Below are positions 1-56,007 of a stretch of DNA of 56,007 nucleotides, in pieces. The notes under the pieces are model-generated. The model was not told where the DNA came from, searched no databases, and saw only the letters and a program-made list of their open reading frames with translations. The number at the start of each line of letters is the position of its first letter. Position 1 is the first letter of the stretch. This DNA is from Methanobacteriota archaeon (GTDB lineage: Archaea > Thermoplasmatota > Thermoplasmata > SG8-5). The DNA lies in the NCBI GenBank assembly GCA_013791785.1, contig VMTD01000058.1, forward strand, positions 1 through 56,007. The letters are read 5' to 3'. Both the position numbers and the translations under genes were made by a program.

Positions 1-151
1 CACGTGGGAATCTGGCACGTAATTTTTACTTCACTTCGTGGTCTCGCCATAAGAACATATATGCAACATCAAGTATATTAGTTATGCGGTACAATCGAGG
101 ACATTACCTTTTATCCTTTCAGAATATCCATTGCCGTGAACAGGTGAGACC

Positions 152-1432
152 ATGAGTACATCCAACATCAGCGGATTTTATAAGATGAGCATAGAGGAGA
201 GATTGAAGAAGGTCCAGGAATTCGCCGGACTTCTGGATGAGGACATAAAAATACTGGGAAACACCGGTGCCCTGGACCCGGAAAAGGCGGACCGGATGGT
301 TGAGAACGTCATTGGAACCATGCCCGTTACTCTGGGCATTGCCACCAATTTCAAAGTGAACGACAGGGATGTCCTGGTGCCCATGGCAACCGAGGAACCT
401 TCAGTCATAGCGGCTGCGTCAAACGCCGCAAAGATCGCCAGGGAATCGGGCGGTTTCAAGGCGTCCATGTCCGAGTCGATAATGATTGGGCAGATCCAGC
501 TTACCCACTTAGAGGACCCGGAGAAGGCCCAGTGGGCCATTGAGGAGCACAGGGGTGAACTCCTGGAACTTGCAAATTCGAAGGATCCCATGCTGGTGAA
601 GCTGGGCGGTGGGGCGAGGGACCTGGAGATAAGAATCATAGAAACGTCACAGGGTACCATGCTGATCAACCATCTGCTGGTCAACTGCCTGGACGCCATG
701 GGCGCCAATGCAGTCAACACCATGGCAGAAGCGATATCGCCCAAGCTGGAAGAAATAACCGGGGGCAAGGTATATCTCAGGATAATTTCCAACCTGGCGA
801 TACACAGGTTGGCCAGGTCCGAAGCGGTATTCTCCAAGGAGGCGCTGGGCGGTGAGGACGTTGTCAACGGCATACTGGAGGCCTATGCATTTGCGGCCGC
901 AGACCCTTTCAGGTGCACAACCCACAACAAGGGCATCATGAACGGCATTGACGCCGTGGTACTGGCCACGGGCAACGATTTCCGCGCCATAGAAGCCGGT
1001 GCGCATGCATATGCAGCCTGGAAGCAGGGCGGTTACACTCCTCTCACCCATTACGAGAAGAATGAGAACGGGGACATCGTCGGAAAGATTGAACTGCCCA
1101 TGGCTGTCGGTCTGATAGGCGGCGCAACGGCTGTCCATCCCACCGCAAAGGCCTGCGTCAAGATACTGGGCATCAAGACTGCAGCCGAACTTGGAGAAAT
1201 CATTGCGTCCGTTGGTCTGGCACAGAACATTGCAGCCCTCAGGGCTCTGGCCACCGAGGGTATTCAGAGGGGGCACATGTCGCTCCACGCGAGAAACGTG
1301 GTTGCAATGGCCGCCGACAAACTGGGCATCAAGGCAACCCCCGAGTTAATCGACAAGATCGTACACATCCTGATAAAGGAGAGGAAGGTCCGCATAGACA
1401 GGGCCGAGGAACTCATCAGGGAGTTCCAGTAA
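152..1432 (+). CDS. hmgA: Class II hydroxymethylglutaryl-CoA reductase
   Basis: Reduces HMG-CoA to mevalonate, the committed step of archaeal isoprenoid lipid synthesis. The protein has 426 residues and no membrane segment. It is of the bacterial-type class II: near the N-terminus it has the ENVIGT substrate-binding motif, then EEPS with the catalytic Glu (about residue 82), HNKGIMNG with the catalytic Lys, TGND with the catalytic Asp, and GHMSLH with the catalytic His close to the C-terminus, so the active site looks complete. The ATG follows GGTGAG by a few bases. Class II enzymes in archaea are known from Archaeoglobus and Thermoplasma relatives and are thought to have been acquired from bacteria. 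The rest of the upper mevalonate pathway lies about 17 kb downstream. The next gene starts 1 base after the stop, which suggests an operon. Confidence 0.96.
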   Translation: MSTSNISGFYKMSIEERLKKVQEFAGLLDEDIKILGNTGALDPEKADRMVENVIGTMPVTLGIATNFKVNDRDVLVPMATEEPSVIAAASNAAKIARESGGFKASMSESIMIGQIQLTHLEDPEKAQWAIEEHRGELLELANSKDPMLVKLGGGARDLEIRIIETSQGTMLINHLLVNCLDAMGANAVNTMAEAISPKLEEITGGKVYLRIISNLAIHRLARSEAVFSKEALGGEDVVNGILEAYAFAAADPFRCTTHNKGIMNGIDAVVLATGNDFRAIEAGAHAYAAWKQGGYTPLTHYEKNENGDIVGKIELPMAVGLIGGATAVHPTAKACVKILGIKTAAELGEIIASVGLAQNIAALRALATEGIQRGHMSLHARNVVAMAADKLGIKATPELIDKIVHILIKERKVRIDRAEELIREFQ

Positions 1433-1433
1433 G

Positions 1434-2231
1434 ATGGATGTGGAAAAAGCCATTGAATTCGTGAGAATGCGCGGAAACGAACTTGACAGGGCTAGGCTAA
1501 GTCACGCCCTGGGCGAGGATTTCAACACAGACGAAATTATTGACGGTTTTTCGCGCATCCAGAACCCGGACGGCGGATTTCCGTACGGGGACCGGAAGGG
1601 TTTTCCCAGCTGCCTAAGCAACACGGCCATGGCATTGCACGTTCTTCTGGAGCTGAACCTGGTTGATTCGGAACCGGCCGGGCGCGCAATTGATTTTTTT
1701 CAGGGCATGCGAAAGGACAATGGCACCTGGGAAGAAAATCCTAAAATCATGCCGCTGGACCCGCCGTTCTGGGACATGCCCGGGGATGATGATACGACTA
1801 TATGGATCACTGCTGATATTGCGGATGTGATGCAGAGGGCCGGCCGGAACGTGACAAACGAGACCCTTGCTTTTCTGAAAAGCCAGCAAGAGGCCGATGG
1901 CAGGTTCAAGGGATATTATCACACCACCTGGATTGCCCTGTCCCTTTTCGGGAAGAATGGACTCGCAGATGACAAGGTATTTTCCAGGGCCCTGGCATAT
2001 CTCGAAAGCGTGGACTTGAACGACTGGGACATCTCCTGCGTAGCATGGTGCCTAGATTGCATGAACCGAGGCGGCGTCGGAAAGGACGCACCGCTCAGGA
2101 CGAGACTCATGTATCTTATTTTGGACACACAGGAACAGGATGGGAGTTGGCCCTCGGACGGCGGAGAACAATTGAAAATCAGGGACTCCATTGCAGTTCT
2201 CAATGCAGTTCTGGATATTATACTTAAATAG
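1434..2231 (+). CDS. Terpenoid-cyclase / prenyltransferase alpha-alpha toroid protein
   Basis: A 265-residue protein built of repeated helical units ending in glycine-rich turns, such as NPDGGFPYG (about residue 45), KDNGTWEEN, EADGRFKG and EQDGSWPSD. These match the QW-type repeats of the squalene-hopene cyclase and protein prenyltransferase barrel. It is much shorter than a full squalene cyclase (about 600 residues), and I see no DXDD catalytic motif, so an actual cyclase activity is not shown; it may bind a lipid or protein. It is spaced 1 base from the HMG-CoA reductase stop and probably translated from the same message, which fits an isoprenoid-related role. That role is inference from context. 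Confidence 0.75.
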   Translation: MDVEKAIEFVRMRGNELDRARLSHALGEDFNTDEIIDGFSRIQNPDGGFPYGDRKGFPSCLSNTAMALHVLLELNLVDSEPAGRAIDFFQGMRKDNGTWEENPKIMPLDPPFWDMPGDDDTTIWITADIADVMQRAGRNVTNETLAFLKSQQEADGRFKGYYHTTWIALSLFGKNGLADDKVFSRALAYLESVDLNDWDISCVAWCLDCMNRGGVGKDAPLRTRLMYLILDTQEQDGSWPSDGGEQLKIRDSIAVLNAVLDIILK

Positions 2232-2275
2232 AATATATTACTGGCGTGAGACCATCAATATTATATACGATGACG

Positions 2276-2339
2276 GCTTCAGCGCTTCCAATCCCCTATA
2301 AGAGGGGGTGCTGACCCTTGATTTTAGGGTAGCTGAAGC
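2276..2339 (+). other. Candidate three-way-junction structure upstream of surface protein gene
   Basis: An 8-bp perfect stem GCTTCAGC (2276-2283) / GCTGAAGC (2332-2339) encloses two further perfect hairpins, CCCCT/AGGGG (2293-2297 with 2303-2307) and ACCCT/AGGGT (2314-2318 with 2326-2330). The whole 64-nt block ends 21 bases before the next start codon. It could be a 5'-leader element or a processing or termination structure between two genes. A TATA-like TTATATAC sits at about 2260, so a transcript from that promoter would start inside the block. Confidence 0.4.
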
Positions 2340-2360
2340 ATAAATGGATAAGTGATACAC

Positions 2361-5300
2361 ATGCAAAGCGAAGTAATGGGAAAGACATTGGCCATATTCA
2401 TGGTCATAGCAATGATTGCGACAGGGATTATAATGCTCCCAGGAAGCACAGACGCTACCGGAGCCTACACTGTCACTGGACAACTCAAGGACGACGTGAC
2501 AGACGCTAACGTGGGCGGCGTTAAGGTTACAATAACCAATACTACGCTTTCCGTAAACAAGAACGTGACAAGCTTGACCGATGGAAAATTCACATTGTCC
2601 GTTGTGACACGTGGCGATTACAACCTGACCTTCGAGAAAACCGGTTACAGGACTAAGACCATAATGTTGTACAACGTGACATTCAACGAGACGACCAAGA
2701 CAGCAGACATCGGCATACAGCTCCTTGAGCCTTTGCCAACCGTTTCCGGAACCATCAAGGAACTGGGTGCAACGACCGTAATTAATGATGTCGAAGTTAC
2801 CGTCAAGAACGGAACCTCCGGCGCGGTCATTGACCAGGTAATGTCTGTGAACGGTATGTTCACGGTCCCGGTTGACACGAACAGCGTCAACCTCTATTTC
2901 AAGAAGAACGGATATTATGATAACAACATGGAAAACGTTGCCATAGCCGATTACGGTAACACTAACGTCGGCAACGTGTACCTGGAAAAGATTGTGCCAA
3001 CCCCCACGATTAAAGTCTGGGGCATCATCTTCGAGAACGGAACCTCCGACACACTTTCCGGCGCAATCGTTTCAATTTCTGCCGGAGACGACAAGTGGAT
3101 TACCGCAGTGAGCGACGATGTGGGATACTTTGAAATGCTGGCCTACCCCGGAAGCTTCCAGATAAAAGGCGCACTGACAGGTTACAAGAGCACATTGCCG
3201 GAATGGTTCACAGTGCCCACGGACAAGTCTATCAGGAAGGACCTGAAGCTGGACAAGATTCCTGCCGAGACTCAGACAATCAGCGGTATCATCTACGAGA
3301 CCGATGGCGTCACACCCATCGGCGGTGCAGACCTCTACCTCCACAGCACGGACGGCAAATACGTCAAGCACGCGACCAGCGATGACGTCACCGGTGCATA
3401 CACCATAGCCTTCTATCCGGGCGCAACTTTCGTCCTCGAAGTGAAGAAGGAGAACTACTTCACCAACGCCTCCATCGGCGGAATCACAGTAACGATTGCC
3501 AACCAGGATGTGGAACTGACAATGATTAACAACGTCCACACACTCCGCGGTTTCGTTTACGATACAGTCAACGACAAACCGTTGGTCAACGCAACTGTTA
3601 CCATATACAGTAAGAATTATCTGTATACTCAGGCCACAAACACCCTCTCCAACGGATACTACGAATTCATGGTCTACAACGCATCCAGCTTTTTCCTGAC
3701 AGTCGATTCAGAGGGCTACCAGTCCGTTGTCAAGAACGCGGACACAATAGTGGCCAACAGATACCAGGAAATCGGACTGGAACCGTCCGCAATGGATGAG
3801 GTCAAGACAACCTACACATTCGTTGACTGGAACACAATAACCGTAACAAGGAACAGCATCGTCATAGTCGACAACATCACAACAAGATTCAACGCAGACA
3901 GGAAATACGGCATGGGCTCAGTGGGCCTTTCATTGAACAACGGCGACCTCAGCGTTGCGGAAGTTCAGGCATGGGCCAACTACCTCAAGGCAAAGGGTGC
4001 AGAGAAGAGGGACACGAAGGAATTCCTTACCCTCAACAACACCATCTACAACCTCAATGTAACAAGCTATGACGTGACCATTCAGGGCGCAGAGGGCCCA
4101 GTTTCCGCGCACACAACTATTTACATCAACAGCAGCTACACATACACACTGGCCAAGGAACTGGAAACTCCAGACTCCTCAAAATTCGAACTCGGATTCA
4201 ACGCAACATACGACACAGAATACAAGAATTACGTTAACTACATCATTCTGCCTCTGAACCCGACACAGTTCGAGATGACCAGCAACATCACCGAGACAAA
4301 CAATGTAGTGGTTACAGGATACAACGACCCAATAACCATCGACCCCATGGTCCACGATGGCGACCTGGAAGAGGTCACAATGATGCTCCAGCGGTCCATG
4401 AACGGAACTGCAATGGCCAAGATAATGACCGGCGTCCACTACGTCCTGAACAGCACCTATGACAACTACACTGTGATTGTGGCAAAGGGACCGTCAGGCA
4501 GCACCAATACCGAAGTTACATTCAGCGCCGCAGAGTCCAACGACCAGATTGGTGACATAACCAAGGCCAACTTCACCTGGGACTTCGGAGACAGCGAGAT
4601 GGGATACGGCACCACCGTAAAGCACAATTACACATCCGCAGTTGACGGCGAACTCATCGCCAGACTTGTAATCACGGAGACCGGAGGCAACAAATCATAC
4701 AGGAACATCACCGTTTTCGTGGACAGCCAGAACCCGGTAGCAGGCATCAGCGCCATTATTACCGATACCGAGAACATAACCTTTGCAAGCAATGTTTTGA
4801 CTGTTAACGAGGACCTCCCGATAATCTTCAGCGGAGTCAAGTTCTCTGATGCAGAGAGCATGGACACCGAGACCATCGAAGGTGCAGCATCTTACGATGA
4901 CATAAAATCCGGAGACAGGAAAGGCATCATCGAAAAATGGTACTGGGCATGGGGCGAGGAAAACTCGTTCAACGAAACGGTAACCAAGGAAGGAAGCAAC
5001 AACATCACACACACCTACAGCAACCCCGGTACATACACCCTGAACATGACTGCCACTGACGTGGTGGGACGCGAGAGTACCGCTGCAAGCTGGACTGTAA
5101 GGGTCCTGGACACATCCGCACCGACCGCTGAGTTCAACATAAAGAACAAAGACGCCATCGTCGTGACAGAGGTAATCGAGAACACCACATACCAGTACGA
5201 TGCTTCACCCACCATCGACAACTATGACGACATTGAGAACCTGACATTCGAGTGGACATTCAATGCAGACGGAGCAATCACCAACTACACCGGAATGATC

Positions 5301-5897
5301 GTTAACCACACCTTCGCAAAAGTAGGCACTTTCAATGTAACCCTCACTGCAACCGACAAAGCCGGAAACGCGGGTAACAAGACAACACTGGTGTATGTCA
5401 ACCTGGCTTCAAGACCGAACATCATCATGAAGCTGGGAACGCTGACGTTCAGCTCCAGCCCCGGAACATCGGGAAAGGCCATGACCATATCGGTGAACAT
5501 ATCCAACGACGGACAGGCCAACGCCACCAATATCCAGACCAAATTCTACATAAGGAACCCGGACGGGACCGACAAGGATATCGGAACGCACACAACGACC
5601 TTCCTGGGCATCGGAAACACAACGACCGCCTCAATATCCTGGACACCGAACAAGCCGGGCGAGTTCTCAATCTGGGCCAACGCCACATGTGCAGATGAAC
5701 ACAGTTCCCAGTGGTGGGACAACAAGATAGACGATTTCAGTGTTCAGAAGGTCACAGTGAATCAGTCACCCATGGTCACATGGGGGCTTATCGCGATTGG
5801 CATTGTCGTGGTGATTGTAATCTTCCTCGGAATAAGATATTTCATGAAGAGCGGCACCAAGGAAGAGCCGACCGGCGACAAGAGAAAGAAGAGATAA
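2361..5897 (+). CDS. Large surface protein: carboxypeptidase-regulatory, PKD and CARDB domains with C-terminal anchor
   Basis: A secreted, membrane-anchored protein of 1178 residues. A signal peptide covers about residues 5-30. Five or six carboxypeptidase-regulatory-like beta domains follow (about 35-470, with repeated patterns such as 'SG..Y...G..PI.GA.V'). There is a linker domain, then three PKD-type domains (about 710-1015, with FTWDFGD, WYWAWGEE and FEWTFNADG cores), a CARDB-like domain (about 1020-1130), one membrane helix (about 1138-1162) and a short Lys/Arg-rich tail. Many NxS/T sequons suggest glycosylation. The ATG at 2361 was preferred over an in-frame GTG three codons earlier because the signal peptide starts there. 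The likely role is cell-surface structure or adhesion; no enzymatic domain is visible. Confidence 0.9.
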   Translation: MQSEVMGKTLAIFMVIAMIATGIIMLPGSTDATGAYTVTGQLKDDVTDANVGGVKVTITNTTLSVNKNVTSLTDGKFTLSVVTRGDYNLTFEKTGYRTKTIMLYNVTFNETTKTADIGIQLLEPLPTVSGTIKELGATTVINDVEVTVKNGTSGAVIDQVMSVNGMFTVPVDTNSVNLYFKKNGYYDNNMENVAIADYGNTNVGNVYLEKIVPTPTIKVWGIIFENGTSDTLSGAIVSISAGDDKWITAVSDDVGYFEMLAYPGSFQIKGALTGYKSTLPEWFTVPTDKSIRKDLKLDKIPAETQTISGIIYETDGVTPIGGADLYLHSTDGKYVKHATSDDVTGAYTIAFYPGATFVLEVKKENYFTNASIGGITVTIANQDVELTMINNVHTLRGFVYDTVNDKPLVNATVTIYSKNYLYTQATNTLSNGYYEFMVYNASSFFLTVDSEGYQSVVKNADTIVANRYQEIGLEPSAMDEVKTTYTFVDWNTITVTRNSIVIVDNITTRFNADRKYGMGSVGLSLNNGDLSVAEVQAWANYLKAKGAEKRDTKEFLTLNNTIYNLNVTSYDVTIQGAEGPVSAHTTIYINSSYTYTLAKELETPDSSKFELGFNATYDTEYKNYVNYIILPLNPTQFEMTSNITETNNVVVTGYNDPITIDPMVHDGDLEEVTMMLQRSMNGTAMAKIMTGVHYVLNSTYDNYTVIVAKGPSGSTNTEVTFSAAESNDQIGDITKANFTWDFGDSEMGYGTTVKHNYTSAVDGELIARLVITETGGNKSYRNITVFVDSQNPVAGISAIITDTENITFASNVLTVNEDLPIIFSGVKFSDAESMDTETIEGAASYDDIKSGDRKGIIEKWYWAWGEENSFNETVTKEGSNNITHTYSNPGTYTLNMTATDVVGRESTAASWTVRVLDTSAPTAEFNIKNKDAIVVTEVIENTTYQYDASPTIDNYDDIENLTFEWTFNADGAITNYTGMIVNHTFAKVGTFNVTLTATDKAGNAGNKTTLVYVNLASRPNIIMKLGTLTFSSSPGTSGKAMTISVNISNDGQANATNIQTKFYIRNPDGTDKDIGTHTTTFLGIGNTTTASISWTPNKPGEFSIWANATCADEHSSQWWDNKIDDFSVQKVTVNQSPMVTWGLIAIGIVVVIVIFLGIRYFMKSGTKEEPTGDKRKKR

Positions 5898-5908
5898 ACA
5901 TCTTAATA

Positions 5909-5930
5909 CGGCTGGCTTTCGGGCCAGCCG
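5909..5930 (+). terminator. Hairpin terminator after the surface protein gene
   Basis: CGGCTGGC and GCCAGCCG form an 8-bp stem with a six-base loop 12 bases after the stop codon, followed by a T-rich stretch (TTCCTTTTCAATTTT). Confidence 0.7.
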
Positions 5931-6020
5931 TTCCTTTTCAATTTTCTTATAATTTGTTTATTTTGCATTTGTCATGAAAGTATATTAGGACTGTGGTTGA
6001 TTGGCTCTGGAGGCAAGAGC

Positions 6021-6425
6021 ATGATTGGAAAATTACCGGAAAATATACTCCAGGCAGTTCTGGAAACACTGCCAATGGAATTTTCAGTGGTGGATGCAGA
6101 CGATAAAGTGCTTGCATGGAACAGGCATGAAACAAGGATATTCAAGAGACCCGAAGGCGTCGTGGGAAAGGACGTACACAACTGCCACCCGAAGAAGAGC
6201 CTGGACAAGGTCGAGCTGATTCTCGGGGAGATGAAGGAAGGCAAGAGAGATAATGCAAGCTTCTGGATTGACCTTCCCATAGGACCCGAAAAGCAACCGC
6301 AGAAGGTGCTCATTGAATACTTCGCTCTGAGGGACAGGGATGGTAAGTACCTGGGATGCCTGGAAGCAAGTCAAAATATCAGCAAACATCAGGCGATGTC
6401 AGGGCAGAAAAGACTGCTGGACTGA
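6021..6425 (+). CDS. Stand-alone PAS domain protein
   Basis: A 134-residue protein that is essentially one PAS/PAC domain: an N-terminal helix, 'FSVVDADDKVLAWN' at about residue 22, the 'GKDV..CHP' segment, and a C-terminal strand 'DGKYLGCLEASQNI'. This form, with NCHPKKS after the PAS core, resembles PAS domains attached to DUF438/hemerythrin-type proteins. PAS domains sense ligands, redox state or haem. No output domain is present, so it must act through a partner or as a simple binding protein. The ATG at 6021 has a good GGAGG site at 6009-6013; a TTG eight codons upstream is less likely. Confidence 0.85.
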   Translation: MIGKLPENILQAVLETLPMEFSVVDADDKVLAWNRHETRIFKRPEGVVGKDVHNCHPKKSLDKVELILGEMKEGKRDNASFWIDLPIGPEKQPQKVLIEYFALRDRDGKYLGCLEASQNISKHQAMSGQKRLLD

Positions 6426-6474
6426 GTATAGAACGGTTCAGAAAGTTATTTATATTCAGTCATTGATTATATAG

Positions 6475-6558
6475 TTACGAACCTAATAATCAATACTTAA
6501 ATCGTTCGTAATCTATATGCCGAACACGAATTCAAAATACATAAACTTTAAGTGTTCG
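6475..6558. promoter_or_regulatory. Cluster of four CGAAC/GTTCG half-sites forming two inverted repeats
   Basis: TTACGAAC (6475-6482) is inverted at GTTCGTAA (6504-6511), and CGAACAC (6521-6527) is inverted at GTGTTCG (6552-6558). Both pairs are perfect and share the core CGAAC. They lie in an AT-rich 170-bp gap just upstream of the small gene at 6599, where an operator would be expected. The binding protein is unknown. Confidence 0.4.
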
Positions 6559-6598
6559 ACTATAATCATGGCACAACACAGACAGACGGAGAATAAGA

Positions 6599-6757
6599 AT
6601 GGAAAAGAAAATTCACCTTCAGGTGGACCGGAATGACGATAAAATAAGCCTCCGAGAGGTCATCGAAATGATTTCCAAGATCCAGGCAGAGAACCCCGAC
6701 CGGGAGGTTTTCTGGGACGGAGACACCAACGCCATTTGCAGCCGGAAAAAGAACTGA
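6599..6757 (+). CDS. Small acidic protein of unknown function (52 aa)
   Basis: A 52-residue reading frame starting MEKKIHLQVD and containing 'SLREVIEMISKIQAENPDREVFWDGD' split over a helix and a strand, ending in a Lys-rich tail. Codon use resembles its neighbours, and a GGAG stretch lies about 10 bases before the ATG. The segment 'REVFWDGDTNAICSR' suggests a folded beta element. I do not recognise a family with certainty. It ends 3 bases from the convergent lipoate ligase gene. The upstream inverted repeats suggest regulated expression. Confidence 0.6.
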   Translation: MEKKIHLQVDRNDDKISLREVIEMISKIQAENPDREVFWDGDTNAICSRKKN

Positions 6758-6759
6758 TA

Positions 6760-7515
6760 TCACGGCCGTCTCATTGTCCAATTTTCCAGACCGTACCTCG
6801 TTTCTATCAGATTTTGAATATCCCGATTCTCGGATTCTGAAAATGCGTCCTTATTGAACCTGATATCGAAAACCGACTCGAAACCCCGGACAAGGGCATC
6901 CTTCACCTTCTGAACGTCCGGTTCTTTACCCAGCACTTCTTCAAGAGATGTGACATAATCGGCCGGTTCACGGCCCCTGGAGTGTATCTTATCCACGTCC
7001 ATTTTGAGGGCCCCCAGCATCATTCCCGGCCTGTTCCTCAGTATCAGTGTGCCATGTTGCAGGACTATTCCCCAGCGCCTCATCTGGGCGCTTCCGGATA
7101 TCTTTCTTCCGTTCACCAGGATGTCGTTCACCGGCTTGAAGACAGATTGGATGCCGAGTTCGTCCAGCGCATGGACAATGGCCGAGCACACCGTCCTGAA
7201 CGCATCGTCACGTTTTGACGGGATGGATGCAACATTCAAAGCGAGTCCGTAAATGAGATGATGCTCATCGGTGTAAATGGTACTTCCGCCAGTTACTCTT
7301 CGAACAATCCTGATGCCGTTCTTCCTGCAAAAATCCATATCAACGGCGTCAGAGACCTTCTGAAAATATCCAAGGGATACAGTGGGGCAAGACCTTCTGT
7401 AAAAATGAAGAGTGTTAGGTACCTCATCCCTCGAGCGGGCAAGGGCCATGGCCTCGTCCGCGGCAACAGTGTATGCGGGTTCCGAGAGGTCAGAATCAAC
7501 CAGGCGCCAGTTCAT
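6760..7515 (-). CDS. lplA: Lipoate-protein ligase A family protein
   Basis: Predicted to attach lipoate (or octanoate or biotin) to lipoyl domains through an acyl-adenylate. The 251-residue protein has the BPL/LplA catalytic fold: 'RRVTGGSTIYTDEHHLIY' at about residues 71-88 (the RRxxGG loop), 'NDILVNGRKISGSAQ' at about 130-144 with the conserved Lys, then the 'QHGTLIL' strand. The C-terminal accessory domain of E. coli LplA is not evident; some archaea use a separate LplB, and no such gene is nearby. No lipoyl-dependent dehydrogenase genes are in the window, so the acceptor is unknown. The gene is convergent with the small gene before it and single-standing. Confidence 0.88.
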   Translation of the reverse strand: MNWRLVDSDLSEPAYTVAADEAMALARSRDEVPNTLHFYRRSCPTVSLGYFQKVSDAVDMDFCRKNGIRIVRRVTGGSTIYTDEHHLIYGLALNVASIPSKRDDAFRTVCSAIVHALDELGIQSVFKPVNDILVNGRKISGSAQMRRWGIVLQHGTLILRNRPGMMLGALKMDVDKIHSRGREPADYVTSLEEVLGKEPDVQKVKDALVRGFESVFDIRFNKDAFSESENRDIQNLIETRYGLENWTMRRP

Positions 7516-7560
7516 GAAAGGGCAAATGGATTACCGGTTAATATAGATAGGCCATCAATG

Positions 7561-7810
7561 TAAGAGTTCAGTCTTCTGAAATTTTAGATCTTAGATTTTA
7601 GATTTTAGATGTGTGCTGGCAGAATGCCCAACCGTATTTTAGATTTTAGATTTTAGATGTGTGCTGGCAGAATGCCCGTCCGTATTTTAGATTTTAGAAC
7701 TTAGATTTTAGATTTTTGCAGGGAATATGCAACGTCGTCAATCCGTCGTAAATCTACAATCGTAAATCTAAAATCTACAATCGTTACCCCTTCATTTCAC
7801 TGAATACTTA
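7561..7810 (+). mobile_element. MITE-like element, family B, copy 1
   Basis: A 250-bp non-coding element with ends TAAGAGTTCAG and CTGAATACTTA, which are imperfect inverted repeats. Flanking 10-mers GCCATCAATG and CCCATCATGG match at 7 of 10 positions, suggesting an old target duplication. The interior is AT-rich, made of TTAGATTT-type repeats, and contains a 48-bp tandem duplication (copies starting at about 7611 and 7659, each with GTGTGCTGGCAGAATGCCC). Related copies lie at 16656-16873 and 43592-43794, with a broken one at 49963. No protein is encoded. Confidence 0.75.
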
Positions 7811-7959
7811 CCCATCATGGTATCAAAAATACGGCAATGCACATTCGCACACACGTGCAAATGATTATATAACATCATATATACTCGATAATAAGCACTG
7901 AATCGGGATTAATTCGAAGGAGAGATTCACTGAAAGCATTTGGCGGAAATACTGAAAAG

Positions 7960-9345
7960 ATGCAGAAAGACATCCTGCACGGCCCGATAGCGCGAACGCT
8001 GTTCATGCTCGGATGGCCGTTGATGCTCACCAATGCATTTCAGATGGCTTATTCGGTTGCGGACATGTACTGGCTTGGAAAATTTATCGGGACAGAGGGC
8101 ATCGCCGCCACGAGCCTATCCTGGCCCCTGGTGTTCTTCCTGATATCCTTTGCCGGCGGCATGTCCGTGGCGGGAACAACGCTGGTCTCACAGTACACCG
8201 GTGTGAAGGATACAGAAGAGGTGAAGAAATCTGCCGGACAGGTATTCACCCTGCTGCTTCTGGTATCTATTATTACTTCAATCGTCGGAATACTGGTTAC
8301 AGACACATTACTGAATTTTATGGGCGCGCCGGATGAGGTTATTGTCAGGTCCTCCCCCTATGTCAAGATAATATTCTCATCGATTCCGTTCATGTTCATA
8401 ATCATGACATATTCATCCATATTGAGGGGCTGGGGTGACACACGGACGCCGATGCTCATAGCGGGGGTGAGTGTGGTGATCAATCTTGTCCTGGACCCGT
8501 TCCTTATCGCGGGCATCGGGCCATTCCCGGCCCTGGGCGTCGCCGGAGCCGCGGTGGCCACGCTCTTTGCCAGGGGCGTTGCCGCCGCCGCATGTATATA
8601 TCTGCTGTTCCGGGGAAAGAATACACTCACTATCGGACTGGAGCACATGAAGATGGAGGCCCAGAAGATTAAGCAGATTTTTAAGATCGGTCTTCCTGCA
8701 TCATTGGGGCAGTCCATGGTCGCTATTGGCTTTGTCATAATGATGGGATTGGTCGCCGGCTTCGGCACCGTCAGCCTGGCAACGTACGGGATCGGAACCA
8801 GAATCGTAAACCTGCTGTTCATCGTAACGGGAGGCATAACCGGCGCCGCGGTCACCATGATGGGACAAAGCCTGGGTGCCGAGAACCTGGACAGGGCTGG
8901 AAAGGTTCTTCGGACGTCAATACTGATAACCACCGGGTTCCTTCTGGTTTGCTCTACAGTTCTCTTTGCCTTCAGCGAGCAGGCATTCGGGATATTCTCG
9001 GATGACCCCAATGTTATTTCCGCCAGTTCTAAATTCGTGCTGGCATTTGGATTTTCCATCATGGGATTCGGTATATTCAGCAGCGTTCAATCGGCATATC
9101 AGGCATCCGGCCACACGGTTCCCACTCTGCTCATGGGATTGGTCCGATTATGGGGCATGAGAGTCCCATTCTCATTCATCCTGGCAATCCTGTTGGGCTG
9201 GGGCGTTTCAGGCATATGGGTGGGCATGGGACTGAGCAATTACCTGAGCGCGGCATTGGCCCTGGCCTGGGCTGCCACCGGAACATGGAAGGTCAACATG
9301 ATAAATGAAAAGAAGACTGTTTTACTGGAAGATGGTAGAGCTTAG
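7960..9345 (+). CDS. MATE family multidrug/cation efflux transporter
   Basis: A 461-residue integral membrane protein with about 12 predicted membrane helices arranged as two similar halves, the usual size and topology of MATE exporters. The N-terminal 'ILHGPIARTLFMLGWPLM' and 'MAYSVADMYWLG' segments are typical, as is the second-half 'GLPASLGQSMVAIGF'. It should export organic cations or drugs in exchange for Na+ or H+; the substrate cannot be read from sequence. The upstream region holds the family B element, a small inverted repeat TGCAC/GTGCA (about 7839-7859) and AT-rich promoter sequence. The gene appears monocistronic; its stop codon overlaps the start of a hairpin resembling a family A element end. 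Confidence 0.93.
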   Translation: MQKDILHGPIARTLFMLGWPLMLTNAFQMAYSVADMYWLGKFIGTEGIAATSLSWPLVFFLISFAGGMSVAGTTLVSQYTGVKDTEEVKKSAGQVFTLLLLVSIITSIVGILVTDTLLNFMGAPDEVIVRSSPYVKIIFSSIPFMFIIMTYSSILRGWGDTRTPMLIAGVSVVINLVLDPFLIAGIGPFPALGVAGAAVATLFARGVAAAACIYLLFRGKNTLTIGLEHMKMEAQKIKQIFKIGLPASLGQSMVAIGFVIMMGLVAGFGTVSLATYGIGTRIVNLLFIVTGGITGAAVTMMGQSLGAENLDRAGKVLRTSILITTGFLLVCSTVLFAFSEQAFGIFSDDPNVISASSKFVLAFGFSIMGFGIFSSVQSAYQASGHTVPTLLMGLVRLWGMRVPFSFILAILLGWGVSGIWVGMGLSNYLSAALALAWAATGTWKVNMINEKKTVLLEDGRA

Positions 9346-9631
9346 TGAGGGCACCCCACGGCTAAAGCCGGGGGCATCCTAACCGTTTCACACTGAATGA
9401 CGATTATTCATTGATTGAGACACTTGTCACTCAGTTTATTTCACATTTGCCAGCAACAGATAGGGGCCCGGGGAGCCCTTTAACTAAACAATCTTCGCCT
9501 TCTGACATTTGCTTTGAAATATTTTTCATCGCCTTGAGGCCATTTAGCAGTATGGCCGAACGGGCGATATATCGCCTTTCATCCGCAGACCTCAAGGTCG
9601 CGGCATCCAGGCAAAGCATGTTTAGTGAATT
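9346..9631. other. Gene-free region with a possible solo family A transposon end
   Basis: Right after TTAG (9342-9345) the sequence begins TGAGGGCACCCC and forms a hairpin (CCCC, CGGC / GCCG, GGGG; 9354-9374). This is the same context (TTAG then TG...) as the left ends of the family A elements elsewhere, so it may be a solo end, or simply the terminator of the MATE gene. Further on there is a perfect 14-bp palindrome GGCGATATATCGCC (9563-9576). The short reading frames here do not look coding. Confidence 0.4.
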
Positions 9632-9838
9632 TCATTTCTTCCTGGCCAGAAAATCCTTCAGGCGACCGTGGGCTTTCACGAACATTACAGGAATGACAAT
9701 CCACAGCAGGATTACCAGATAGAACGCACCTGTGTAACGTATGAGAAAGAGCAGCGATACGAATATGAATAGTATGAGCACCAGGGCCGGAAACGCCTTC
9801 CTTATGACCACGGGGGAGAACGGATGCAGGGACGCCAT
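9632..9838 (-). CDS. Small two-helix membrane protein
   Basis: A 68-residue protein with two hydrophobic helices (about residues 17-34 and 38-54: 'FPALVLILFIFVSLLFLI' and 'GAFYLVILLWIVIPVMFV') and a basic C-terminus ending ARKK. No enzymatic motif. Upstream sequence on this strand is AT-rich with a TATA-like TTATATTAT and no clear Shine-Dalgarno, consistent with a leaderless message, and it diverges from the Rpo11 operon. The function is unknown; existence is supported by the clean hydrophobic pattern rather than by a recognised family. Confidence 0.6.
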   Translation of the reverse strand: MASLHPFSPVVIRKAFPALVLILFIFVSLLFLIRYTGAFYLVILLWIVIPVMFVKAHGRLKDFLARKK

Positions 9839-9939
9839 GCACGGAAAAGGGCGCCTGATAATATAAAATTAATGAAAACCTTTAAAGACAAGCAGCAGTT
9901 ATCCGCGGTAATATCACAATAATCGAAAGAGGAATTACC

Positions 9940-10212
9940 ATGAAAATAAACATCCTGGAAAGGTCTGACAAGGAAATATATGTCGAGATGGATATCACCG
10001 ACATGACCCTTCTTCACCCCCTGGTTGAGGTTCTCATAAGGGACAAGACTGTGGACGTCGCGGAGTACAAGATAGGTCACCCGGAGCTGGACAAGCCCGT
10101 TCTTCACGTCAAGACGAAGTCCGGCAAGCCGGAAACAGCCATCAAGAGGGCCTCCAAGAACATTATCGAAACGTTCACCGACCTCAAAGCCGGATTCGAG
10201 AAGGAATTCTGA
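9940..10212 (+). CDS. rpo11: DNA-directed RNA polymerase subunit Rpo11 (L)
   Basis: A small assembly subunit of archaeal RNA polymerase that pairs with Rpo3, like the N-terminal half of the bacterial alpha dimer. The length of 90 residues is normal for the family. The recognisable core is 'MTLLHPLVEVLIRDKTVDVAEYKIGHPELDKPVLHVKT', split around the conserved HP..D..L motif, with a C-terminal amphipathic helix. It begins a co-directional run (Rpo11, TruD, TgtA, ModE-like regulator) with short gaps of 24 and 26 bases and a final overlap, so it is probably the first gene of an information-processing operon. A TATA-like AATATAAAATT and a GAGG before the ATG are present. Confidence 0.95.
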   Translation: MKINILERSDKEIYVEMDITDMTLLHPLVEVLIRDKTVDVAEYKIGHPELDKPVLHVKTKSGKPETAIKRASKNIIETFTDLKAGFEKEF

Positions 10213-10236
10213 GTCATAAGGATAATACCGCCCCAC

Positions 10237-11544
10237 ATGACAATCAAAGATGCGGGAGAAGCCGAACGTCTTATCGGCCTTGAATGTTTTTTCACGCCCG
10301 ATGCGGGCATCGGCGGCAGATTGCGTGCCGAGCCGGAGGATTTTGTTGTGGAGGAATTATCGGTACTTCCAAAAGAGGACCCGAACGGCGTTCACACCGC
10401 CGCAATCGTCCGTGCCAGATACTGGGAAACAAACCGACTGATAAGGGAGTTTGCCAGGAGACTGAGGTGTAGTCGGAAGAAGATAATGTTCGCCGGCACA
10501 AAGGACAAGAGAGCGGTCACGACCCAGCTATTCGTTTTCGGCTCACCCATAAACGAAGTGAAAAACATGTTCATCACAGACGTTGAATTCCTGCGCCTTT
10601 ACCCCACGAATTCCAAAATAGGCATGGGTGACCTCCTGGGAAACAAGTTCGACATACTGCTGAAAGATATGGATACGGACATTGAAAGCACCATTTCAAT
10701 ATGCGAATCTGTGAAGAGCCAGCTGGATGCCCTGGGCGGATTTCCGAATTACTTCGGCGTCCAGAGATTCGGCGCGGTGAGGCCCATAACCCACACCATC
10801 GGCAAGCACATGACCAGAAAGGAACCGGAACAGGCAGTCATGGCCTACCTGTGCCATCACAGCCTCTATGAACATGAGGAGACCAGAAAAGCGAGAATGG
10901 CGCTGGCTCTCTCCGGCAACATCCCCCAGGCACTCCATGATTTCCCGGACGAGTTGAGCTTCGAGAAGGCCATCATGAATCACCTGGTCAATAATCCGGA
11001 TGATTTCATCGGCGCGCTTGGCCAGCTGCCCCAGAATCTCATGATGATGTTCATCCATGCTTACCAGTCACACCTTTTCAACAGGATGCTCAGCGAGAGG
11101 ATGAGAAGAGGCATTCCGTTCAATGAACCGGTGGAGGGCGATTTTATCCTGAAGATGGATAAAAATGGCTTGCCTGACCACGAGAACTGGGTCGTGGCGG
11201 ATGCCAGAAATATTCCCCGACTAACGGACTTGGCAAAACAGGGCAAGGCCTTCGTCAGCGCCACACTCTACGGCATGGATTCGGAGTTCGCCGGCGGGGA
11301 GCAGGGCGAGATAGAGGCAATGATTGTCGAGCAGGAAGGGGTCAAGAAAAAGGATTTCATTCTTTCGGAGTATGAAAAGCTCGGCTCCTACGGCACCAGA
11401 AGAGAGATACTCGCCCCGTGCAGGGACTTCACCATGGCCAGGGAAGAAAACGCTGTCCGATTCGGATTCCGGCTCAACAAGGGCTGCTACGCCACCACAC
11501 TTCTCAGGGAATTCATGAAATGCGACGAGCTTACCAAATATTAA
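10237..11544 (+). CDS. truD: tRNA pseudouridine(13) synthase TruD
   Basis: Converts U13 of tRNA (and U35 of tRNA-Tyr in some archaea) to pseudouridine. The 435-residue length suits archaeal and eukaryotic TruD, which carry a larger insertion than E. coli TruD (about 350). The family signatures are clear: 'RAEPEDFVVEEL' near residue 30, 'GTKDKRAVTTQ' at about residue 87 with the catalytic Asp, 'FPNYFGVQRFG' at about 168, and 'FVSATLYG' in the C-terminal part. It lies between Rpo11 and TgtA in the same direction, so two tRNA modification enzymes are adjacent. Confidence 0.96.
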   Translation: MTIKDAGEAERLIGLECFFTPDAGIGGRLRAEPEDFVVEELSVLPKEDPNGVHTAAIVRARYWETNRLIREFARRLRCSRKKIMFAGTKDKRAVTTQLFVFGSPINEVKNMFITDVEFLRLYPTNSKIGMGDLLGNKFDILLKDMDTDIESTISICESVKSQLDALGGFPNYFGVQRFGAVRPITHTIGKHMTRKEPEQAVMAYLCHHSLYEHEETRKARMALALSGNIPQALHDFPDELSFEKAIMNHLVNNPDDFIGALGQLPQNLMMMFIHAYQSHLFNRMLSERMRRGIPFNEPVEGDFILKMDKNGLPDHENWVVADARNIPRLTDLAKQGKAFVSATLYGMDSEFAGGEQGEIEAMIVEQEGVKKKDFILSEYEKLGSYGTRREILAPCRDFTMAREENAVRFGFRLNKGCYATTLLREFMKCDELTKY

Positions 11545-11570
11545 TATGGGTTCGATAATACCGCGTTACA

Positions 11571-13517
11571 ATGTTCGAGCTGAAAGACCGGGATGGCCTG
11601 GCAAGAATCGGGATTCTCAGAACCGCCCACGGAGATATCGAGACGCCGACGCTACTGCCAGTGATAAATCCCAATCAAATTACTGTATCCCCGGCCGAGA
11701 TGCGGGAAAAGGTCGGCATGCAGGCCATGATCACCAACTCTTACATAATCCGGAAGAGCGACAATCTCAGGGACATTGCCCTGGAGAAAGGACTTCATCA
11801 TCTCGTGGGATTTGACGGGCCGATAATGACTGACTCGGGCACGTTCCAGGCCCATGTTTACGGCAAGATTGAATTGAAACCTCTCGAGATAATCGAATTC
11901 CAGAAGACCATAGGTTCCGATATCGGGACCGTGCTGGACCTCTTTTCGGAACCGGACGACGGATACGAGAAGGTTCAGAATGACCTAACAGAGACAATTA
12001 CCAGAACAAAAATGTCCGCCGAGAACAAGGGAAACATGATGCTGGCCGGACCAATCCAGGGCGGCAGATTCCCCGAACTGAGAGAACACGCGGCAAGGGA
12101 AATGTCGAAGCTGGACTGCGACGTTTTCCCGGTCGGGGGCGTCGTTCCCATGATGGAGAGGCAGATGTATTCCACGCTGGTGAATGCGACCCTGAGCGCA
12201 AAAAAGTTCCTGGACCCATCCAAACCGGTTCACCTGTTCGGCGCAGGGCACCCCATGCTTTTCGCCCTGGCCACATTGATGGGCTGCGACATGTTCGATT
12301 CCTCGGCCTACGCGAAGTTCGCCAGGGAAGGCCGGATGATGTTCTCCGACGGAACAAGATTCCTGGCGGAGATGCGGGAATTACCCTGCCACTGCCAGGT
12401 CTGCTCGACTCATACTGCTGATGAACTAAGGAACAGTCCCTCGAAGGACAAACTTCTGGCCCTGCACAATCTTCATGTTTCTTTTTCTGAATTGCGAAGC
12501 ATCAAGCAGGCAATTCATGAAGGAAGACTATGGGAACTGGCCGAGACCAGATGCCGCTCGCACCCCACGCTCCTGGACGGGCTGAGATGCATGGCCAATC
12601 ACACGGAATTTCTGGAGAGGCACGAGCCGCTCTCCCGGACACTCGCGTACCTCTACACCTCCAGGGAATCTTACCACCGGCCGACGGTCACCAGGCTGAG
12701 AAAGCGCATCCTGGAGCGGTACGAACCGCCGAACAGCAGCGCGGAGATATTGCTGCCCGACGCAACAAAGCCATACTCAAGGACCTTCGCCGAGCCCATT
12801 GCAAACGCGCTCAAAATCTCAGACGCACATTTCTGGGCCGACGCCCTGTTTTGCCCGGTGCCGCTGGAACTGGATGAGATGTACCCCATATCGCAATCCG
12901 TTGTTCCGGAATTCCCCGGACAGGACATCATCGGAGAAAAGGAGAAGGTGCTGGCACAGTTCAGAGATGCTGGCAAGTTCCCGTCGCCGCTCAGAATCTG
13001 GAACGGCATCGAGACCCTGGAAGGGCTTCCGCCGAGGTCCGGGTCGCTGCCGGATATGAACCTCATGAGGGTGAAAGCCGTCGCAGATATCCAGTTCGGA
13101 AAGGGCGCTGGAAACGCACTTCTGGACGGAAAAGTGAAACTTGTCCTGTCCAGCAACACCGACAGGATAAGGAACGTGCAGGTGAACGGCAATCACGTCC
13201 TTTCCATGAGGGCTGGAGACGGATTCTTCTCGCTGAAACCTGCAGGCGGCCGGATGCTTCTGAAGGCGTTCCCGTCTCCGAAACTTAGGGTAATAGTGAA
13301 TGCCGATTCAGCTGAATTCAACCGCCTGGGCAGGAACGTGTTCTGCGGTTTCATCGTGGACGCAGACCCGGGCATCATTCCCAGGGACGAGGTTATCATA
13401 GTCAACGAATCGGACGAACTCTGCGCCATCGGTCAGGCAATGATGACCAGGGAAGAGATGCTGGCCTTCAGGAGGGGAATCGCTGTGAAAGTGCGGGACG
13501 GCGTCGGAAATGATTGA
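11571..13517 (+). CDS. tgtA: Archaeosine tRNA-guanine transglycosylase
   Basis: Exchanges guanine-15 in the tRNA D-loop for preQ0, the first tRNA-level step toward archaeosine. At 648 residues it is the full-length archaeal form. The N-terminal TIM-barrel has 'MTDSGTFQ' (about residue 86, the Asp of the substrate site) and 'MFDSSAYAKFAREGRM' (about 243-258, the nucleophilic Asp), and the zinc site 'LPCHCQVCST' with a downstream His. Middle C1/C2 domains follow, then a C-terminal PUA RNA-binding domain (about 570-645, 'GRNVFCGFIVDADPGIIPRDEVIIV'). The tail overlaps the following regulator gene by 8 bases (ATGATTGA), indicating translational coupling. Confidence 0.96.
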   Translation: MFELKDRDGLARIGILRTAHGDIETPTLLPVINPNQITVSPAEMREKVGMQAMITNSYIIRKSDNLRDIALEKGLHHLVGFDGPIMTDSGTFQAHVYGKIELKPLEIIEFQKTIGSDIGTVLDLFSEPDDGYEKVQNDLTETITRTKMSAENKGNMMLAGPIQGGRFPELREHAAREMSKLDCDVFPVGGVVPMMERQMYSTLVNATLSAKKFLDPSKPVHLFGAGHPMLFALATLMGCDMFDSSAYAKFAREGRMMFSDGTRFLAEMRELPCHCQVCSTHTADELRNSPSKDKLLALHNLHVSFSELRSIKQAIHEGRLWELAETRCRSHPTLLDGLRCMANHTEFLERHEPLSRTLAYLYTSRESYHRPTVTRLRKRILERYEPPNSSAEILLPDATKPYSRTFAEPIANALKISDAHFWADALFCPVPLELDEMYPISQSVVPEFPGQDIIGEKEKVLAQFRDAGKFPSPLRIWNGIETLEGLPPRSGSLPDMNLMRVKAVADIQFGKGAGNALLDGKVKLVLSSNTDRIRNVQVNGNHVLSMRAGDGFFSLKPAGGRMLLKAFPSPKLRVIVNADSAEFNRLGRNVFCGFIVDADPGIIPRDEVIIVNESDELCAIGQAMMTREEMLAFRRGIAVKVRDGVGND

Positions 13518-13830
13518 AATCAAGGCCAAACTCTGGTTGGAGAAAGACTCCAAATTCATCCTGGGCGTGGGCAGGGCCGAGATTCTCCGGAAGATCAAGG
13601 ATACAGGTTCGTTAGCCAGGGCCGCGGAGTCCATGGGAATGTCATACAGCCATGCATGGTCCGAAATTCGCGAGATATCGGACGCACTGGGCGGTCCGGT
13701 AGTCGAGACAGCCAGGGGCGGCAGGAGCGGGGGAAGTTCCAGGCTCACGGCGCTGGGGCTCGAGATCCTTGATACATTCGAAAAGGAAAATGAAAGGTTG
13801 GACAGGCATCTGGCCAAGAGAAACGGCTGA
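13510..13830 (+). CDS. ModE-type winged-helix regulator (N-terminal domain only)
   Basis: A 106-residue DNA-binding protein matching the N-terminal LysR/ModE-like winged helix: 'FILGVGRAEILRKIKDTGSLARAAESMGMSYSHAWSEI' split across the recognition helix, then 'GGRSGGSSRLTALGLEIL', the typical wing and dimer helix. Bacterial ModE adds molybdate-binding TOBE domains, which are absent here; such short forms are common in archaea and may or may not sense molybdate or tungstate. The start lies inside the end of tgtA (8-base overlap). It is convergent with the anchored protein gene at 13849, whose promoter carries a perfect palindrome that this protein could bind (inference). Confidence 0.85.
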   Translation: MIEIKAKLWLEKDSKFILGVGRAEILRKIKDTGSLARAAESMGMSYSHAWSEIREISDALGGPVVETARGGRSGGSSRLTALGLEILDTFEKENERLDRHLAKRNG

Positions 13831-13848
13831 TGCCTGTCATTGAACTGT

Positions 13849-14616
13849 TTATTCGACCACTATTGTAACGACGTATTTTATCATGTATTTGGTCTTGCCG
13901 AATCCGGAGTCCTCCGAGAAAACGGTTTTGACTGTGTCATCTATCAGAACGCCATCCATCATTGCATCCCAGGTGACAGTCTTGTTGTAGCCGTCATCGC
14001 CGTATATCGTGTAATTGTGGGACGCGGGATTGGCAAGTCCGGTGTAATTCACCATGTCGCTCAGGGACCAGCCTGTTGCCGAGTAAGTGTCGTTGTATGC
14101 CACGGTCTTTTCCTCGACCCTCTTGGGCATGTAATCCAGGTAGTACTCCAGACCGTTCAGGACCACGGGTGTGAGTTGGGCCTTGATCACGGTGGCGAAG
14201 TTCTTCACTTTGTAGCCAGACGGCATGTCAGGGAAAACGGTCATCAGGTAAGCCGTCTCGTTACCGGTGTCCTCGTCCGTCTCTTCCACCAGGGTCACGA
14301 TGCCGTTCTGCATGACTGTCCAGTTGACTGCCATTGCATAACCATCATCCGCTTTGATGACATAGGTCCATGTTTCCGGGTTGGCCAGGGCTGTGTCATT
14401 GACCATTGCGCTGAGGGAAACGCCCTCCTTGCCGTCAACGGTCTTCGTTCCGAATTCGTCCATCATCTCTGCGTACGTGTAATCCGAACCGTTGATGTTG
14501 GCCGAGAGCACATACTCCGGGTCTTTTGCACCGTCGTCATTCATGCTCAAACCAAGCGCCGCAACGAGCAAAACAGCCGCAACTACTGCTATTATTATCC
14601 ATGTGATTTTGTTCAT
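13849..14616 (-). CDS. Membrane-anchored extracellular protein with two related domains
   Basis: A 255-residue protein with an N-terminal membrane anchor or signal (residues 5-24, rich in Val/Ala/Ile), then two similar units of about 75 residues (about 55-130 and 165-245). Each reads like 'G.SLS.MVN.T.LANP...YT....DGY...V.W..M..GV'. This pattern resembles part of the sulfite-oxidase-type molybdopterin-binding fold ('GVPL..LL......DGY'), but no cofactor Cys is visible, so a binding rather than catalytic role is likelier. A ModE-like regulator gene ends 18 bases away in convergent orientation. The domain call is tentative; that it is secreted and internally duplicated is clear. Confidence 0.75.
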   Translation of the reverse strand: MNKITWIIIAVVAAVLLVAALGLSMNDDGAKDPEYVLSANINGSDYTYAEMMDEFGTKTVDGKEGVSLSAMVNDTALANPETWTYVIKADDGYAMAVNWTVMQNGIVTLVEETDEDTGNETAYLMTVFPDMPSGYKVKNFATVIKAQLTPVVLNGLEYYLDYMPKRVEEKTVAYNDTYSATGWSLSDMVNYTGLANPASHNYTIYGDDGYNKTVTWDAMMDGVLIDDTVKTVFSEDSGFGKTKYMIKYVVTIVVE

Positions 14617-14638
14617 ATTCTCACCTATCCATACTTTG

Positions 14639-14660
14639 GATATTCTCGGGTGAGAATATC
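14639..14660. promoter_or_regulatory. Perfect 9-bp palindromic operator
   Basis: GATATTCTC, four bases (GGGT), then GAGAATATC. The repeat is perfect and lies 22 bases upstream of the start codon of the minus-strand gene ending at 13849, where a regulator would block or recruit transcription. A further half-site ATATTCTCACC lies next to the start codon (about 14615-14625). Confidence 0.65.
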
Positions 14661-14709
14661 GACATTCTTAAAGTTTGCGGACTGCTGAGTAGAACCATAC
14701 ACCTGGAGA

Positions 14710-14937
14710 TCAGGACGACCCTTCCAAACTCTTCAGCGCCACAGTTGCGCATGCCAGAAAATCATCAATAGTGTTCCGCAGGGTCATGACATTGTCCGCC
14801 TCTGCGGAAACATGGATGACGTTTCCCTCAACCCGGGTCTCCACATATCCGGCATTGTCCAGTTCCAGGGCCTTGGCTATGTTTGTGGCGGTGGCCTCGT
14901 CAGGGAACTCAAGTTCAAGGGTGCAGACGGATTTCAT
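14710..14937 (-). CDS. pcc1: KEOPS complex subunit Pcc1
   Basis: A dimerisation subunit of the KEOPS complex, which with Kae1 makes the t6A modification on ANN-decoding tRNAs. The 75-residue length is normal. The fold signature is visible: 'LELEFPDEATATNIAKALELDN' near the N-terminus, a central strand 'VETRVEGNVIHVSAEADNVMTLRNTIDDFL' (read in two parts) and a final helix. It stands alone on this strand between the anchored protein and a broken pilin-like gene; the other KEOPS genes are not in the window. Confidence 0.9.
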   Translation of the reverse strand: MKSVCTLELEFPDEATATNIAKALELDNAGYVETRVEGNVIHVSAEADNVMTLRNTIDDFLACATVALKSLEGSS

Positions 14938-15041
14938 CGATGGGGAATAGGGAATCGGGAATAAAGGTTAGCTGTATCCAAAATCCTGTGGGATATTTGG
15001 AGGGAATCGGGATTTCGTCTTGCATTTTCTCACCTCAAGAT

Positions 15042-15474
15042 TTAGGGAATAGTATAACTGGTCGTACCGAAATCATCTGACGATGAAGAAATTATGATTA
15101 TATCACCCAGATTTATCCCCTCGAGACGATACAGTACTATCTTCACACCCACTGTGTAAATCAAACTGTTTGCATCAGAACCATTTACAAATTGCCAACC
15201 TGAATTGGTTGAATATTCTGCGAGTTCAACATCCGAAGCATTGTACAACTTGATTTCATCAATAACCAATGGTGTGTAATTATGTCAGAGGATTTAAGGA
15301 CTTACCCTCCTGAAGTATACCCAAAGGAGTCGGGCCAGATGAACCAGAAGGAGGTATCAATACCATAGAATAGAGCGTTCCGGCAATCACAACCACAATG
15401 ACGATCAAAATCGTTGCAATGACGGCTTTCTTTCCCATCGACATTTCACCTGGCTTACAAATTTCGTCATCCAT
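15042..15474 (-). pseudogene. Frameshifted type IV pilin-like secreted protein
   Basis: Two reading frames on the minus strand look like parts of one gene. The first (15280-15474, 64 residues) has a basic N-terminus, 'GKKAVIATILIVIVVVIAG', typical of archaeal class III signal peptides, and a Pro/Ser/Gly linker. The second (15042 to about 15280) continues as a beta-rich extracellular domain ('VIDEIKLYNASDVELAEYS...'), in a different frame and without a convincing start. A single-base change near 15275-15290 would join them. It is either a decayed pilin-like gene or, less likely, a frameshifting one. A second coding-like remnant lies upstream. Confidence 0.55.
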
Positions 15475-15911
15475 TTTCTCACGTCCTCATGAAGTAATTC
15501 TCCACGACCGTATATATAATCAATCTTGACATGTCAAATATAAATTCTTGGCAATGCGAGCAATTCGGCAACATATGGCCGCTGTGTTGAATATTGGGAA
15601 TATCTCCGCTAGGTGTGTGTATGAATGCTCCTTGAAATTATTTTTAACATGCGACGTAAGAGGTCACTGTTGTGAAGCCTCTTACAACGGTAAGTGGTCC
15701 GCATCCCCAAGTTCCCCTATATTGCGACAGAAGACTCTAACAATAAATTATGGGATTTTGATATAACTGATACAGGGATTGATTACAACAGCCAGCCAGA
15801 TTATTTCATCTGTTATTACTGAATAATAACTTTTGAAGACTGACCACTTACTCCGACCCACAATTTATATATGCCATTATTGATTTGGGGCATAGAATAA
15901 GGGGGGCCTTT
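15475..15911. other. Gene-free region with a coding-like remnant and the PCNA promoter
   Basis: A stretch at about 15704-15822 reads in one frame as 'KFPYIATEDSNNKLWDFD' and on to 'DYNSQPDYFICYY' before a stop, with no start or upstream context, and looks like a relic of a secreted protein gene. Just before PCNA there is a TATA-like AATTTATATATGCC (about 15862-15875) and a GGGGGG site before the start codon. No RNA gene was recognised. Confidence 0.4.
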
Positions 15912-16649
15912 ATGTTCAAGGCGAAAGTTAGACCGGAAGTGCTTAAAGAAGTGGTTGATGTAGTGTCAACCACGGTGGATGAAACAAAGATTACCGCAAC
16001 CAAGACAGGCATCAGCATAAAGGCTGTTGACCCTGCCCACGTTGCAATGATTGACCTCACTCTCAGCAAGGGTGGTTTTGAGGAATACAAAGCCGACGAT
16101 GTTGCTCTGGGCGTGGACATGGACAAGATAAAGGAAGTTCTCAGGCTGGCCAAACCCGGCGACATGATTTATATGGAGCATGACGAAGAGAGGAACAGGC
16201 TTGTTTTCAAGGTCGGAAACATCACAAGAAAGATGAGCCTGGTGGACACCACCGGCATGTCAGAGCCGAAAGTTCCGAATCTCAATTTGCCCGTGAAGAT
16301 TGTCGTCAAAACGGACGAAATACGCCAGGGAATAAGGGCCAGCGAGAGCGTCTCGGATCATATCGCGCTTGTTGCGAATCCGGAAGGTTTCGAGATGATA
16401 TCCGAAGGGGATACCGATTCAGTAAATCTGAAACTCGGCAAGGACCTCCTGGAGGAACTGAAGTGCAAGGAGGAGACAAGAAGTTTGTTTCCGTTGGATT
16501 ACTTCTCCAGCATATTCAAGACAATAAGCACTGCCAGCGTCGTTACGATGCACATGGGCAGCGATTACCCTGTCAAGCTGGAATTCTCCATCGCCAACGA
16601 GAAGGGCGCGGTCGTTTATCTGCTGGCTCCGAGAATCGAATCTGAATAA
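15912..16649 (+). CDS. pcn: DNA polymerase sliding clamp PCNA
   Basis: A homotrimeric ring that tethers replicative polymerases, Fen1, ligase and other factors to DNA. The 245-residue length is typical. Recognisable elements are 'SIKAVDPAHVAMIDLTL' in the first domain, the interdomain connector region around 'SLVDTTGMSEPKVPNLNLP' (about residues 113-131), and the C-terminal 'YPVKLEFSIANEKGAVVYLLAPRIE', the strand that ends at the PIP-box binding pocket. The ATG at 15912 follows a G-run; an in-frame upstream ATG nine codons earlier adds residues absent from the family. A family B mobile element begins 7 bases after the stop and its inferred target duplication covers the stop codon. Confidence 0.96.
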   Translation: MFKAKVRPEVLKEVVDVVSTTVDETKITATKTGISIKAVDPAHVAMIDLTLSKGGFEEYKADDVALGVDMDKIKEVLRLAKPGDMIYMEHDEERNRLVFKVGNITRKMSLVDTTGMSEPKVPNLNLPVKIVVKTDEIRQGIRASESVSDHIALVANPEGFEMISEGDTDSVNLKLGKDLLEELKCKEETRSLFPLDYFSSIFKTISTASVVTMHMGSDYPVKLEFSIANEKGAVVYLLAPRIESE

Positions 16650-16655
16650 TCGAGG

Positions 16656-16873
16656 TAAGAGTTCAGTCTCCTGAAGTTTGCCCCATAGGGTATTTGTATT
16701 TGGGGAATCGGGAATCGTACGGAATGGCTGTCGAAAACAGCCATTGAACTTGTTACCGATTCCCAATGCTTCAATAACCAAACAGGATTCCCGAGGTTTC
16801 AATAACCAAACAAATTCCCGATTCCCGATTTGGCAATGTACAATAGTTACACCTTCATTTCGCTGAATACTTA
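16656..16873 (+). mobile_element. MITE-like element, family B, copy 2 (different interior)
   Basis: Ends TAAGAGTTCAGTCTCCTGAA and CACCTTCATTTCGCTGAATACTTA match copy 1, but the 160-bp interior is unrelated: repeats of GGGAATCGGGAATCG and their complements, plus a perfect hairpin AATGGCTGT/ACAGCCATT. Flanking 10-mers ATAATCGAGG and CTAATAGAGC match at 7 of 10 positions. The element abuts the PCNA stop codon. Confidence 0.7.
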
Positions 16874-16935
16874 CTAATAGAGCAACTTTTCAAATATGAA
16901 AAGATTTATACCATAGCGTGAGCCAGGTGCTTTGA

Positions 16936-18657
16936 ATGGGTGCTGTAAGATTGGGCCGGATAGGTCTGAAATGGTGCATGTCCTGCAATGTCCCACTGGT
17001 GGAGCTGGAGAAATGCGGTAAGTGCGGCTCTCAGAGCCAGCCAGTGGAGATAACCCCGCCCGGCGATTATCGACCGGCGTTTCCCCATGACATAGCCAGA
17101 ATACGCAAGACTATTGATGCGAATTACGGCCCCGGGACAGGCATCGCCATGATTCCGAACGGACATCTCGTTGTCCTGAACAAGAGCCCCGCCGTGGACA
17201 TAATGGACGAGGTCGCCATGAACGGTATTGTTCTCGGCAGCCATATTTTTGAACCCGGAACCGGGTGGCATTTCATATGTCGGATTGAGGGGGCCAGAAG
17301 AATCGCCAAGATTGCCACGAAGAACTGGGCGATAATTGATGAAGGGGCAATACCGTACATCCGCAAGGGCGCCAGCTCGATGGCCGTCGGAATAATCACC
17401 GCCGACCCGGACATCCGCGTCGGCGGTGAAATAATAGTTCTTTCAAATTCCAGGGAGGCCATATCCACCGGAAGGGCGCGGATGACCGGCACCCAGATGG
17501 TTGAATCCGAGAGGGATGCGGCCATAAAATCCAGATGGTACAAGGAAGTTCCGGAGAATGAGGAATTACCTGGCGGCCAGACATGGCAGGATGCCGTGAG
17601 GGCCAATGAGAAGAAGCTGGAGAAGAAGCGCAAGAATTCCAGGGGACATATCAGGATCACAGCAAACCGATTTTCCGAATTGCCAGTCGCCGTATCTGTA
17701 TCGGGGGGAAAGGACAGTCTGGCCACGCTGCTGCTGGTTCTGGAAGCGGGATTCAAGCCGAAGCTCATTTTCACGGATACAGGTCTTGAGTTTCCGGAGA
17801 CAGTGGCCAACGTCCTCAGGACCGCAGAGAAATACGGCCTTGAGCTGATAATCGAAGATGCGGGAGACGCGTTCTGGCGCGCACTGGAGCATTTCGGGCC
17901 GCCGGCGAAAGATTTCCGCTGGTGCTGCAAAACCTGCAAATTGGGGCCAATGGCCAATCTCATCAGGAAGAATTTTCCGAACGGTGTTTTGAGCTTCATC
18001 GGCCAGCGCCAGTACGAATCCAGCCAGAGATACGAGAAGGGAAATGTCTGGCACAATCCCTGGGTTCCCGGACAGATAGGCGCGAGCCCAATCCAGAATT
18101 GGCCGGCGCTTCTAGTTTGGCTGTACATATTCCAGCAGAGCGGAGAATACAACCCGCTGTACGAGCGCGGCCTTGAGAGGATAGGATGCTGGCTCTGCCC
18201 GGCAACCGATATGGGCGAGTTTGAGGACGTTGAGAAATATTCGGCCCAGAATGAGAGATGGCAAACGGCATTGAAGGATTTTGCCGCAGGAAAGAACCTC
18301 CCGGAAGAATGGCTGGAACTCGGACTGTGGCGGTGGAAGAAGCTCCCGAAGGGCATGGCGGATTACATGGAGCAGAAGGGCATTTCCATAGCCCTGGAGA
18401 AGGATCCCGAGGCTTCGGCCAGCGAGCTATCCGAGGAAGAAAACAAGCGCCTGGAGAGATTCTCCAATGTATCTCAAGATGCCCGGGAGGTTCGCATGAA
18501 AGCACTCCACTGCGTGGGCTGCGGAATATGCATCTCGCTTTGCGAGTTTGGCGCTCTGGAGATGGACGGCTACAGGGTCGATATTGACCCGGAGAAGTGC
18601 ACCGGATGCGGGCAGTGCATGCATCCATGCGCGGTAATTGATTTCGGGCCGAGATGA
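16936..18657 (+). CDS. PUA / PAPS-reductase-fold / ferredoxin fusion protein
   Basis: A multidomain archaeal protein of 573 residues. In order: a zinc ribbon (CMSC and CGKC, residues 14-30), a linker, a PUA RNA-binding domain (about 130-205), an ATP-pyrophosphatase domain of the PAPS-reductase family with the P-loop SGGKDS at 256-261, paired cysteines (WCCKTC and GCWLC) in the second half of that domain, and a C-terminal 2[4Fe-4S] ferredoxin with two CxxCxxCxxxC motifs (about 522-568). It is usually annotated as phosphoadenosine phosphosulfate reductase, but the PUA domain and Fe-S clusters point to sulfur transfer to RNA or a cofactor (inference). The ATG follows a TATA (GATTTATACC) by about 27 bases, so the message is probably leaderless. 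Confidence 0.9.
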   Translation: MGAVRLGRIGLKWCMSCNVPLVELEKCGKCGSQSQPVEITPPGDYRPAFPHDIARIRKTIDANYGPGTGIAMIPNGHLVVLNKSPAVDIMDEVAMNGIVLGSHIFEPGTGWHFICRIEGARRIAKIATKNWAIIDEGAIPYIRKGASSMAVGIITADPDIRVGGEIIVLSNSREAISTGRARMTGTQMVESERDAAIKSRWYKEVPENEELPGGQTWQDAVRANEKKLEKKRKNSRGHIRITANRFSELPVAVSVSGGKDSLATLLLVLEAGFKPKLIFTDTGLEFPETVANVLRTAEKYGLELIIEDAGDAFWRALEHFGPPAKDFRWCCKTCKLGPMANLIRKNFPNGVLSFIGQRQYESSQRYEKGNVWHNPWVPGQIGASPIQNWPALLVWLYIFQQSGEYNPLYERGLERIGCWLCPATDMGEFEDVEKYSAQNERWQTALKDFAAGKNLPEEWLELGLWRWKKLPKGMADYMEQKGISIALEKDPEASASELSEEENKRLERFSNVSQDAREVRMKALHCVGCGICISLCEFGALEMDGYRVDIDPEKCTGCGQCMHPCAVIDFGPR

Positions 18658-18736
18658 TTAATAAATAGGCAATCGCCGAACTCCCTGGCAATACCTTTTT
18701 AAGCAATGCCGAAATTTTCAGCGGCAAGGATGGGAT

Positions 18737-19798
18737 ATGATGGACAAGGTAGGAATCGTAAGCTACGGCGGATATGTACCGCATTACCGCATTGAGGCCG
18801 GCGCAATAGGCGCGGTCTGGGGCATCGACGGAACAGCCAGGGGAAAGAGCCTCGGCATCATCAGGAAATCGGTACCCAGCCCGGATGAGGATGTAATCAC
18901 CATCTCGGTTGAAGCGGCCAGGAAGGCCATGCGCTGCTGCAACACCGACCCGGAGGACATCGGCGCGGTTTACGTCGGCTCGGAATCGCATCCATATGCT
19001 GTGAAACCGTCCGCAACCATCGTTGCGGAAGCAATAGGCGCGGCTCCGAGAATGACAGCCGCGGACCTGGAATTCGCCTGCAAAGCTGGAACCGCAGGCA
19101 TTCAGATATGCATGGGTCTGGTGGCCAGTGACATGATAAAATACGGCATGGCCATAGGTGCGGATACTTCCCAGGGTGCGCCCGGGGATGCACTGGAATA
19201 CTCGGCATCCGCAGGCGGTGCGGCTTTCCTCATCGGGAAGAAGAACCTGATGGCCGAAATCAACACCACGCTTTCATTCACAACAGACACCCCGGACTTC
19301 TGGCGGAGGGAAGGACAGCTGTACCCCAGACACGGCGGGCGCTTCACAGGAACACCGGCCTACTTCAAGCATATCAATTCCTGCGCCCAGATGCTTTTCG
19401 AAAAGATGGGCACCAAACCGGAAGATTATGCCCACGCGATATTCCATCAGCCGAACGGAAAATTTCCGCTCAGGGTGGGAAAGGCAATGGGTTTCTCCGA
19501 CGGACAATTGGAGCACGGGCTTCTGACACCGGTAATCGGAAACACTTACTCCGGAGCCGTACCGCTGGCCCTCACCAATGTGCTGGACCACTCCGAACCG
19601 GGAGACAGGATATTCGTCATATCGTACGGCTCGGGCGCAGGTTCCGACGGTTTCGACATCACCGTTACAAACAGAATCAAGAAGCTCAGGAAGAAAGGCT
19701 GGAAACCGCTTTCCGAAATGGTGAACGATTACCAATTGCTGGATTATGCCACTTACGCGAAGTTCCGTGGCAAAATACGCATGGGAGGGATTGCATGA
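18737..19798 (+). CDS. hmgcs: Hydroxymethylglutaryl-CoA synthase
   Basis: Condenses acetyl-CoA with acetoacetyl-CoA to HMG-CoA in the mevalonate pathway. The archaeal-type enzyme has 353 residues. The thiolase-fold catalytic residues look intact: '[12 protein letters not shown]' with the Glu at about residue 83, '[10 protein letters not shown]' with Cys115, and '[10 protein letters not shown]' with the His near 235. A promoter with TATA-like CTTTTTAAG lies about 40 bases upstream, and GGATGGGAT precedes the start. Its stop overlaps the thiolase start (ATGA). In archaea this enzyme forms a complex with the thiolase and a DUF35 protein that channels acetoacetyl-CoA (established for methanogens), and the same three genes are adjacent here. 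Confidence 0.96.
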
Positions 19799-20961
19799 GA
19801 GAAGTGGCAATCATCGGCATCGGAGAGACCAAGTTCGGCGAACTCTGGGAACGCTCCCTGAGGGACCTGGGCATCGAGGCGGGCTTCAAGGCCATGGGGG
19901 ACGCCGGCATCTCGGGAAATGAAATTGATGCAATATTCCTGGGCAACATGTCCGCCGGTCAACTCATAGACCAGGAGCATATCGCGCCCCTTATCGCGGA
20001 TTATTCCGGAATGGCGGAGAAAAACATCCCGGCCATAAGAATTGAAGCGGCAAGCGCCTCCGGCGGTTTGGCGCTATCTCAGGGTTACATGGCCGTTGCT
20101 TCCGGAGTCCATGACATTGTTGTGGTCGGCGGCGCAGAGAAGATGACGGACGTCGGCGACGATGCCGCCAACGAGATAATGGCCAAGACCGCGGACCAGG
20201 AATGGGAAGCAGTATTTGGCGCCACGCTGGGAAGCCTTTACGCCATGATGGCCAGGCGCCACATGAACGAATTTGGGACAACAAAAGAGCAGCTGGCTTC
20301 CGTGGCGGTGAAGAACCACCTCAACGGGTCAATGAACCCCCACGCACAATTCAGAAGCCCCATAAAGCTCGAGGCGGTACTGAGAGCGCCCATGGTCGCG
20401 TCACCGTTGGGCACGTTCGACTTCGCGCCGCTGTCCGACGGCGCGGCCGCCGTGATACTTGCGCCGCTGGATATTGCACATAAATATTCAGACACACCAA
20501 TAAAAATACTGAGCTGCGGCCAGGCTGGCGATTACATGGCACTGCATGACAGAAAGTCCATAACAAGGATGGACGCAACTGTTGTCGCGGGAAAGAAGGC
20601 GTTCAAATACGCGGGCATCCAGCCGAAGGACGTGAACCTGGCTGAAGTTCATGATTGCACGACGATTTCGGAGATAATGGCAATCGAGGATCTGGGATTC
20701 TTCAAGAAGGGCCAGGGCGGAAAAGTTACGGAAGACGGTTCGACCGCATTGAATTCCAAAATATCGATTAACACATCCGGCGGGCTCAAGGCCAAGGGTT
20801 ATCCTGTCGGAGCTTCGGGCGTATCGCAGGCAATCGAAGCCGTTACTCAGTTGCGCGGGGAAGCAGGCCAGCGCCAGGTGAGCAAGGCGGAAATCGCGCT
20901 GCTCCACAACATCGGCGGGACAGGTTCAAGTGCCATAGTCCATCTTCTGGGGAGGTGCTGA
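19795..20961 (+). CDS. Archaeal acetoacetyl-CoA thiolase-like protein with altered active site
   Basis: By position and overall sequence (388 residues) this is the thiolase of the archaeal mevalonate complex, which should join two acetyl-CoA. Two positions normally catalytic are changed. The motif expected as AACASGG reads 'EAASASGG', so the nucleophilic Cys is Ser (residue 87). The C-terminal GHPxGA motif reads 'KGYPVGASG', so the His is Tyr. The '[10 protein letters not shown]' loop and the terminal 'HNIGGTGSS' remain. The codons are AGC and TAT, and the frame is intact. Start overlaps the HMG-CoA synthase stop by 4 bases; DUF35 follows after 1 base. It may be a structural partner, an enzyme with modified chemistry, or a thiolase using another residue. 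Confidence 0.9.
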
Positions 20962-20962
20962 G

Positions 20963-21364
20963 ATGCCGGAAGCAAGATTCTGGAGAGAGAACCAGGCCAG
21001 ATACAACATGATAGGCCACAAATGCGGCAAGTGCCAGAAGGTCTATTTCCCGCCAAGGGACATGTGCCCGAAATGCAGAAGGGCCAGCATGGGAAAGATG
21101 GAGAAAATCCAGCTCACCGGAAAGGGCAGTGTCGTCAGCCACACCACGGTGCATGAAGGACTTCCTGAATTCCAGATGCAGATACCCTACACCATGGCCA
21201 TAATCGAACTGGAGGAAGGCGCGCGCATCACCGGCCAGATTGTGGATTGCAACGGTGAATGCGTGAAAATCGGTTCCGAAGTCGAAACGGTTTTCAGGAA
21301 GCTGGGCGAGGAAGGGAAATCCGGAATAATCCACTACGGATACAAATTCAAATTAATTGAGTAG
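20963..21364 (+). CDS. DUF35 zinc-ribbon / OB-fold protein
   Basis: A 133-residue protein with an N-terminal rubredoxin-like zinc ribbon ('HKCGKCQKVYFPPRDMCPKC', read in two parts, about residues 20-40) followed by an OB fold ('GSVVSHTTVHEG', 'MAIIELEEGARITGQIV'). In the methanogen complex the DUF35 protein bridges thiolase and HMG-CoA synthase and helps form the shared CoA-binding site; it is not itself an enzyme. It starts 1 base after the thiolase stop, so all three subunits are produced from one message. The four metal-binding cysteines are all present. Confidence 0.93.
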   Translation: MPEARFWRENQARYNMIGHKCGKCQKVYFPPRDMCPKCRRASMGKMEKIQLTGKGSVVSHTTVHEGLPEFQMQIPYTMAIIELEEGARITGQIVDCNGECVKIGSEVETVFRKLGEEGKSGIIHYGYKFKLIE

Positions 21365-21460
21365 TGGATTATTCCGCCAATGCCAGACCGATTATTCCTC
21401 GAAGATGAATCTTTGACGATAGAAGGGATTATATCCCACAACCGAACATTGGGGTGATGC

Positions 21461-22012
21461 ATGTCACCTGAACTGAAAGTCGGCCCTGACCATCATTATC
21501 ATCTGGAGTTCCGCAAAGTGAAGGAACCGGCAGTGGAATTTGAACCCGGACAGATGACTATCATTTTGCCGAAAGGGGACAATCCCGATGAAGTTGTACG
21601 CGTTCATTCCGAGTGGATAAGCCACATCCATGCAAACGTTCAGGCGGCGCTCAGGGCGGCCAGTACACGAAAAATGAGCGGGAGAACACAGCCGGAGTTT
21701 CGCAATCTCGTCTGGAAACTGGCCGAGGAATGTGCCAAAGAACTCGGCGTCGAATTTTACAAGATACATTTCAAGAAGACCGCCGACAAATGGGCCAGCT
21801 GCGGCACTGACGGAAATTTGAACTTCAACACACTCATGCGCAATCTGCCCGAGCATCTTATCCAATATGTGGTGTATCATGAAATCGCTCATCGAAAGGA
21901 GATGAATCACGGGAAAGTGTTCCAGCGCATAATGAAGGATAAGTTCCCTCAGAAGCGGCAGATTGACATGGAACTTTATGTGTACTGGATGATAGTGAAT
22001 AGGGTCAGCTGA
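21461..22012 (+). CDS. YgjP-like zinc metallopeptidase
   Basis: A 183-residue protein of the YgjP/WLM-like metalloprotease group (DUF45). The C-terminal half carries the zinc motif 'VVYHEIAHRKEMNHGKVFQ' (HExxH followed by a third His, about residues 139-157), preceded by the conserved 'KWASCGTDGNLNFNTLMRNLP' region. The N-terminal half is a beta-rich domain of unknown role. Cytosolic, no signal peptide. Substrates for this family are not established. It stands alone with 96 bases upstream and a good GGTGATG site (GGGGTGATGC) before the start. Confidence 0.88.
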   Translation: MSPELKVGPDHHYHLEFRKVKEPAVEFEPGQMTIILPKGDNPDEVVRVHSEWISHIHANVQAALRAASTRKMSGRTQPEFRNLVWKLAEECAKELGVEFYKIHFKKTADKWASCGTDGNLNFNTLMRNLPEHLIQYVVYHEIAHRKEMNHGKVFQRIMKDKFPQKRQIDMELYVYWMIVNRVS

Positions 22013-22150
22013 ACCCCCTGGAACTGCCTACTGAGGAAATGGATGTTCCAATCAGAAAAAGGAATATAATATTAGAATAATTTAACATAAAAATATTGTT
22101 TGGTGGCAGCGATTTATATATATAATCATATACGCACAGGGTGAAAATAT

Positions 22151-22840
22151 ATGCCAAAAGAACAATGGAACTACGGAATGATCGACATCGCCTTTGATGA
22201 ATCGGAGATGCCTTCGTATGACGACTTCATGAACTTGGTCGATGAGAGCCTGACCGAACATGGCAAGCTCGAACCGTTGTTTTCCGGCAAGATTGCCGAA
22301 AAAAACGAATACTGGACATTTGTGAGGCACAACATAGACCCGAAGGGGATGTATGAATTCTGCAACCAGAAGCTATCCAATGTGAAAAGCTATTCACACT
22401 GTTATCATTTCAAGAGGTTCAGGGGAGAACTCCTGTCGAATATTATGGGTGGGAAACACAGATACATCGGTTTGACCCGCTTACCGGATGTCGAGGAATT
22501 CGACGAGTCCGAACTGAAGGAGCTCATGAAAGGAATTGAGGAAAACACGCCATTCCATGTGGCATGGATCTCAAAGACCCATAGACTGGATGGCAAGAAT
22601 ACATATTTTTTCCTGACCGGAAATGTGGAACCGAATGACATGGAGAAGTACAGGATATCAATCGATAAACATATCAAAGCGAGCAAATCCGAGATATTCC
22701 GCGTTCAAAAATTCGGGCACCACAAGAGCCACCGGGAGTCATCCGAGGACAAGAAAAAGGCAATCAAGGAATACATACCTGAGGACCATCTGGACCATGA
22801 ATTTCTGAGGGAATACGATCTATTCCACTGGAGCAAGTAG
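22151..22840 (+). CDS. Unrecognised protein (229 aa)
   Basis: Not assigned to any family. The 229-residue product is cytosolic, charged, rich in aromatic and acidic residues at the N-terminus ('YGMIDIAFDESEMPSYDDF') and Lys/His-rich near the C-terminus ('FGHHKSHRESSEDKKK'). Alternating predicted helices and strands suggest one globular domain. It uses slightly more A/T-ending codons than its neighbours. A TATA-like TTTATATATATAATC lies 20-45 bases upstream and GGGTGAAAATAT precedes the ATG, so it is probably a real, independently transcribed gene. A family A element sits 15 bases after the stop, so it may be an accessory gene. Confidence 0.75.
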   Translation: MPKEQWNYGMIDIAFDESEMPSYDDFMNLVDESLTEHGKLEPLFSGKIAEKNEYWTFVRHNIDPKGMYEFCNQKLSNVKSYSHCYHFKRFRGELLSNIMGGKHRYIGLTRLPDVEEFDESELKELMKGIEENTPFHVAWISKTHRLDGKNTYFFLTGNVEPNDMEKYRISIDKHIKASKSEIFRVQKFGHHKSHRESSEDKKKAIKEYIPEDHLDHEFLREYDLFHWSK

Positions 22841-22855
22841 GGGTTCCGAAATTAC

Positions 22856-22965
22856 TGCATAAATGCCGAGAAAGCCCAGCCCTGAGGGGCTGAGATGAAT
22901 CGGCATAAGCAGTAAACTACCAGCCCAGTTAGAAACGCCAGATTCTTTAGGGGCTGGTAGTTTAC
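22856..22965 (+). mobile_element. Family A hairpin element, short internal-deletion copy
   Basis: A 110-bp element beginning TGCATAAATGCCGAG directly after TTAC and ending GGGGCTGGTAGTTTAC. Both terminal hairpins are present (AGCCC..GGGCT type at the left; CCAGCC..GGCTGG type at the right) but the central 120 bp seen in the copies at 35588 and 50010 is missing. The element ends do not form an inverted repeat with each other, as in IS200/IS605-type elements. Confidence 0.7.
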
Positions 22966-23050
22966 GGTTGCCATTGCAACATTGTATCAGGCACCATCCC
23001 GGATGAAGAATGATTATATCCCGCGCGGGAATATCCGAGCAGGATACGGT

Positions 23051-23389
23051 ATGATGCAAGACACTCTTTACAAACTGACCGGTTGGACATCGTTGGGCTT
23101 CGGGGCATATTGCATAGTCATGGCGTCCCTGACGGCCGCATTCGATTTGGTCGAAATCCCCATCCTGTTCGCACTGATATTCCTGGCATTCGGCATACTT
23201 TACATCATGGCCGGTATCAGCATGCTCAGAAAGGGCAGGATGGGTTTTTTCCTGTTCTTCGGGTTCTTCGGCTCCACGTACATGTGGTCCCCTGGCATCC
23301 CCTATTATTTCTGGCCCATGGTGGTGATGCCCATCGTCATAATGATTCTTATGATCGCGGTCTTCCTCAGGCAGTTCTCCCGGGCATAG
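23051..23389 (+). CDS. Small integral membrane protein (112 aa)
   Basis: A membrane protein with three or four predicted helices: 'TSLGFGAYCIVMASLTAAF', 'IPILFALIFLAFGILYIMAGI', 'GFFLFFGFFGSTYM' and 'FWPMVVMPIVIMILMIAVFL'. A short basic loop (RKGRM) lies between helices two and three. The start at the paired ATGATG (23051) was chosen because the in-frame extension upstream is polar and contains no ribosome binding site. No family is recognised. It follows the family A element and is not obviously co-transcribed with the next gene, which is convergent. Confidence 0.65.
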   Translation: MMQDTLYKLTGWTSLGFGAYCIVMASLTAAFDLVEIPILFALIFLAFGILYIMAGISMLRKGRMGFFLFFGFFGSTYMWSPGIPYYFWPMVVMPIVIMILMIAVFLRQFSRA

Positions 23390-23461
23390 GATTGAAAACG
23401 CGGGATACCGGTCTCTGGGATTAGTATTAACTGAATTTAGAATAATATCCTGGCCGATCCG

Positions 23462-24463
23462 TCAAAGCGATTTGCAATAGGTGTAAAATTTCTTGTATTC
23501 CTCGAACCCCATCTTCTTGTAAAGATGCAGCGCACCGGTGGGATTTTCCGCATCCACACCCAGTGCAGCTTCCTCCATGCCATTGTCCTTCAATATCCGG
23601 AAACTCCTGGCAATTAGGGCCTGAGCAAGACCCTTCCCACGCCACTCCCGGGCCACATGGATGTTCTCGGTCCAACCGCGCTTCCGGTTGTACTTGGTGT
23701 TCTCCTCGTGGTCGATATAATTCTGAACTGCACCGGCGACCTTATCACCATCCCAGGCCACCTGCCAGATATCAGGTTGATACAGCCTGTGATTGAGCCA
23801 ATTCTGATACCATTCTTCCTCGGCCTTGACCTTCAACCAACCATCATCTGCAGCCAACTGATCAGCATCCCATATTTTCCTGTAATGTTCAGGCTTTACC
23901 GGCCGAATTTCCAGGCCTTCAGGCAAGGGGCAGTCAGGAATATTTTCAAGGTCTGGCCGGACCATTCTGAAACCATAACGAATAATCTTGTAACCTTCCG
24001 ATTCCAGAATTCCGCGCCATCCAACTTCCTTTTCCATTGCCCATTGGAAGAGTTCCTTCTTTGCATCCTCGGGGTGCTGGTTGCTGATTTCCCTGAGTCG
24101 GGATTCGCACCATCTCAGCATGGCCAGCCTGATGTCTTTTCCGCGCCACTCCGGCACAAGGTTGACGAAGTAATTGTAAATGTAACCGGAAACATCGGTC
24201 CTCTCGATGAACGAGACCCTGGAGTAACCGATGGCCTTGCCATCCATCTCCACAAACAGAATGTCTTTTGTGGCGTCGCAGTTTGCCAGATGTTGGTATG
24301 ATTTGGAAATGTCCTCGACAGTATCGCTGTATTCGAAATCATCGACTATTGAACATGCCAGGAATATGTCTCTCATGCTCGCGTAATCATCCGGAGCGTT
24401 CAGGCCCCTGGTGCGAAGACCGGGAATTGAAGGCATGCCAGGGATTTCGAAATATTCTGCCAT
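23462..24463 (-). CDS. Double-GNAT acetyltransferase
   Basis: A 333-residue protein with two GNAT-fold domains. The C-terminal one is complete: 'ENIHVAREWRGKGLAQALIARSF' (read in parts, about residues 267-288) contains the acetyl-CoA pyrophosphate loop RGxGxA, followed by 'AALGVDAENPTGALHLYKKMGFEEYKKF'. The N-terminal one (about 15-170) has a weaker loop 'VPEWRGKDIRLAML' and may have lost CoA binding. The arrangement resembles mycothiol-synthase-like tandem GNATs. The acceptor (amine, amino acid or protein) cannot be inferred. It is divergent from the fRMsr-like gene, with only 35 bases between starts. Confidence 0.85.
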   Translation of the reverse strand: MAEYFEIPGMPSIPGLRTRGLNAPDDYASMRDIFLACSIVDDFEYSDTVEDISKSYQHLANCDATKDILFVEMDGKAIGYSRVSFIERTDVSGYIYNYFVNLVPEWRGKDIRLAMLRWCESRLREISNQHPEDAKKELFQWAMEKEVGWRGILESEGYKIIRYGFRMVRPDLENIPDCPLPEGLEIRPVKPEHYRKIWDADQLAADDGWLKVKAEEEWYQNWLNHRLYQPDIWQVAWDGDKVAGAVQNYIDHEENTKYNRKRGWTENIHVAREWRGKGLAQALIARSFRILKDNGMEEAALGVDAENPTGALHLYKKMGFEEYKKFYTYCKSL

Positions 24464-24498
24464 GGCTGATGGAATGTCTCTGCCGGTTGATAATAGTT

Positions 24499-25011
24499 AT
24501 GGAAAAGAACAACGCTTATATCGGATGGCGCAGATTCCTGGCCATGGCTCTCAAGTCTGAAATAGTCAAACTGGAAGATGACGATAAGAAAAGCATCATG
24601 GCATCTATTGACCCGGTAAAAGCTGCGGTCACTTACCTTTTCAACACCAAGAAATATTATGACTGGGTAGGCGTGTATATCCGAGATAACGACGATTTGG
24701 TCCTGGGGCCTTTCAAGGGGCCGCCGACACCTCACACCCGAATACCGATCAACTTGGGAATCTGCGGGGCAGCAGTTCGCGAGAGAAGAATAATCAATCT
24801 GGGGGATGTGTGGGGCGATGACCGATTCATTGCCTGCAGTACGACGACACGCTCGGAACTCGTTGTTCCGATATGGATTGGCGAGGAAATAATCGGCGAG
24901 ATTGACATTGACAGCAACATGCCTTCGGCATTCTCAAGGATGGACGAGGAACTGGTCAGGGATGTTGCAGAACTCATTGCCGGGCATGTAAAACTGTGGA
25001 ATCCGTCCTGA
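24499..25011 (+). CDS. fRMsr-type GAF domain protein
   Basis: A 170-residue stand-alone GAF domain related to free-methionine-(R)-sulfoxide reductase (YebR/fRMsr). The match covers 'DNDDLVLGPFKG', 'TRIPINLGICGAAVRERRI' and 'DRFIACSTTTRSELVVPIWI'. Of the three family cysteines, the last two are present (in GICG and IACS), but the first, normally just before TRIP, is His here ('TPHTRIP'). The third is the catalytic Cys in characterised enzymes, so activity is possible with a two-cysteine mechanism, but a ligand-sensing role cannot be excluded. The ATG at 24499 fits the domain start. It is divergent from the GNAT gene. Confidence 0.82.
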   Translation: MEKNNAYIGWRRFLAMALKSEIVKLEDDDKKSIMASIDPVKAAVTYLFNTKKYYDWVGVYIRDNDDLVLGPFKGPPTPHTRIPINLGICGAAVRERRIINLGDVWGDDRFIACSTTTRSELVVPIWIGEEIIGEIDIDSNMPSAFSRMDEELVRDVAELIAGHVKLWNPS

Positions 25012-25425
25012 TTCGGGCACCTCAGACATAATTTATGCCATGTCCGACAATTTGACCCAGACAGTCAATATCAGTTTCAATATTCATGTCCCAACCTATA
25101 AACCACATCGAACCATATTATATTTCAGAAACGCGAAAAACTGTGTGATCTCACGATGAACTCTTCCCCACTCAGGCAGGGGGTACCTCTCTCCAATGGA
25201 CTCTGTTCCAACTCCCTGCTTTTTTTTTGTATTTTTTTGTATAATGGGATGGACAAGCCGCTGGACCGGGTTGGACGGTACCATGTTTCCCTCGCCCTCT
25301 GCATGCAAAATGTTTTGGTCAGACGGGGCGTGATGGGGGTGGCTGGAACAGGCCGCTGGACCAATTTGGCCGATGCTGGGGTGAAGGTCGGGGTCGGGCC
25401 GGGTGAGGATTATGGGGGGGTGCCG
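25012..25425. other. Gene-free region with a possible short transcript ending in T-runs
   Basis: A TATA-like CATATTATATTTC (about 25108-25120) is followed by a stretch that can pair CCCC/GGGG (about 25168-25185) and ends at two T-runs (T9 at about 25219 and T7 at about 25231), which would terminate an archaeal transcript. A 20-bp imperfect repeat around GCCGCTGGACC occurs at about 25256 and 25352. No protein or known RNA family was recognised. Confidence 0.3.
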
Positions 25426-25430
25426 ATACT

Positions 25431-25496
25431 TTTATATACTCTAAAAAGAATATAGGTAGCAGACAAATGTCAGACGGATAATCAAATACGTCAGAC
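25431..25496 (+). promoter_or_regulatory. cdrS-ftsZ promoter with duplicated GTCAGAC operator
   Basis: TATA box TTTATATACT at 25431-25440, then GTCAGAC at 25469-25475 and again at 25490-25496, 21 bp apart, so on the same face of the helix two turns on. The 15-bp block GACAAATGTCAGACG (25462-25476) is identical to one at 55143-55157 in another promoter with nearly the same spacing to its TATA. Position between transcription start and gene start suggests repression or autoregulation. Confidence 0.7.
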
Positions 25497-25510
25497 ACGC
25501 AGGTGATAAA

Positions 25511-25831
25511 ATGACGACGGACTCGGAACGGGTCACAATCCGCATACCGAAGGATAGGCTGGATGTCCTGCAACACATGGTGGAAACCGGACAATTCCCC
25601 AACATATCCGACGCGATAAGAGCGGCCATAGACTCGTTCATCGACACGCAATTCACGCCGGACCACATAAAGAAACTCACCCTGGAGCTCCCTAAACTGC
25701 ATCATGTTTCCCTGGAGGAACTGGTGCACTCAGGCGACGCCATCTCGGTGGATGAAGCGGTAAGGAACGCGGTGAGGGAGTACGTCAAGTTGCGCCTGCA
25801 AAAAGCAACAGAGAGTCAAGAGAACAAGTGA
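25511..25831 (+). CDS. CdrS-like tandem ribbon-helix-helix regulator
   Basis: A 106-residue transcription factor with two ribbon-helix-helix units: 'RVTIRIPKDRLDVLQHMVETG...SDAIRAAIDSFI' (residues 8-43) and a second, more diverged 'KLTLELPKLHHVSLEELVHSG...VDEAVRNAVREYV' (about 56-97). RHH proteins bind DNA as dimers through the beta strand; a tandem copy could act as a built-in dimer. It lies directly upstream of ftsZ in the same direction, the arrangement of cdrS-ftsZ2 known from haloarchaea, where CdrS regulates cell division genes. Start has GGTGAT at the right distance. Two GTCAGAC sites in its own leader suggest autoregulation. Assignment as CdrS rests on fold and neighbourhood. Confidence 0.85.
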   Translation: MTTDSERVTIRIPKDRLDVLQHMVETGQFPNISDAIRAAIDSFIDTQFTPDHIKKLTLELPKLHHVSLEELVHSGDAISVDEAVRNAVREYVKLRLQKATESQENK

Positions 25832-25839
25832 AGGTGCCG

Positions 25840-26026
25840 AGCCTAGTACGGAACCTTCATCCGAACAAGGGAGAATAGCCTTGTCGGCAGATCGCGCAAG
25901 CGGTCTGGATGGGCCGGAAATACTCCGGAAGGGATGCACGCGTAGCATGCGGTTTGTCCTACTGGACAGACGGAGCAACATGTCTTCGCATTCACTCGAT
26001 GTTAGGTCGAATGCTCCAGAAAAACA
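25840..26026 (+). ncRNA. Candidate structured RNA in the cdrS-ftsZ spacer
   Basis: The 206-base gap between the two genes contains a series of local stems: ACAAGG/CCTTGT (25865-25870 with 25879-25884); CAGATCGC/GCGGTCTG closed by a GCAA tetraloop (25888-25907); CCGG/CCGG (25914-25928); TGTCC/GGACA (25955-25968); and a longer-range GGAGCA/TGCTCC (25972-25977 with 26012-26017) just before the ftsZ ribosome binding site. GC content is high and there is no reading frame. It could be an ftsZ leader that controls translation or a processed RNA. It matches no family I can name. Confidence 0.45.
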
Positions 26027-26037
26027 GAGGTGATATA

Positions 26038-27093
26038 ATGTATATGGAAAATATGGTAAAAACAGCAGGAGAAAATTCATTCGCAATGGAGAACCTGATA
26101 TCCAATCCGAAAATGTTGGTTGTCGGGTGTGGTGGAGCTGGCAACAACAGCGTGGACAGACTTCAGCGCATAGGCGTCTGGGGCGCGGAAACCGTCGCAA
26201 TCAACACGGACAGGGCACACCTGGAGAGGGTGCATGCTGACAAGAGAATTCTCATCGGCAGCAGAAAAACCAGAGGCCAGGGCGCAGGCGGCCACCCGGA
26301 GATTGGCGAGTACTGTGCAGAGGAAGCCAGGGAAGAGCTGGAACGCATCCTCAGCGGCGCAGATATCACATTCATAACCGCAGGCATGGGCGGCGGGACC
26401 GGTACAGGTTCGGCACCCGTGGTTGCAGAGGTCGCGAAGGAACTCGGTTCCGTTGTGGTCTCCATGGTTACCATACCTTTCACCGTCGAGGGAAAGGACA
26501 GGAGGCAGAAGGCCTTCATAGGTTTGGACAGGCTGAAAGCGAATTCCGACAGCACAATAGTCCTGGCCAACGACAAGCTTCTCAGCATGGTCCCCAAAAT
26601 GCCTGTTAATCAAGCATTCAGTGTAATGGACCAGATGATATCGGAAGTAATCAAGGACGTCACAGAGGCTATAACCCAGCCGTCACTGATTAACCTGGAC
26701 TTTGCAGACCTGAGAACAATCACCAGCGCAGGCGGCACATCCACGATTCTCTACGGTGAGAACTCCGCAGGAGACGCGCGCACCGTGGTCGCAGAAGCAC
26801 TGGACAATCCCCTGGTGGACGTGAACTATGACGGCGCAACAAGCGCACTCATCCACATCACCTCGGGTCCGGAACTCAATCTCAGGACCATAACTGAAGT
26901 CGTGAGCGGCTTCACTGAAATCATGGATGAAAACGCAAATGTAATCTACGGCGCCAGGACGGACCCGAAATTCGCAGGCCAGCTCAAGGTCATGGCCATC
27001 ATGAACGGCGTGGAGATGAACTACGGGTGCATGCCATCTGTCCGTATGGAAACGGCCCCGATTCAGAACGCGTACATACCCATCGTCGTATAA
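26038..27093 (+). CDS. ftsZ: Cell division protein FtsZ
   Basis: Tubulin-like GTPase that forms the division ring. The 351-residue protein has the N-terminal nucleotide site 'LVVGCGGAGNNSVDRL' (about residues 23-38), the tubulin signature 'GGGTGTGSAP' (about 119-128) and the T7 synergy loop 'NLDFADLRTI' (about 220-229), so both GTP binding and hydrolysis elements are present. The ATG at 26038 has GAGGTGAT upstream; more upstream starts would run through the structured spacer. The C-terminus lacks a long tail; it ends 'IQNAYIPIVV'. Transcription probably comes from the cdrS promoter. T-rich stretches (TTTTTTT at 27113, 27133 and 27140) follow the stop and probably terminate the message. Confidence 0.96.
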   Translation: MYMENMVKTAGENSFAMENLISNPKMLVVGCGGAGNNSVDRLQRIGVWGAETVAINTDRAHLERVHADKRILIGSRKTRGQGAGGHPEIGEYCAEEAREELERILSGADITFITAGMGGGTGTGSAPVVAEVAKELGSVVVSMVTIPFTVEGKDRRQKAFIGLDRLKANSDSTIVLANDKLLSMVPKMPVNQAFSVMDQMISEVIKDVTEAITQPSLINLDFADLRTITSAGGTSTILYGENSAGDARTVVAEALDNPLVDVNYDGATSALIHITSGPELNLRTITEVVSGFTEIMDENANVIYGARTDPKFAGQLKVMAIMNGVEMNYGCMPSVRMETAPIQNAYIPIVV

Positions 27094-27146
27094 TCAGGAT
27101 TCTATCCTCCCCTTTTTTTACTATTAACTCCTCTTTTTCTTTTTTT

Positions 27147-27168
27147 CCCTGGTTAGTGTGAACCAGGG
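27147..27168. other. Perfect hairpin after the ftsZ terminator T-tracts
   Basis: CCCTGGTT, six-base loop, AACCAGGG. It follows two T-runs and is followed by another weak pair CTGGCA/TGCCAG (about 27176-27203). It may stop transcription from the other direction or protect a 3' end. No repeat copy was seen. Confidence 0.35.
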
Positions 27169-27298
27169 AAAGTATCTGGCACCCCCAAATTTTTCCCTGC
27201 CAGAGCATGCTGCAAAATATATGTATCCGTCAGATTACAATTTATGAGTGGGAAATCCTTATAAACCACGAGGGATTACACGTGTCAGGTGAATTAAC

Positions 27299-27439
27299 AT
27301 GGTAGAAGGTTACTGCGTAAAATGCAAGAAGAAGGTAGAGATGAAGGACGCCAAGAAAATCACGATGAAGAACGGAAAGCCGGCAACCCAGGGCAAGTGC
27401 CCGAAGTGCAGCACCAAAGTCTTCAGAATCGGCGCTTAA
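27299..27439 (+). CDS. DUF5679-type zinc ribbon mini-protein
   Basis: A 46-residue protein with two CxxC knuckles, 'YCVKCKKKVEM' and 'GKCPKCSTKVFRIG', and the family's middle segment 'KDAKKITMKNGKPATQG'. It closely fits the small DUF5679 zinc-ribbon family found widely in archaea and some bacteria; its function is unknown. It is basic (10 Lys) and could bind nucleic acid. A TATA (CCTTATAAACC, about 27257) lies about 40 bases upstream and GGTGAATTAAC precedes the ATG. A strong terminator follows 20 bases after the stop, so it is transcribed on its own. Confidence 0.88.
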   Translation: MVEGYCVKCKKKVEMKDAKKITMKNGKPATQGKCPKCSTKVFRIGA

Positions 27440-27458
27440 ACGTTTCTGCTAATAGAAC

Positions 27459-27485
27459 AACGCTGCCTTCACGCAAGGCAGCGTT
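27459..27485 (+). terminator. Hairpin terminator after the zinc ribbon gene
   Basis: AACGCTGCCTT and AAGGCAGCGTT form a perfect 11-bp stem with a five-base loop, followed by ACCTTTCC and further T-rich sequence. Confidence 0.75.
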
Positions 27486-27530
27486 ACCTTTCCAATTGTT
27501 TTGAATCATTTTCTGTTTTTCCAGCGTAAG

Positions 27531-27584
27531 TTATTTATATCGGGTGTCGTTATATCGGTATTCGTTATGTCGAAATCCGATATA
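27531..27584 (+). promoter_or_regulatory. Promoter with repeated TCGTTATRTCG boxes at the PadR operon
   Basis: TATA TTATTTATAT (27531-27540), then TCGTTATATCG (27547-27557) and TCGTTATGTCG (27562-27572), 15 bp apart, and an inverted pair TATATCGG/CCGATATA (27551-27558 with 27577-27584). The sites overlap the start codon at 27567 of the PadR gene, as expected for autorepression of a leaderless message. Confidence 0.55.
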
Positions 27585-27899
27585 TTGGAGAACGTGATTG
27601 CGAAAGACTTTCGAAAAGGCCTGTTAAAATTCTTCATTTTGAAGATGCTGGACAGGGTGGACATGCATGGCTATGCCATGATGACCAAAATAGAGGAAGT
27701 GAGCGGCTGGAAAGTGAGTCCGGGTAGCCTTTACCCGACACTGTTTAACCTCTCCACGCAGGGCTTTGTCAAGGTCAAGATTGTGAACATGAGAAAGATG
27801 TTCTCCCTTACGACCAAGGGCAAGAATTTCATAGAACAGATAAACAGCAATTTCGAAACCGGATTGAATGAGATTAACAGAATATTCAATGAACTTTGA
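27567..27899 (+). CDS. PadR family transcriptional regulator
   Basis: A 110-residue winged-helix regulator: 'GLLKFFILKMLDRVDMHGYAMMTKIEEVSG' (read in parts, residues 17-46) is the PadR helix-turn-helix, followed by 'VSPGSLYPTLFNLSTQGFVK', the classic PadR recognition helix, and a wing plus C-terminal dimer helix. PadR proteins commonly repress adjacent transporter genes and release on binding a small molecule. The ABC ATPase starts 12 bases after its stop and the permease 12 bases after that, so the three form one operon. The ATG at 27567 was chosen from the TATA spacing; an upstream in-frame start would precede the promoter elements. Confidence 0.9.
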   Translation: MSKSDILENVIAKDFRKGLLKFFILKMLDRVDMHGYAMMTKIEEVSGWKVSPGSLYPTLFNLSTQGFVKVKIVNMRKMFSLTTKGKNFIEQINSNFETGLNEINRIFNEL

Positions 27900-27911
27900 G
27901 GAGGTAATTGG

Positions 27912-28625
27912 ATGAACGAAATAATGGTAGAAGCGACGAATCTGACAAAGACCTACAAGACTGGCCAGGTCGAGGTACATGCATTGAGGGGGGTTGATAT
28001 CACTGTGCGAAAAGGCGACATGATTGCCATAATGGGACCCTCCGGTTGCGGAAAGACCACACTGCTCAATCTTCTCTCCGGATTGGATGACGTAACCTCC
28101 GGAACCGTAAAAATCGAGGGAAAGGACCTGAGCCAGATGACAGACAATAAAAAAACAGAACATCGCGCCAGAAGGATGGGGTTCATATTCCAGTTCTACA
28201 ACCTGCTGCCGGTGCTCAGCGCCATCGAGAACGTGGAGATGCCATTGCTGGTGTCCGGGACCTCGGCAAAGGAGGCCAGGGAGCAGGCAATCGAGATAAT
28301 GAACGTGGTTGGCCTCGGGGAGGTCATGTACAGCAAGCCCGGCGCGCTTTCCGGCGGAGAACGTCAGAGGACGACAATCGCCCGTGCGCTCATCAGCAAA
28401 CCGGCAATCATCTGGGGTGATGAACTTACTGGAGACCTTGACGATGAAACGGCCAACAACATCATGGACCTGGTTGCGAGGCTGAGGAAGGAGACCCAGG
28501 CAACTTTCGTCATAGTCACCCACAACCCGGAAGTGGGAAAGAGGGCAGACAAAATTCTTTACATGAGAAGCGGCCAGTTCGTCAGGGAGGAAGTGAATGT
28601 ACCGCCCAAGGACAAGAAGGTCTGA
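27912..28625 (+). CDS. ABC transporter ATPase, LolD/MacB type
   Basis: The 237-residue nucleotide-binding subunit of a mechanotransmission-type ABC transporter. Walker A 'GPSGCGKTT' (about residue 41), Q-loop 'FQFYNLLPVLSAIENV', signature 'LSGGERQRTTIARAL' (about 144-158), Walker B 'PAIIWGDELTGDLD' and the H-loop 'VIVTHNPE' are all present. The Walker B to D-loop segment reads GDELTGDLD where the family norm is ADEPTGNLD: the catalytic Glu is kept but the Pro is Leu. It works with the FtsX-type permease encoded next. The start has GAGGAGGTAATTGG just upstream. Confidence 0.94.
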   Translation: MNEIMVEATNLTKTYKTGQVEVHALRGVDITVRKGDMIAIMGPSGCGKTTLLNLLSGLDDVTSGTVKIEGKDLSQMTDNKKTEHRARRMGFIFQFYNLLPVLSAIENVEMPLLVSGTSAKEAREQAIEIMNVVGLGEVMYSKPGALSGGERQRTTIARALISKPAIIWGDELTGDLDDETANNIMDLVARLRKETQATFVIVTHNPEVGKRADKILYMRSGQFVREEVNVPPKDKKV

Positions 28626-28637
28626 GGAGGGGTCTGA

Positions 28638-31631
28638 ATGGAAACTTCAGAACTGATACTACCTGGCATCATGATTGGCATCATTCTGTTCATGCTGGTG
28701 CTCGGGCTTTTCAACAGGGTCATAGCAAAGCTCGGCCTGAGAAATTTCTACAGACACAAGGGTCATGCACTCATCTCTATCGCCGGACTGCTGGTGGGGA
28801 CAACCATAATCTGTGCCTCGATGGTGGTTGGCGACTCGATAGAATATTTCATAGTCGAGGAAACGTACAACGAACTTCAGCTTGTTGATATGACAGTGAC
28901 CGAAGATGCTGGCAATGCCTTCAATGCCTCTGTGTTCACAGCTCTCGATTCAAACGCGGTGGTGAACGAATTAACTGACGGCATGGCGCCGTTATATGCG
29001 CAAACCGTGACTGTGCGGCATACCACGACCAATCAGTTCGAACCCAGCGCCAACCTGATAGGATTTGATTGGCAGGCAGATTCCGCTTTCGGGGACTTCC
29101 TGCTGCCCAACGGAACAGGCATCAAGGGCAACGACCTTGGCACCAATGACACCATGATTAACCTGGAACTGGCCGATAACCTGGATGCCAGCGAAGGTGA
29201 TAAGATTCTTCTCACATATTCCATGGGAGGCACCTACGGCGGATACGGCGTTCTGGAAACGCGTCTTCTGACAATCAGGCACATCCTGGACGACACCGGG
29301 AAAGCGCGTTACAACCCGGGAATGGGAATGGGCTTCGGAACATACAATATATTTGTGAACATGGAAACCGCCCAGGAGATGTTCCAGCAGCCGGATATGA
29401 TAACGCACATCAAAGTGTCCAACATAGGCGGCATTGAGGACGGGGCAAGGAACAGTGACGATGTTCAGGAAGCCCTTGAAACTGCAATCATAGGAATCCC
29501 GGGGGCAGGGACCCTGGTAGCAAAGGCCGTCAAGCAAAGCAGCCTTGATACGGCCAAGGCGTTCAATGACCTGATTTCCTCTTTCCTTACAATATTCGGA
29601 AGCTTCGCGATAATTGCCGGTGTCATTCTCATAATCAACATTTTCACCATGCTGGCCGAGGAGAGGAAATCCGAACTCGGCATGGCAAGGGCCGTTGGAA
29701 TGAAACGCAAGCATCTCATGCAATCCTTTCTGTTCGAGGGACTGGCCTACGGAGCAATCGCAAGCCTGCTGGGCACCATGGCCGGCGTGATTGTCGGCGG
29801 CGTGTTGATATACATGGTGAACAACTTCATTGATTTCATAGACATACAGCTGCCATTCCACTTCCAGCTTTTCAGCCTGGTGAGCGCGTTCTCCCTGGGT
29901 TTCATCATCACCTTCGGTACCATCCTGCTCACGTCCTGGAAGATAAGCAAGCTCAACATCATCCGCGCCATAAGGGGCATTGACGAACCAACTGGACAGA
30001 AGAAAGGGTACATGATGCTCGTCATCGGAATTCTGATGACCCTGATGTCTGCCATCGCCTACTTCCAGTTCCCGGACGATATCACTGTGAAACTGATTGC
30101 GCCATCCGGAATGATCAGCGGAATAGCCATGATACTCTGGCGCTGGATAGGCGACAGGATTTCCATCACATGCGCAAGCCTGGGCGTGTTCCTTTACACA
30201 TACTACGCCATCAGGACTTATTTTGCAGATGCTGACAACAACAGCATGGACATCCTGTTCATCTTCTCCGGCGTCCTGATAGTGCTGAGCATTGTTCTTC
30301 TCATCATGTACAACTCGGGGCCGGTCATCCATGCCATCACAGGAAGCGTCGGCAGGGTGAAGAAGTGGAGGCCCACCATAATGACGGCCGTTTCCTACCC
30401 GCTCACCAAGAAGTTCCGCACCGGGATGAGCGTGGGAATGTTCGCACTGGTGATATACATGATTGTCATGCTGTCCGTGTTTTCCAACATGTTCGTCATA
30501 GATGTTGAGGATGAGACACTGAAACAGGGCGGCGGATTCGATATCCAGGGGGAAACTCTCAGCCCTGTTATGGACATAGGGAACATATCATACTTCGACC
30601 CCACATGGAATATAACCATTCAGATTACATCAATCGCTTTGCAGAACAATCTGACCAGTTATACGCAACTCACTCAATATTACACCCTGGATGCGAATGT
30701 TACCGATTCGAGTGCCGCGGAATTGAACTTTGGCGGTTTGAACCTGGACGAGTTCATGAGGATGTCCCGCATCTACGGCATAGACCGGTCGTTCTATGAG
30801 AATAAATCCTTCCAGTTCTCCACAATGGCCAATGGTTACGAAACAGAAGCGCAAGTCTGGGATGCAATAATGCAGCCCGGCTCCACCAAGGTCCTGGTGA
30901 GTTCAATGAGCGCCATGCTCATGGGTGCCGAAAGCGGCAATCATCTGACCATGAAGGACCCCATGACAGGAAACATAACCCAGGAGTACGAGATAATCGG
31001 AATCTTCGACCAATCCATCATGAACGGGATTTTCATGTCCCGCGAGAACGTCATGCTCAACTTCGGCATGGCGGGAATGGTTAATTCCGTGTTCATGTTC
31101 GACGTTGACCCGGCTCACGATGTGAAAGAAACAGCACAGCAGCTGGAATCGGACTTCGCCCTTCTGGGAATGAACACGCTCATCATCAAAGAACTGGCAG
31201 AGACCACTATGGAGACCACAAATTCCATATTCGCGCTGTTCGAGCTTTACCTGGACATGGGCCTCATAGTAGGTGTCGCAGGTCTCGGGATAATCACCAT
31301 CCGTTCGGTGGTGGAGCGCACGCCCGAGATTGGCATACTCAGATCGCTGGGTTTCAAGAGAAGCAGCGTCCGTAACGCCTTCCTCATCGAGATCCTGTTC
31401 GTGGCAACGGTGGGTGTTGTGATAGGAGTGGTAACCGGCATAATGGTATCCTACGAGATATTCAATGTAATGATAAGCAGCATGGGCGGCGGCATGGAAT
31501 TCAGCATTCCGTGGTTCAAGATTGGATACGTAACAGCCATAGCCTACATCGCAACCATACTCTGCACCATAATACCGGCTAGGAACGCCTCGAAGATTGC
31601 ACCGGCAGAGGCACTTCGGTACGTGGGATAA
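28638..31631 (+). CDS. FtsX-like ABC transporter permease (997 aa)
   Basis: The membrane subunit paired with the preceding ATPase. There are about 13 helices: two near the N-terminus (about 8-30 and 45-67), a first extracellular domain (about 70-310), a block of eight helices (about 315-620), a second extracellular domain (about 630-860) and three C-terminal helices (about 865-990). Two FtsX domains are visible, the second ending in 'IPARNASKIAPAEALRYVG', a typical FtsX/MacB C-terminus. Such permeases export lipids, lipoproteins, peptides or drugs, or control cell-wall enzymes; which one is not readable. GAGGAGGGG lies before the start. The terminator at 31651 follows. Confidence 0.93.
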   Translation: METSELILPGIMIGIILFMLVLGLFNRVIAKLGLRNFYRHKGHALISIAGLLVGTTIICASMVVGDSIEYFIVEETYNELQLVDMTVTEDAGNAFNASVFTALDSNAVVNELTDGMAPLYAQTVTVRHTTTNQFEPSANLIGFDWQADSAFGDFLLPNGTGIKGNDLGTNDTMINLELADNLDASEGDKILLTYSMGGTYGGYGVLETRLLTIRHILDDTGKARYNPGMGMGFGTYNIFVNMETAQEMFQQPDMITHIKVSNIGGIEDGARNSDDVQEALETAIIGIPGAGTLVAKAVKQSSLDTAKAFNDLISSFLTIFGSFAIIAGVILIINIFTMLAEERKSELGMARAVGMKRKHLMQSFLFEGLAYGAIASLLGTMAGVIVGGVLIYMVNNFIDFIDIQLPFHFQLFSLVSAFSLGFIITFGTILLTSWKISKLNIIRAIRGIDEPTGQKKGYMMLVIGILMTLMSAIAYFQFPDDITVKLIAPSGMISGIAMILWRWIGDRISITCASLGVFLYTYYAIRTYFADADNNSMDILFIFSGVLIVLSIVLLIMYNSGPVIHAITGSVGRVKKWRPTIMTAVSYPLTKKFRTGMSVGMFALVIYMIVMLSVFSNMFVIDVEDETLKQGGGFDIQGETLSPVMDIGNISYFDPTWNITIQITSIALQNNLTSYTQLTQYYTLDANVTDSSAAELNFGGLNLDEFMRMSRIYGIDRSFYENKSFQFSTMANGYETEAQVWDAIMQPGSTKVLVSSMSAMLMGAESGNHLTMKDPMTGNITQEYEIIGIFDQSIMNGIFMSRENVMLNFGMAGMVNSVFMFDVDPAHDVKETAQQLESDFALLGMNTLIIKELAETTMETTNSIFALFELYLDMGLIVGVAGLGIITIRSVVERTPEIGILRSLGFKRSSVRNAFLIEILFVATVGVVIGVVTGIMVSYEIFNVMISSMGGGMEFSIPWFKIGYVTAIAYIATILCTIIPARNASKIAPAEALRYVG

Positions 31632-31650
31632 GCGAAGAGCCAGACAAAAT

Positions 31651-31674
31651 AATCCGGGCGCTCAAGCCCGGATT
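31651..31674. terminator. Bidirectional hairpin terminator between convergent genes
   Basis: AATCCGGGC / GCCCGGATT, perfect 9-bp stem, loop of six bases. T-rich sequence follows on the plus strand (TCTTTTCATTCTTTC), and the stem overlaps the last codons of the convergent purD gene. Confidence 0.7.
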
Positions 31675-32972
31675 CTTTTCATTCTTTCTATCTTCTTTTC
31701 TATTGCTTCAGCGGTGCCTATGTCATGCCGCATGAACACATGACCCTTCACATGAGCGAGGGCGCGTTCCGCTTTCTGCTCGGCCTCTGAGATGGTGTCG
31801 CCGATGCCCACAACCCCCAGGGCCCTGGAGGTGCCTGTGTACAGCCCGCCGTCACGTTGGTCCACGGCCGCATAATACAGCCTGGCCCCTGCCTCTTCGA
31901 TGGCTTTCTCATTGACATGTAAGGGATGGCCAGCTTCCGATTTGACACCGTATCCCTTGGGGACGACGTACTTGCAGACTGTCGCTTTATTCGAGAACCT
32001 GGCCATGCCGGGTTCCAGGTTGCCTTCGATAACCGCCTTAAAAATGTCCAGCAGGCTGGATTCCAGCAGCGGGATAACGTTCATAACCTCCGGGTCGCCG
32101 AACCTGGCATTGTATTCGACGAGGCGCACGCCCTTCCGGGTGGCGATGAAGCCGCCGTACATGATTCCCCTGTATAGCTGGCCGCATTCATCGTGCAGGG
32201 CCTTGCAGACCTTCCTGGTGATGTCCATCGCGGCATCGTAATCCGCCTGAGTGAGGAAGGGCAGTAACTGATTTGAATCGGAATACGAGCCCATGCCCCC
32301 GGTGTTGGGGCCGGTATCGCCCTCGAACGCGCGCTTGTGGTCCTGGGCTAGTGGGGTACCGATTACTGTAATCCCATCGGTGATGCATTGCAGGCTGAAC
32401 TCCTCGCCGACGAATTTTTCCTCCACAACGACGGCGCCGCTCTTTTTTATGCAGGAAGTGGCGAATTCAACACCTTCATCGACAGTGGCCAGATGCTCGC
32501 CGGAAAGCTTGACGCCTTTACCACCGGCCAGGCCCTCGTCCTTTATGACGTACTCGCCCAGTTGCTCCAGGAATTCTCTTATGCCATCCGGGGAAGTGAA
32601 CACCCTGAACTCGGGATTTCCCGGGATGTTATACTTCTCCAGCAAGTTCCGGGTGAAGGACTTGCTGGTCTCCAGGCGAGCGCAGGTCTTGGAAGGACCC
32701 ACGGACGGAATCCCGACCTTGACCAGTTCATCCACAATGCCCTTTCCCAGGGGGGCCTCCGGGCCGATGACGGCCATTTTTATATCCTTGTTCTTGGACC
32801 ATTCCACGATGGACGAAATCTCGGTATCGGAGACCCTGAGAACCTCGGTTGAAAGCCGCGCCAGGCCGGGATTGAGATTGTTCATTGATGTGTATAATTC
32901 TGCACCGTCTTCCTTCAACTTTCTGGCTATGCAATGCTCACGGGCGCCGCCGCCGACTATGAGGACTCTCAT
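31662..32972 (-). CDS. purD: Phosphoribosylamine-glycine ligase (GAR synthetase)
   Basis: Second enzyme of purine synthesis; it joins glycine to phosphoribosylamine with ATP. The 436-residue ATP-grasp enzyme starts 'MRVLIVGGGAREH', the usual PurD N-terminus, which fixes the start at 32972 rather than at an upstream TTG. Other signatures are 'DEGLAGGKGV' (about residue 142), 'GPNTGGMGSYSDS' and 'RLVEYNARFGDPE', carrying nucleotide and metal ligands. No other purine genes are in the window, so it is a scattered pathway gene. It is convergent with the ABC permease and shares the terminator hairpin with it. Confidence 0.96.
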   Translation of the reverse strand: MRVLIVGGGAREHCIARKLKEDGAELYTSMNNLNPGLARLSTEVLRVSDTEISSIVEWSKNKDIKMAVIGPEAPLGKGIVDELVKVGIPSVGPSKTCARLETSKSFTRNLLEKYNIPGNPEFRVFTSPDGIREFLEQLGEYVIKDEGLAGGKGVKLSGEHLATVDEGVEFATSCIKKSGAVVVEEKFVGEEFSLQCITDGITVIGTPLAQDHKRAFEGDTGPNTGGMGSYSDSNQLLPFLTQADYDAAMDITRKVCKALHDECGQLYRGIMYGGFIATRKGVRLVEYNARFGDPEVMNVIPLLESSLLDIFKAVIEGNLEPGMARFSNKATVCKYVVPKGYGVKSEAGHPLHVNEKAIEEAGARLYYAAVDQRDGGLYTGTSRALGVVGIGDTISEAEQKAERALAHVKGHVFMRHDIGTAEAIEKKIERMKRIRA

Positions 32973-33015
32973 GATATCGGTCGGGTATCCGTCCAAACAA
33001 TATTATGTTTTACTC

Positions 33016-33759
33016 TTAGAAAGCACCAAGCCCGCCGGCGATTGACATGCACCCGAATATGAGCAGCAACATCAGCACGCCCTTCTTGAACTTGGACTCA
33101 TCCACCCGATTGGCCAGCCTCATCCCGGCATAGGTGCCGAGCAGCATCCCGGGCAGCAGTATCGCGGATGTGCTGACCACGGTTTCCGTGAGATACCCAG
33201 CATAGAGGAAGAACGGCAGCGTGGCAATGTTGATGAACAGGAAGAATACAACGAGATTCGCCCGGAACTCCTGCTTGGTGAAGCCCTGGTTGGAGAAGAA
33301 AAGGATGAGCGGAGGGCCGGACATGGACACGTAGCCGTTGAGTATCCCGCCGGCAAATCCGATGGGGGCCATGGCCGCTTTCTCCGCCTTCAGGTGCTTC
33401 CTGATGTTGAACAACTGGGCAAGGCCGAATATGAGGATGAGCGAACCTATCATTATCTTGAGCGCGTTTGCGTCCGCGACGTTCAGAAGATAAACACCGA
33501 GGGGTATGCCCAGCACTCCGAAGAACATCATGGGCCAGATTCTCTTGACTTGCACGTCTTTCCAGAGGCTGTAAACCATGAGGATGTTGAGGAAGAGCGA
33601 AAGTATGACCATTATGGGGATTAACTCTGCGGATGCCAGCATCAGGACAAGCAGGGGAAGCGAGAACTGGGAGAAACCGAATCCGCTGAGGCCCTGTATA
33701 ATCCCGCCTATCAGTATCACGATTATGGCTGCGACTATCGCCCAGGTGATGTCCATCAT
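33016..33759 (-). CDS. TauE/SafE family anion exporter
   Basis: A 247-residue membrane protein with eight predicted helices in two repeats, as in the TauE/SafE (sulfite exporter) family. The N-terminal 'IGGIIQGLSGFGFSQFSLPLL' and the mid-protein 'GGILNGYVSMSGPPLILFFSNQG' are the two diagnostic half-repeats containing the G.....G.GG-like turn and the Gly-Pro-Pro. Substrates in the family include sulfite, sulfolactate and other organosulfonates. The start overlaps the LeuD stop by 4 bases (ATGA), so it is translated with the isomerase genes. Whether it exports a carboxylate or sulfur compound linked to that pathway is unknown. Confidence 0.9.
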   Translation of the reverse strand: MMDITWAIVAAIIVILIGGIIQGLSGFGFSQFSLPLLVLMLASAELIPIMVILSLFLNILMVYSLWKDVQVKRIWPMMFFGVLGIPLGVYLLNVADANALKIMIGSLILIFGLAQLFNIRKHLKAEKAAMAPIGFAGGILNGYVSMSGPPLILFFSNQGFTKQEFRANLVVFFLFINIATLPFFLYAGYLTETVVSTSAILLPGMLLGTYAGMRLANRVDESKFKKGVLMLLLIFGCMSIAGGLGAF

Positions 33760-34247
33760 TTCGCCATCTTTTTCTTCAGGTGCTCCACGAGCCCGCCGGA
33801 TTCAAGGATTTCCATTACGAACGGTGGTAATGGACGGAACGTGAGCGTTTTACCGGTAGTGAGGTTCTTGATGGTCCCGCCAAGAAGATCGAAATCCACC
33901 TCGTCGCCCTTGTTCAGCGCATCCACGCATTCCGGGCTCTCGATTACAGCGATTCCCTGGTTTATTGCGTTTCTGTAGAACAATCTGGAGAATGACTTGG
34001 CAACAACAGCTTGAACGCCGCAGTAACCGAGGCAACTGGCCGCCTGTTCTCTTGAGGAACCACAGCCAAAGTTGGTTTCCGCGACGACGATGTCGCCCTT
34101 CTTCACGGCCTTGGCAAATTCCTTGTCCAGATCTTCCATGGCATGGCTTGCGAGGTATTCCGGTTCATAGCTGTCCAGGAATCGCCCTGGCAAAATTACG
34201 TCCGTATTCACGTCCTTTCCGTATTTCCAAACTTTTCCGGCTACCAT
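33756..34247 (-). CDS. leuD: 3-isopropylmalate dehydratase / homoaconitase-type small subunit
   Basis: The 163-residue swivelling subunit of a two-protein aconitase-family hydro-lyase. It shows 'DVNTDVILPGRFL' near residue 12 and 'ETNFGCGSSREQA' at about 57-69, both family signatures. In archaea the loop just after 'DTD.I.P' is linked to substrate choice (YLRT in methanogen homoaconitase, YLVY-like in isopropylmalate isomerase); here it reads FLDS, matching neither, so the substrate is open. The ATG at 34247 has GGGAGG upstream and overlaps the LeuC stop in ATGGTAG, so the two subunits are coupled. Gene symbol reflects family, not proven substrate. Confidence 0.9.
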   Translation of the reverse strand: MVAGKVWKYGKDVNTDVILPGRFLDSYEPEYLASHAMEDLDKEFAKAVKKGDIVVAETNFGCGSSREQAASCLGYCGVQAVVAKSFSRLFYRNAINQGIAVIESPECVDALNKGDEVDFDLLGGTIKNLTTGKTLTFRPLPPFVMEILESGGLVEHLKKKMAK

Positions 34248-35503
34248 GTGGATCCCTCCCTGGGGTCTGTGATTACACCCGCAACCGCGCTGGCAACGAC
34301 CGTCGCCGGACTGGCCAGGTATATTCCCGCTTCCGTGGAGCCCATCCGACCCTGGAAATTGCGATTGGTGGATGCTATGCAGTTCTCGCCCGCTGCGATG
34401 ATGCCTTCGTGGGCGCCCAGGCACGGGCCGCAGCCGGGGTTTATGACAATGGCACCAGCCTTCACGAATTTCTGGATGAGACCTTCTTCCATGGCTTCGA
34501 GATATACTTGCCTGGATGCCGGAGCAATTATCAGCCTGACATCATCGTGTATCTTCTTGCCGGCCAGCATCCTGGAGCCTGCTTTGAGGTCCTCCACCCT
34601 GCCGTTGGTACAGGAACCGAGGACGGCCTGGTGTACCACAGTGCCGGCGACTTCCCCGACGTCCTTGACATTGTCAACTGTGTGTGGGCAAGCGACCTTC
34701 GGCCCTATCTGGCTGACGTCATATTTCAATTCCTTCTCGTAAACCGCGTCTGCGTCAGCAATTACGGCTTCCAGCTTCTCGTTCGTCCTGGTCTTCAGGT
34801 AATCGAAAACCTTCTGGTCCGGAACCATTATCGCAGACTTGGCACCCATCTCCATGGACATATTTGTGATGGTCATGCGCGAACCGACGCTCATTTCATC
34901 GACTGCAGTTCCGTAATACTCGATTGATTTGTAATTCGCACCCTCGGCAGTGAGATCGCCGATTATCTGGAGAATTACGTCTTTCGAGAATACATGTTCC
35001 TTCAGGCTTCCATCGAGGGTGATTTTGAACGTTTCCGGCACCTTCAGCCAGAGTTCGCCGGATGCCCAGACCGCTGCCATTTCCGTGGCCCCGATGCCGG
35101 TGCTGAAGGCCCCGAATGCGCCGTAGGTCGTTGTGTGGGAATCGGTTCCGACTATGAGCAGACCGGGTGCAACGTGACCGAACTCCGGCATTATCTGGTG
35201 GCACACGCCCTCGCGAACATCGTAGAAATGCTTTATTCCCTGCTTTTTAACGAAGTTACGTATCTTGACGTGGCCTTCCGCGACCTTGATATTGTTGGCC
35301 GGAACCCTGTGGTCAATGGGTATGACTATCTTGCTGGCATCCCAGACCTTCGGTACGCCTATCTCGCCGAAGACCTTGGAAACAAGCGCGGCATTGTCAT
35401 GGGACATTGCTACGTCGACTTTGGCATTCACTATCTCACCGGGTTCGACAGTCTTCGAACCGCTGGCGCGCATCAGTATCTTTTCTGCAATGGTATAAGC
35501 CAT
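34241..35503 (-). CDS. leuC: 3-isopropylmalate dehydratase / homoaconitase-type large subunit
   Basis: The 420-residue iron-sulfur subunit partnering LeuD. The [4Fe-4S] ligands are present: 'VLGSCTNGR' (about residue 295) and 'NPGCGPCLG' (about 353-361), together with 'VGTDSHTTTYGAFGAF' and the terminal 'STNRNFQGRMG'. It isomerises 2-isopropylmalate (leucine synthesis), or the homologous 2-oxoacid-elongation or homoaconitate intermediates; archaeal members of this length can do several. No leuA or leuB is in the window. ATG at 35503 chosen over a TTG four codons earlier. A family A mobile element lies 84 bases upstream of the start. Confidence 0.93.
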   Translation of the reverse strand: MAYTIAEKILMRASGSKTVEPGEIVNAKVDVAMSHDNAALVSKVFGEIGVPKVWDASKIVIPIDHRVPANNIKVAEGHVKIRNFVKKQGIKHFYDVREGVCHQIMPEFGHVAPGLLIVGTDSHTTTYGAFGAFSTGIGATEMAAVWASGELWLKVPETFKITLDGSLKEHVFSKDVILQIIGDLTAEGANYKSIEYYGTAVDEMSVGSRMTITNMSMEMGAKSAIMVPDQKVFDYLKTRTNEKLEAVIADADAVYEKELKYDVSQIGPKVACPHTVDNVKDVGEVAGTVVHQAVLGSCTNGRVEDLKAGSRMLAGKKIHDDVRLIIAPASRQVYLEAMEEGLIQKFVKAGAIVINPGCGPCLGAHEGIIAAGENCIASTNRNFQGRMGSTEAGIYLASPATVVASAVAGVITDPREGSTW

Positions 35504-35587
35504 GCTAAACCTCAATATAGGTATAACCAGGAGATATTAAGAACTTTGTTTCAGGGCTTGAAATAATGTGTATATTTTCAAGGTTGC

Positions 35588-35816
35588 GTAAACTACCAGC
35601 CCCTAAAGTGGCTGGCGTTTGTTGCCAGGGCTGGAAGTTTACCCAGGGGGCCATGCACCTAATTTATCAAAGCCAAATAGCTTTGATTTCATATGTGAGT
35701 ATATGCACACGATGCATGGCAGGTCATGCATATGAGCATGGCGGTCTATCACGTTATTACTGCTTATGCCGATTCATCTCAGCCCCTCAGGGCTGGGCTT
35801 TCTCGGCATTTATGCA
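35588..35816 (-). mobile_element. Family A hairpin element, full-length copy
   Basis: A 229-bp non-coding element. On the minus strand it begins TGCATAAATGCCGAG directly after TTAC, followed by a left hairpin, a central segment with ATCAAAGC/GGCTTTGAT and repeated CATATGCATG-like palindromes, and a right hairpin CCAGCC/GGCTGG ending in GTAGTTTAC. It shares this order with the element at 50010-50245, but the left hairpin sequence is different. No open reading frame is evident. Confidence 0.75.
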
Positions 35817-35843
35817 GTAAGCAATTTCGCAGAGCTACCGCGG

Positions 35844-37121
35844 CTACTGTATCTTGGTGGTCAGGCACGTATCGCATTTGTGAAGGTTCCTGGCTGCCAC
35901 GAATGTCTGACCGATCTTTGTGAGCTCCGCGGCGGTGATATTGAACGATTCGTGCTTGTCCATGTAGTTCTGGGTGAGGAGCGGCATCATGCCCTGAGCC
36001 TCGACGTCCGCCCTGGGTATGAAGTATTCCAGGATGTTGGACGGGTGTTCGCGTGATTCCTCGCGGGCTATCTCGCCGCCTTCATGCTTGGCGCTGATAT
36101 TGGCCACGTGGCCCAGTTCCATGAGCTCGTCGCGGCGATTGTAGGGCTGCCTCACGATGGACTTGTATGTTTCTGTTATGTGGTGTTCGAATCTAACATT
36201 ATCCTCAAGACCAAACGCCTTCCGGATGTCGGCACTCGCAATTATCGTATTATTGTTGACAGAATTGGAGAAGTTGAAACCGATTAGTGGCGAGGAACCG
36301 TCCGGCCTGGATAGCAGCCTTGCAGCCATGAGGGTCCAGAAAACCGAATACGGATTATCATTGCCCATGAATACCGAGATCTTGAATTCAATATCGACGC
36401 CCAACTTGTGGAGCATGTACCCCAAGAGAACCGTGCCGGGGTTAATGTTCAGGACCTGGCGGTTGCCGTAGTTCGTGTAGTAGTAAAGGAATTCGTCAAT
36501 CCATTTGATAGCGTAATCATTCGGCTGGCCCACTCCGCCAAAGTACCCGGTTATGGTGTCCGGGCCGCCCAGATGCACGTTGGAGCCGTCGGTGCCCTTG
36601 GTGTCCAGGGTCTCGCACCTGCTTGCGCCGATTATCTCGGTTGCAGCGGTCATGGCCAGCAGGTCGCCGTCGGCCTCCTGCTCCTTCATGAATCGCACGC
36701 GGATTATACGGCCGGGCATCAGTTCCTGCTTCTCGAGGGCCTGGCGGGCCTCCGTCATGAAGAAAGAGAAGTACTGGCAAGCGGAAATCTCCAGGGTCAT
36801 GGCATTGGTCTCGTCGAACTTCATGGTATCCGTTGCGTCGCCCAGTATCTTGCGCCGGTACTCCGGAACGCTGATGAAAGTGCCGTTGTCACGCTGTTCC
36901 ATGAGCCAGTGAATGTCCTTGAGATGCGGCGAGCCATCCATCCTGGCGAGGATGTTGTCGAGCTTGCCGGCCTCCCTGGCCCTGCTGTTAATCTCGTCAA
37001 CACCGCCGTGCTTCTCCACCAGCATTATCAGGTCATTCACAATCTGGCTGTTGGGGTCCAGCAAAAAATCATTCACTTCCTTCAGTCGTTCTTCTGAAAT
37101 TGACAGTGTGTTCCTCGACAT
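35844..37121 (-). CDS. Conserved-looking protein of unknown function (425 aa)
   Basis: Not assigned. The 425-residue soluble protein has a helical N-terminal third, then a mixed alpha/beta core with segments such as 'NVHLGGPDTITGYFGGVGQP', 'GTVLLGYMLHKLGVDIEFKI' and 'IGFNFSNSVNNNTI', which look like strands and glycine turns of a barrel or Rossmann-like domain. A C-terminal 'HKCDTC' pair of cysteines could bind metal. The ATG at 37121 has GGAGG nine bases upstream. It stands alone between a mobile element and a region with a candidate RNA. High-quality coding pattern and length argue for a metabolic enzyme; the reaction is unknown. Confidence 0.85.
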   Translation of the reverse strand: MSRNTLSISEERLKEVNDFLLDPNSQIVNDLIMLVEKHGGVDEINSRAREAGKLDNILARMDGSPHLKDIHWLMEQRDNGTFISVPEYRRKILGDATDTMKFDETNAMTLEISACQYFSFFMTEARQALEKQELMPGRIIRVRFMKEQEADGDLLAMTAATEIIGASRCETLDTKGTDGSNVHLGGPDTITGYFGGVGQPNDYAIKWIDEFLYYYTNYGNRQVLNINPGTVLLGYMLHKLGVDIEFKISVFMGNDNPYSVFWTLMAARLLSRPDGSSPLIGFNFSNSVNNNTIIASADIRKAFGLEDNVRFEHHITETYKSIVRQPYNRRDELMELGHVANISAKHEGGEIAREESREHPSNILEYFIPRADVEAQGMMPLLTQNYMDKHESFNITAAELTKIGQTFVAARNLHKCDTCLTTKIQ

Positions 37122-37185
37122 GTGGGTATTCCTCCCTGTTATCACAAGGAAATACGGCATGGTTAAAAAGGGTTGGGGGGCGATA

Positions 37186-37222
37186 TTATTGTAGATTTGC
37201 GAATTGTAGATTTTAGATTGTT
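37186..37222 (+). repeat. Fragment of family B interior repeat
   Basis: ATTGTAGATTT followed by ATTGTAGATTTTAGATTG, matching in reverse complement the right interior of family B copy 1 (7748-7782). No terminal repeats are attached, so it is a remnant. Confidence 0.5.
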
Positions 37223-37402
37223 GTTGAAATATGCTTGCCGCCCGAAGTCTGAATTTCAAGGGGGGTGACAATTTGTCCCCACCCTTCGTTCATGACTTCA
37301 TCCCTCTTTCGCAACTTTTTAAGATAGTCCGCGGGATTGACCGCGCGCTCTATTATCATAAAACCAGAGAAAACGTGCTTCGGGAGCTAGCCAGATGCCA
37401 TA

Positions 37403-37565
37403 GCCCCGTAGCCGAGTTGTGTGCCGATTTACACTCCTCCCCGGCCTTACAGCCGAGGTTTCCAAAGGATGATGACGGGAATCGTGTCACACGACATCGA
37501 ATTCAGAAAATTCGATGGCGCTAACCCCGCCCTCCAGATAGCATGAGAAGCGATTCAGACGGGGC
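37403..37565. ncRNA. Candidate structured RNA closed by a 7-bp helix
   Basis: GCCCCGT (37403-37409) pairs perfectly with ACGGGGC (37559-37565). Between them are four local hairpins: GTGT/ACAC (37419-37434), CC.CGGC/GCCG.GG (37439-37458), TCGTG/CACGA (37482-37494) and a perfect 9-bp CATCGAATT/AATTCGATG (37495-37517). A TATA-like CTATTATCATAAA at about 37350 would place a start near 37380 on the plus strand. I compared it by eye with tRNA (no T-arm), 5S, SRP and RNase P RNA signatures and found no convincing match. Strand is uncertain. The flanking 485-bp gap has no gene. Confidence 0.45.
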
Positions 37566-37606
37566 ATGATTGGCCAGAGCGGAACCAGCTACAGAACCGA
37601 GTTGGA

Positions 37607-38371
37607 TTATGAAAGAGGCGTGTTTGAATGCAGAAATTTGGTTAACGAATCTATTTCCCACAAACATATCTCAACCCTGTTCTCGATGGCCCTGGTCTTG
37701 CCGCCGTACCTTTCGCGGACCTCGGCCACAACCTTGGCATGAAGGTCATCCGGAAGTTTCGTTGCCGAGGAATAATGGCGCTTCTCCAGTATGTCGATGT
37801 AACTGTCATTGCTGCGCTTCATGGTGTAGGTTCCTATGTGAATTCGCCTGTTCGGCGGTATTTTCTCCGCCAGCTCCCTCTCGGAAACCCCTGGCTGGGA
37901 AGGTCCGTAGCCCAACTCGTCAACCCTGCGCCCGTAATAATCCCCGGGCCAGTCATCCCTGGGCCATAACGAGACAACGGAAGCTAGATTGTGCTCTGTT
38001 ACCCTGCAAACCTCCCGCAGAAGGCATTCCCAGTTCTCCACCAGGTGAAGAACGTGAGTCATAAAGGCGTTGTCGAAGTGCTTGTCTCGGAAAGGCATCT
38101 GGCAAGCATTCGCTTTCAGAATCATGTCGAAGCCTTTTTCCCTGCATCTCTCCAGCATGTTCGTGGAAAGGTCGATGCCTACAACGTCAAGACCGCTACT
38201 GCACATCGGAATAGAGAAACGCCCTGTGCCGACACCCACTTCCAGCAATTTCGAATCGGAACCCAGTACTTCGGAAAGAGTGTTGATGACGCCGGTCATG
38301 ATGTCCGGCGGGAGTTTTCTGGTATCGTCATAGACATGGGCGATGGAATCGAATATCGGTTTCTCTGCCAT
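37607..38371 (-). CDS. Class I SAM-dependent methyltransferase
   Basis: A 254-residue methyltransferase of the ubiE/type-11 kind. Motif I 'LLEVGVGTGRFSIPM' (about residues 41-55), the acidic end of strand 2 'VVGIDLSTNML' (about 64-74) and 'MPFRDKHFDNAFMTHVLHLV' (about 93-112, motifs II-III) form the SAM site. The C-terminal half probably recognises the acceptor, which cannot be told. It starts 2 bases after the ApgM stop, making it the last gene of the DUF92-ApgM-methyltransferase operon. Confidence 0.9.
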   Translation of the reverse strand: MAEKPIFDSIAHVYDDTRKLPPDIMTGVINTLSEVLGSDSKLLEVGVGTGRFSIPMCSSGLDVVGIDLSTNMLERCREKGFDMILKANACQMPFRDKHFDNAFMTHVLHLVENWECLLREVCRVTEHNLASVVSLWPRDDWPGDYYGRRVDELGYGPSQPGVSERELAEKIPPNRRIHIGTYTMKRSNDSYIDILEKRHYSSATKLPDDLHAKVVAEVRERYGGKTRAIENRVEICLWEIDSLTKFLHSNTPLS

Positions 38372-38373
38372 AC

Positions 38374-39591
38374 CTACGCCCCGAACTTGGGATTGCGGCC
38401 GGCCAGCCCGCTCAGCATCTGCATCAGCTCATTTCCGCGGATATGCCCCAGCCCGCCGGAAGCGGCTTCCAGCTCGTTGAAGCATTCGGTCGAGTCATGC
38501 CTGAGACCGGTTCCCCATACCAGTACCGGCACAGGGTCCGACGCATGGTCCTTGAGGCTGCAGGGCGTTGAGTGGTCGGCGGTTATGCAGACCACGGTGT
38601 CCGAAAGGCCGTCCAGCACTTTCTTCAGTGCGCCATCGATTTTCTCGATGAACGCGACCTTGCCGCGAGCGTCTCCGTCGTGACCGTAAAGGTCAGGGGC
38701 CTTGAAATGCAGTAGAACAAAATCATGAGTGGTCAGGGCCTTCTTTGCGGCCTTGGCCTTGGCTACTAGATCAGTATCAGTAGAACCGGTAGCGCCCTTG
38801 ACCGGGATAATCTCCAGGCCGGAGAGGCTGCACAGCCCCCTGACAAGGGATATTCCCACGACGGCCGCGCCATTTAATCCATTATGCTGTTCGGTGAAGG
38901 ACGGAACCTCCGGCGGACTTCCCGGCCCTCTGGCAAGCGCAATGTTGGCAGGCGGTTTTCCCACTCTCACTCTCTCGATGTTCACGGGATGTTTGTTGAG
39001 TATCTCGTACGAACGTTTGGTGAATTCGTTCAAGATGCGGGCGGTTTTCTCGTCCTCCGGTTCCAGCCCCCTAGAGACAAGTACCTTTCCTTCATGATGC
39101 GGGTCCACCGCGGATACCCAGGGACTGAGGCCCGGACCCCGTAAAACCAGTACCGCACGGTGATCCACGCCCTGCTTGAAAATGATATCGATGTCCTCGA
39201 TTTTCATGCCGTTGAGTGCAGAAGCCAGCTTGTCCGTGTCGCTGGAGATTCTGCCTGCCCGGCGGTCGGTAACGTGCATCTTTGCGTCCACTGTTGCGAA
39301 ATTGCATCTGAAAGCTACATCGCCCTTCCGCACTTCGACACCCTCGCCGGCTGCCTCGAACGGCCCTCTGCCGGTGTACACCACCATGGGGTCGTAGCCC
39401 AGCAGGGCGAGATGCGCCGTGTCACTCCCCGGCACTATTCCCGGGGCGATTACGTCCATGAGCCCGGTCTGGCCTTCACGCGCAAGTCGGTCCATGTTGG
39501 GGACTTCCGCCGCTTCCAGCGGGGTCATTCCCTTGAACGCTTCGACCGGTCTGTCGGCCATTCCGTCACATATCACCAGCAGTATTTTCAT
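38374..39591 (-). CDS. apgM: Archaeal 2,3-bisphosphoglycerate-independent phosphoglycerate mutase
   Basis: Interconverts 3- and 2-phosphoglycerate in glycolysis and gluconeogenesis with no cofactor. The 405-residue length matches archaeal aPGAM, an alkaline-phosphatase-superfamily enzyme. It shows '[14 protein letters not shown]' at the N-terminus (metal Asp), '[15 protein letters not shown]' (about residues 54-68, the phospho-accepting Ser), '[15 protein letters not shown]' and '[19 protein letters not shown]', the second metal cluster. The ATG at 39591 overlaps the stop of the upstream DUF92 gene (ATGA); two more upstream in-frame starts would add residues not typical of the family. Confidence 0.96.
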
Positions 39592-40337
39592 AGCAGCCAT
39601 ATCATCACCAGCCACGCGGCTATTGTTCCGACTGAAATTGAAACAAGGTTATTTGTCAGTTTCGATACCTTGCCCTTTGTCTCGAGTGTTGCACCGATGA
39701 AACTGTCCAGCTGGCATCCCAAAAATCCGATGTCCGCTATAAGAATTATGTGAAGCCAGTTAAATGCCATGCCGTCCATGAGATGGAATACCAGTATCCC
39801 AACAATGCCCGTGTAAATAGCCGCTGCTGCAGCCGAGGCCTGACCGGGCAAGGATATTCCGCCGTCAATGCCTGCCTTCACCGGTTTCATGGTAGTTATG
39901 AACCAGGTCTTTTTTGCCAGGACACCTATCTCGCTGGCCAGGGTATCTGCCGCGGCAACCGATATTGCGCAGAGGAAGAGAACAGAGCCGGTGGTCCTGT
40001 CCATCACATGGAGATAGTCCGATGCGAGAAGAGCGATAATCAGGGCAGGCGCGCCGTTGGCCAGAACGTTTCTCCAGGTTCTTTCCCCCGATTTTCCTTC
40101 CTGAACGCCCTTTTGCTTCTTCACGCCGAGTTTGTAAATAGTTGCGGCAAAGCTTGTTACTAGGAATAGGAGGAGAAGTAAAATCCAGCTGATTCCGCCG
40201 ACACACCCTATCACGATGCCGACGATGAGAGCAGCCAGGGAGCCGTCCCATGTCAGAAGCTTCTTGTAATAAGCCAGCAAGGACAGCGAGAGGCATACAG
40301 CTACAATCAGAATTGCATCCATCCACAACATACACAT
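39588..40337 (-). CDS. DUF92 family membrane protein
   Basis: A 249-residue protein with six or seven membrane helices of the DUF92/TMEM19 family. The motif-rich segments are 'GSLAALIVGIVIGCVGGISWILLLLLFLVTSF' (read in parts), 'RTWRNVLANGAPALIIALL' and 'AADTLASEIGVLAKKTWFITTMKPVKAGIDGGISLPG', the last being the family's most conserved stretch. Plant VTE6, a phytyl-phosphate kinase, belongs to this family, so an isoprenoid-phosphate kinase is one possibility in archaea, but no archaeal function is established. The ATG at 40337 lies about 25 bases after a TATA-like GATATTTATC, so the message is probably leaderless. First gene of the three-gene operon. Confidence 0.85.
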   Translation of the reverse strand: MCMLWMDAILIVAVCLSLSLLAYYKKLLTWDGSLAALIVGIVIGCVGGISWILLLLLFLVTSFAATIYKLGVKKQKGVQEGKSGERTWRNVLANGAPALIIALLASDYLHVMDRTTGSVLFLCAISVAAADTLASEIGVLAKKTWFITTMKPVKAGIDGGISLPGQASAAAAAIYTGIVGILVFHLMDGMAFNWLHIILIADIGFLGCQLDSFIGATLETKGKVSKLTNNLVSISVGTIAAWLVMIWLL

Positions 40338-40448
40338 TGGCAATGGAGAATACAGATAAATATCTTTGTAGAACACTCATATTGTCATCACAGACATATT
40401 ATTAGCATAAGTCCGGCAAATTCGGCGAACATGTGAATATGGCTGAAT

Positions 40449-43400
40449 CTACAACAGATGCGCATCCCGGTCCACCGGAGCAGGTTCGGATTTCACCCTG
40501 GAACCGACCCGGTTGAGGCATTTGACAGCCTGATCGCGCTTCCCCATCTTGGCCAGTACATATCCTTTGTTTATCCATGCATCATCATACGCTGGATTAA
40601 TCTTTATGGCCCGGTTGTAGTGTTTCAGGGCATCCAGATAATCCTTCTTCCTTGCAGATACATTTCCAAGGTTGTTCCAGGCGATCTCATAGAACGGGTT
40701 GCATTCTATGGCCTTCCTGTAGCAATCAGATGCCGGACCGTGCTGGCCGAGTTTTGAATGGGCATTGCCCTTGTTGACCCATGTGACCTCGTTTCTGGGG
40801 TTTATGGCCAGTGCCATGTCAAGGCACTTGATGCCCTCCTCGAACTCGCCCATGAGAATCAGCGCGGAACCCTTGCTGTACCATGGTACGTCATAAGCCA
40901 CAATCGGACTTCCGTAGGCCCCCACTTTCTTCATCTGGGCCGTGGCAAGGGCGCTGTCGTAGGATGCCAGGGCACCGACATAATCGCGCTTCAGGTAATG
41001 TGCGTCGCCACGGACGATGTCCGTTTCAATGGACGAATTGATGGCCCTCTCGTACTGAAGGAATATGAGGCTGAGGAACACCAAACCTGAGCCGAAACCG
41101 GCCACTATCAGAACAGGAGATTCAATGCCGGTTCCGTAATTCGAGTAGGTGAAGGATATGACCGTTGCCATGAAAAGGAGTAGATTTCCGAAGAACCAGG
41201 TGAATACAAATCTCACTCTGGCCCTTATCCACAGAAGGCCGACGGTGGTGAGCAGAACGGACAAGGAAAGAAGTACACGGTCCAGCGACGGTTGGTTCAG
41301 AAAACCGGTTTCGGCGGTCATAAGTCCCATGGGCCAGTGTAGAATGACCACGGCCGCGAAGAATATTCCGGCGATGAAAACACTGGCTTGCTTCAGGTCT
41401 CCCCTGAAAAATATGGCCTTCTCCGTCATGGCGAGATAGGTTCCCAGGAGCATCAATGTTCCAAATATCACCGCAAGGCCGGGTGCATAATCGCCCGGAG
41501 CGATTATATAGAAGAACAGAAAGAAACAAATGGCGGCAACGGAAACATAAACACCGGTGGTCCAGTTGGCCGCATTCACCGAGGGTTTCACCTCGGATTC
41601 TATGTCGGGAATTTCGGCGACCGATTCGGAAGTTACAACGGTCTCCTCCATGAACGTTTCTTCCTCCGCTTCGATAGCTGGTAATTCTTCAGGCTCATAG
41701 ATTTCGCTTTCTTCCGGTTCTATGAATTCAAGGGTTTCCGGCTCGGTGGGTGGGATAGGGTCCTCGACTTCAATTGGCAGTGCCTCGATTGGAATTTCGG
41801 CTTCGGGGAATTCGGCGTCCGGTTCCAATGATATTTCCAATTCTTCAACGTCTTCCAATATGAACAAGTCCTCAAGTGTATCATCATCTGGCACGGCCTC
41901 CGCGATGTCCTGAGGTTCGATTGCGGGTGCATCAACTGATTCGAGCGTTCGGATGGTGGACCCCAGTTCGCTGTCCAGGAAGTCGGTTATGTCCTCACCG
42001 GGCCCTTCCGGTTCCGGTCGGGGGTGCCGCACAGCGAAGGACATTCCGCACAGGGGACATTCTTCCGAATGTACATCCATGCTGGCGCTGCAATTTGGAC
42101 ATTTCATGACATCTGGCATGTCAAGCCTTATCTTCGGCGAATCACCGGAATCCTCGAACAGGGAATTGCCGCATATGGAACACACCACGGCATCCATGGA
42201 AACGAACGCACCGCAGTCCGGGCACAGGTCAAGTCCCCTGAAACTGCTGTCCCTTACAGGTGCCATCTCCAGCGCCTTCTCTACACCGAGGAAGGTCTTG
42301 AGAATATTGACCGCCCTGTCAGGATCCTCGGGCTTTTCCGCTTCCTGGGATATGGGTACTGTGGCACCCTCCGGTATGGGCTTGACGCATGACATGCATT
42401 CCCTGGCACCTTCCTGAACGAAAACACCGCAGTGCGGACATATGGCAAGGCCGTGGTCCTCACTCTCCGGACCCACTATGTCCATGGATGGAATGAACTC
42501 GGGCATGTCCTCGATATGAGTACCGCACACCGGACATATTTCTGCATCCTGGCTGATGAATGCGCCGCACAATGTGCAGAGGCCGAGGCTGCCATCGGAT
42601 TGGAAACGTTTACCGACCTCGGTATCGAGAACAGTATCATCAGCGACGCCGAGCATTTTACGAATTACTGAATCGGCTTCTTCCTCGCCGGATCCTGGTT
42701 CCGAAAGCTCCTGCCCGGACTGCACAGAAATGCGCTTATCGCCCTGGAGGGAGTTGCCACACACATTGCAAACGCCTGCGGATTCCGAAACGAATGCACC
42801 GCAGGTCTTGCACAGGGTAATCGAATCATTATCTCCCACGAAGGACTTGGCAGATTCACCAACCAGCATATCCCCCACCGTTTGCATGGCCTTTGATCTT
42901 TTGCCAGGTTTGTCTGTATCGAAAGTCTCTGCTTCGAGAATCAGTTTGCTGAGCAGGTCATCGGAACCGTCCGAACGCTCAGGGAGAAGTTCCGCCGGGG
43001 GTGCCAGAACCATGTCGTCAACATCATCATCAACAATAGTTTCAAGGAAGGCTGCCACGTCCTCAGCGCTCTCCAGATGCTTCAGGTCCTCTATGATTTC
43101 GACTTCGCCGTGGGGTGGTTTCACCGTCTGCACCAGCATTTCCAGGATATTGATCTCTGTATCCTCCGATTCAATAATCGGGGTCGCAGGTTCCTCATCG
43201 CCCATGAGTGCTCCGCAGTTGGGGCAATTTTTCGCATTTCCGCCTGTGAACGCTCCGCACTCGGAGCACAGGAACAGGGTAACCGGCTCAGAATCGTCAA
43301 CCTCTGTTATTTCCTGTTCCAGAAGTTCAATCTCATTTTCCACGCGGTCCTGCTGTTCGGTGATTTCCGAAGCATCGGGCGCTTCATCAATGTCAGAGCC

Positions 43401-43502
43401 GCTCTCGAGAACCTCGCCGCATTTCGGACACTTGCTGGCACTCTCGCTGACAAAAGCCCCGCAGCCCGGGCACAGGTAAAGCACCGAACCCTCCTTTTCC
43501 AT
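40449..43502 (-). CDS. Seven-zinc-ribbon, membrane and TPR protein (1017 aa)
   Basis: A modular protein. The N-terminal half (about residues 5-510) carries seven double-CxxC zinc ribbons of about 24 residues, all with the pattern 'CP.CGAFVS..A..CP.CG'; in the fifth the second knuckle is CMSCV. They are separated by acidic linkers. An acidic Glu/Pro-rich segment follows (about 520-640), then about eight hydrophobic helices (about 650-825), and a C-terminal domain of four or five TPR units (about 827-1000). The TPR domain and zinc ribbons flank the membrane region, so it probably assembles other proteins at the membrane. No catalytic motif. Function unknown. Confidence 0.88.
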   Translation of the reverse strand: MEKEGSVLYLCPGCGAFVSESASKCPKCGEVLESGSDIDEAPDASEITEQQDRVENEIELLEQEITEVDDSEPVTLFLCSECGAFTGGNAKNCPNCGALMGDEEPATPIIESEDTEINILEMLVQTVKPPHGEVEIIEDLKHLESAEDVAAFLETIVDDDVDDMVLAPPAELLPERSDGSDDLLSKLILEAETFDTDKPGKRSKAMQTVGDMLVGESAKSFVGDNDSITLCKTCGAFVSESAGVCNVCGNSLQGDKRISVQSGQELSEPGSGEEEADSVIRKMLGVADDTVLDTEVGKRFQSDGSLGLCTLCGAFISQDAEICPVCGTHIEDMPEFIPSMDIVGPESEDHGLAICPHCGVFVQEGARECMSCVKPIPEGATVPISQEAEKPEDPDRAVNILKTFLGVEKALEMAPVRDSSFRGLDLCPDCGAFVSMDAVVCSICGNSLFEDSGDSPKIRLDMPDVMKCPNCSASMDVHSEECPLCGMSFAVRHPRPEPEGPGEDITDFLDSELGSTIRTLESVDAPAIEPQDIAEAVPDDDTLEDLFILEDVEELEISLEPDAEFPEAEIPIEALPIEVEDPIPPTEPETLEFIEPEESEIYEPEELPAIEAEEETFMEETVVTSESVAEIPDIESEVKPSVNAANWTTGVYVSVAAICFFLFFYIIAPGDYAPGLAVIFGTLMLLGTYLAMTEKAIFFRGDLKQASVFIAGIFFAAVVILHWPMGLMTAETGFLNQPSLDRVLLSLSVLLTTVGLLWIRARVRFVFTWFFGNLLLFMATVISFTYSNYGTGIESPVLIVAGFGSGLVFLSLIFLQYERAINSSIETDIVRGDAHYLKRDYVGALASYDSALATAQMKKVGAYGSPIVAYDVPWYSKGSALILMGEFEEGIKCLDMALAINPRNEVTWVNKGNAHSKLGQHGPASDCYRKAIECNPFYEIAWNNLGNVSARKKDYLDALKHYNRAIKINPAYDDAWINKGYVLAKMGKRDQAVKCLNRVGSRVKSEPAPVDRDAHLL

Positions 43503-43591
43503 GGAACCTCACATTCGCTGGCCAGAAAATCCGGTCAGCGTATTTGATATTTATATATCGTTCCACTATATTTAATATTTATCATTGATAG

Positions 43592-43794
43592 TAAGTATTC
43601 AGTGAAATGAAGGAGTTGACGATTGTAGATTTTAGATTTTCGATTGTAGATTTACGACGAACTGACGACGTTGCATATTCCCAGCACAAATCTAAAATCT
43701 AAGTTGTAAAATCTAAAATACGGTTGGGCATTCTGCCAGCATAAATCTAAAATCTAAGTTCTAAAATCTAAAATTTCAGAAGACTTAACTCTTA
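43592..43794 (-). mobile_element. MITE-like element, family B, copy 3
   Basis: A 203-bp element in opposite orientation to copy 1, with the same interior type (TAGATTTT repeats, the TGGGCATTCTGCC block). Ends are TAAGTATTCAG and AACTCTTA. Flanking 10-mers TCATTGATAG (43582-43591) and TCATTGATAC (43795-43804) match at 9 of 10 positions, the clearest target duplication of the family. It lies between divergently spaced genes, upstream of the zinc-ribbon gene's start. Confidence 0.8.
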
Positions 43795-43811
43795 TCATTG
43801 ATACAAGATGT

Positions 43812-44651
43812 TCATACATCCACGCTCATGCCATCATGCGCAAAAGTCAGGTTGAATTCGGAATATTTGGCTTCGATTTCCCGCATGTCATTCGAGAGAA
43901 GCTTTGCCTCATCCCCCAAATGAGTCAGGATAATTCTTCCGGGCCGATATTCCCTGGCAATGTTCAGTATCTCATCCATGGATATCTCGTAATGGGGGCC
44001 GTTCCTGGCCCGTTCGGCCATCTCCGGGCCGCACCAGCCTGTTTGAAGTATCATGAGGTCGCAGTCCATGAATCTCTCGTCCCTTGGAAATGGGGTGATG
44101 TCACAGGGCGCATAGACAATTTTCTTTTCTCCCGAAGTGATAATGTAAGCGGTGGAATGGGTCATGGTCCTGTGCATGGTCTCGAAGACCACTGCATCGA
44201 TTGTCACATTTCCGATTTGGACCGGACCGTCCATCCTGCCGGTCCCGGAAATGCCAAGCACGTCCCAGAACTCGAAGAACGGCCCGAACCGGGACATCAT
44301 CTCATCGTACACCGGACCAGGCATGTGCACCATGGTTTTGTGAACTGCGACCATGCGCCACTCAAGCTTTTCAGACCACTGGGTATTCATTATCTCCAGA
44401 ATTCTGGCGCCCAGGGTGTGGTCGGGGTGCCAGTGTGTGAAGAACAGGTGGTCTATTCGGTCTATTCGGGCATTTTCCAGCTCGGAGGCAATTTCCTCCG
44501 GGGCATCAAATAGAATTCTACCGCCGTGCAGGAACAGGGAACTGCCAAGCCGCTGGGTGCCGGATTGTCGCATCTCATGGCATACCGGGCAGTGGCAGCC
44601 GGGTCTGGGGGTGCGGCGGAAACCGCCGGAACCGAGAATTGTGAGTTTCAA
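43812..44651 (-). CDS. Metallo-beta-lactamase-fold hydrolase (PhnP-like)
   Basis: A 279-residue MBL-fold protein. It has the metal motif 'FFTHWHPDHTLGAR' (about residues 75-88), a later 'YAPCDITPFP' and 'ILTHLGDEA' with further ligands, and an N-terminal 'GSGGFRRTPRPGCHCPVC' containing a CxCxxC cluster as in PhnP and related phosphodiesterases that bind an extra zinc. This suggests a cyclic phosphodiesterase or RNase Z-like hydrolase, but the substrate is not known. The start is 37 bases from the end of the giant surface-protein gene upstream on the same strand. Confidence 0.9.
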   Translation of the reverse strand: MKLTILGSGGFRRTPRPGCHCPVCHEMRQSGTQRLGSSLFLHGGRILFDAPEEIASELENARIDRIDHLFFTHWHPDHTLGARILEIMNTQWSEKLEWRMVAVHKTMVHMPGPVYDEMMSRFGPFFEFWDVLGISGTGRMDGPVQIGNVTIDAVVFETMHRTMTHSTAYIITSGEKKIVYAPCDITPFPRDERFMDCDLMILQTGWCGPEMAERARNGPHYEISMDEILNIAREYRPGRIILTHLGDEAKLLSNDMREIEAKYSEFNLTFAHDGMSVDV

Positions 44652-44688
44652 CGGGATTGGATATGCCTTTCAGCAATAAGACTTTCTA

Positions 44689-47600
44689 TCAATTCTCGAC
44701 TGTTAATGTGATGGTTGCGCGATAAGTTCCCTCAGGAAGACCTGCCGGAATAGATACCCACCAGTAAACCTCGGTTACCTCGAATGCCATGCTCATGGAA
44801 TCTGCCGTGAAATCAGAGTATCCTGGACCTGCGGATTCTGTTCCATTATATACTGGTGCTATAGGTGCAACCGGTGATTCCGTGCCCCATATGCATATAC
44901 CATTGTTTGAGCCAGCGAATGCTATCTGGCTGAATGCATCTGAATTCGAGGATGTTGCTCTGGAATGTGTGTTCTGGACTTGCACATCAGTTGCTGGAAT
45001 GAAATAGGGTGATGCGGAATCTCCATTCAGGTACAGGTGGGGAATTGACACGTTCATATAATACTGCGAATTGGTTGAATAAGATATCTGGGACGGGGTT
45101 GCCATGGTATAGTTGACAGTTCCCGGTGGCGCACTGCCTCCTGGAGTTCCTGACACGCTCACTGAAGCATACTCTTTGATGCCGAATTCCGCGAAACTGT
45201 TATTATATACACCAGAACTGATTGATGCATTTACCTTGAGGTCCCAGCTATCTACATCGTTCAAGGCAAGATTAGCATCCCAAGGATTGGAGGCGGGACC
45301 ACCTGAAAAATCACTGGCAGCCACATACGTTTGGGCTCCAAAACTCACATTGATGTAAAGGCGGTGATGGCTGTTGTCAGAACCATAGGTATTGGGGTCC
45401 AGCCACAAACCGGCAATATAGAACTCAGGAGGAGACCCAGAGGGTGCAGGATAGTGCATTGAATACGATGCCGTGCCTGCATAATAGGTTATGTTGAACT
45501 GCCTTGTACGATTATATTCTGTATTCCAATTTGGCTCAGGATTTGAATTAGTGCCTGCCTTTCCCTCGTCATACCAGGCGGTGATATTTATATACAAATC
45601 ATTCCAGAGGTCCACTCCGCTTGAAGTGTAATTTCCTTCAATGAAGAATGTGTAGTTGGTATCTGCATCCACCTGGGTATTGAGTACCGAGGCTTTGGTG
45701 ACATCATTCTGCTTCCACATCTCCACTGTGAATATATGTGGCAGGTCAAAGCTCAACGTAATCTCGCCGCTCTCGTCCTTTGCTTGAATATTGACCTGGA
45801 TTGCGCCATCACTGTTGGAAATAAGCAGCCATTTGGGGCTGGACGGCGGCTTCATGGCACAAGTGGGGTATACGCTTGCAGTATCGCTGGTATTGCCGTT
45901 TAGTAATTGCGGATTGGTGTGATAGTACCGCCAGTAATTTCCATAAATTCCATTCTGACCAACTATCCCGGCCTCGTTCCAGCCGTCGGTGTCCCAGGAT
46001 ATGTCATAATACGATTTTCCGGCCTCGGGGCCTTCTATGGTTGACCAGGATAGTTTCTGGTCAGTACCGGTGTAGGGATTCAGCCTATATACGCCGTCAC
46101 CAACTGCCAGACTGTAATTTCGGACAGGATTCCATGATATTGATCTCAAACCTCCAATTCCGGGGAAGTTCATGAAATCTGAATTGTCAATGAAACATTT
46201 TTTCCCGGTTGCGTTTAGTGGCAAGGATTCTGTGAAGAATGCCACACCAGTATCAGTATTCTTGACATTTCCAACGAAATAGAACCTGTTGTCATAGGAA
46301 TTGAATGTGATGCTGGTGATGTTCCAGTCCCACATGGCACCGGTTCCATTTTCACCAATTTCATAGCCATTATCAGTGCTTGTTTCGTAATAGTAGATGT
46401 ATTGAAGGTCATTTCCTCCCACCAGAACATTGCCTAGTTCATCAACAGCCAGAGCGGAGAATGAGCTTGCAGGGGCAGAGACAGGCACCATGGTCGAGGG
46501 TGTGCTGATAGGAATATAATAGACGGAACTTCGGGCATTTGTTGAATAATCGCCGCATATCCAGAATCTCTGGTTCACATCGTCCCAGGCCACGCTTCTG
46601 AAATTGGTGTAGGGCATTTTCCACCCATTTTCCCGAACCCAGGGATAGGCATCTGATTCCGATGCTGTGCCGGATATGACAAAGCCCAAATCCCAGATAC
46701 CGTCAGAATTGGCATCCACACTTGTTGTGTAATTGTCCCAGTGATTACCGCCATCAGGAAGGCCATTATCCCAGGAAGTTGGGCCAGAATTATCTTCTGC
46801 CTGCCAGGTATTGGATATGAAATTGTTGTGGTAGATGAGATTGCCGGTGGATGCCAGGGAAGGATTCTGCAAAGCTATGACATCATTGTAATAAGGGTAG
46901 GCTCCGTCCAATGGTCCCCCTGTGAAATCATGCATAACATTCAGTGCCCCTGTGTATTTATTGACCTGAAAGAGAGTGCCGTAATCATTGGCCCCCAAGT
47001 AGTTGGTCATCCCATAAAGGAAATCGCCGTCCAGCATGAGACTTCCGCGTGAATTGGCACCATCCGCGGTCACAAGACGACGCATGACAGTGTATGTCTC
47101 ATCAAGCTTGCGCAGCTTGAAGACAGTTCCGCATTCATTGGCATCACCGCCGCCGCCCGTGTTTGTTATACCGTACAGGAATGTATCATCCATTACCAGG
47201 GACCCGTATGGCCAGTACCCATCGGTCCAGTCGAAATGGAACATGGGGGCGAAGCCTGCACCATTAGTATTGATCTTGAAGATGAGGCCTGCATCGTTCG
47301 CACCTCCTTGATATGTCATGCCGTACAATAGTGTGCCATTGACCAGCAATTTGCCCCAGGGCTGAGAGCCCTCGATATCGTCAAAGCTGTGAATGAGGCT
47401 GATGATGCCAGTGGCAATATCAACCTTGAATATTGTCCCCCATCCCTTGGAGCCGCCGTAGCATGTCATGCCGTAGAGATAACCGTCACCGCCATTTGCC
47501 AGACCTCCGTATGGATTTGCTCCGTTGGTGTTCACAAAATGGTCCATGACAGTGTAACCCGAGCCATTGGTATTGACCTTGTAGACCACACCCTTGCCAC

Positions 47601-49809
47601 TGCTTCCGCCGTTCACAGTTGTTCCATACAATGTGCCACCGACAAGCAACGGGGTCGCCCAGGGGCTTTGTCCATCCGCTAGAGCCCCTTGGAACTCATG
47701 TACAAGCGAGTAGCCAGAGCCGTCAGACTTTATGCGGTAAACAGTTCCATAGTTCATGTCCCCGCCATTCTTGGTTGTGCCGTAGAGGTACGTGCCATCA
47801 TAAACAACTCCCCCGCCTGGAGTATGGCCTTCTGTCATGGTGGGCGGCCCGAAATGATGAAGCAAATTGAACACTGTCCCATCGCTGTTAATGTTGAACG
47901 CAACGCCTCGTCCATGGGTCCCACCTGCGTAGGTCATGCCATAAAACAAACCGCCATACATCAACAGGCTGCCATAGGGCCTGGAGCCATCCGCGGCACC
48001 GGCAAAATCACGCAAGGGGACTAAAACAGAGCCGTCAAGCATTGTCCTGAACACCATTCCCAGGGTGTTGGCACCGCCATTGTATGTCATACCATACAGG
48101 TAGGTCCCGTCGGTGACCAGTCCGCCATAGGGGTCCTGGCCTCCTGCACCGCCTGTAAAATTGTGCAATACATTCATAGTGACACCATCAAGGGTTATTT
48201 TGAACATGGTCCCGTAATTGCTTGCACCTCCGCCATCCGCCGTCATTCCATATAACATGCTATTGTACAGCATCAAACTGCCAAATGGGCGAACCGGGCC
48301 GTTGGCTAATGTGAATTTATAGAACCATGACAGGCCTGCAGGGCTAAATGCATCAATGGCAAAGACTGTCCCATAGCCAGCGCTGCCGCCGGTCCGGGTC
48401 ATGCCATACAATAATCCTGCATCATAGATCAGGTTTCCATAAGGATTTCTTCCGCCCGTATCGAAGCTGTGCATAACGCTATAGCCAGTGCCGTCGGTGT
48501 TCATGTGGAATATGGTGCCATTGCCTTTGATACCTCCGTTCGATGTCATGCCCCAGATGTCCGAACCTTGTACAGTGACGCCGCCGTATGGATAACTCCC
48601 GTCCGCGGTTCCGCCAGCAAAATTGTGCATAACAGCATAACCAGTGCCGTCAGTATTAATTCTGAACACGGTCCCCAAATTGTTAGTACCGCCCTCAGAG
48701 GTCATTCCATAGAGAGTGGAACCATCAATAGTTAACTCCCCATAGGGATTTTTACCTTCACTGGATTTGAAATCATGCAATGCGGAATACGAGGTTCCAT
48801 CGACCATGTCTGTTCTGAATATTGTGCCATGGGAATATGCCCCTCCACCATATGTCATTCCATACAGATAGGAACCATCTGTTACGAATTTGGTATAGTG
48901 TGGGTTGAATCCATCGAGACAACCTGGCTTGAAATCATGGAATATTTCATAATCCGGACCAGGGGAAGCCGCATTGAAAAGGACACCCGAATACTGGCCA
49001 CCGTATTCCACGGGGCCAATGATGCTTTTAGTAGCGTCGCTGTTCTTAACCCTCATTCCGAAGCCATTGTTATTGATGTCATTGCCCTTGACTATGTTAT
49101 TGGAAGAGCCATCTATCAATATCCCATCGCCATTGACTTCAACCGTATTGTTCTCTATCCTGCAGTTTTGTACCGTATAAAGGTGTATCCCGACGGTGGT
49201 TCCGCCTGTCACGGTGAACCCCTTCATCACCACACCGTTGGCCTTGATAGAGACCACAGTGCCGCTCCCGCCGCCGTCAATGAGTGTGTTGGCACTCCCG
49301 TTGCCCCTGATGGTCAGCGGAATATCTATGACAATATTCTCGTTGTAGGTTCCGAACCAGACATCCAGGATGTTTCCGGAACTGGCCGCATCGATGGCAC
49401 TCTGTATGGTGCTGTATTTTATGCTGGTGTTAGTATTCACCACAATATTAGCTGCTGGAACTGTTGGGTCGGTACCCTCCAAAATCGGATACGTGGTATT
49501 GGACGCCGCATTGTAATACCAGGCACTGGATTGGATGCCGGACGTGTCATTCCCGATTATGACGCAGTGATTGCCGGTCGAATCCCATGCCGAATCAGTC
49601 GGCTCGAAGGCTGTGGTCCAGGGCATGGTCATCGGCTCAACGAATTCCAGAGCTTCAGCGCTCATTGAAAAACAAACTGCGAAGCTCATAGCGATCATGA
49701 TTGAAACAACGATAACGGAGCCAATTTTTCTCGCTCTTTGAATGACCCTGGCTTCGCGTTGTTTTCCGATATCTGGATTTTTCAGTGTCCTGAATTTCGT
49801 TTCTTTCAT
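44689..49809 (-). CDS. Giant secreted protein with nested propeller-like, NosD beta-helix and Gloeo/Verruco repeats (1706 aa)
   Basis: A signal peptide covers residues 28-53. A short blade-like segment (about 68-110) is followed by a right-handed beta-helix of the NosD type (about 118-290). Then come 13 repeats of about 50 residues (about 312-985), each with 'LYGMT..GG....GT.F' and a '...HF...DG..PYG.L' tail, resembling the TIGR03803 Gloeo/Verruco repeats. The NosD helix resumes after the repeats ('NLIYHNNFI', 'GGNHWDNY', about 1000-1070), then blade-like segments continue (about 1090-1330), and a C-terminal region of beta domains ends the chain. The repeats thus seem inserted in the helix, and the helix in the blades. 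Start has a GGAGTGAT site. Confidence 0.85.
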   Translation of the reverse strand: MKETKFRTLKNPDIGKQREARVIQRARKIGSVIVVSIMIAMSFAVCFSMSAEALEFVEPMTMPWTTAFEPTDSAWDSTGNHCVIIGNDTSGIQSSAWYYNAASNTTYPILEGTDPTVPAANIVVNTNTSIKYSTIQSAIDAASSGNILDVWFGTYNENIVIDIPLTIRGNGSANTLIDGGGSGTVVSIKANGVVMKGFTVTGGTTVGIHLYTVQNCRIENNTVEVNGDGILIDGSSNNIVKGNDINNNGFGMRVKNSDATKSIIGPVEYGGQYSGVLFNAASPGPDYEIFHDFKPGCLDGFNPHYTKFVTDGSYLYGMTYGGGAYSHGTIFRTDMVDGTSYSALHDFKSSEGKNPYGELTIDGSTLYGMTSEGGTNNLGTVFRINTDGTGYAVMHNFAGGTADGSYPYGGVTVQGSDIWGMTSNGGIKGNGTIFHMNTDGTGYSVMHSFDTGGRNPYGNLIYDAGLLYGMTRTGGSAGYGTVFAIDAFSPAGLSWFYKFTLANGPVRPFGSLMLYNSMLYGMTADGGGASNYGTMFKITLDGVTMNVLHNFTGGAGGQDPYGGLVTDGTYLYGMTYNGGANTLGMVFRTMLDGSVLVPLRDFAGAADGSRPYGSLLMYGGLFYGMTYAGGTHGRGVAFNINSDGTVFNLLHHFGPPTMTEGHTPGGGVVYDGTYLYGTTKNGGDMNYGTVYRIKSDGSGYSLVHEFQGALADGQSPWATPLLVGGTLYGTTVNGGSSGKGVVYKVNTNGSGYTVMDHFVNTNGANPYGGLANGGDGYLYGMTCYGGSKGWGTIFKVDIATGIISLIHSFDDIEGSQPWGKLLVNGTLLYGMTYQGGANDAGLIFKINTNGAGFAPMFHFDWTDGYWPYGSLVMDDTFLYGITNTGGGGDANECGTVFKLRKLDETYTVMRRLVTADGANSRGSLMLDGDFLYGMTNYLGANDYGTLFQVNKYTGALNVMHDFTGGPLDGAYPYYNDVIALQNPSLASTGNLIYHNNFISNTWQAEDNSGPTSWDNGLPDGGNHWDNYTTSVDANSDGIWDLGFVISGTASESDAYPWVRENGWKMPYTNFRSVAWDDVNQRFWICGDYSTNARSSVYYIPISTPSTMVPVSAPASSFSALAVDELGNVLVGGNDLQYIYYYETSTDNGYEIGENGTGAMWDWNITSITFNSYDNRFYFVGNVKNTDTGVAFFTESLPLNATGKKCFIDNSDFMNFPGIGGLRSISWNPVRNYSLAVGDGVYRLNPYTGTDQKLSWSTIEGPEAGKSYYDISWDTDGWNEAGIVGQNGIYGNYWRYYHTNPQLLNGNTSDTASVYPTCAMKPPSSPKWLLISNSDGAIQVNIQAKDESGEITLSFDLPHIFTVEMWKQNDVTKASVLNTQVDADTNYTFFIEGNYTSSGVDLWNDLYINITAWYDEGKAGTNSNPEPNWNTEYNRTRQFNITYYAGTASYSMHYPAPSGSPPEFYIAGLWLDPNTYGSDNSHHRLYINVSFGAQTYVAASDFSGGPASNPWDANLALNDVDSWDLKVNASISSGVYNNSFAEFGIKEYASVSVSGTPGGSAPPGTVNYTMATPSQISYSTNSQYYMNVSIPHLYLNGDSASPYFIPATDVQVQNTHSRATSSNSDAFSQIAFAGSNNGICIWGTESPVAPIAPVYNGTESAGPGYSDFTADSMSMAFEVTEVYWWVSIPAGLPEGTYRATITLTVEN

Positions 49810-49962
49810 GCTATCACTCCGAAGCTGACACTCATTAGCATCAGAACAATCAAGCTCGCTGATAATTTCCTCATTTTCAAGCTAAAGCCTCCCAAACAGA
49901 CGGTGCAGTTTTCGAATGTATAGTGTAACTCGTGAATTCTATAAATACCTTACCCTATAAAG

Positions 49963-50008
49963 TAATAGTACAGTCTTCTAAAAGTTTGCTCGTTAAATTG
50001 TAGATTTA
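49963..50008 (+). repeat. Broken family B element end, interrupted by a family A element
   Basis: TAATAGTACAGTCTTCTAAAAG matches the left end of family B (TAAGAGTTCAGTCTTCTGAA). It runs into ATTGTAGATTTA (49997-50008), where the family A element begins. The same 12 bases ATTGTAGATTTA recur right after that element (50246-50257). No right end was found. Confidence 0.55.
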
Positions 50009-50009
50009 G

Positions 50010-50245
50010 TGATAAAGGCCGAGAACCCCCCGGTTTTTAAGCCGGGGATGAGAGGCCATTTACACGGATATAAACAAAAAAAAAATAGACCGCCGTGCTC
50101 ATATGCATGACCTACCATGCATCGTGTACATATATCAACATCTGAAATCAAAGCTAATCGGCTTTGATAATCAGGTGCATGGCCCCCTAGGTAAACTTCC
50201 AGCCCTGGCAACAAACGCCAGCCACTTTAGGGGCTGGTAGTTTAC
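50010..50245 (+). mobile_element. Family A hairpin element, full-length copy
   Basis: A 236-bp element directly after TTAG. It starts TGATAAAGGCCGAG, has a left hairpin (CCCCCGG / CCGGGG type), the central CATATGCATG palindromes, ATCAAAGC/GGCTTTGAT, and a right hairpin ending GGGGCTGGTAGTTTAC. It lies inside a family B remnant, so it is the younger insertion. No protein is encoded. Confidence 0.75.
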
Positions 50246-50331
50246 ATTGTAGATTTACGACGCGCGGTGAATGCAGTTTCAATCATATCCAAATGTCGCA
50301 TTCGCCAATGGTGCGGGAACATCGTGGGAAT

Positions 50332-50463
50332 CCGCCATGCATCGTGCAATAAATAAACATATGAAATCAAAGCTAATTGGCTTTGATAAATCAGATGCAT
50401 GGCTTATGGAGGTAAACATCCAGCCCGCAATAAATATTAGCAACTTAGGGGCTGGTAGTTTAT
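50332..50463 (+). mobile_element. Degenerate family A element, right part only
   Basis: Starting at CCGCCATGCATCGTG it keeps the core ATCAAAGC/GGCTTTGAT, GATGCATGG, a decayed right hairpin (ATCCAGCCCG...GGGGCTGGTAG) and ends in TTTA. The left hairpin is missing. It sits 86 bases after the full copy, same orientation. Confidence 0.6.
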
Positions 50464-50637
50464 TGCTAAATCCAGCACCATAAAATTCCATTCATTTTGA
50501 TGACAATCGGTGAATTCGATAACTAAATCTCAACAATTAGAGAATTCGCCATGAATCAGCATTCAATCGGCAAACAGATTCATCGTGTGAGGAATTTCCG
50601 CAAAATTTCAATACCATTTGCAATAAATTTTGCGGGA

Positions 50638-53600
50638 CTACAGCGTTCCGAATTCGCTCTTTATATCATCATCCGACCTGGGTCGACCGTCCGATTCCTC
50701 ATTATCGTCCGAACTGCCGTCATCGTCCGGTTCAATTTCCTCTGGTTCGCGCTGGCGCTCCAATTTGATGGGAAGTTCCTTCTTCGGGGGTCCGTGGAGG
50801 GGCTGATGGCAGATGGGACACTTACTGGCCCCGCTGACGCAGTTGTGGCACAGGTATGAGCCGCAGTGATGCCTCGTCACTGCCATGTGACCGTGGCTGG
50901 TGCAGTATTTCCTGGCCATGCCATGGTCCCCGGAATGACTCTCCTCCCGCGGTTCGGACCGTTGCTCCGGCTTCGGCTTCTGGGGTTTGGGTTGTGACTG
51001 TCTCGAACCACCGTATTCCTCGCTGACCAGCGATCCGATTTCCACCTCCGGCGCGACGTAACCGTCTTTCTTGAAAGTGGCGAGGTGCGATTGAAGCTGC
51101 TTTGCCTTCATGACACCGAGACTGAGCGATTCCACGAGACCTATGACGGACCTACGTTCGGGTGGCAATGCCAGTGCCCTGCGTAGCAACGCATCCATCT
51201 CCTGAGAATTATCAGGCGGGAACGCCATTTGGTCAACGCGCTGGATGTAGCTCAAAACCCTCTTGGCCTTCCACAGGGAGTACTCCGGGAAATTGACTGT
51301 GATATCTGACAGCCTCAAACGGGATTTCTGGGGTGCGGAGCCGCTGCCGATTGAACGGACCAGGACATCGTGGGATGCTTTTTCCATCTCGTCCCTTTCC
51401 TGGGGCGTCATACTCTGTATGGGGAACTCCTCGATCTGGTTGAGATAATTGAAAACCAATTCCAGATTCGCATACGGAACGCCGGCATCTCTGAATGCCT
51501 CCTCCCTGGAAACCGGTCGGTTGCGGTCATGCTCCAGTGCAAGAATACCCCTGGCGAATTTCTCAATCTCCTGGGCGGCAATCCTTTCCCTGGCGATGCG
51601 CAGACCGTCCTGGGCGGCACCGAATTCCGAATCCAGTTCAAGCGCACGCTCGAAGCTCCGGATGGCATTGTCCATTTTTCCCATTTCCAGAAGGACCAGG
51701 CCCTTGCTGTTCCAAGATATCTTGTCATCGGCATCCAGGCCGATTGCATGGTCATAGCATTTCAATGCCTCATCGTACTGCTTGAGCATCTCCCGGGCCA
51801 TTCCCAGGTTGTACCAGGCATCCTTGGATTCCGGATTGGAAGCGACCACTTTGTCCAGCAGTTCAACCGCCGAAACGTAATCACCAGTCTTGGAAAGTAT
51901 CATGGCAATCTTGGCCTGCAATTCCGAATCTTCACCCTCCTCCAGGGCTTTGTTGTACCAGTACTTGGCCTCATCCAGATTCTCCATTGCCTCGTAGACC
52001 TTGGCCTTGGCAGCCAGAACTTGCTTGTCCTTCGGTTCAAGTTGCAGGGCGCGGTTCAGGTATCCCAACGCTGCGTCGTACTCCTTCAGTTCCAGCTTGA
52101 GAAGCCCCACGTTGATGAGGGTGCGCAAATTATCCGGTTCCAGACCTACAGCCTTATCAAAATCGGGCACCGCCTGGTCAAACTTACCTTGGCGCATGAA
52201 GGACATGGCCCTGGCATTGAGAAGTTTCACATCGTCCGGGTGGCCCTGCAGGCCTTCGGAGAAACATCTGGAAGCATCATCGTATTTCTCCATGGAGTAG
52301 AGCGTTTTTCCCTTCCTGTAAAGTGTGCCGGAGTCGCCGGGTTTTACCTTGAGGGCACGGTCGTAGGATTCTATGGCCTCTGTACCCCTGTTGAGCTTCA
52401 GCAGCACCTCCGCCCTAATCACCCATAGATCGGACATGTTGGAGTTGGCCTTGAGACCGGAATCGGCTGCTTTCAACGCCTCATCATACATGCCCATGGA
52501 ACCGAGGGCCTTCGATTTATCATGCCATGCCCAGGAATTCGCCGGGTCCAGTTCAATGATGCGAGTGGCAATATCTATGGTGCCCTGAAGGTCTTCAAGA
52601 GCCAGCAGGGAATCTTTCTTTGCATTCAGCAGGTCTACGTTATCTGGCTCATGATGAATTGCCCGGTCGAGGGATTTCACGGCATGGGTGTGTTCACCCA
52701 GGTGCTGTTCGGCAATGGCCCGGTCGAAGTATGCCAGGACATTCTTCGGGTCCAGCTTTGTAATCCTGTCAGCGGTTTCAATTATTCCGTGATTGTCCGC
52801 GAGATTTTTCATAGCATCCTTCTTCAGAAGCAGGGCTTCCAGGTCCATGTGGTTCATCGCCAGTAATTTATTGCACGCCTCGGCTGCTTCCTGGAATCGG
52901 CCAATCTTCAGCAGAACCTCGGCCTTCTTCAGGTAGGGGAAACGGTCAGTGGGGCCGTAATTTATCGACATGTCGAAGGCTGCGATGGCCTCATCATGAT
53001 GCTCAAGCCAAGCAAGAGCGATGCCCTTGCTGTACCAGATGTTCTTGTCTTCGGGTCTCAGGCGGAGAGCATGTTCAAAGCTGGCAACAGCCTCTTCATA
53101 AGATTTGGCACTCTCGTGAGCAAGTCCCTTGCTGTACCAGAGTTCCGGGTCATCAGGGTCAATCTTGATGGCAATGTCGAATTGAGCAACGGCCTCCAAA
53201 TGTTTTTCCAGTCTGGAAAAGGAGCGCCCCTTCATGTCGTAGAACCTCTTGTCATTAGGTTCCAGTTTGATGGCCCTGTCAAAACTCTCGATTGCCTCCA
53301 CATGCATGCTTTGCATTGCCTGGGCGCGACCCTTGAGATACCATGCACGGGCATCCTTGTCGTTGAGCAGGAGGTACTTGTGAAGCGTGGCCACAGTCTC
53401 CGGGTATCTGGACATGTTGAAAAGTGCATGAGCCTTGTCCATCATTGCGGATTCGTCGTCCGGTCGGAGTGCCAGCAGGGCATCGGCGGTTTTCACGATT
53501 TCTGCATGCCTGGCAAGTTCCTTCAGGCACTCACGTTTCCTGTTCAGCGCATCCACATGTTCCGGATTGATTGTAAGCAGCTTGTTCAGGGGATTAAGCG

Positions 53601-54903
53601 CTTTCTCGTAGGCCTGTAACGCGTACAGGGCAGTACCCTTGTCATAGAGAGCGCCAACATTGTTGCGGTCCAGATGCAGTATTCTGTCGCATATGTTATC
53701 CACGGCATCGTGTCTCTCCAGCTTCTTCAGGACCTCTTTCTTCTCCACCATGATTTCCAGGTCCTTGGCGTTTATGCCCAGGGCCATGTCGAAACTCAGA
53801 AGCGCTTTCTCATCGTCTCCGAGCACGGCCTGGGATTTGCCCCGGTCCAGCAATGCATTTCGGTCATTGGATTCCAGAGCCAGCACCCGATCCGCCACCT
53901 CGATTATCTCCCTGTGCCGGCCAAGCTTTTTGAGGCTCTGGCGCTTGTTCACAAGGGCGGACATATTATCTCCGTTCAGGGTCAGGGCCATGTCAAAGCT
54001 GCCGCATGCAGCATCATAATCCTCAGCCATGTGCAGGCTCATGCCCTTCATGATCCATAATTTGACATTGTCGGATTTCAGGCGCAGCGATTCCGTGTAG
54101 CTGTCCGCGGATTCCCTGTACTTCTCGATTCTGTATAATGAGTGACCTTTCTGTTCCCAGATGAAGGGGTCATCCTTTCTGATGGAAAGGGCTTTTTCAA
54201 ATGCCGGTACGGCATCTTCATGCCGATTGGCCAGTGCCATTGCCAGGCCCTTATTCACCCATGCATCAATGAACCGGGGGTCCAGTTCCACGGCATTGGA
54301 AAATGAAAGAATTGCATCGTCATAACGGTTCAATTTGTTGAGTGCCACACCCTTCCGATTGTGAACGGTCGGGTCCCTGGGAGAAAGTGCCAGAATCCGT
54401 TCGTAGAATTCCAGGGCCAATTCGTCCGCAGCCAGAATCTTGTTATAAGCCGCAATAGCCTCAACGGGATTGCCCAGGCTCTCCAGTGCGGCGCCCTTGT
54501 TGGCCAGTGCAGATTTGTTGACTGGATCCACGGAAAGCGCGGCATCGTATTGCTGGATGGCCTGCTGAGAATTGCCGCTTCTGTAGAGATATATACCTCT
54601 GTGAATTATTGCCTTTACGTTACCCGGATCCAGTGCCAGTGCGCGGTCTATGCACCTTGTACCTTCGGCATCCCGGCCGTGGCCCAGGAATCCGTTGCCG
54701 ACAGCATCGTAAAGTGTTGAAAATTCCTTCCTGGCCATTCCGACAATTTTGCTGTTCTCGTCCAGGGTCTGCATGGCCTTCTGGTACGATTCGAGGGACT
54801 GGGGTGCCTGACCCTTGGTTTCCGTCTGCTTTCCCCTTTCCACAAGTTTTTTGACCTTGTTGAACAGCCTCTTCTCCTTGCTCATTGAATCGAGAAATCC
54901 CAT
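50638..54903 (-). CDS. Giant TPR protein with HTH-like modules and C-terminal zinc finger (1421 aa)
   Basis: About 30 consecutive 34-residue TPR units fill residues 1-1110, most with the W/Y..G.A....G...EA....A..L.P pattern, giving a long superhelical scaffold. The region about 1120-1310 contains two or three winged-helix-like segments ('RPVSREEAFRDAGVPYANLELVFNYL', 'RLRLSDITVNFPEYSLWKAKRVLSYI'). A zinc-binding motif follows at about 1333-1366 (CTSH...CGSYLCHNC...CPIC), then a very acidic tail. No membrane helix or signal, so cytosolic. The promoter holds a GTCTGTCAGAC palindrome, shared with the cdrS-ftsZ promoter and the divergent small gene. A role in a cell-division or cell-cycle complex is inference from this regulation. 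Confidence 0.9.
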   Translation of the reverse strand: MGFLDSMSKEKRLFNKVKKLVERGKQTETKGQAPQSLESYQKAMQTLDENSKIVGMARKEFSTLYDAVGNGFLGHGRDAEGTRCIDRALALDPGNVKAIIHRGIYLYRSGNSQQAIQQYDAALSVDPVNKSALANKGAALESLGNPVEAIAAYNKILAADELALEFYERILALSPRDPTVHNRKGVALNKLNRYDDAILSFSNAVELDPRFIDAWVNKGLAMALANRHEDAVPAFEKALSIRKDDPFIWEQKGHSLYRIEKYRESADSYTESLRLKSDNVKLWIMKGMSLHMAEDYDAACGSFDMALTLNGDNMSALVNKRQSLKKLGRHREIIEVADRVLALESNDRNALLDRGKSQAVLGDDEKALLSFDMALGINAKDLEIMVEKKEVLKKLERHDAVDNICDRILHLDRNNVGALYDKGTALYALQAYEKALNPLNKLLTINPEHVDALNRKRECLKELARHAEIVKTADALLALRPDDESAMMDKAHALFNMSRYPETVATLHKYLLLNDKDARAWYLKGRAQAMQSMHVEAIESFDRAIKLEPNDKRFYDMKGRSFSRLEKHLEAVAQFDIAIKIDPDDPELWYSKGLAHESAKSYEEAVASFEHALRLRPEDKNIWYSKGIALAWLEHHDEAIAAFDMSINYGPTDRFPYLKKAEVLLKIGRFQEAAEACNKLLAMNHMDLEALLLKKDAMKNLADNHGIIETADRITKLDPKNVLAYFDRAIAEQHLGEHTHAVKSLDRAIHHEPDNVDLLNAKKDSLLALEDLQGTIDIATRIIELDPANSWAWHDKSKALGSMGMYDEALKAADSGLKANSNMSDLWVIRAEVLLKLNRGTEAIESYDRALKVKPGDSGTLYRKGKTLYSMEKYDDASRCFSEGLQGHPDDVKLLNARAMSFMRQGKFDQAVPDFDKAVGLEPDNLRTLINVGLLKLELKEYDAALGYLNRALQLEPKDKQVLAAKAKVYEAMENLDEAKYWYNKALEEGEDSELQAKIAMILSKTGDYVSAVELLDKVVASNPESKDAWYNLGMAREMLKQYDEALKCYDHAIGLDADDKISWNSKGLVLLEMGKMDNAIRSFERALELDSEFGAAQDGLRIARERIAAQEIEKFARGILALEHDRNRPVSREEAFRDAGVPYANLELVFNYLNQIEEFPIQSMTPQERDEMEKASHDVLVRSIGSGSAPQKSRLRLSDITVNFPEYSLWKAKRVLSYIQRVDQMAFPPDNSQEMDALLRRALALPPERRSVIGLVESLSLGVMKAKQLQSHLATFKKDGYVAPEVEIGSLVSEEYGGSRQSQPKPQKPKPEQRSEPREESHSGDHGMARKYCTSHGHMAVTRHHCGSYLCHNCVSGASKCPICHQPLHGPPKKELPIKLERQREPEEIEPDDDGSSDDNEESDGRPRSDDDIKSEFGTL

Positions 54904-54925
54904 TATCTCACCGCCGGTTCCGTTT

Positions 54926-54936
54926 GTCTGTCAGAC
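54926..54936. promoter_or_regulatory. GTCTGTCAGAC palindrome in the giant TPR gene promoter
   Basis: An 11-bp palindrome with GTCAGAC at 54930-54936, 23 bases from the TPR start codon, between the TATA-like CGATATATATTG on the minus strand (about 54951-54962) and the gene. The sequence TCTGA recurs at 54941. Confidence 0.6.
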
Positions 54937-55012
54937 ACAGTCTGAATTACAATATATATCGTAAAGTGTATAAGTAATTTAAAGTCTTTCATCAGAGTTG
55001 AACAGTCCGGCA

Positions 55013-55028
55013 TACAAATCGTCAGACG
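55013..55028. promoter_or_regulatory. GTCAGACG site in the divergent spacer
   Basis: TACAAATCGTCAGACG resembles the GACAAATGTCAGACG block of the two gene promoters, differing mainly by one inserted base. It lies midway between the divergent TPR and small genes. Confidence 0.5.
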
Positions 55029-55106
55029 TCACTATTTTGGAGTAAAAAGCGACCATAAAATATATAATTAATAGTACTGGCTAATGAAAACAAGGGTTCC
55101 GAAAAG

Positions 55107-55178
55107 TATATATACTCCCGAAACGATATAGGGTTTGCGGCTGACAAATGTCAGACGAAATGAAGAAAAACGTCAGAA
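55107..55178 (+). promoter_or_regulatory. Promoter of the small gene pair with operator identical to cdrS
   Basis: TATA TATATATAC at 55107-55115, then GACAAATGTCAGACG (55143-55157, identical to 25462-25476) and GTCAGA at 55172-55177, 22 bp after the first. Same order and near-same spacing as in the cdrS promoter, so one protein probably controls both. Confidence 0.65.
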
Positions 55179-55189
55179 AGGGATGCACT

Positions 55190-55471
55190 ATGGTGGAATA
55201 CATAAAACTGAAGAACAGAGACTGGAGAACCCTCCGGGGTATGGACAGGGAAACAACAGACTGGATGAAGTATCACACGATACAGGACCTAAGGGACCTC
55301 GCCTTCGAGATGTACAACATGGGCGAAGACATATCCGAAATGGTTCAGCTAATCCATGAGATGGACAGCATGGCTCACGTAACCCACATGGGCAACGCAG
55401 ACAATGTCTACACCGACTCGGAGTACGACATACTCAGCTATGTGGAGGAGTGTGAGAAGGCCTATGTTTAA
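55190..55471 (+). CDS. Small helical protein under the shared operator (93 aa)
   Basis: A 93-residue acidic, mostly helical protein starting 'MVEYIKLKNRDWRTLRGMDRE' (read in two parts), with 'QDLRDLAFEMYNMGEDISEMVQLIHEMD' as a likely long helix pair and a C-terminal 'SEYDILSYVEECEKAYV'. No family recognised. ATG at 55190 is preferred over in-frame ATGs at 55148 and 55160 because those lie within the operator, whose copy at cdrS is non-coding; an AAAGGGATG site precedes it. Its stop overlaps the next gene by 8 bases, so the two small proteins are coupled. Shared regulation with cdrS-ftsZ suggests a division-linked role (inference). Confidence 0.65.
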   Translation: MVEYIKLKNRDWRTLRGMDRETTDWMKYHTIQDLRDLAFEMYNMGEDISEMVQLIHEMDSMAHVTHMGNADNVYTDSEYDILSYVEECEKAYV

Positions 55472-55619
55472 GTTCACACAATGGATACACAAGCCAAAGT
55501 TCGAACAGGCCAGGGATTCCGGGCCGAGCTTCGATAAGATGCACGAAGAGCAGATGCACAACATGTGCGAGCTCACCGAGAGAAATGAGAACCTCTGGAG
55601 CGCGCCACTCAATCACTGA
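55464..55619 (+). CDS. Second small protein of the operator-controlled pair (51 aa)
   Basis: A 51-residue protein starting 'MFKFTQWIHKPKFEQARDSG' with a helical C-terminus ('DKMHEEQMHNMCELTERNENLW'). The start ATGTTTAA overlaps the stop of the preceding gene in a different frame, a common sign of translational coupling in archaea. No recognised family. It is followed about 80 bases later by a strong hairpin. Confidence 0.55.
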   Translation: MFKFTQWIHKPKFEQARDSGPSFDKMHEEQMHNMCELTERNENLWSAPLNH

Positions 55620-55697
55620 GGGACGCTCCCCACTGGGACCCATCTGCCAAAATCAATTTCAATAAGCCAGGTGTTCCCAAACCAACCTAACCAATTG

Positions 55698-55721
55698 CGG
55701 CCGGGCAGCAATGCCTGGCCG
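55698..55721 (+). terminator. 10-bp hairpin with GCAA tetraloop
   Basis: CGGCCGGGCA, loop GCAA, TGCCTGGCCG (one G-T pair), followed 10 bases later by CTGTTTTTAG. Probably the terminator of the small gene pair. Confidence 0.6.
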
Positions 55722-55846
55722 TAACCACAACTGTTTTTAGCATGGCGATTACGGCCAAATTTTTGAATTTGTTTATAAATTGATGGGAATTCAGGGTGGA
55801 TTCCTGAAAAACTGAATATTGAATCGATAGGATGTATGGATTTTAG

Positions 55847-56007
55847 TGATAAAGGCCGGGAACCTCCCGGTTTTTAAGCCGGGGATGAGAGGCCATTTAC
55901 ACGAATCTGAACAAAAAACAGACCGCCATGCTCATATGCATGACCCGCCATGCATCGTGCTCATATGCATGACCCGCCATGCATCGTGCTCATATGCATG
56001 ACCCGCC
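55847..56007 (+). mobile_element. Family A hairpin element cut by the window end, with tandem core repeats
   Basis: Starts TGATAAAGGCCGGG directly after TTAG and keeps the left hairpin and AGACCGCC segment of the copy at 50010. The CATATGCATG core is then repeated in tandem: a 29-bp unit (ATGCATCGTGCTCATATGC then ATGACCCGCC) occurs at least 2.7 times from about 55929 to the end of the window. The right end is beyond the window. Confidence 0.7.

Follow-up and report, generated by a model that had tools for sequence, protein, structure and literature searches.

Control of FtsZ by the ribbon-helix-helix (RHH) regulator CdrS is already known from haloarchaea, where the regulator gene lies directly upstream of ftsZ in Haloferax volcanii and Halobacterium salinarum (NF058555; PMC8406309, PMC7439475). 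Most binding of haloarchaeal CdrS is upstream of start sites and its effect seems to be activating; activation has been proposed for its upstream placement at Haloferax ftsZ1, which lies away from the cdrS operon (PMC8406309). The cdrS-ftsZ2 promoter of Halobacterium is bound by another RHH protein, CdrL, which is reported to be restricted to Halobacteria, carries a C-terminal zinc-ribbon domain and binds upstream of cdrS-ftsZ2 only (PMC7439475). Two further RHH proteins invite comparison, i.e., NikR, whose operator GTATGA-N16-TCATAC sets two recognition elements 22 bp apart (PMC7055735), and SegB of Sulfolobales, which acts in chromosome segregation and whose own promoter contains sites for it (PMC12284271).

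We analysed a 56,007-nt stretch of archaeal DNA (contig VMTD01000058.1; from here on, the window) from a genome whose nearest named relatives are Thermoplasmata MAGs including Candidatus Proteinoplasmatales. Here, too, a cdrS-like gene lies directly upstream of ftsZ, in the window as in nearly all relatives scored, and is preceded by a symmetric motif, a likeness of symmetry given that the letters of the Haloferax motif were published as a figure (PMC8406309). As in haloarchaea, an ftsZ gene away from the cdrS operon is among the targets, in this case in one family (f9). In contrast to Haloferax, where CdrS sites lie 41-110 nt upstream, most of the sites described here overlap the start site, cdrS has such a site in its own promoter, and the targets smc and small1 (encoding a 93-aa protein) are outside the Haloferax list. 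The regulator also differs in being a tandem RHH protein of 106 aa that scores under the NF058555 cut-off. Like CdrL, it is an RHH protein predicted to act on the cdrS-ftsZ promoter, whereas no C-terminal zinc-ribbon was found in it (it matches PF01402, and RHH_1 is the only domain found). The 22-bp spacing recalls the NikR operator, though the box sequence differs, each box here is itself palindromic, and no nickel-binding C-terminal domain was found by Pfam. SegB differs in serving chromosome partition, with many sites along the chromosome and a partner ATPase, SegA (PMC12284271).

We consider it probable that the site is the operator of a class-wide regulon for division and segregation with CdrS as its likeliest binder. 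In the literature searched, which covered few subscription journals, we found neither this operator sequence, its class-wide conservation, smc and small1 as targets nor the tandem-RHH form, and no operator tying ftsZ to smc.

An operator of GTCNGAC boxes at cdrS-ftsZ

The cdrS-ftsZ locus of the window has the following features:

25431-25438, + strand: TATA box of the cdrS-ftsZ promoter (TTTATATA), assigned from the sequence; relatives keep its geometry (first full box at a median of 30 bp)
25458-25464, + strand: degenerate box AGCAGAC, one 11-bp step upstream of the first full box, on a lattice suggested by the 11-12 bp tandem boxes at smc
25469-25475, + strand: operator box 1, GTCAGAC, just past the presumed cdrS-ftsZ start site and conserved class-wide
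25490-25496, + strand: operator box 2, GTCAGAC, spaced 21 bp from box 1 (most relatives have 22 bp)
25511-25831, + strand: cdrS-like gene, tandem RHH protein of 106 aa (NF058555, PF01402)
25931-25938, + strand: GGGATGCA leader element between cdrS and ftsZ
26038-27093, + strand: ftsZ (TIGR00065, 360.6 bits), adjoining cdrS on its 3' side in nearly all relatives scored

The likely ftsZ start is 26038, after a ribosome site GAGGTGAT; the longest open frame runs from 25909.

The original prediction had taken a 15-mer common to this promoter and to a second intergenic region as the operator of an autoregulated CdrS-like protein. Its observations were accurate: GACAAATGTCAGACG reads identically at 25462-25476 and 55143-55157, at 31 bp from the start of TTTATATA (25431) and 36 bp from that of TATATATA (55107), each copy is followed by another GTCAGA(C) (25469 to 25490, 21 bp; 55150 to 55172, 22 bp), and both the palindrome GTCTGTCAGAC at the promoter of the giant TPR gene (54926-54936) and GTCAGAC in the spacer (55021-55027) are found. 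The 2.62-Mb genome holds no other exact copy of GACAAATGTCAGACG, and with two mismatches allowed its matches are about at control level. Within 56 kb, such a repeat is unremarkable, since the window contains 472 recurring 15-mers, many out of interspersed repeats, and GTCAGAC itself is not clearly enriched (9 observed vs 5.4 expected); the case therefore rests on conservation at the promoters of relatives. Separately, we noted an interspersed repeat with direct and inverted copies (AGATTTTAGATGTGTGCTGGCAGAATGCCC...) at about 7560-7700 and 43690-43770 that is a source of many recurring 15-mers, and a tandem repeat (gctcatatgcatgacccgccatgcatcgt) at 55925-56007 that reaches the contig end.

Across the class, a GTCNGAC box is present in 44/50 cdrS promoters, while none of the other comparable words (64 in all) is found in more than 10. 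Exact 22-bp box pairs occur in 28 of these 50 promoters, from 11 families, compared to none for the 63 other gapped palindromes used as control words; promoters within a family are not independent, but the pattern is nonetheless seen in many families. Genome-wide, strict 22-bp pairs (GTCNGAC-N15-GTCNGAC) are found in 82/150 genomes of the class, mostly one or two each and about ten times as often as a reversed-pattern control; the cdrS site of the present genome is missed by this strict pattern because its spacing is 21 bp. Beyond the class, 10/89 other genomes of the phylum have N15 pairs, and these matches look G+C-rich (the reversed-pattern control for N15 gave 0 in all 116 genomes searched). 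As the original prediction demands, the operator is present at the matching promoters of relatives and is not common elsewhere in the genome. Conservation of the same pattern at the same promoters is far beyond chance, and with the same boxes recurring in many families and all 63 control words at zero, we regard a chance 15-mer common to two promoters as practically untenable.

What did not survive is the 15-mer as a unit. We rejected it because its letters come from a degenerate box and a full box that it overlaps, joined by AAAT, with the GAC end of AGCAGAC forming its start. Judged by its sequence, the operator appears modular instead, i.e., GTCNGAC boxes repeated on a lattice of about 11 bp over the presumed transcription start, with the first box about 30 bp past the start of the TATA box. 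Two families depart from this pattern: f11 has a degenerate site at cdrS and none at smc, and in f8 the cdrS-ftsZ gene pair is present with boxes almost absent.

smc, small1 and further candidate targets

Pattern searches for further members of the regulon showed that the earlier target list (the TPR gene and two small genes) had missed the best partner, smc, which lies outside the window. The box is present in smc promoters of 41/53 genomes, and 26 of these genomes, including the present one, have a pair at 11-12 bp (4-5 bp between boxes); control words gave no such pairs. In the window's family, each scorable genome with smc has a single exact GTCNGAC-N5-GTCNGAC site, and it is located at smc (in the present genome at G000:C145:26127-26145). 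Measured from the TATA start, the first box comes at about 31 bp for smc and 30 bp for cdrS. For small1, a degenerate box comes at 32 bp and the first full one at 43 bp. No box pair was found at the smc promoters of families f18, f8 and f11, and 3/4 f18 genomes examined lack an FtsZ hit at the threshold used, which makes f18 a natural negative for the regulon.

The second locus of the window lies between the divergent TPR and small1 genes:

50638-54903, - strand: giant TPR gene, 1421 aa (TPR families), divergent from small1
54926-54936, - strand: box-containing palindrome (GTCTGACAGAC on this strand) near the TPR start site, with a box at the matching place in G002 and G003 only
55009-55027, - strand: upstream element GTCTGAC-N5-GTATGCC of the TPR gene, preceding its TATA box by about 44 bp
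55107-55114, + strand: TATA box of small1 (TATATATA)
55139-55145, + strand: degenerate box GGCTGAC, 32 bp from the TATA start, with the full box 11 bp further on
55150-55156, + strand: small1 operator box GTCAGAC, kept in 13/13 genomes of the order
55172-55178, + strand: GTCAGAA, 22 bp after the small1 box, either a second operator box or the 5' edge of a leader element
55180-55187, + strand: GGGATGCA leader element of small1
55190-55471, + strand: small1, 93-aa protein without a family (13 homologs aligned from the 55190 start)
55464-55619, + strand: small2, 51 aa, overlapping the small1 stop

All 13 genomes of the order have a small1 homolog preceded by GTCNGAC-N15-GTC[AG]GAA, and CTGAC at the degenerate box is kept in most of them as well as in f5 homologs. 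Matches to small1 were found in 31/61 genomes searched, and each of 18 more distant small1-like genes has at least one box nearby, in five cases as a pair at 11-12 or 21 bp. An ATG at 55148, inside the second 15-mer copy, was rejected as the small1 start on the grounds that conservation begins at 55190. The protein has no match in Pfam, and its fold model is of low confidence (pLDDT 62), with no significant match in a search of PDB structures.

A regulon of cdrS-ftsZ, smc and small1 is well supported by these promoter sequences. Of the regulon originally proposed, this retains the real operator joining cdrS-ftsZ and the gene at 55190, whereas the unit, the link to the TPR gene and the second small gene fared less well. 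While small1 is kept across the order, counterparts of small2 (43-51 aa) occur in just 7 genomes of the family, including the present one. The TPR gene is the divergent neighbour of small1 in all 12 loci of the order long enough to score, and the first box of its upstream element is kept in the 12/12 scorable genomes. Its separation from the small1 end of the spacer is nearly constant (160-169 bp), and in most genomes it precedes the TPR TATA box by 42-44 bp. Conserved as this box is, it lies upstream of the gene's own TATA box, an arrangement unlike that at the other targets which makes the TPR link weaker; control of the TPR gene by the operator is plausible.

Pattern searches in family f9 led to the genes for SMC and a second FtsZ, and inspection by eye of the printed sequences placed the operator pair before this second ftsZ upstream of the TATA box, at about 100 bp in several cases. 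Second-ftsZ promoters outside f9 (n=25), likewise a natural negative, had no pair, although a pair does precede a gene of this kind in one f27 genome (L142). The other two ftsZ genes of the present genome were rejected as targets: no box lies upstream of the C110 copy, and the sequence surrounding the C53 copy showed none either. In f9, N5 box pairs also lie before a membrane-protein family without a Pfam match (L241, L248, L218) or before a KaiC-like ATPase (L242, L247). In G009 (L146, 1657-1786), three boxes in 11-bp steps and a 22-bp pair lie between convergent genes where a promoter is not obvious.

A leader element beside the operator

A second sequence, GGATGGGATGC / GGGATGCA, is common to smc, small1, several ftsZ-family genes and RHH-ftsZ spacers (25931-25938 and 55180-55187 in the window; L182, L143, L276, L278 and others). 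It is about 17-fold commoner than its reversed control in 61 genomes. GGATGGGATGC sits after the boxes at smc and small1 homologs, between cdrS and ftsZ in several families, and again within a hairpin-like locus. This conserved locus, GGGCTAG...GGATGGGATGCACTCT...CTAGCCC, lies outside long frames at L258-L261, L263, L266, L272, L277 and L283 and is possibly a non-coding RNA. Searches against Rfam at gathering thresholds gave no match for the leader element or the hairpin loci tested.

At small1, the leader element abuts GTCAGAA, such that the half-site at 55172 has two possible owners. It is always GTC[AG]GAA and never GTCNGAC in the 13/13 genomes of the order, and its GTCAGAAGGGATG string also occurs in other leaders; this half-site may thus belong to the separate element GGATGGGATGC. 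One could go further and take a 5' leader (RNA) element, GTCAGAAGGGATGGGATGC, as the shared part that owns the second GTCAGA of small1, with co-ordination being partly post-transcriptional. The enrichment and placement of the element and the invariant GAA ending of the small1 half-site speak for this explanation, which we regard as possible, if doubtful. It leaves unexplained the first box, the 22-bp pairs at cdrS and the 11-12 bp pairs at smc, all of which precede the element and are clean GTCNGAC palindromes. The leader element complements the operator rather than replacing it.

Candidate binders and proposed regulation

What the analysis shows is the operator, together with its conservation, geometry and target set; which protein binds it and through which contacts, whether regulation is positive or negative, and what biological role it has are inferences. 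As originally proposed, the first site is followed by a gene for a tandem RHH protein, with ftsZ next to it. This protein matches NF058555 (TransRegCdrSHalo) with 77.2 bits (E 6.8e-22) at a curated cut-off of 100, and we consequently call it CdrS-like and place it outside the haloarchaeal equivalog. Its residues R7, T9 and R11 are invariant in 39 CdrS-like homologs, and the N-terminal RHH domain (RHH1) aligns with NikR through the DNA-contacting strand (hmmsearch match to 1q5v, residues 6-52). The strand holding the equivalents of these three residues contacts bases in NikR-like proteins. The best Foldseek matches of the protein are RHH proteins, none of them significant. In a monomer model of moderate confidence by pLDDT (76; pTM 0.38), two strands are unpaired, as would be expected for RHH domains that pair between chains. 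The R-T-R residues are also kept in f18 homologs without the operator, so that specificity residues do not track it.

CdrS, as a tandem RHH protein related to NikR, appears the likeliest binder of the boxes. Paralogs of CdrS occur as a short single-RHH gene in the present genome (L252, G000:C61:14202), with one GTCGGAC box after its TATA box, and in relatives (L143 and L103) as a second tandem-RHH gene that precedes a third ftsZ-like gene. The latter two form a paralogous cdrS-ftsZ-type operon, whose RHH promoter has a related operator and whose spacer contains the leader element. Given related sites at other RHH genes, a paralog may share or take the binder role. That the operator is real and its main binder one of these paralogs, with cdrS as target and not regulator, nevertheless seems unlikely to us. 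The GTCGGAC box of the short paralog lies in its own promoter, the second tandem-RHH gene has GTCNTAC-N15-GTCAGAC in G002 and G005, and in Halobacterium it is CdrL, not CdrS, that binds the cdrS-ftsZ2 promoter as its sole site (PMC7439475). Against this, strict pairs are most consistent at cdrS itself, and a CdrS search of the present genome detected no full second tandem-RHH gene. Autoregulation is also common among RHH regulators, which further argues for CdrS.

Spaced by 11-12 or 21-22 bp, the boxes are in phase and share one face of the DNA. They cover the presumed transcription start at cdrS-ftsZ, smc and small1, whereas at the second ftsZ of f9 they lie upstream of the promoter. The palindromic box makes one RHH1 homodimer per box the simplest reading: the N-terminal RHH domains of two CdrS chains would pair, with R7, T9 and R11 entering the major groove of each box, and neighbouring dimers may co-operate via the second RHH domain. 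A box over the start site suggests repression and autoregulation, in that CdrS bound there would stand in the way of RNA polymerase and jointly limit smc, small1 and the cdrS-ftsZ operon; an upstream position, as at the second ftsZ and perhaps the TPR gene, suggests activation instead. The mostly upstream, seemingly activating placement of haloarchaeal CdrS and the presence of CdrL at cdrS-ftsZ2 count against this model, as do the departures in f11 and f8, the related sites at other RHH genes and the R-T-R residues of f18.

How division is coupled to chromosome segregation in archaea that divide by FtsZ is an open question. The defined operator and its short target list, with three promoter regions in the present genome, make such a link testable in cultivated members of the class, and nominate the 93-aa small1 protein as a candidate co-regulated division or segregation factor. 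More tentatively, one small RHH regulator could co-ordinate condensation by smc and cytokinesis by ftsZ across most of the class via a single operator code, with GGATGGGATGC as a second element, hitherto undescribed, on the same transcripts and in a stand-alone hairpin RNA, and small1 as a new division or segregation protein. If true, this would amount to a two-layer cell-cycle regulon of operator and leader element.
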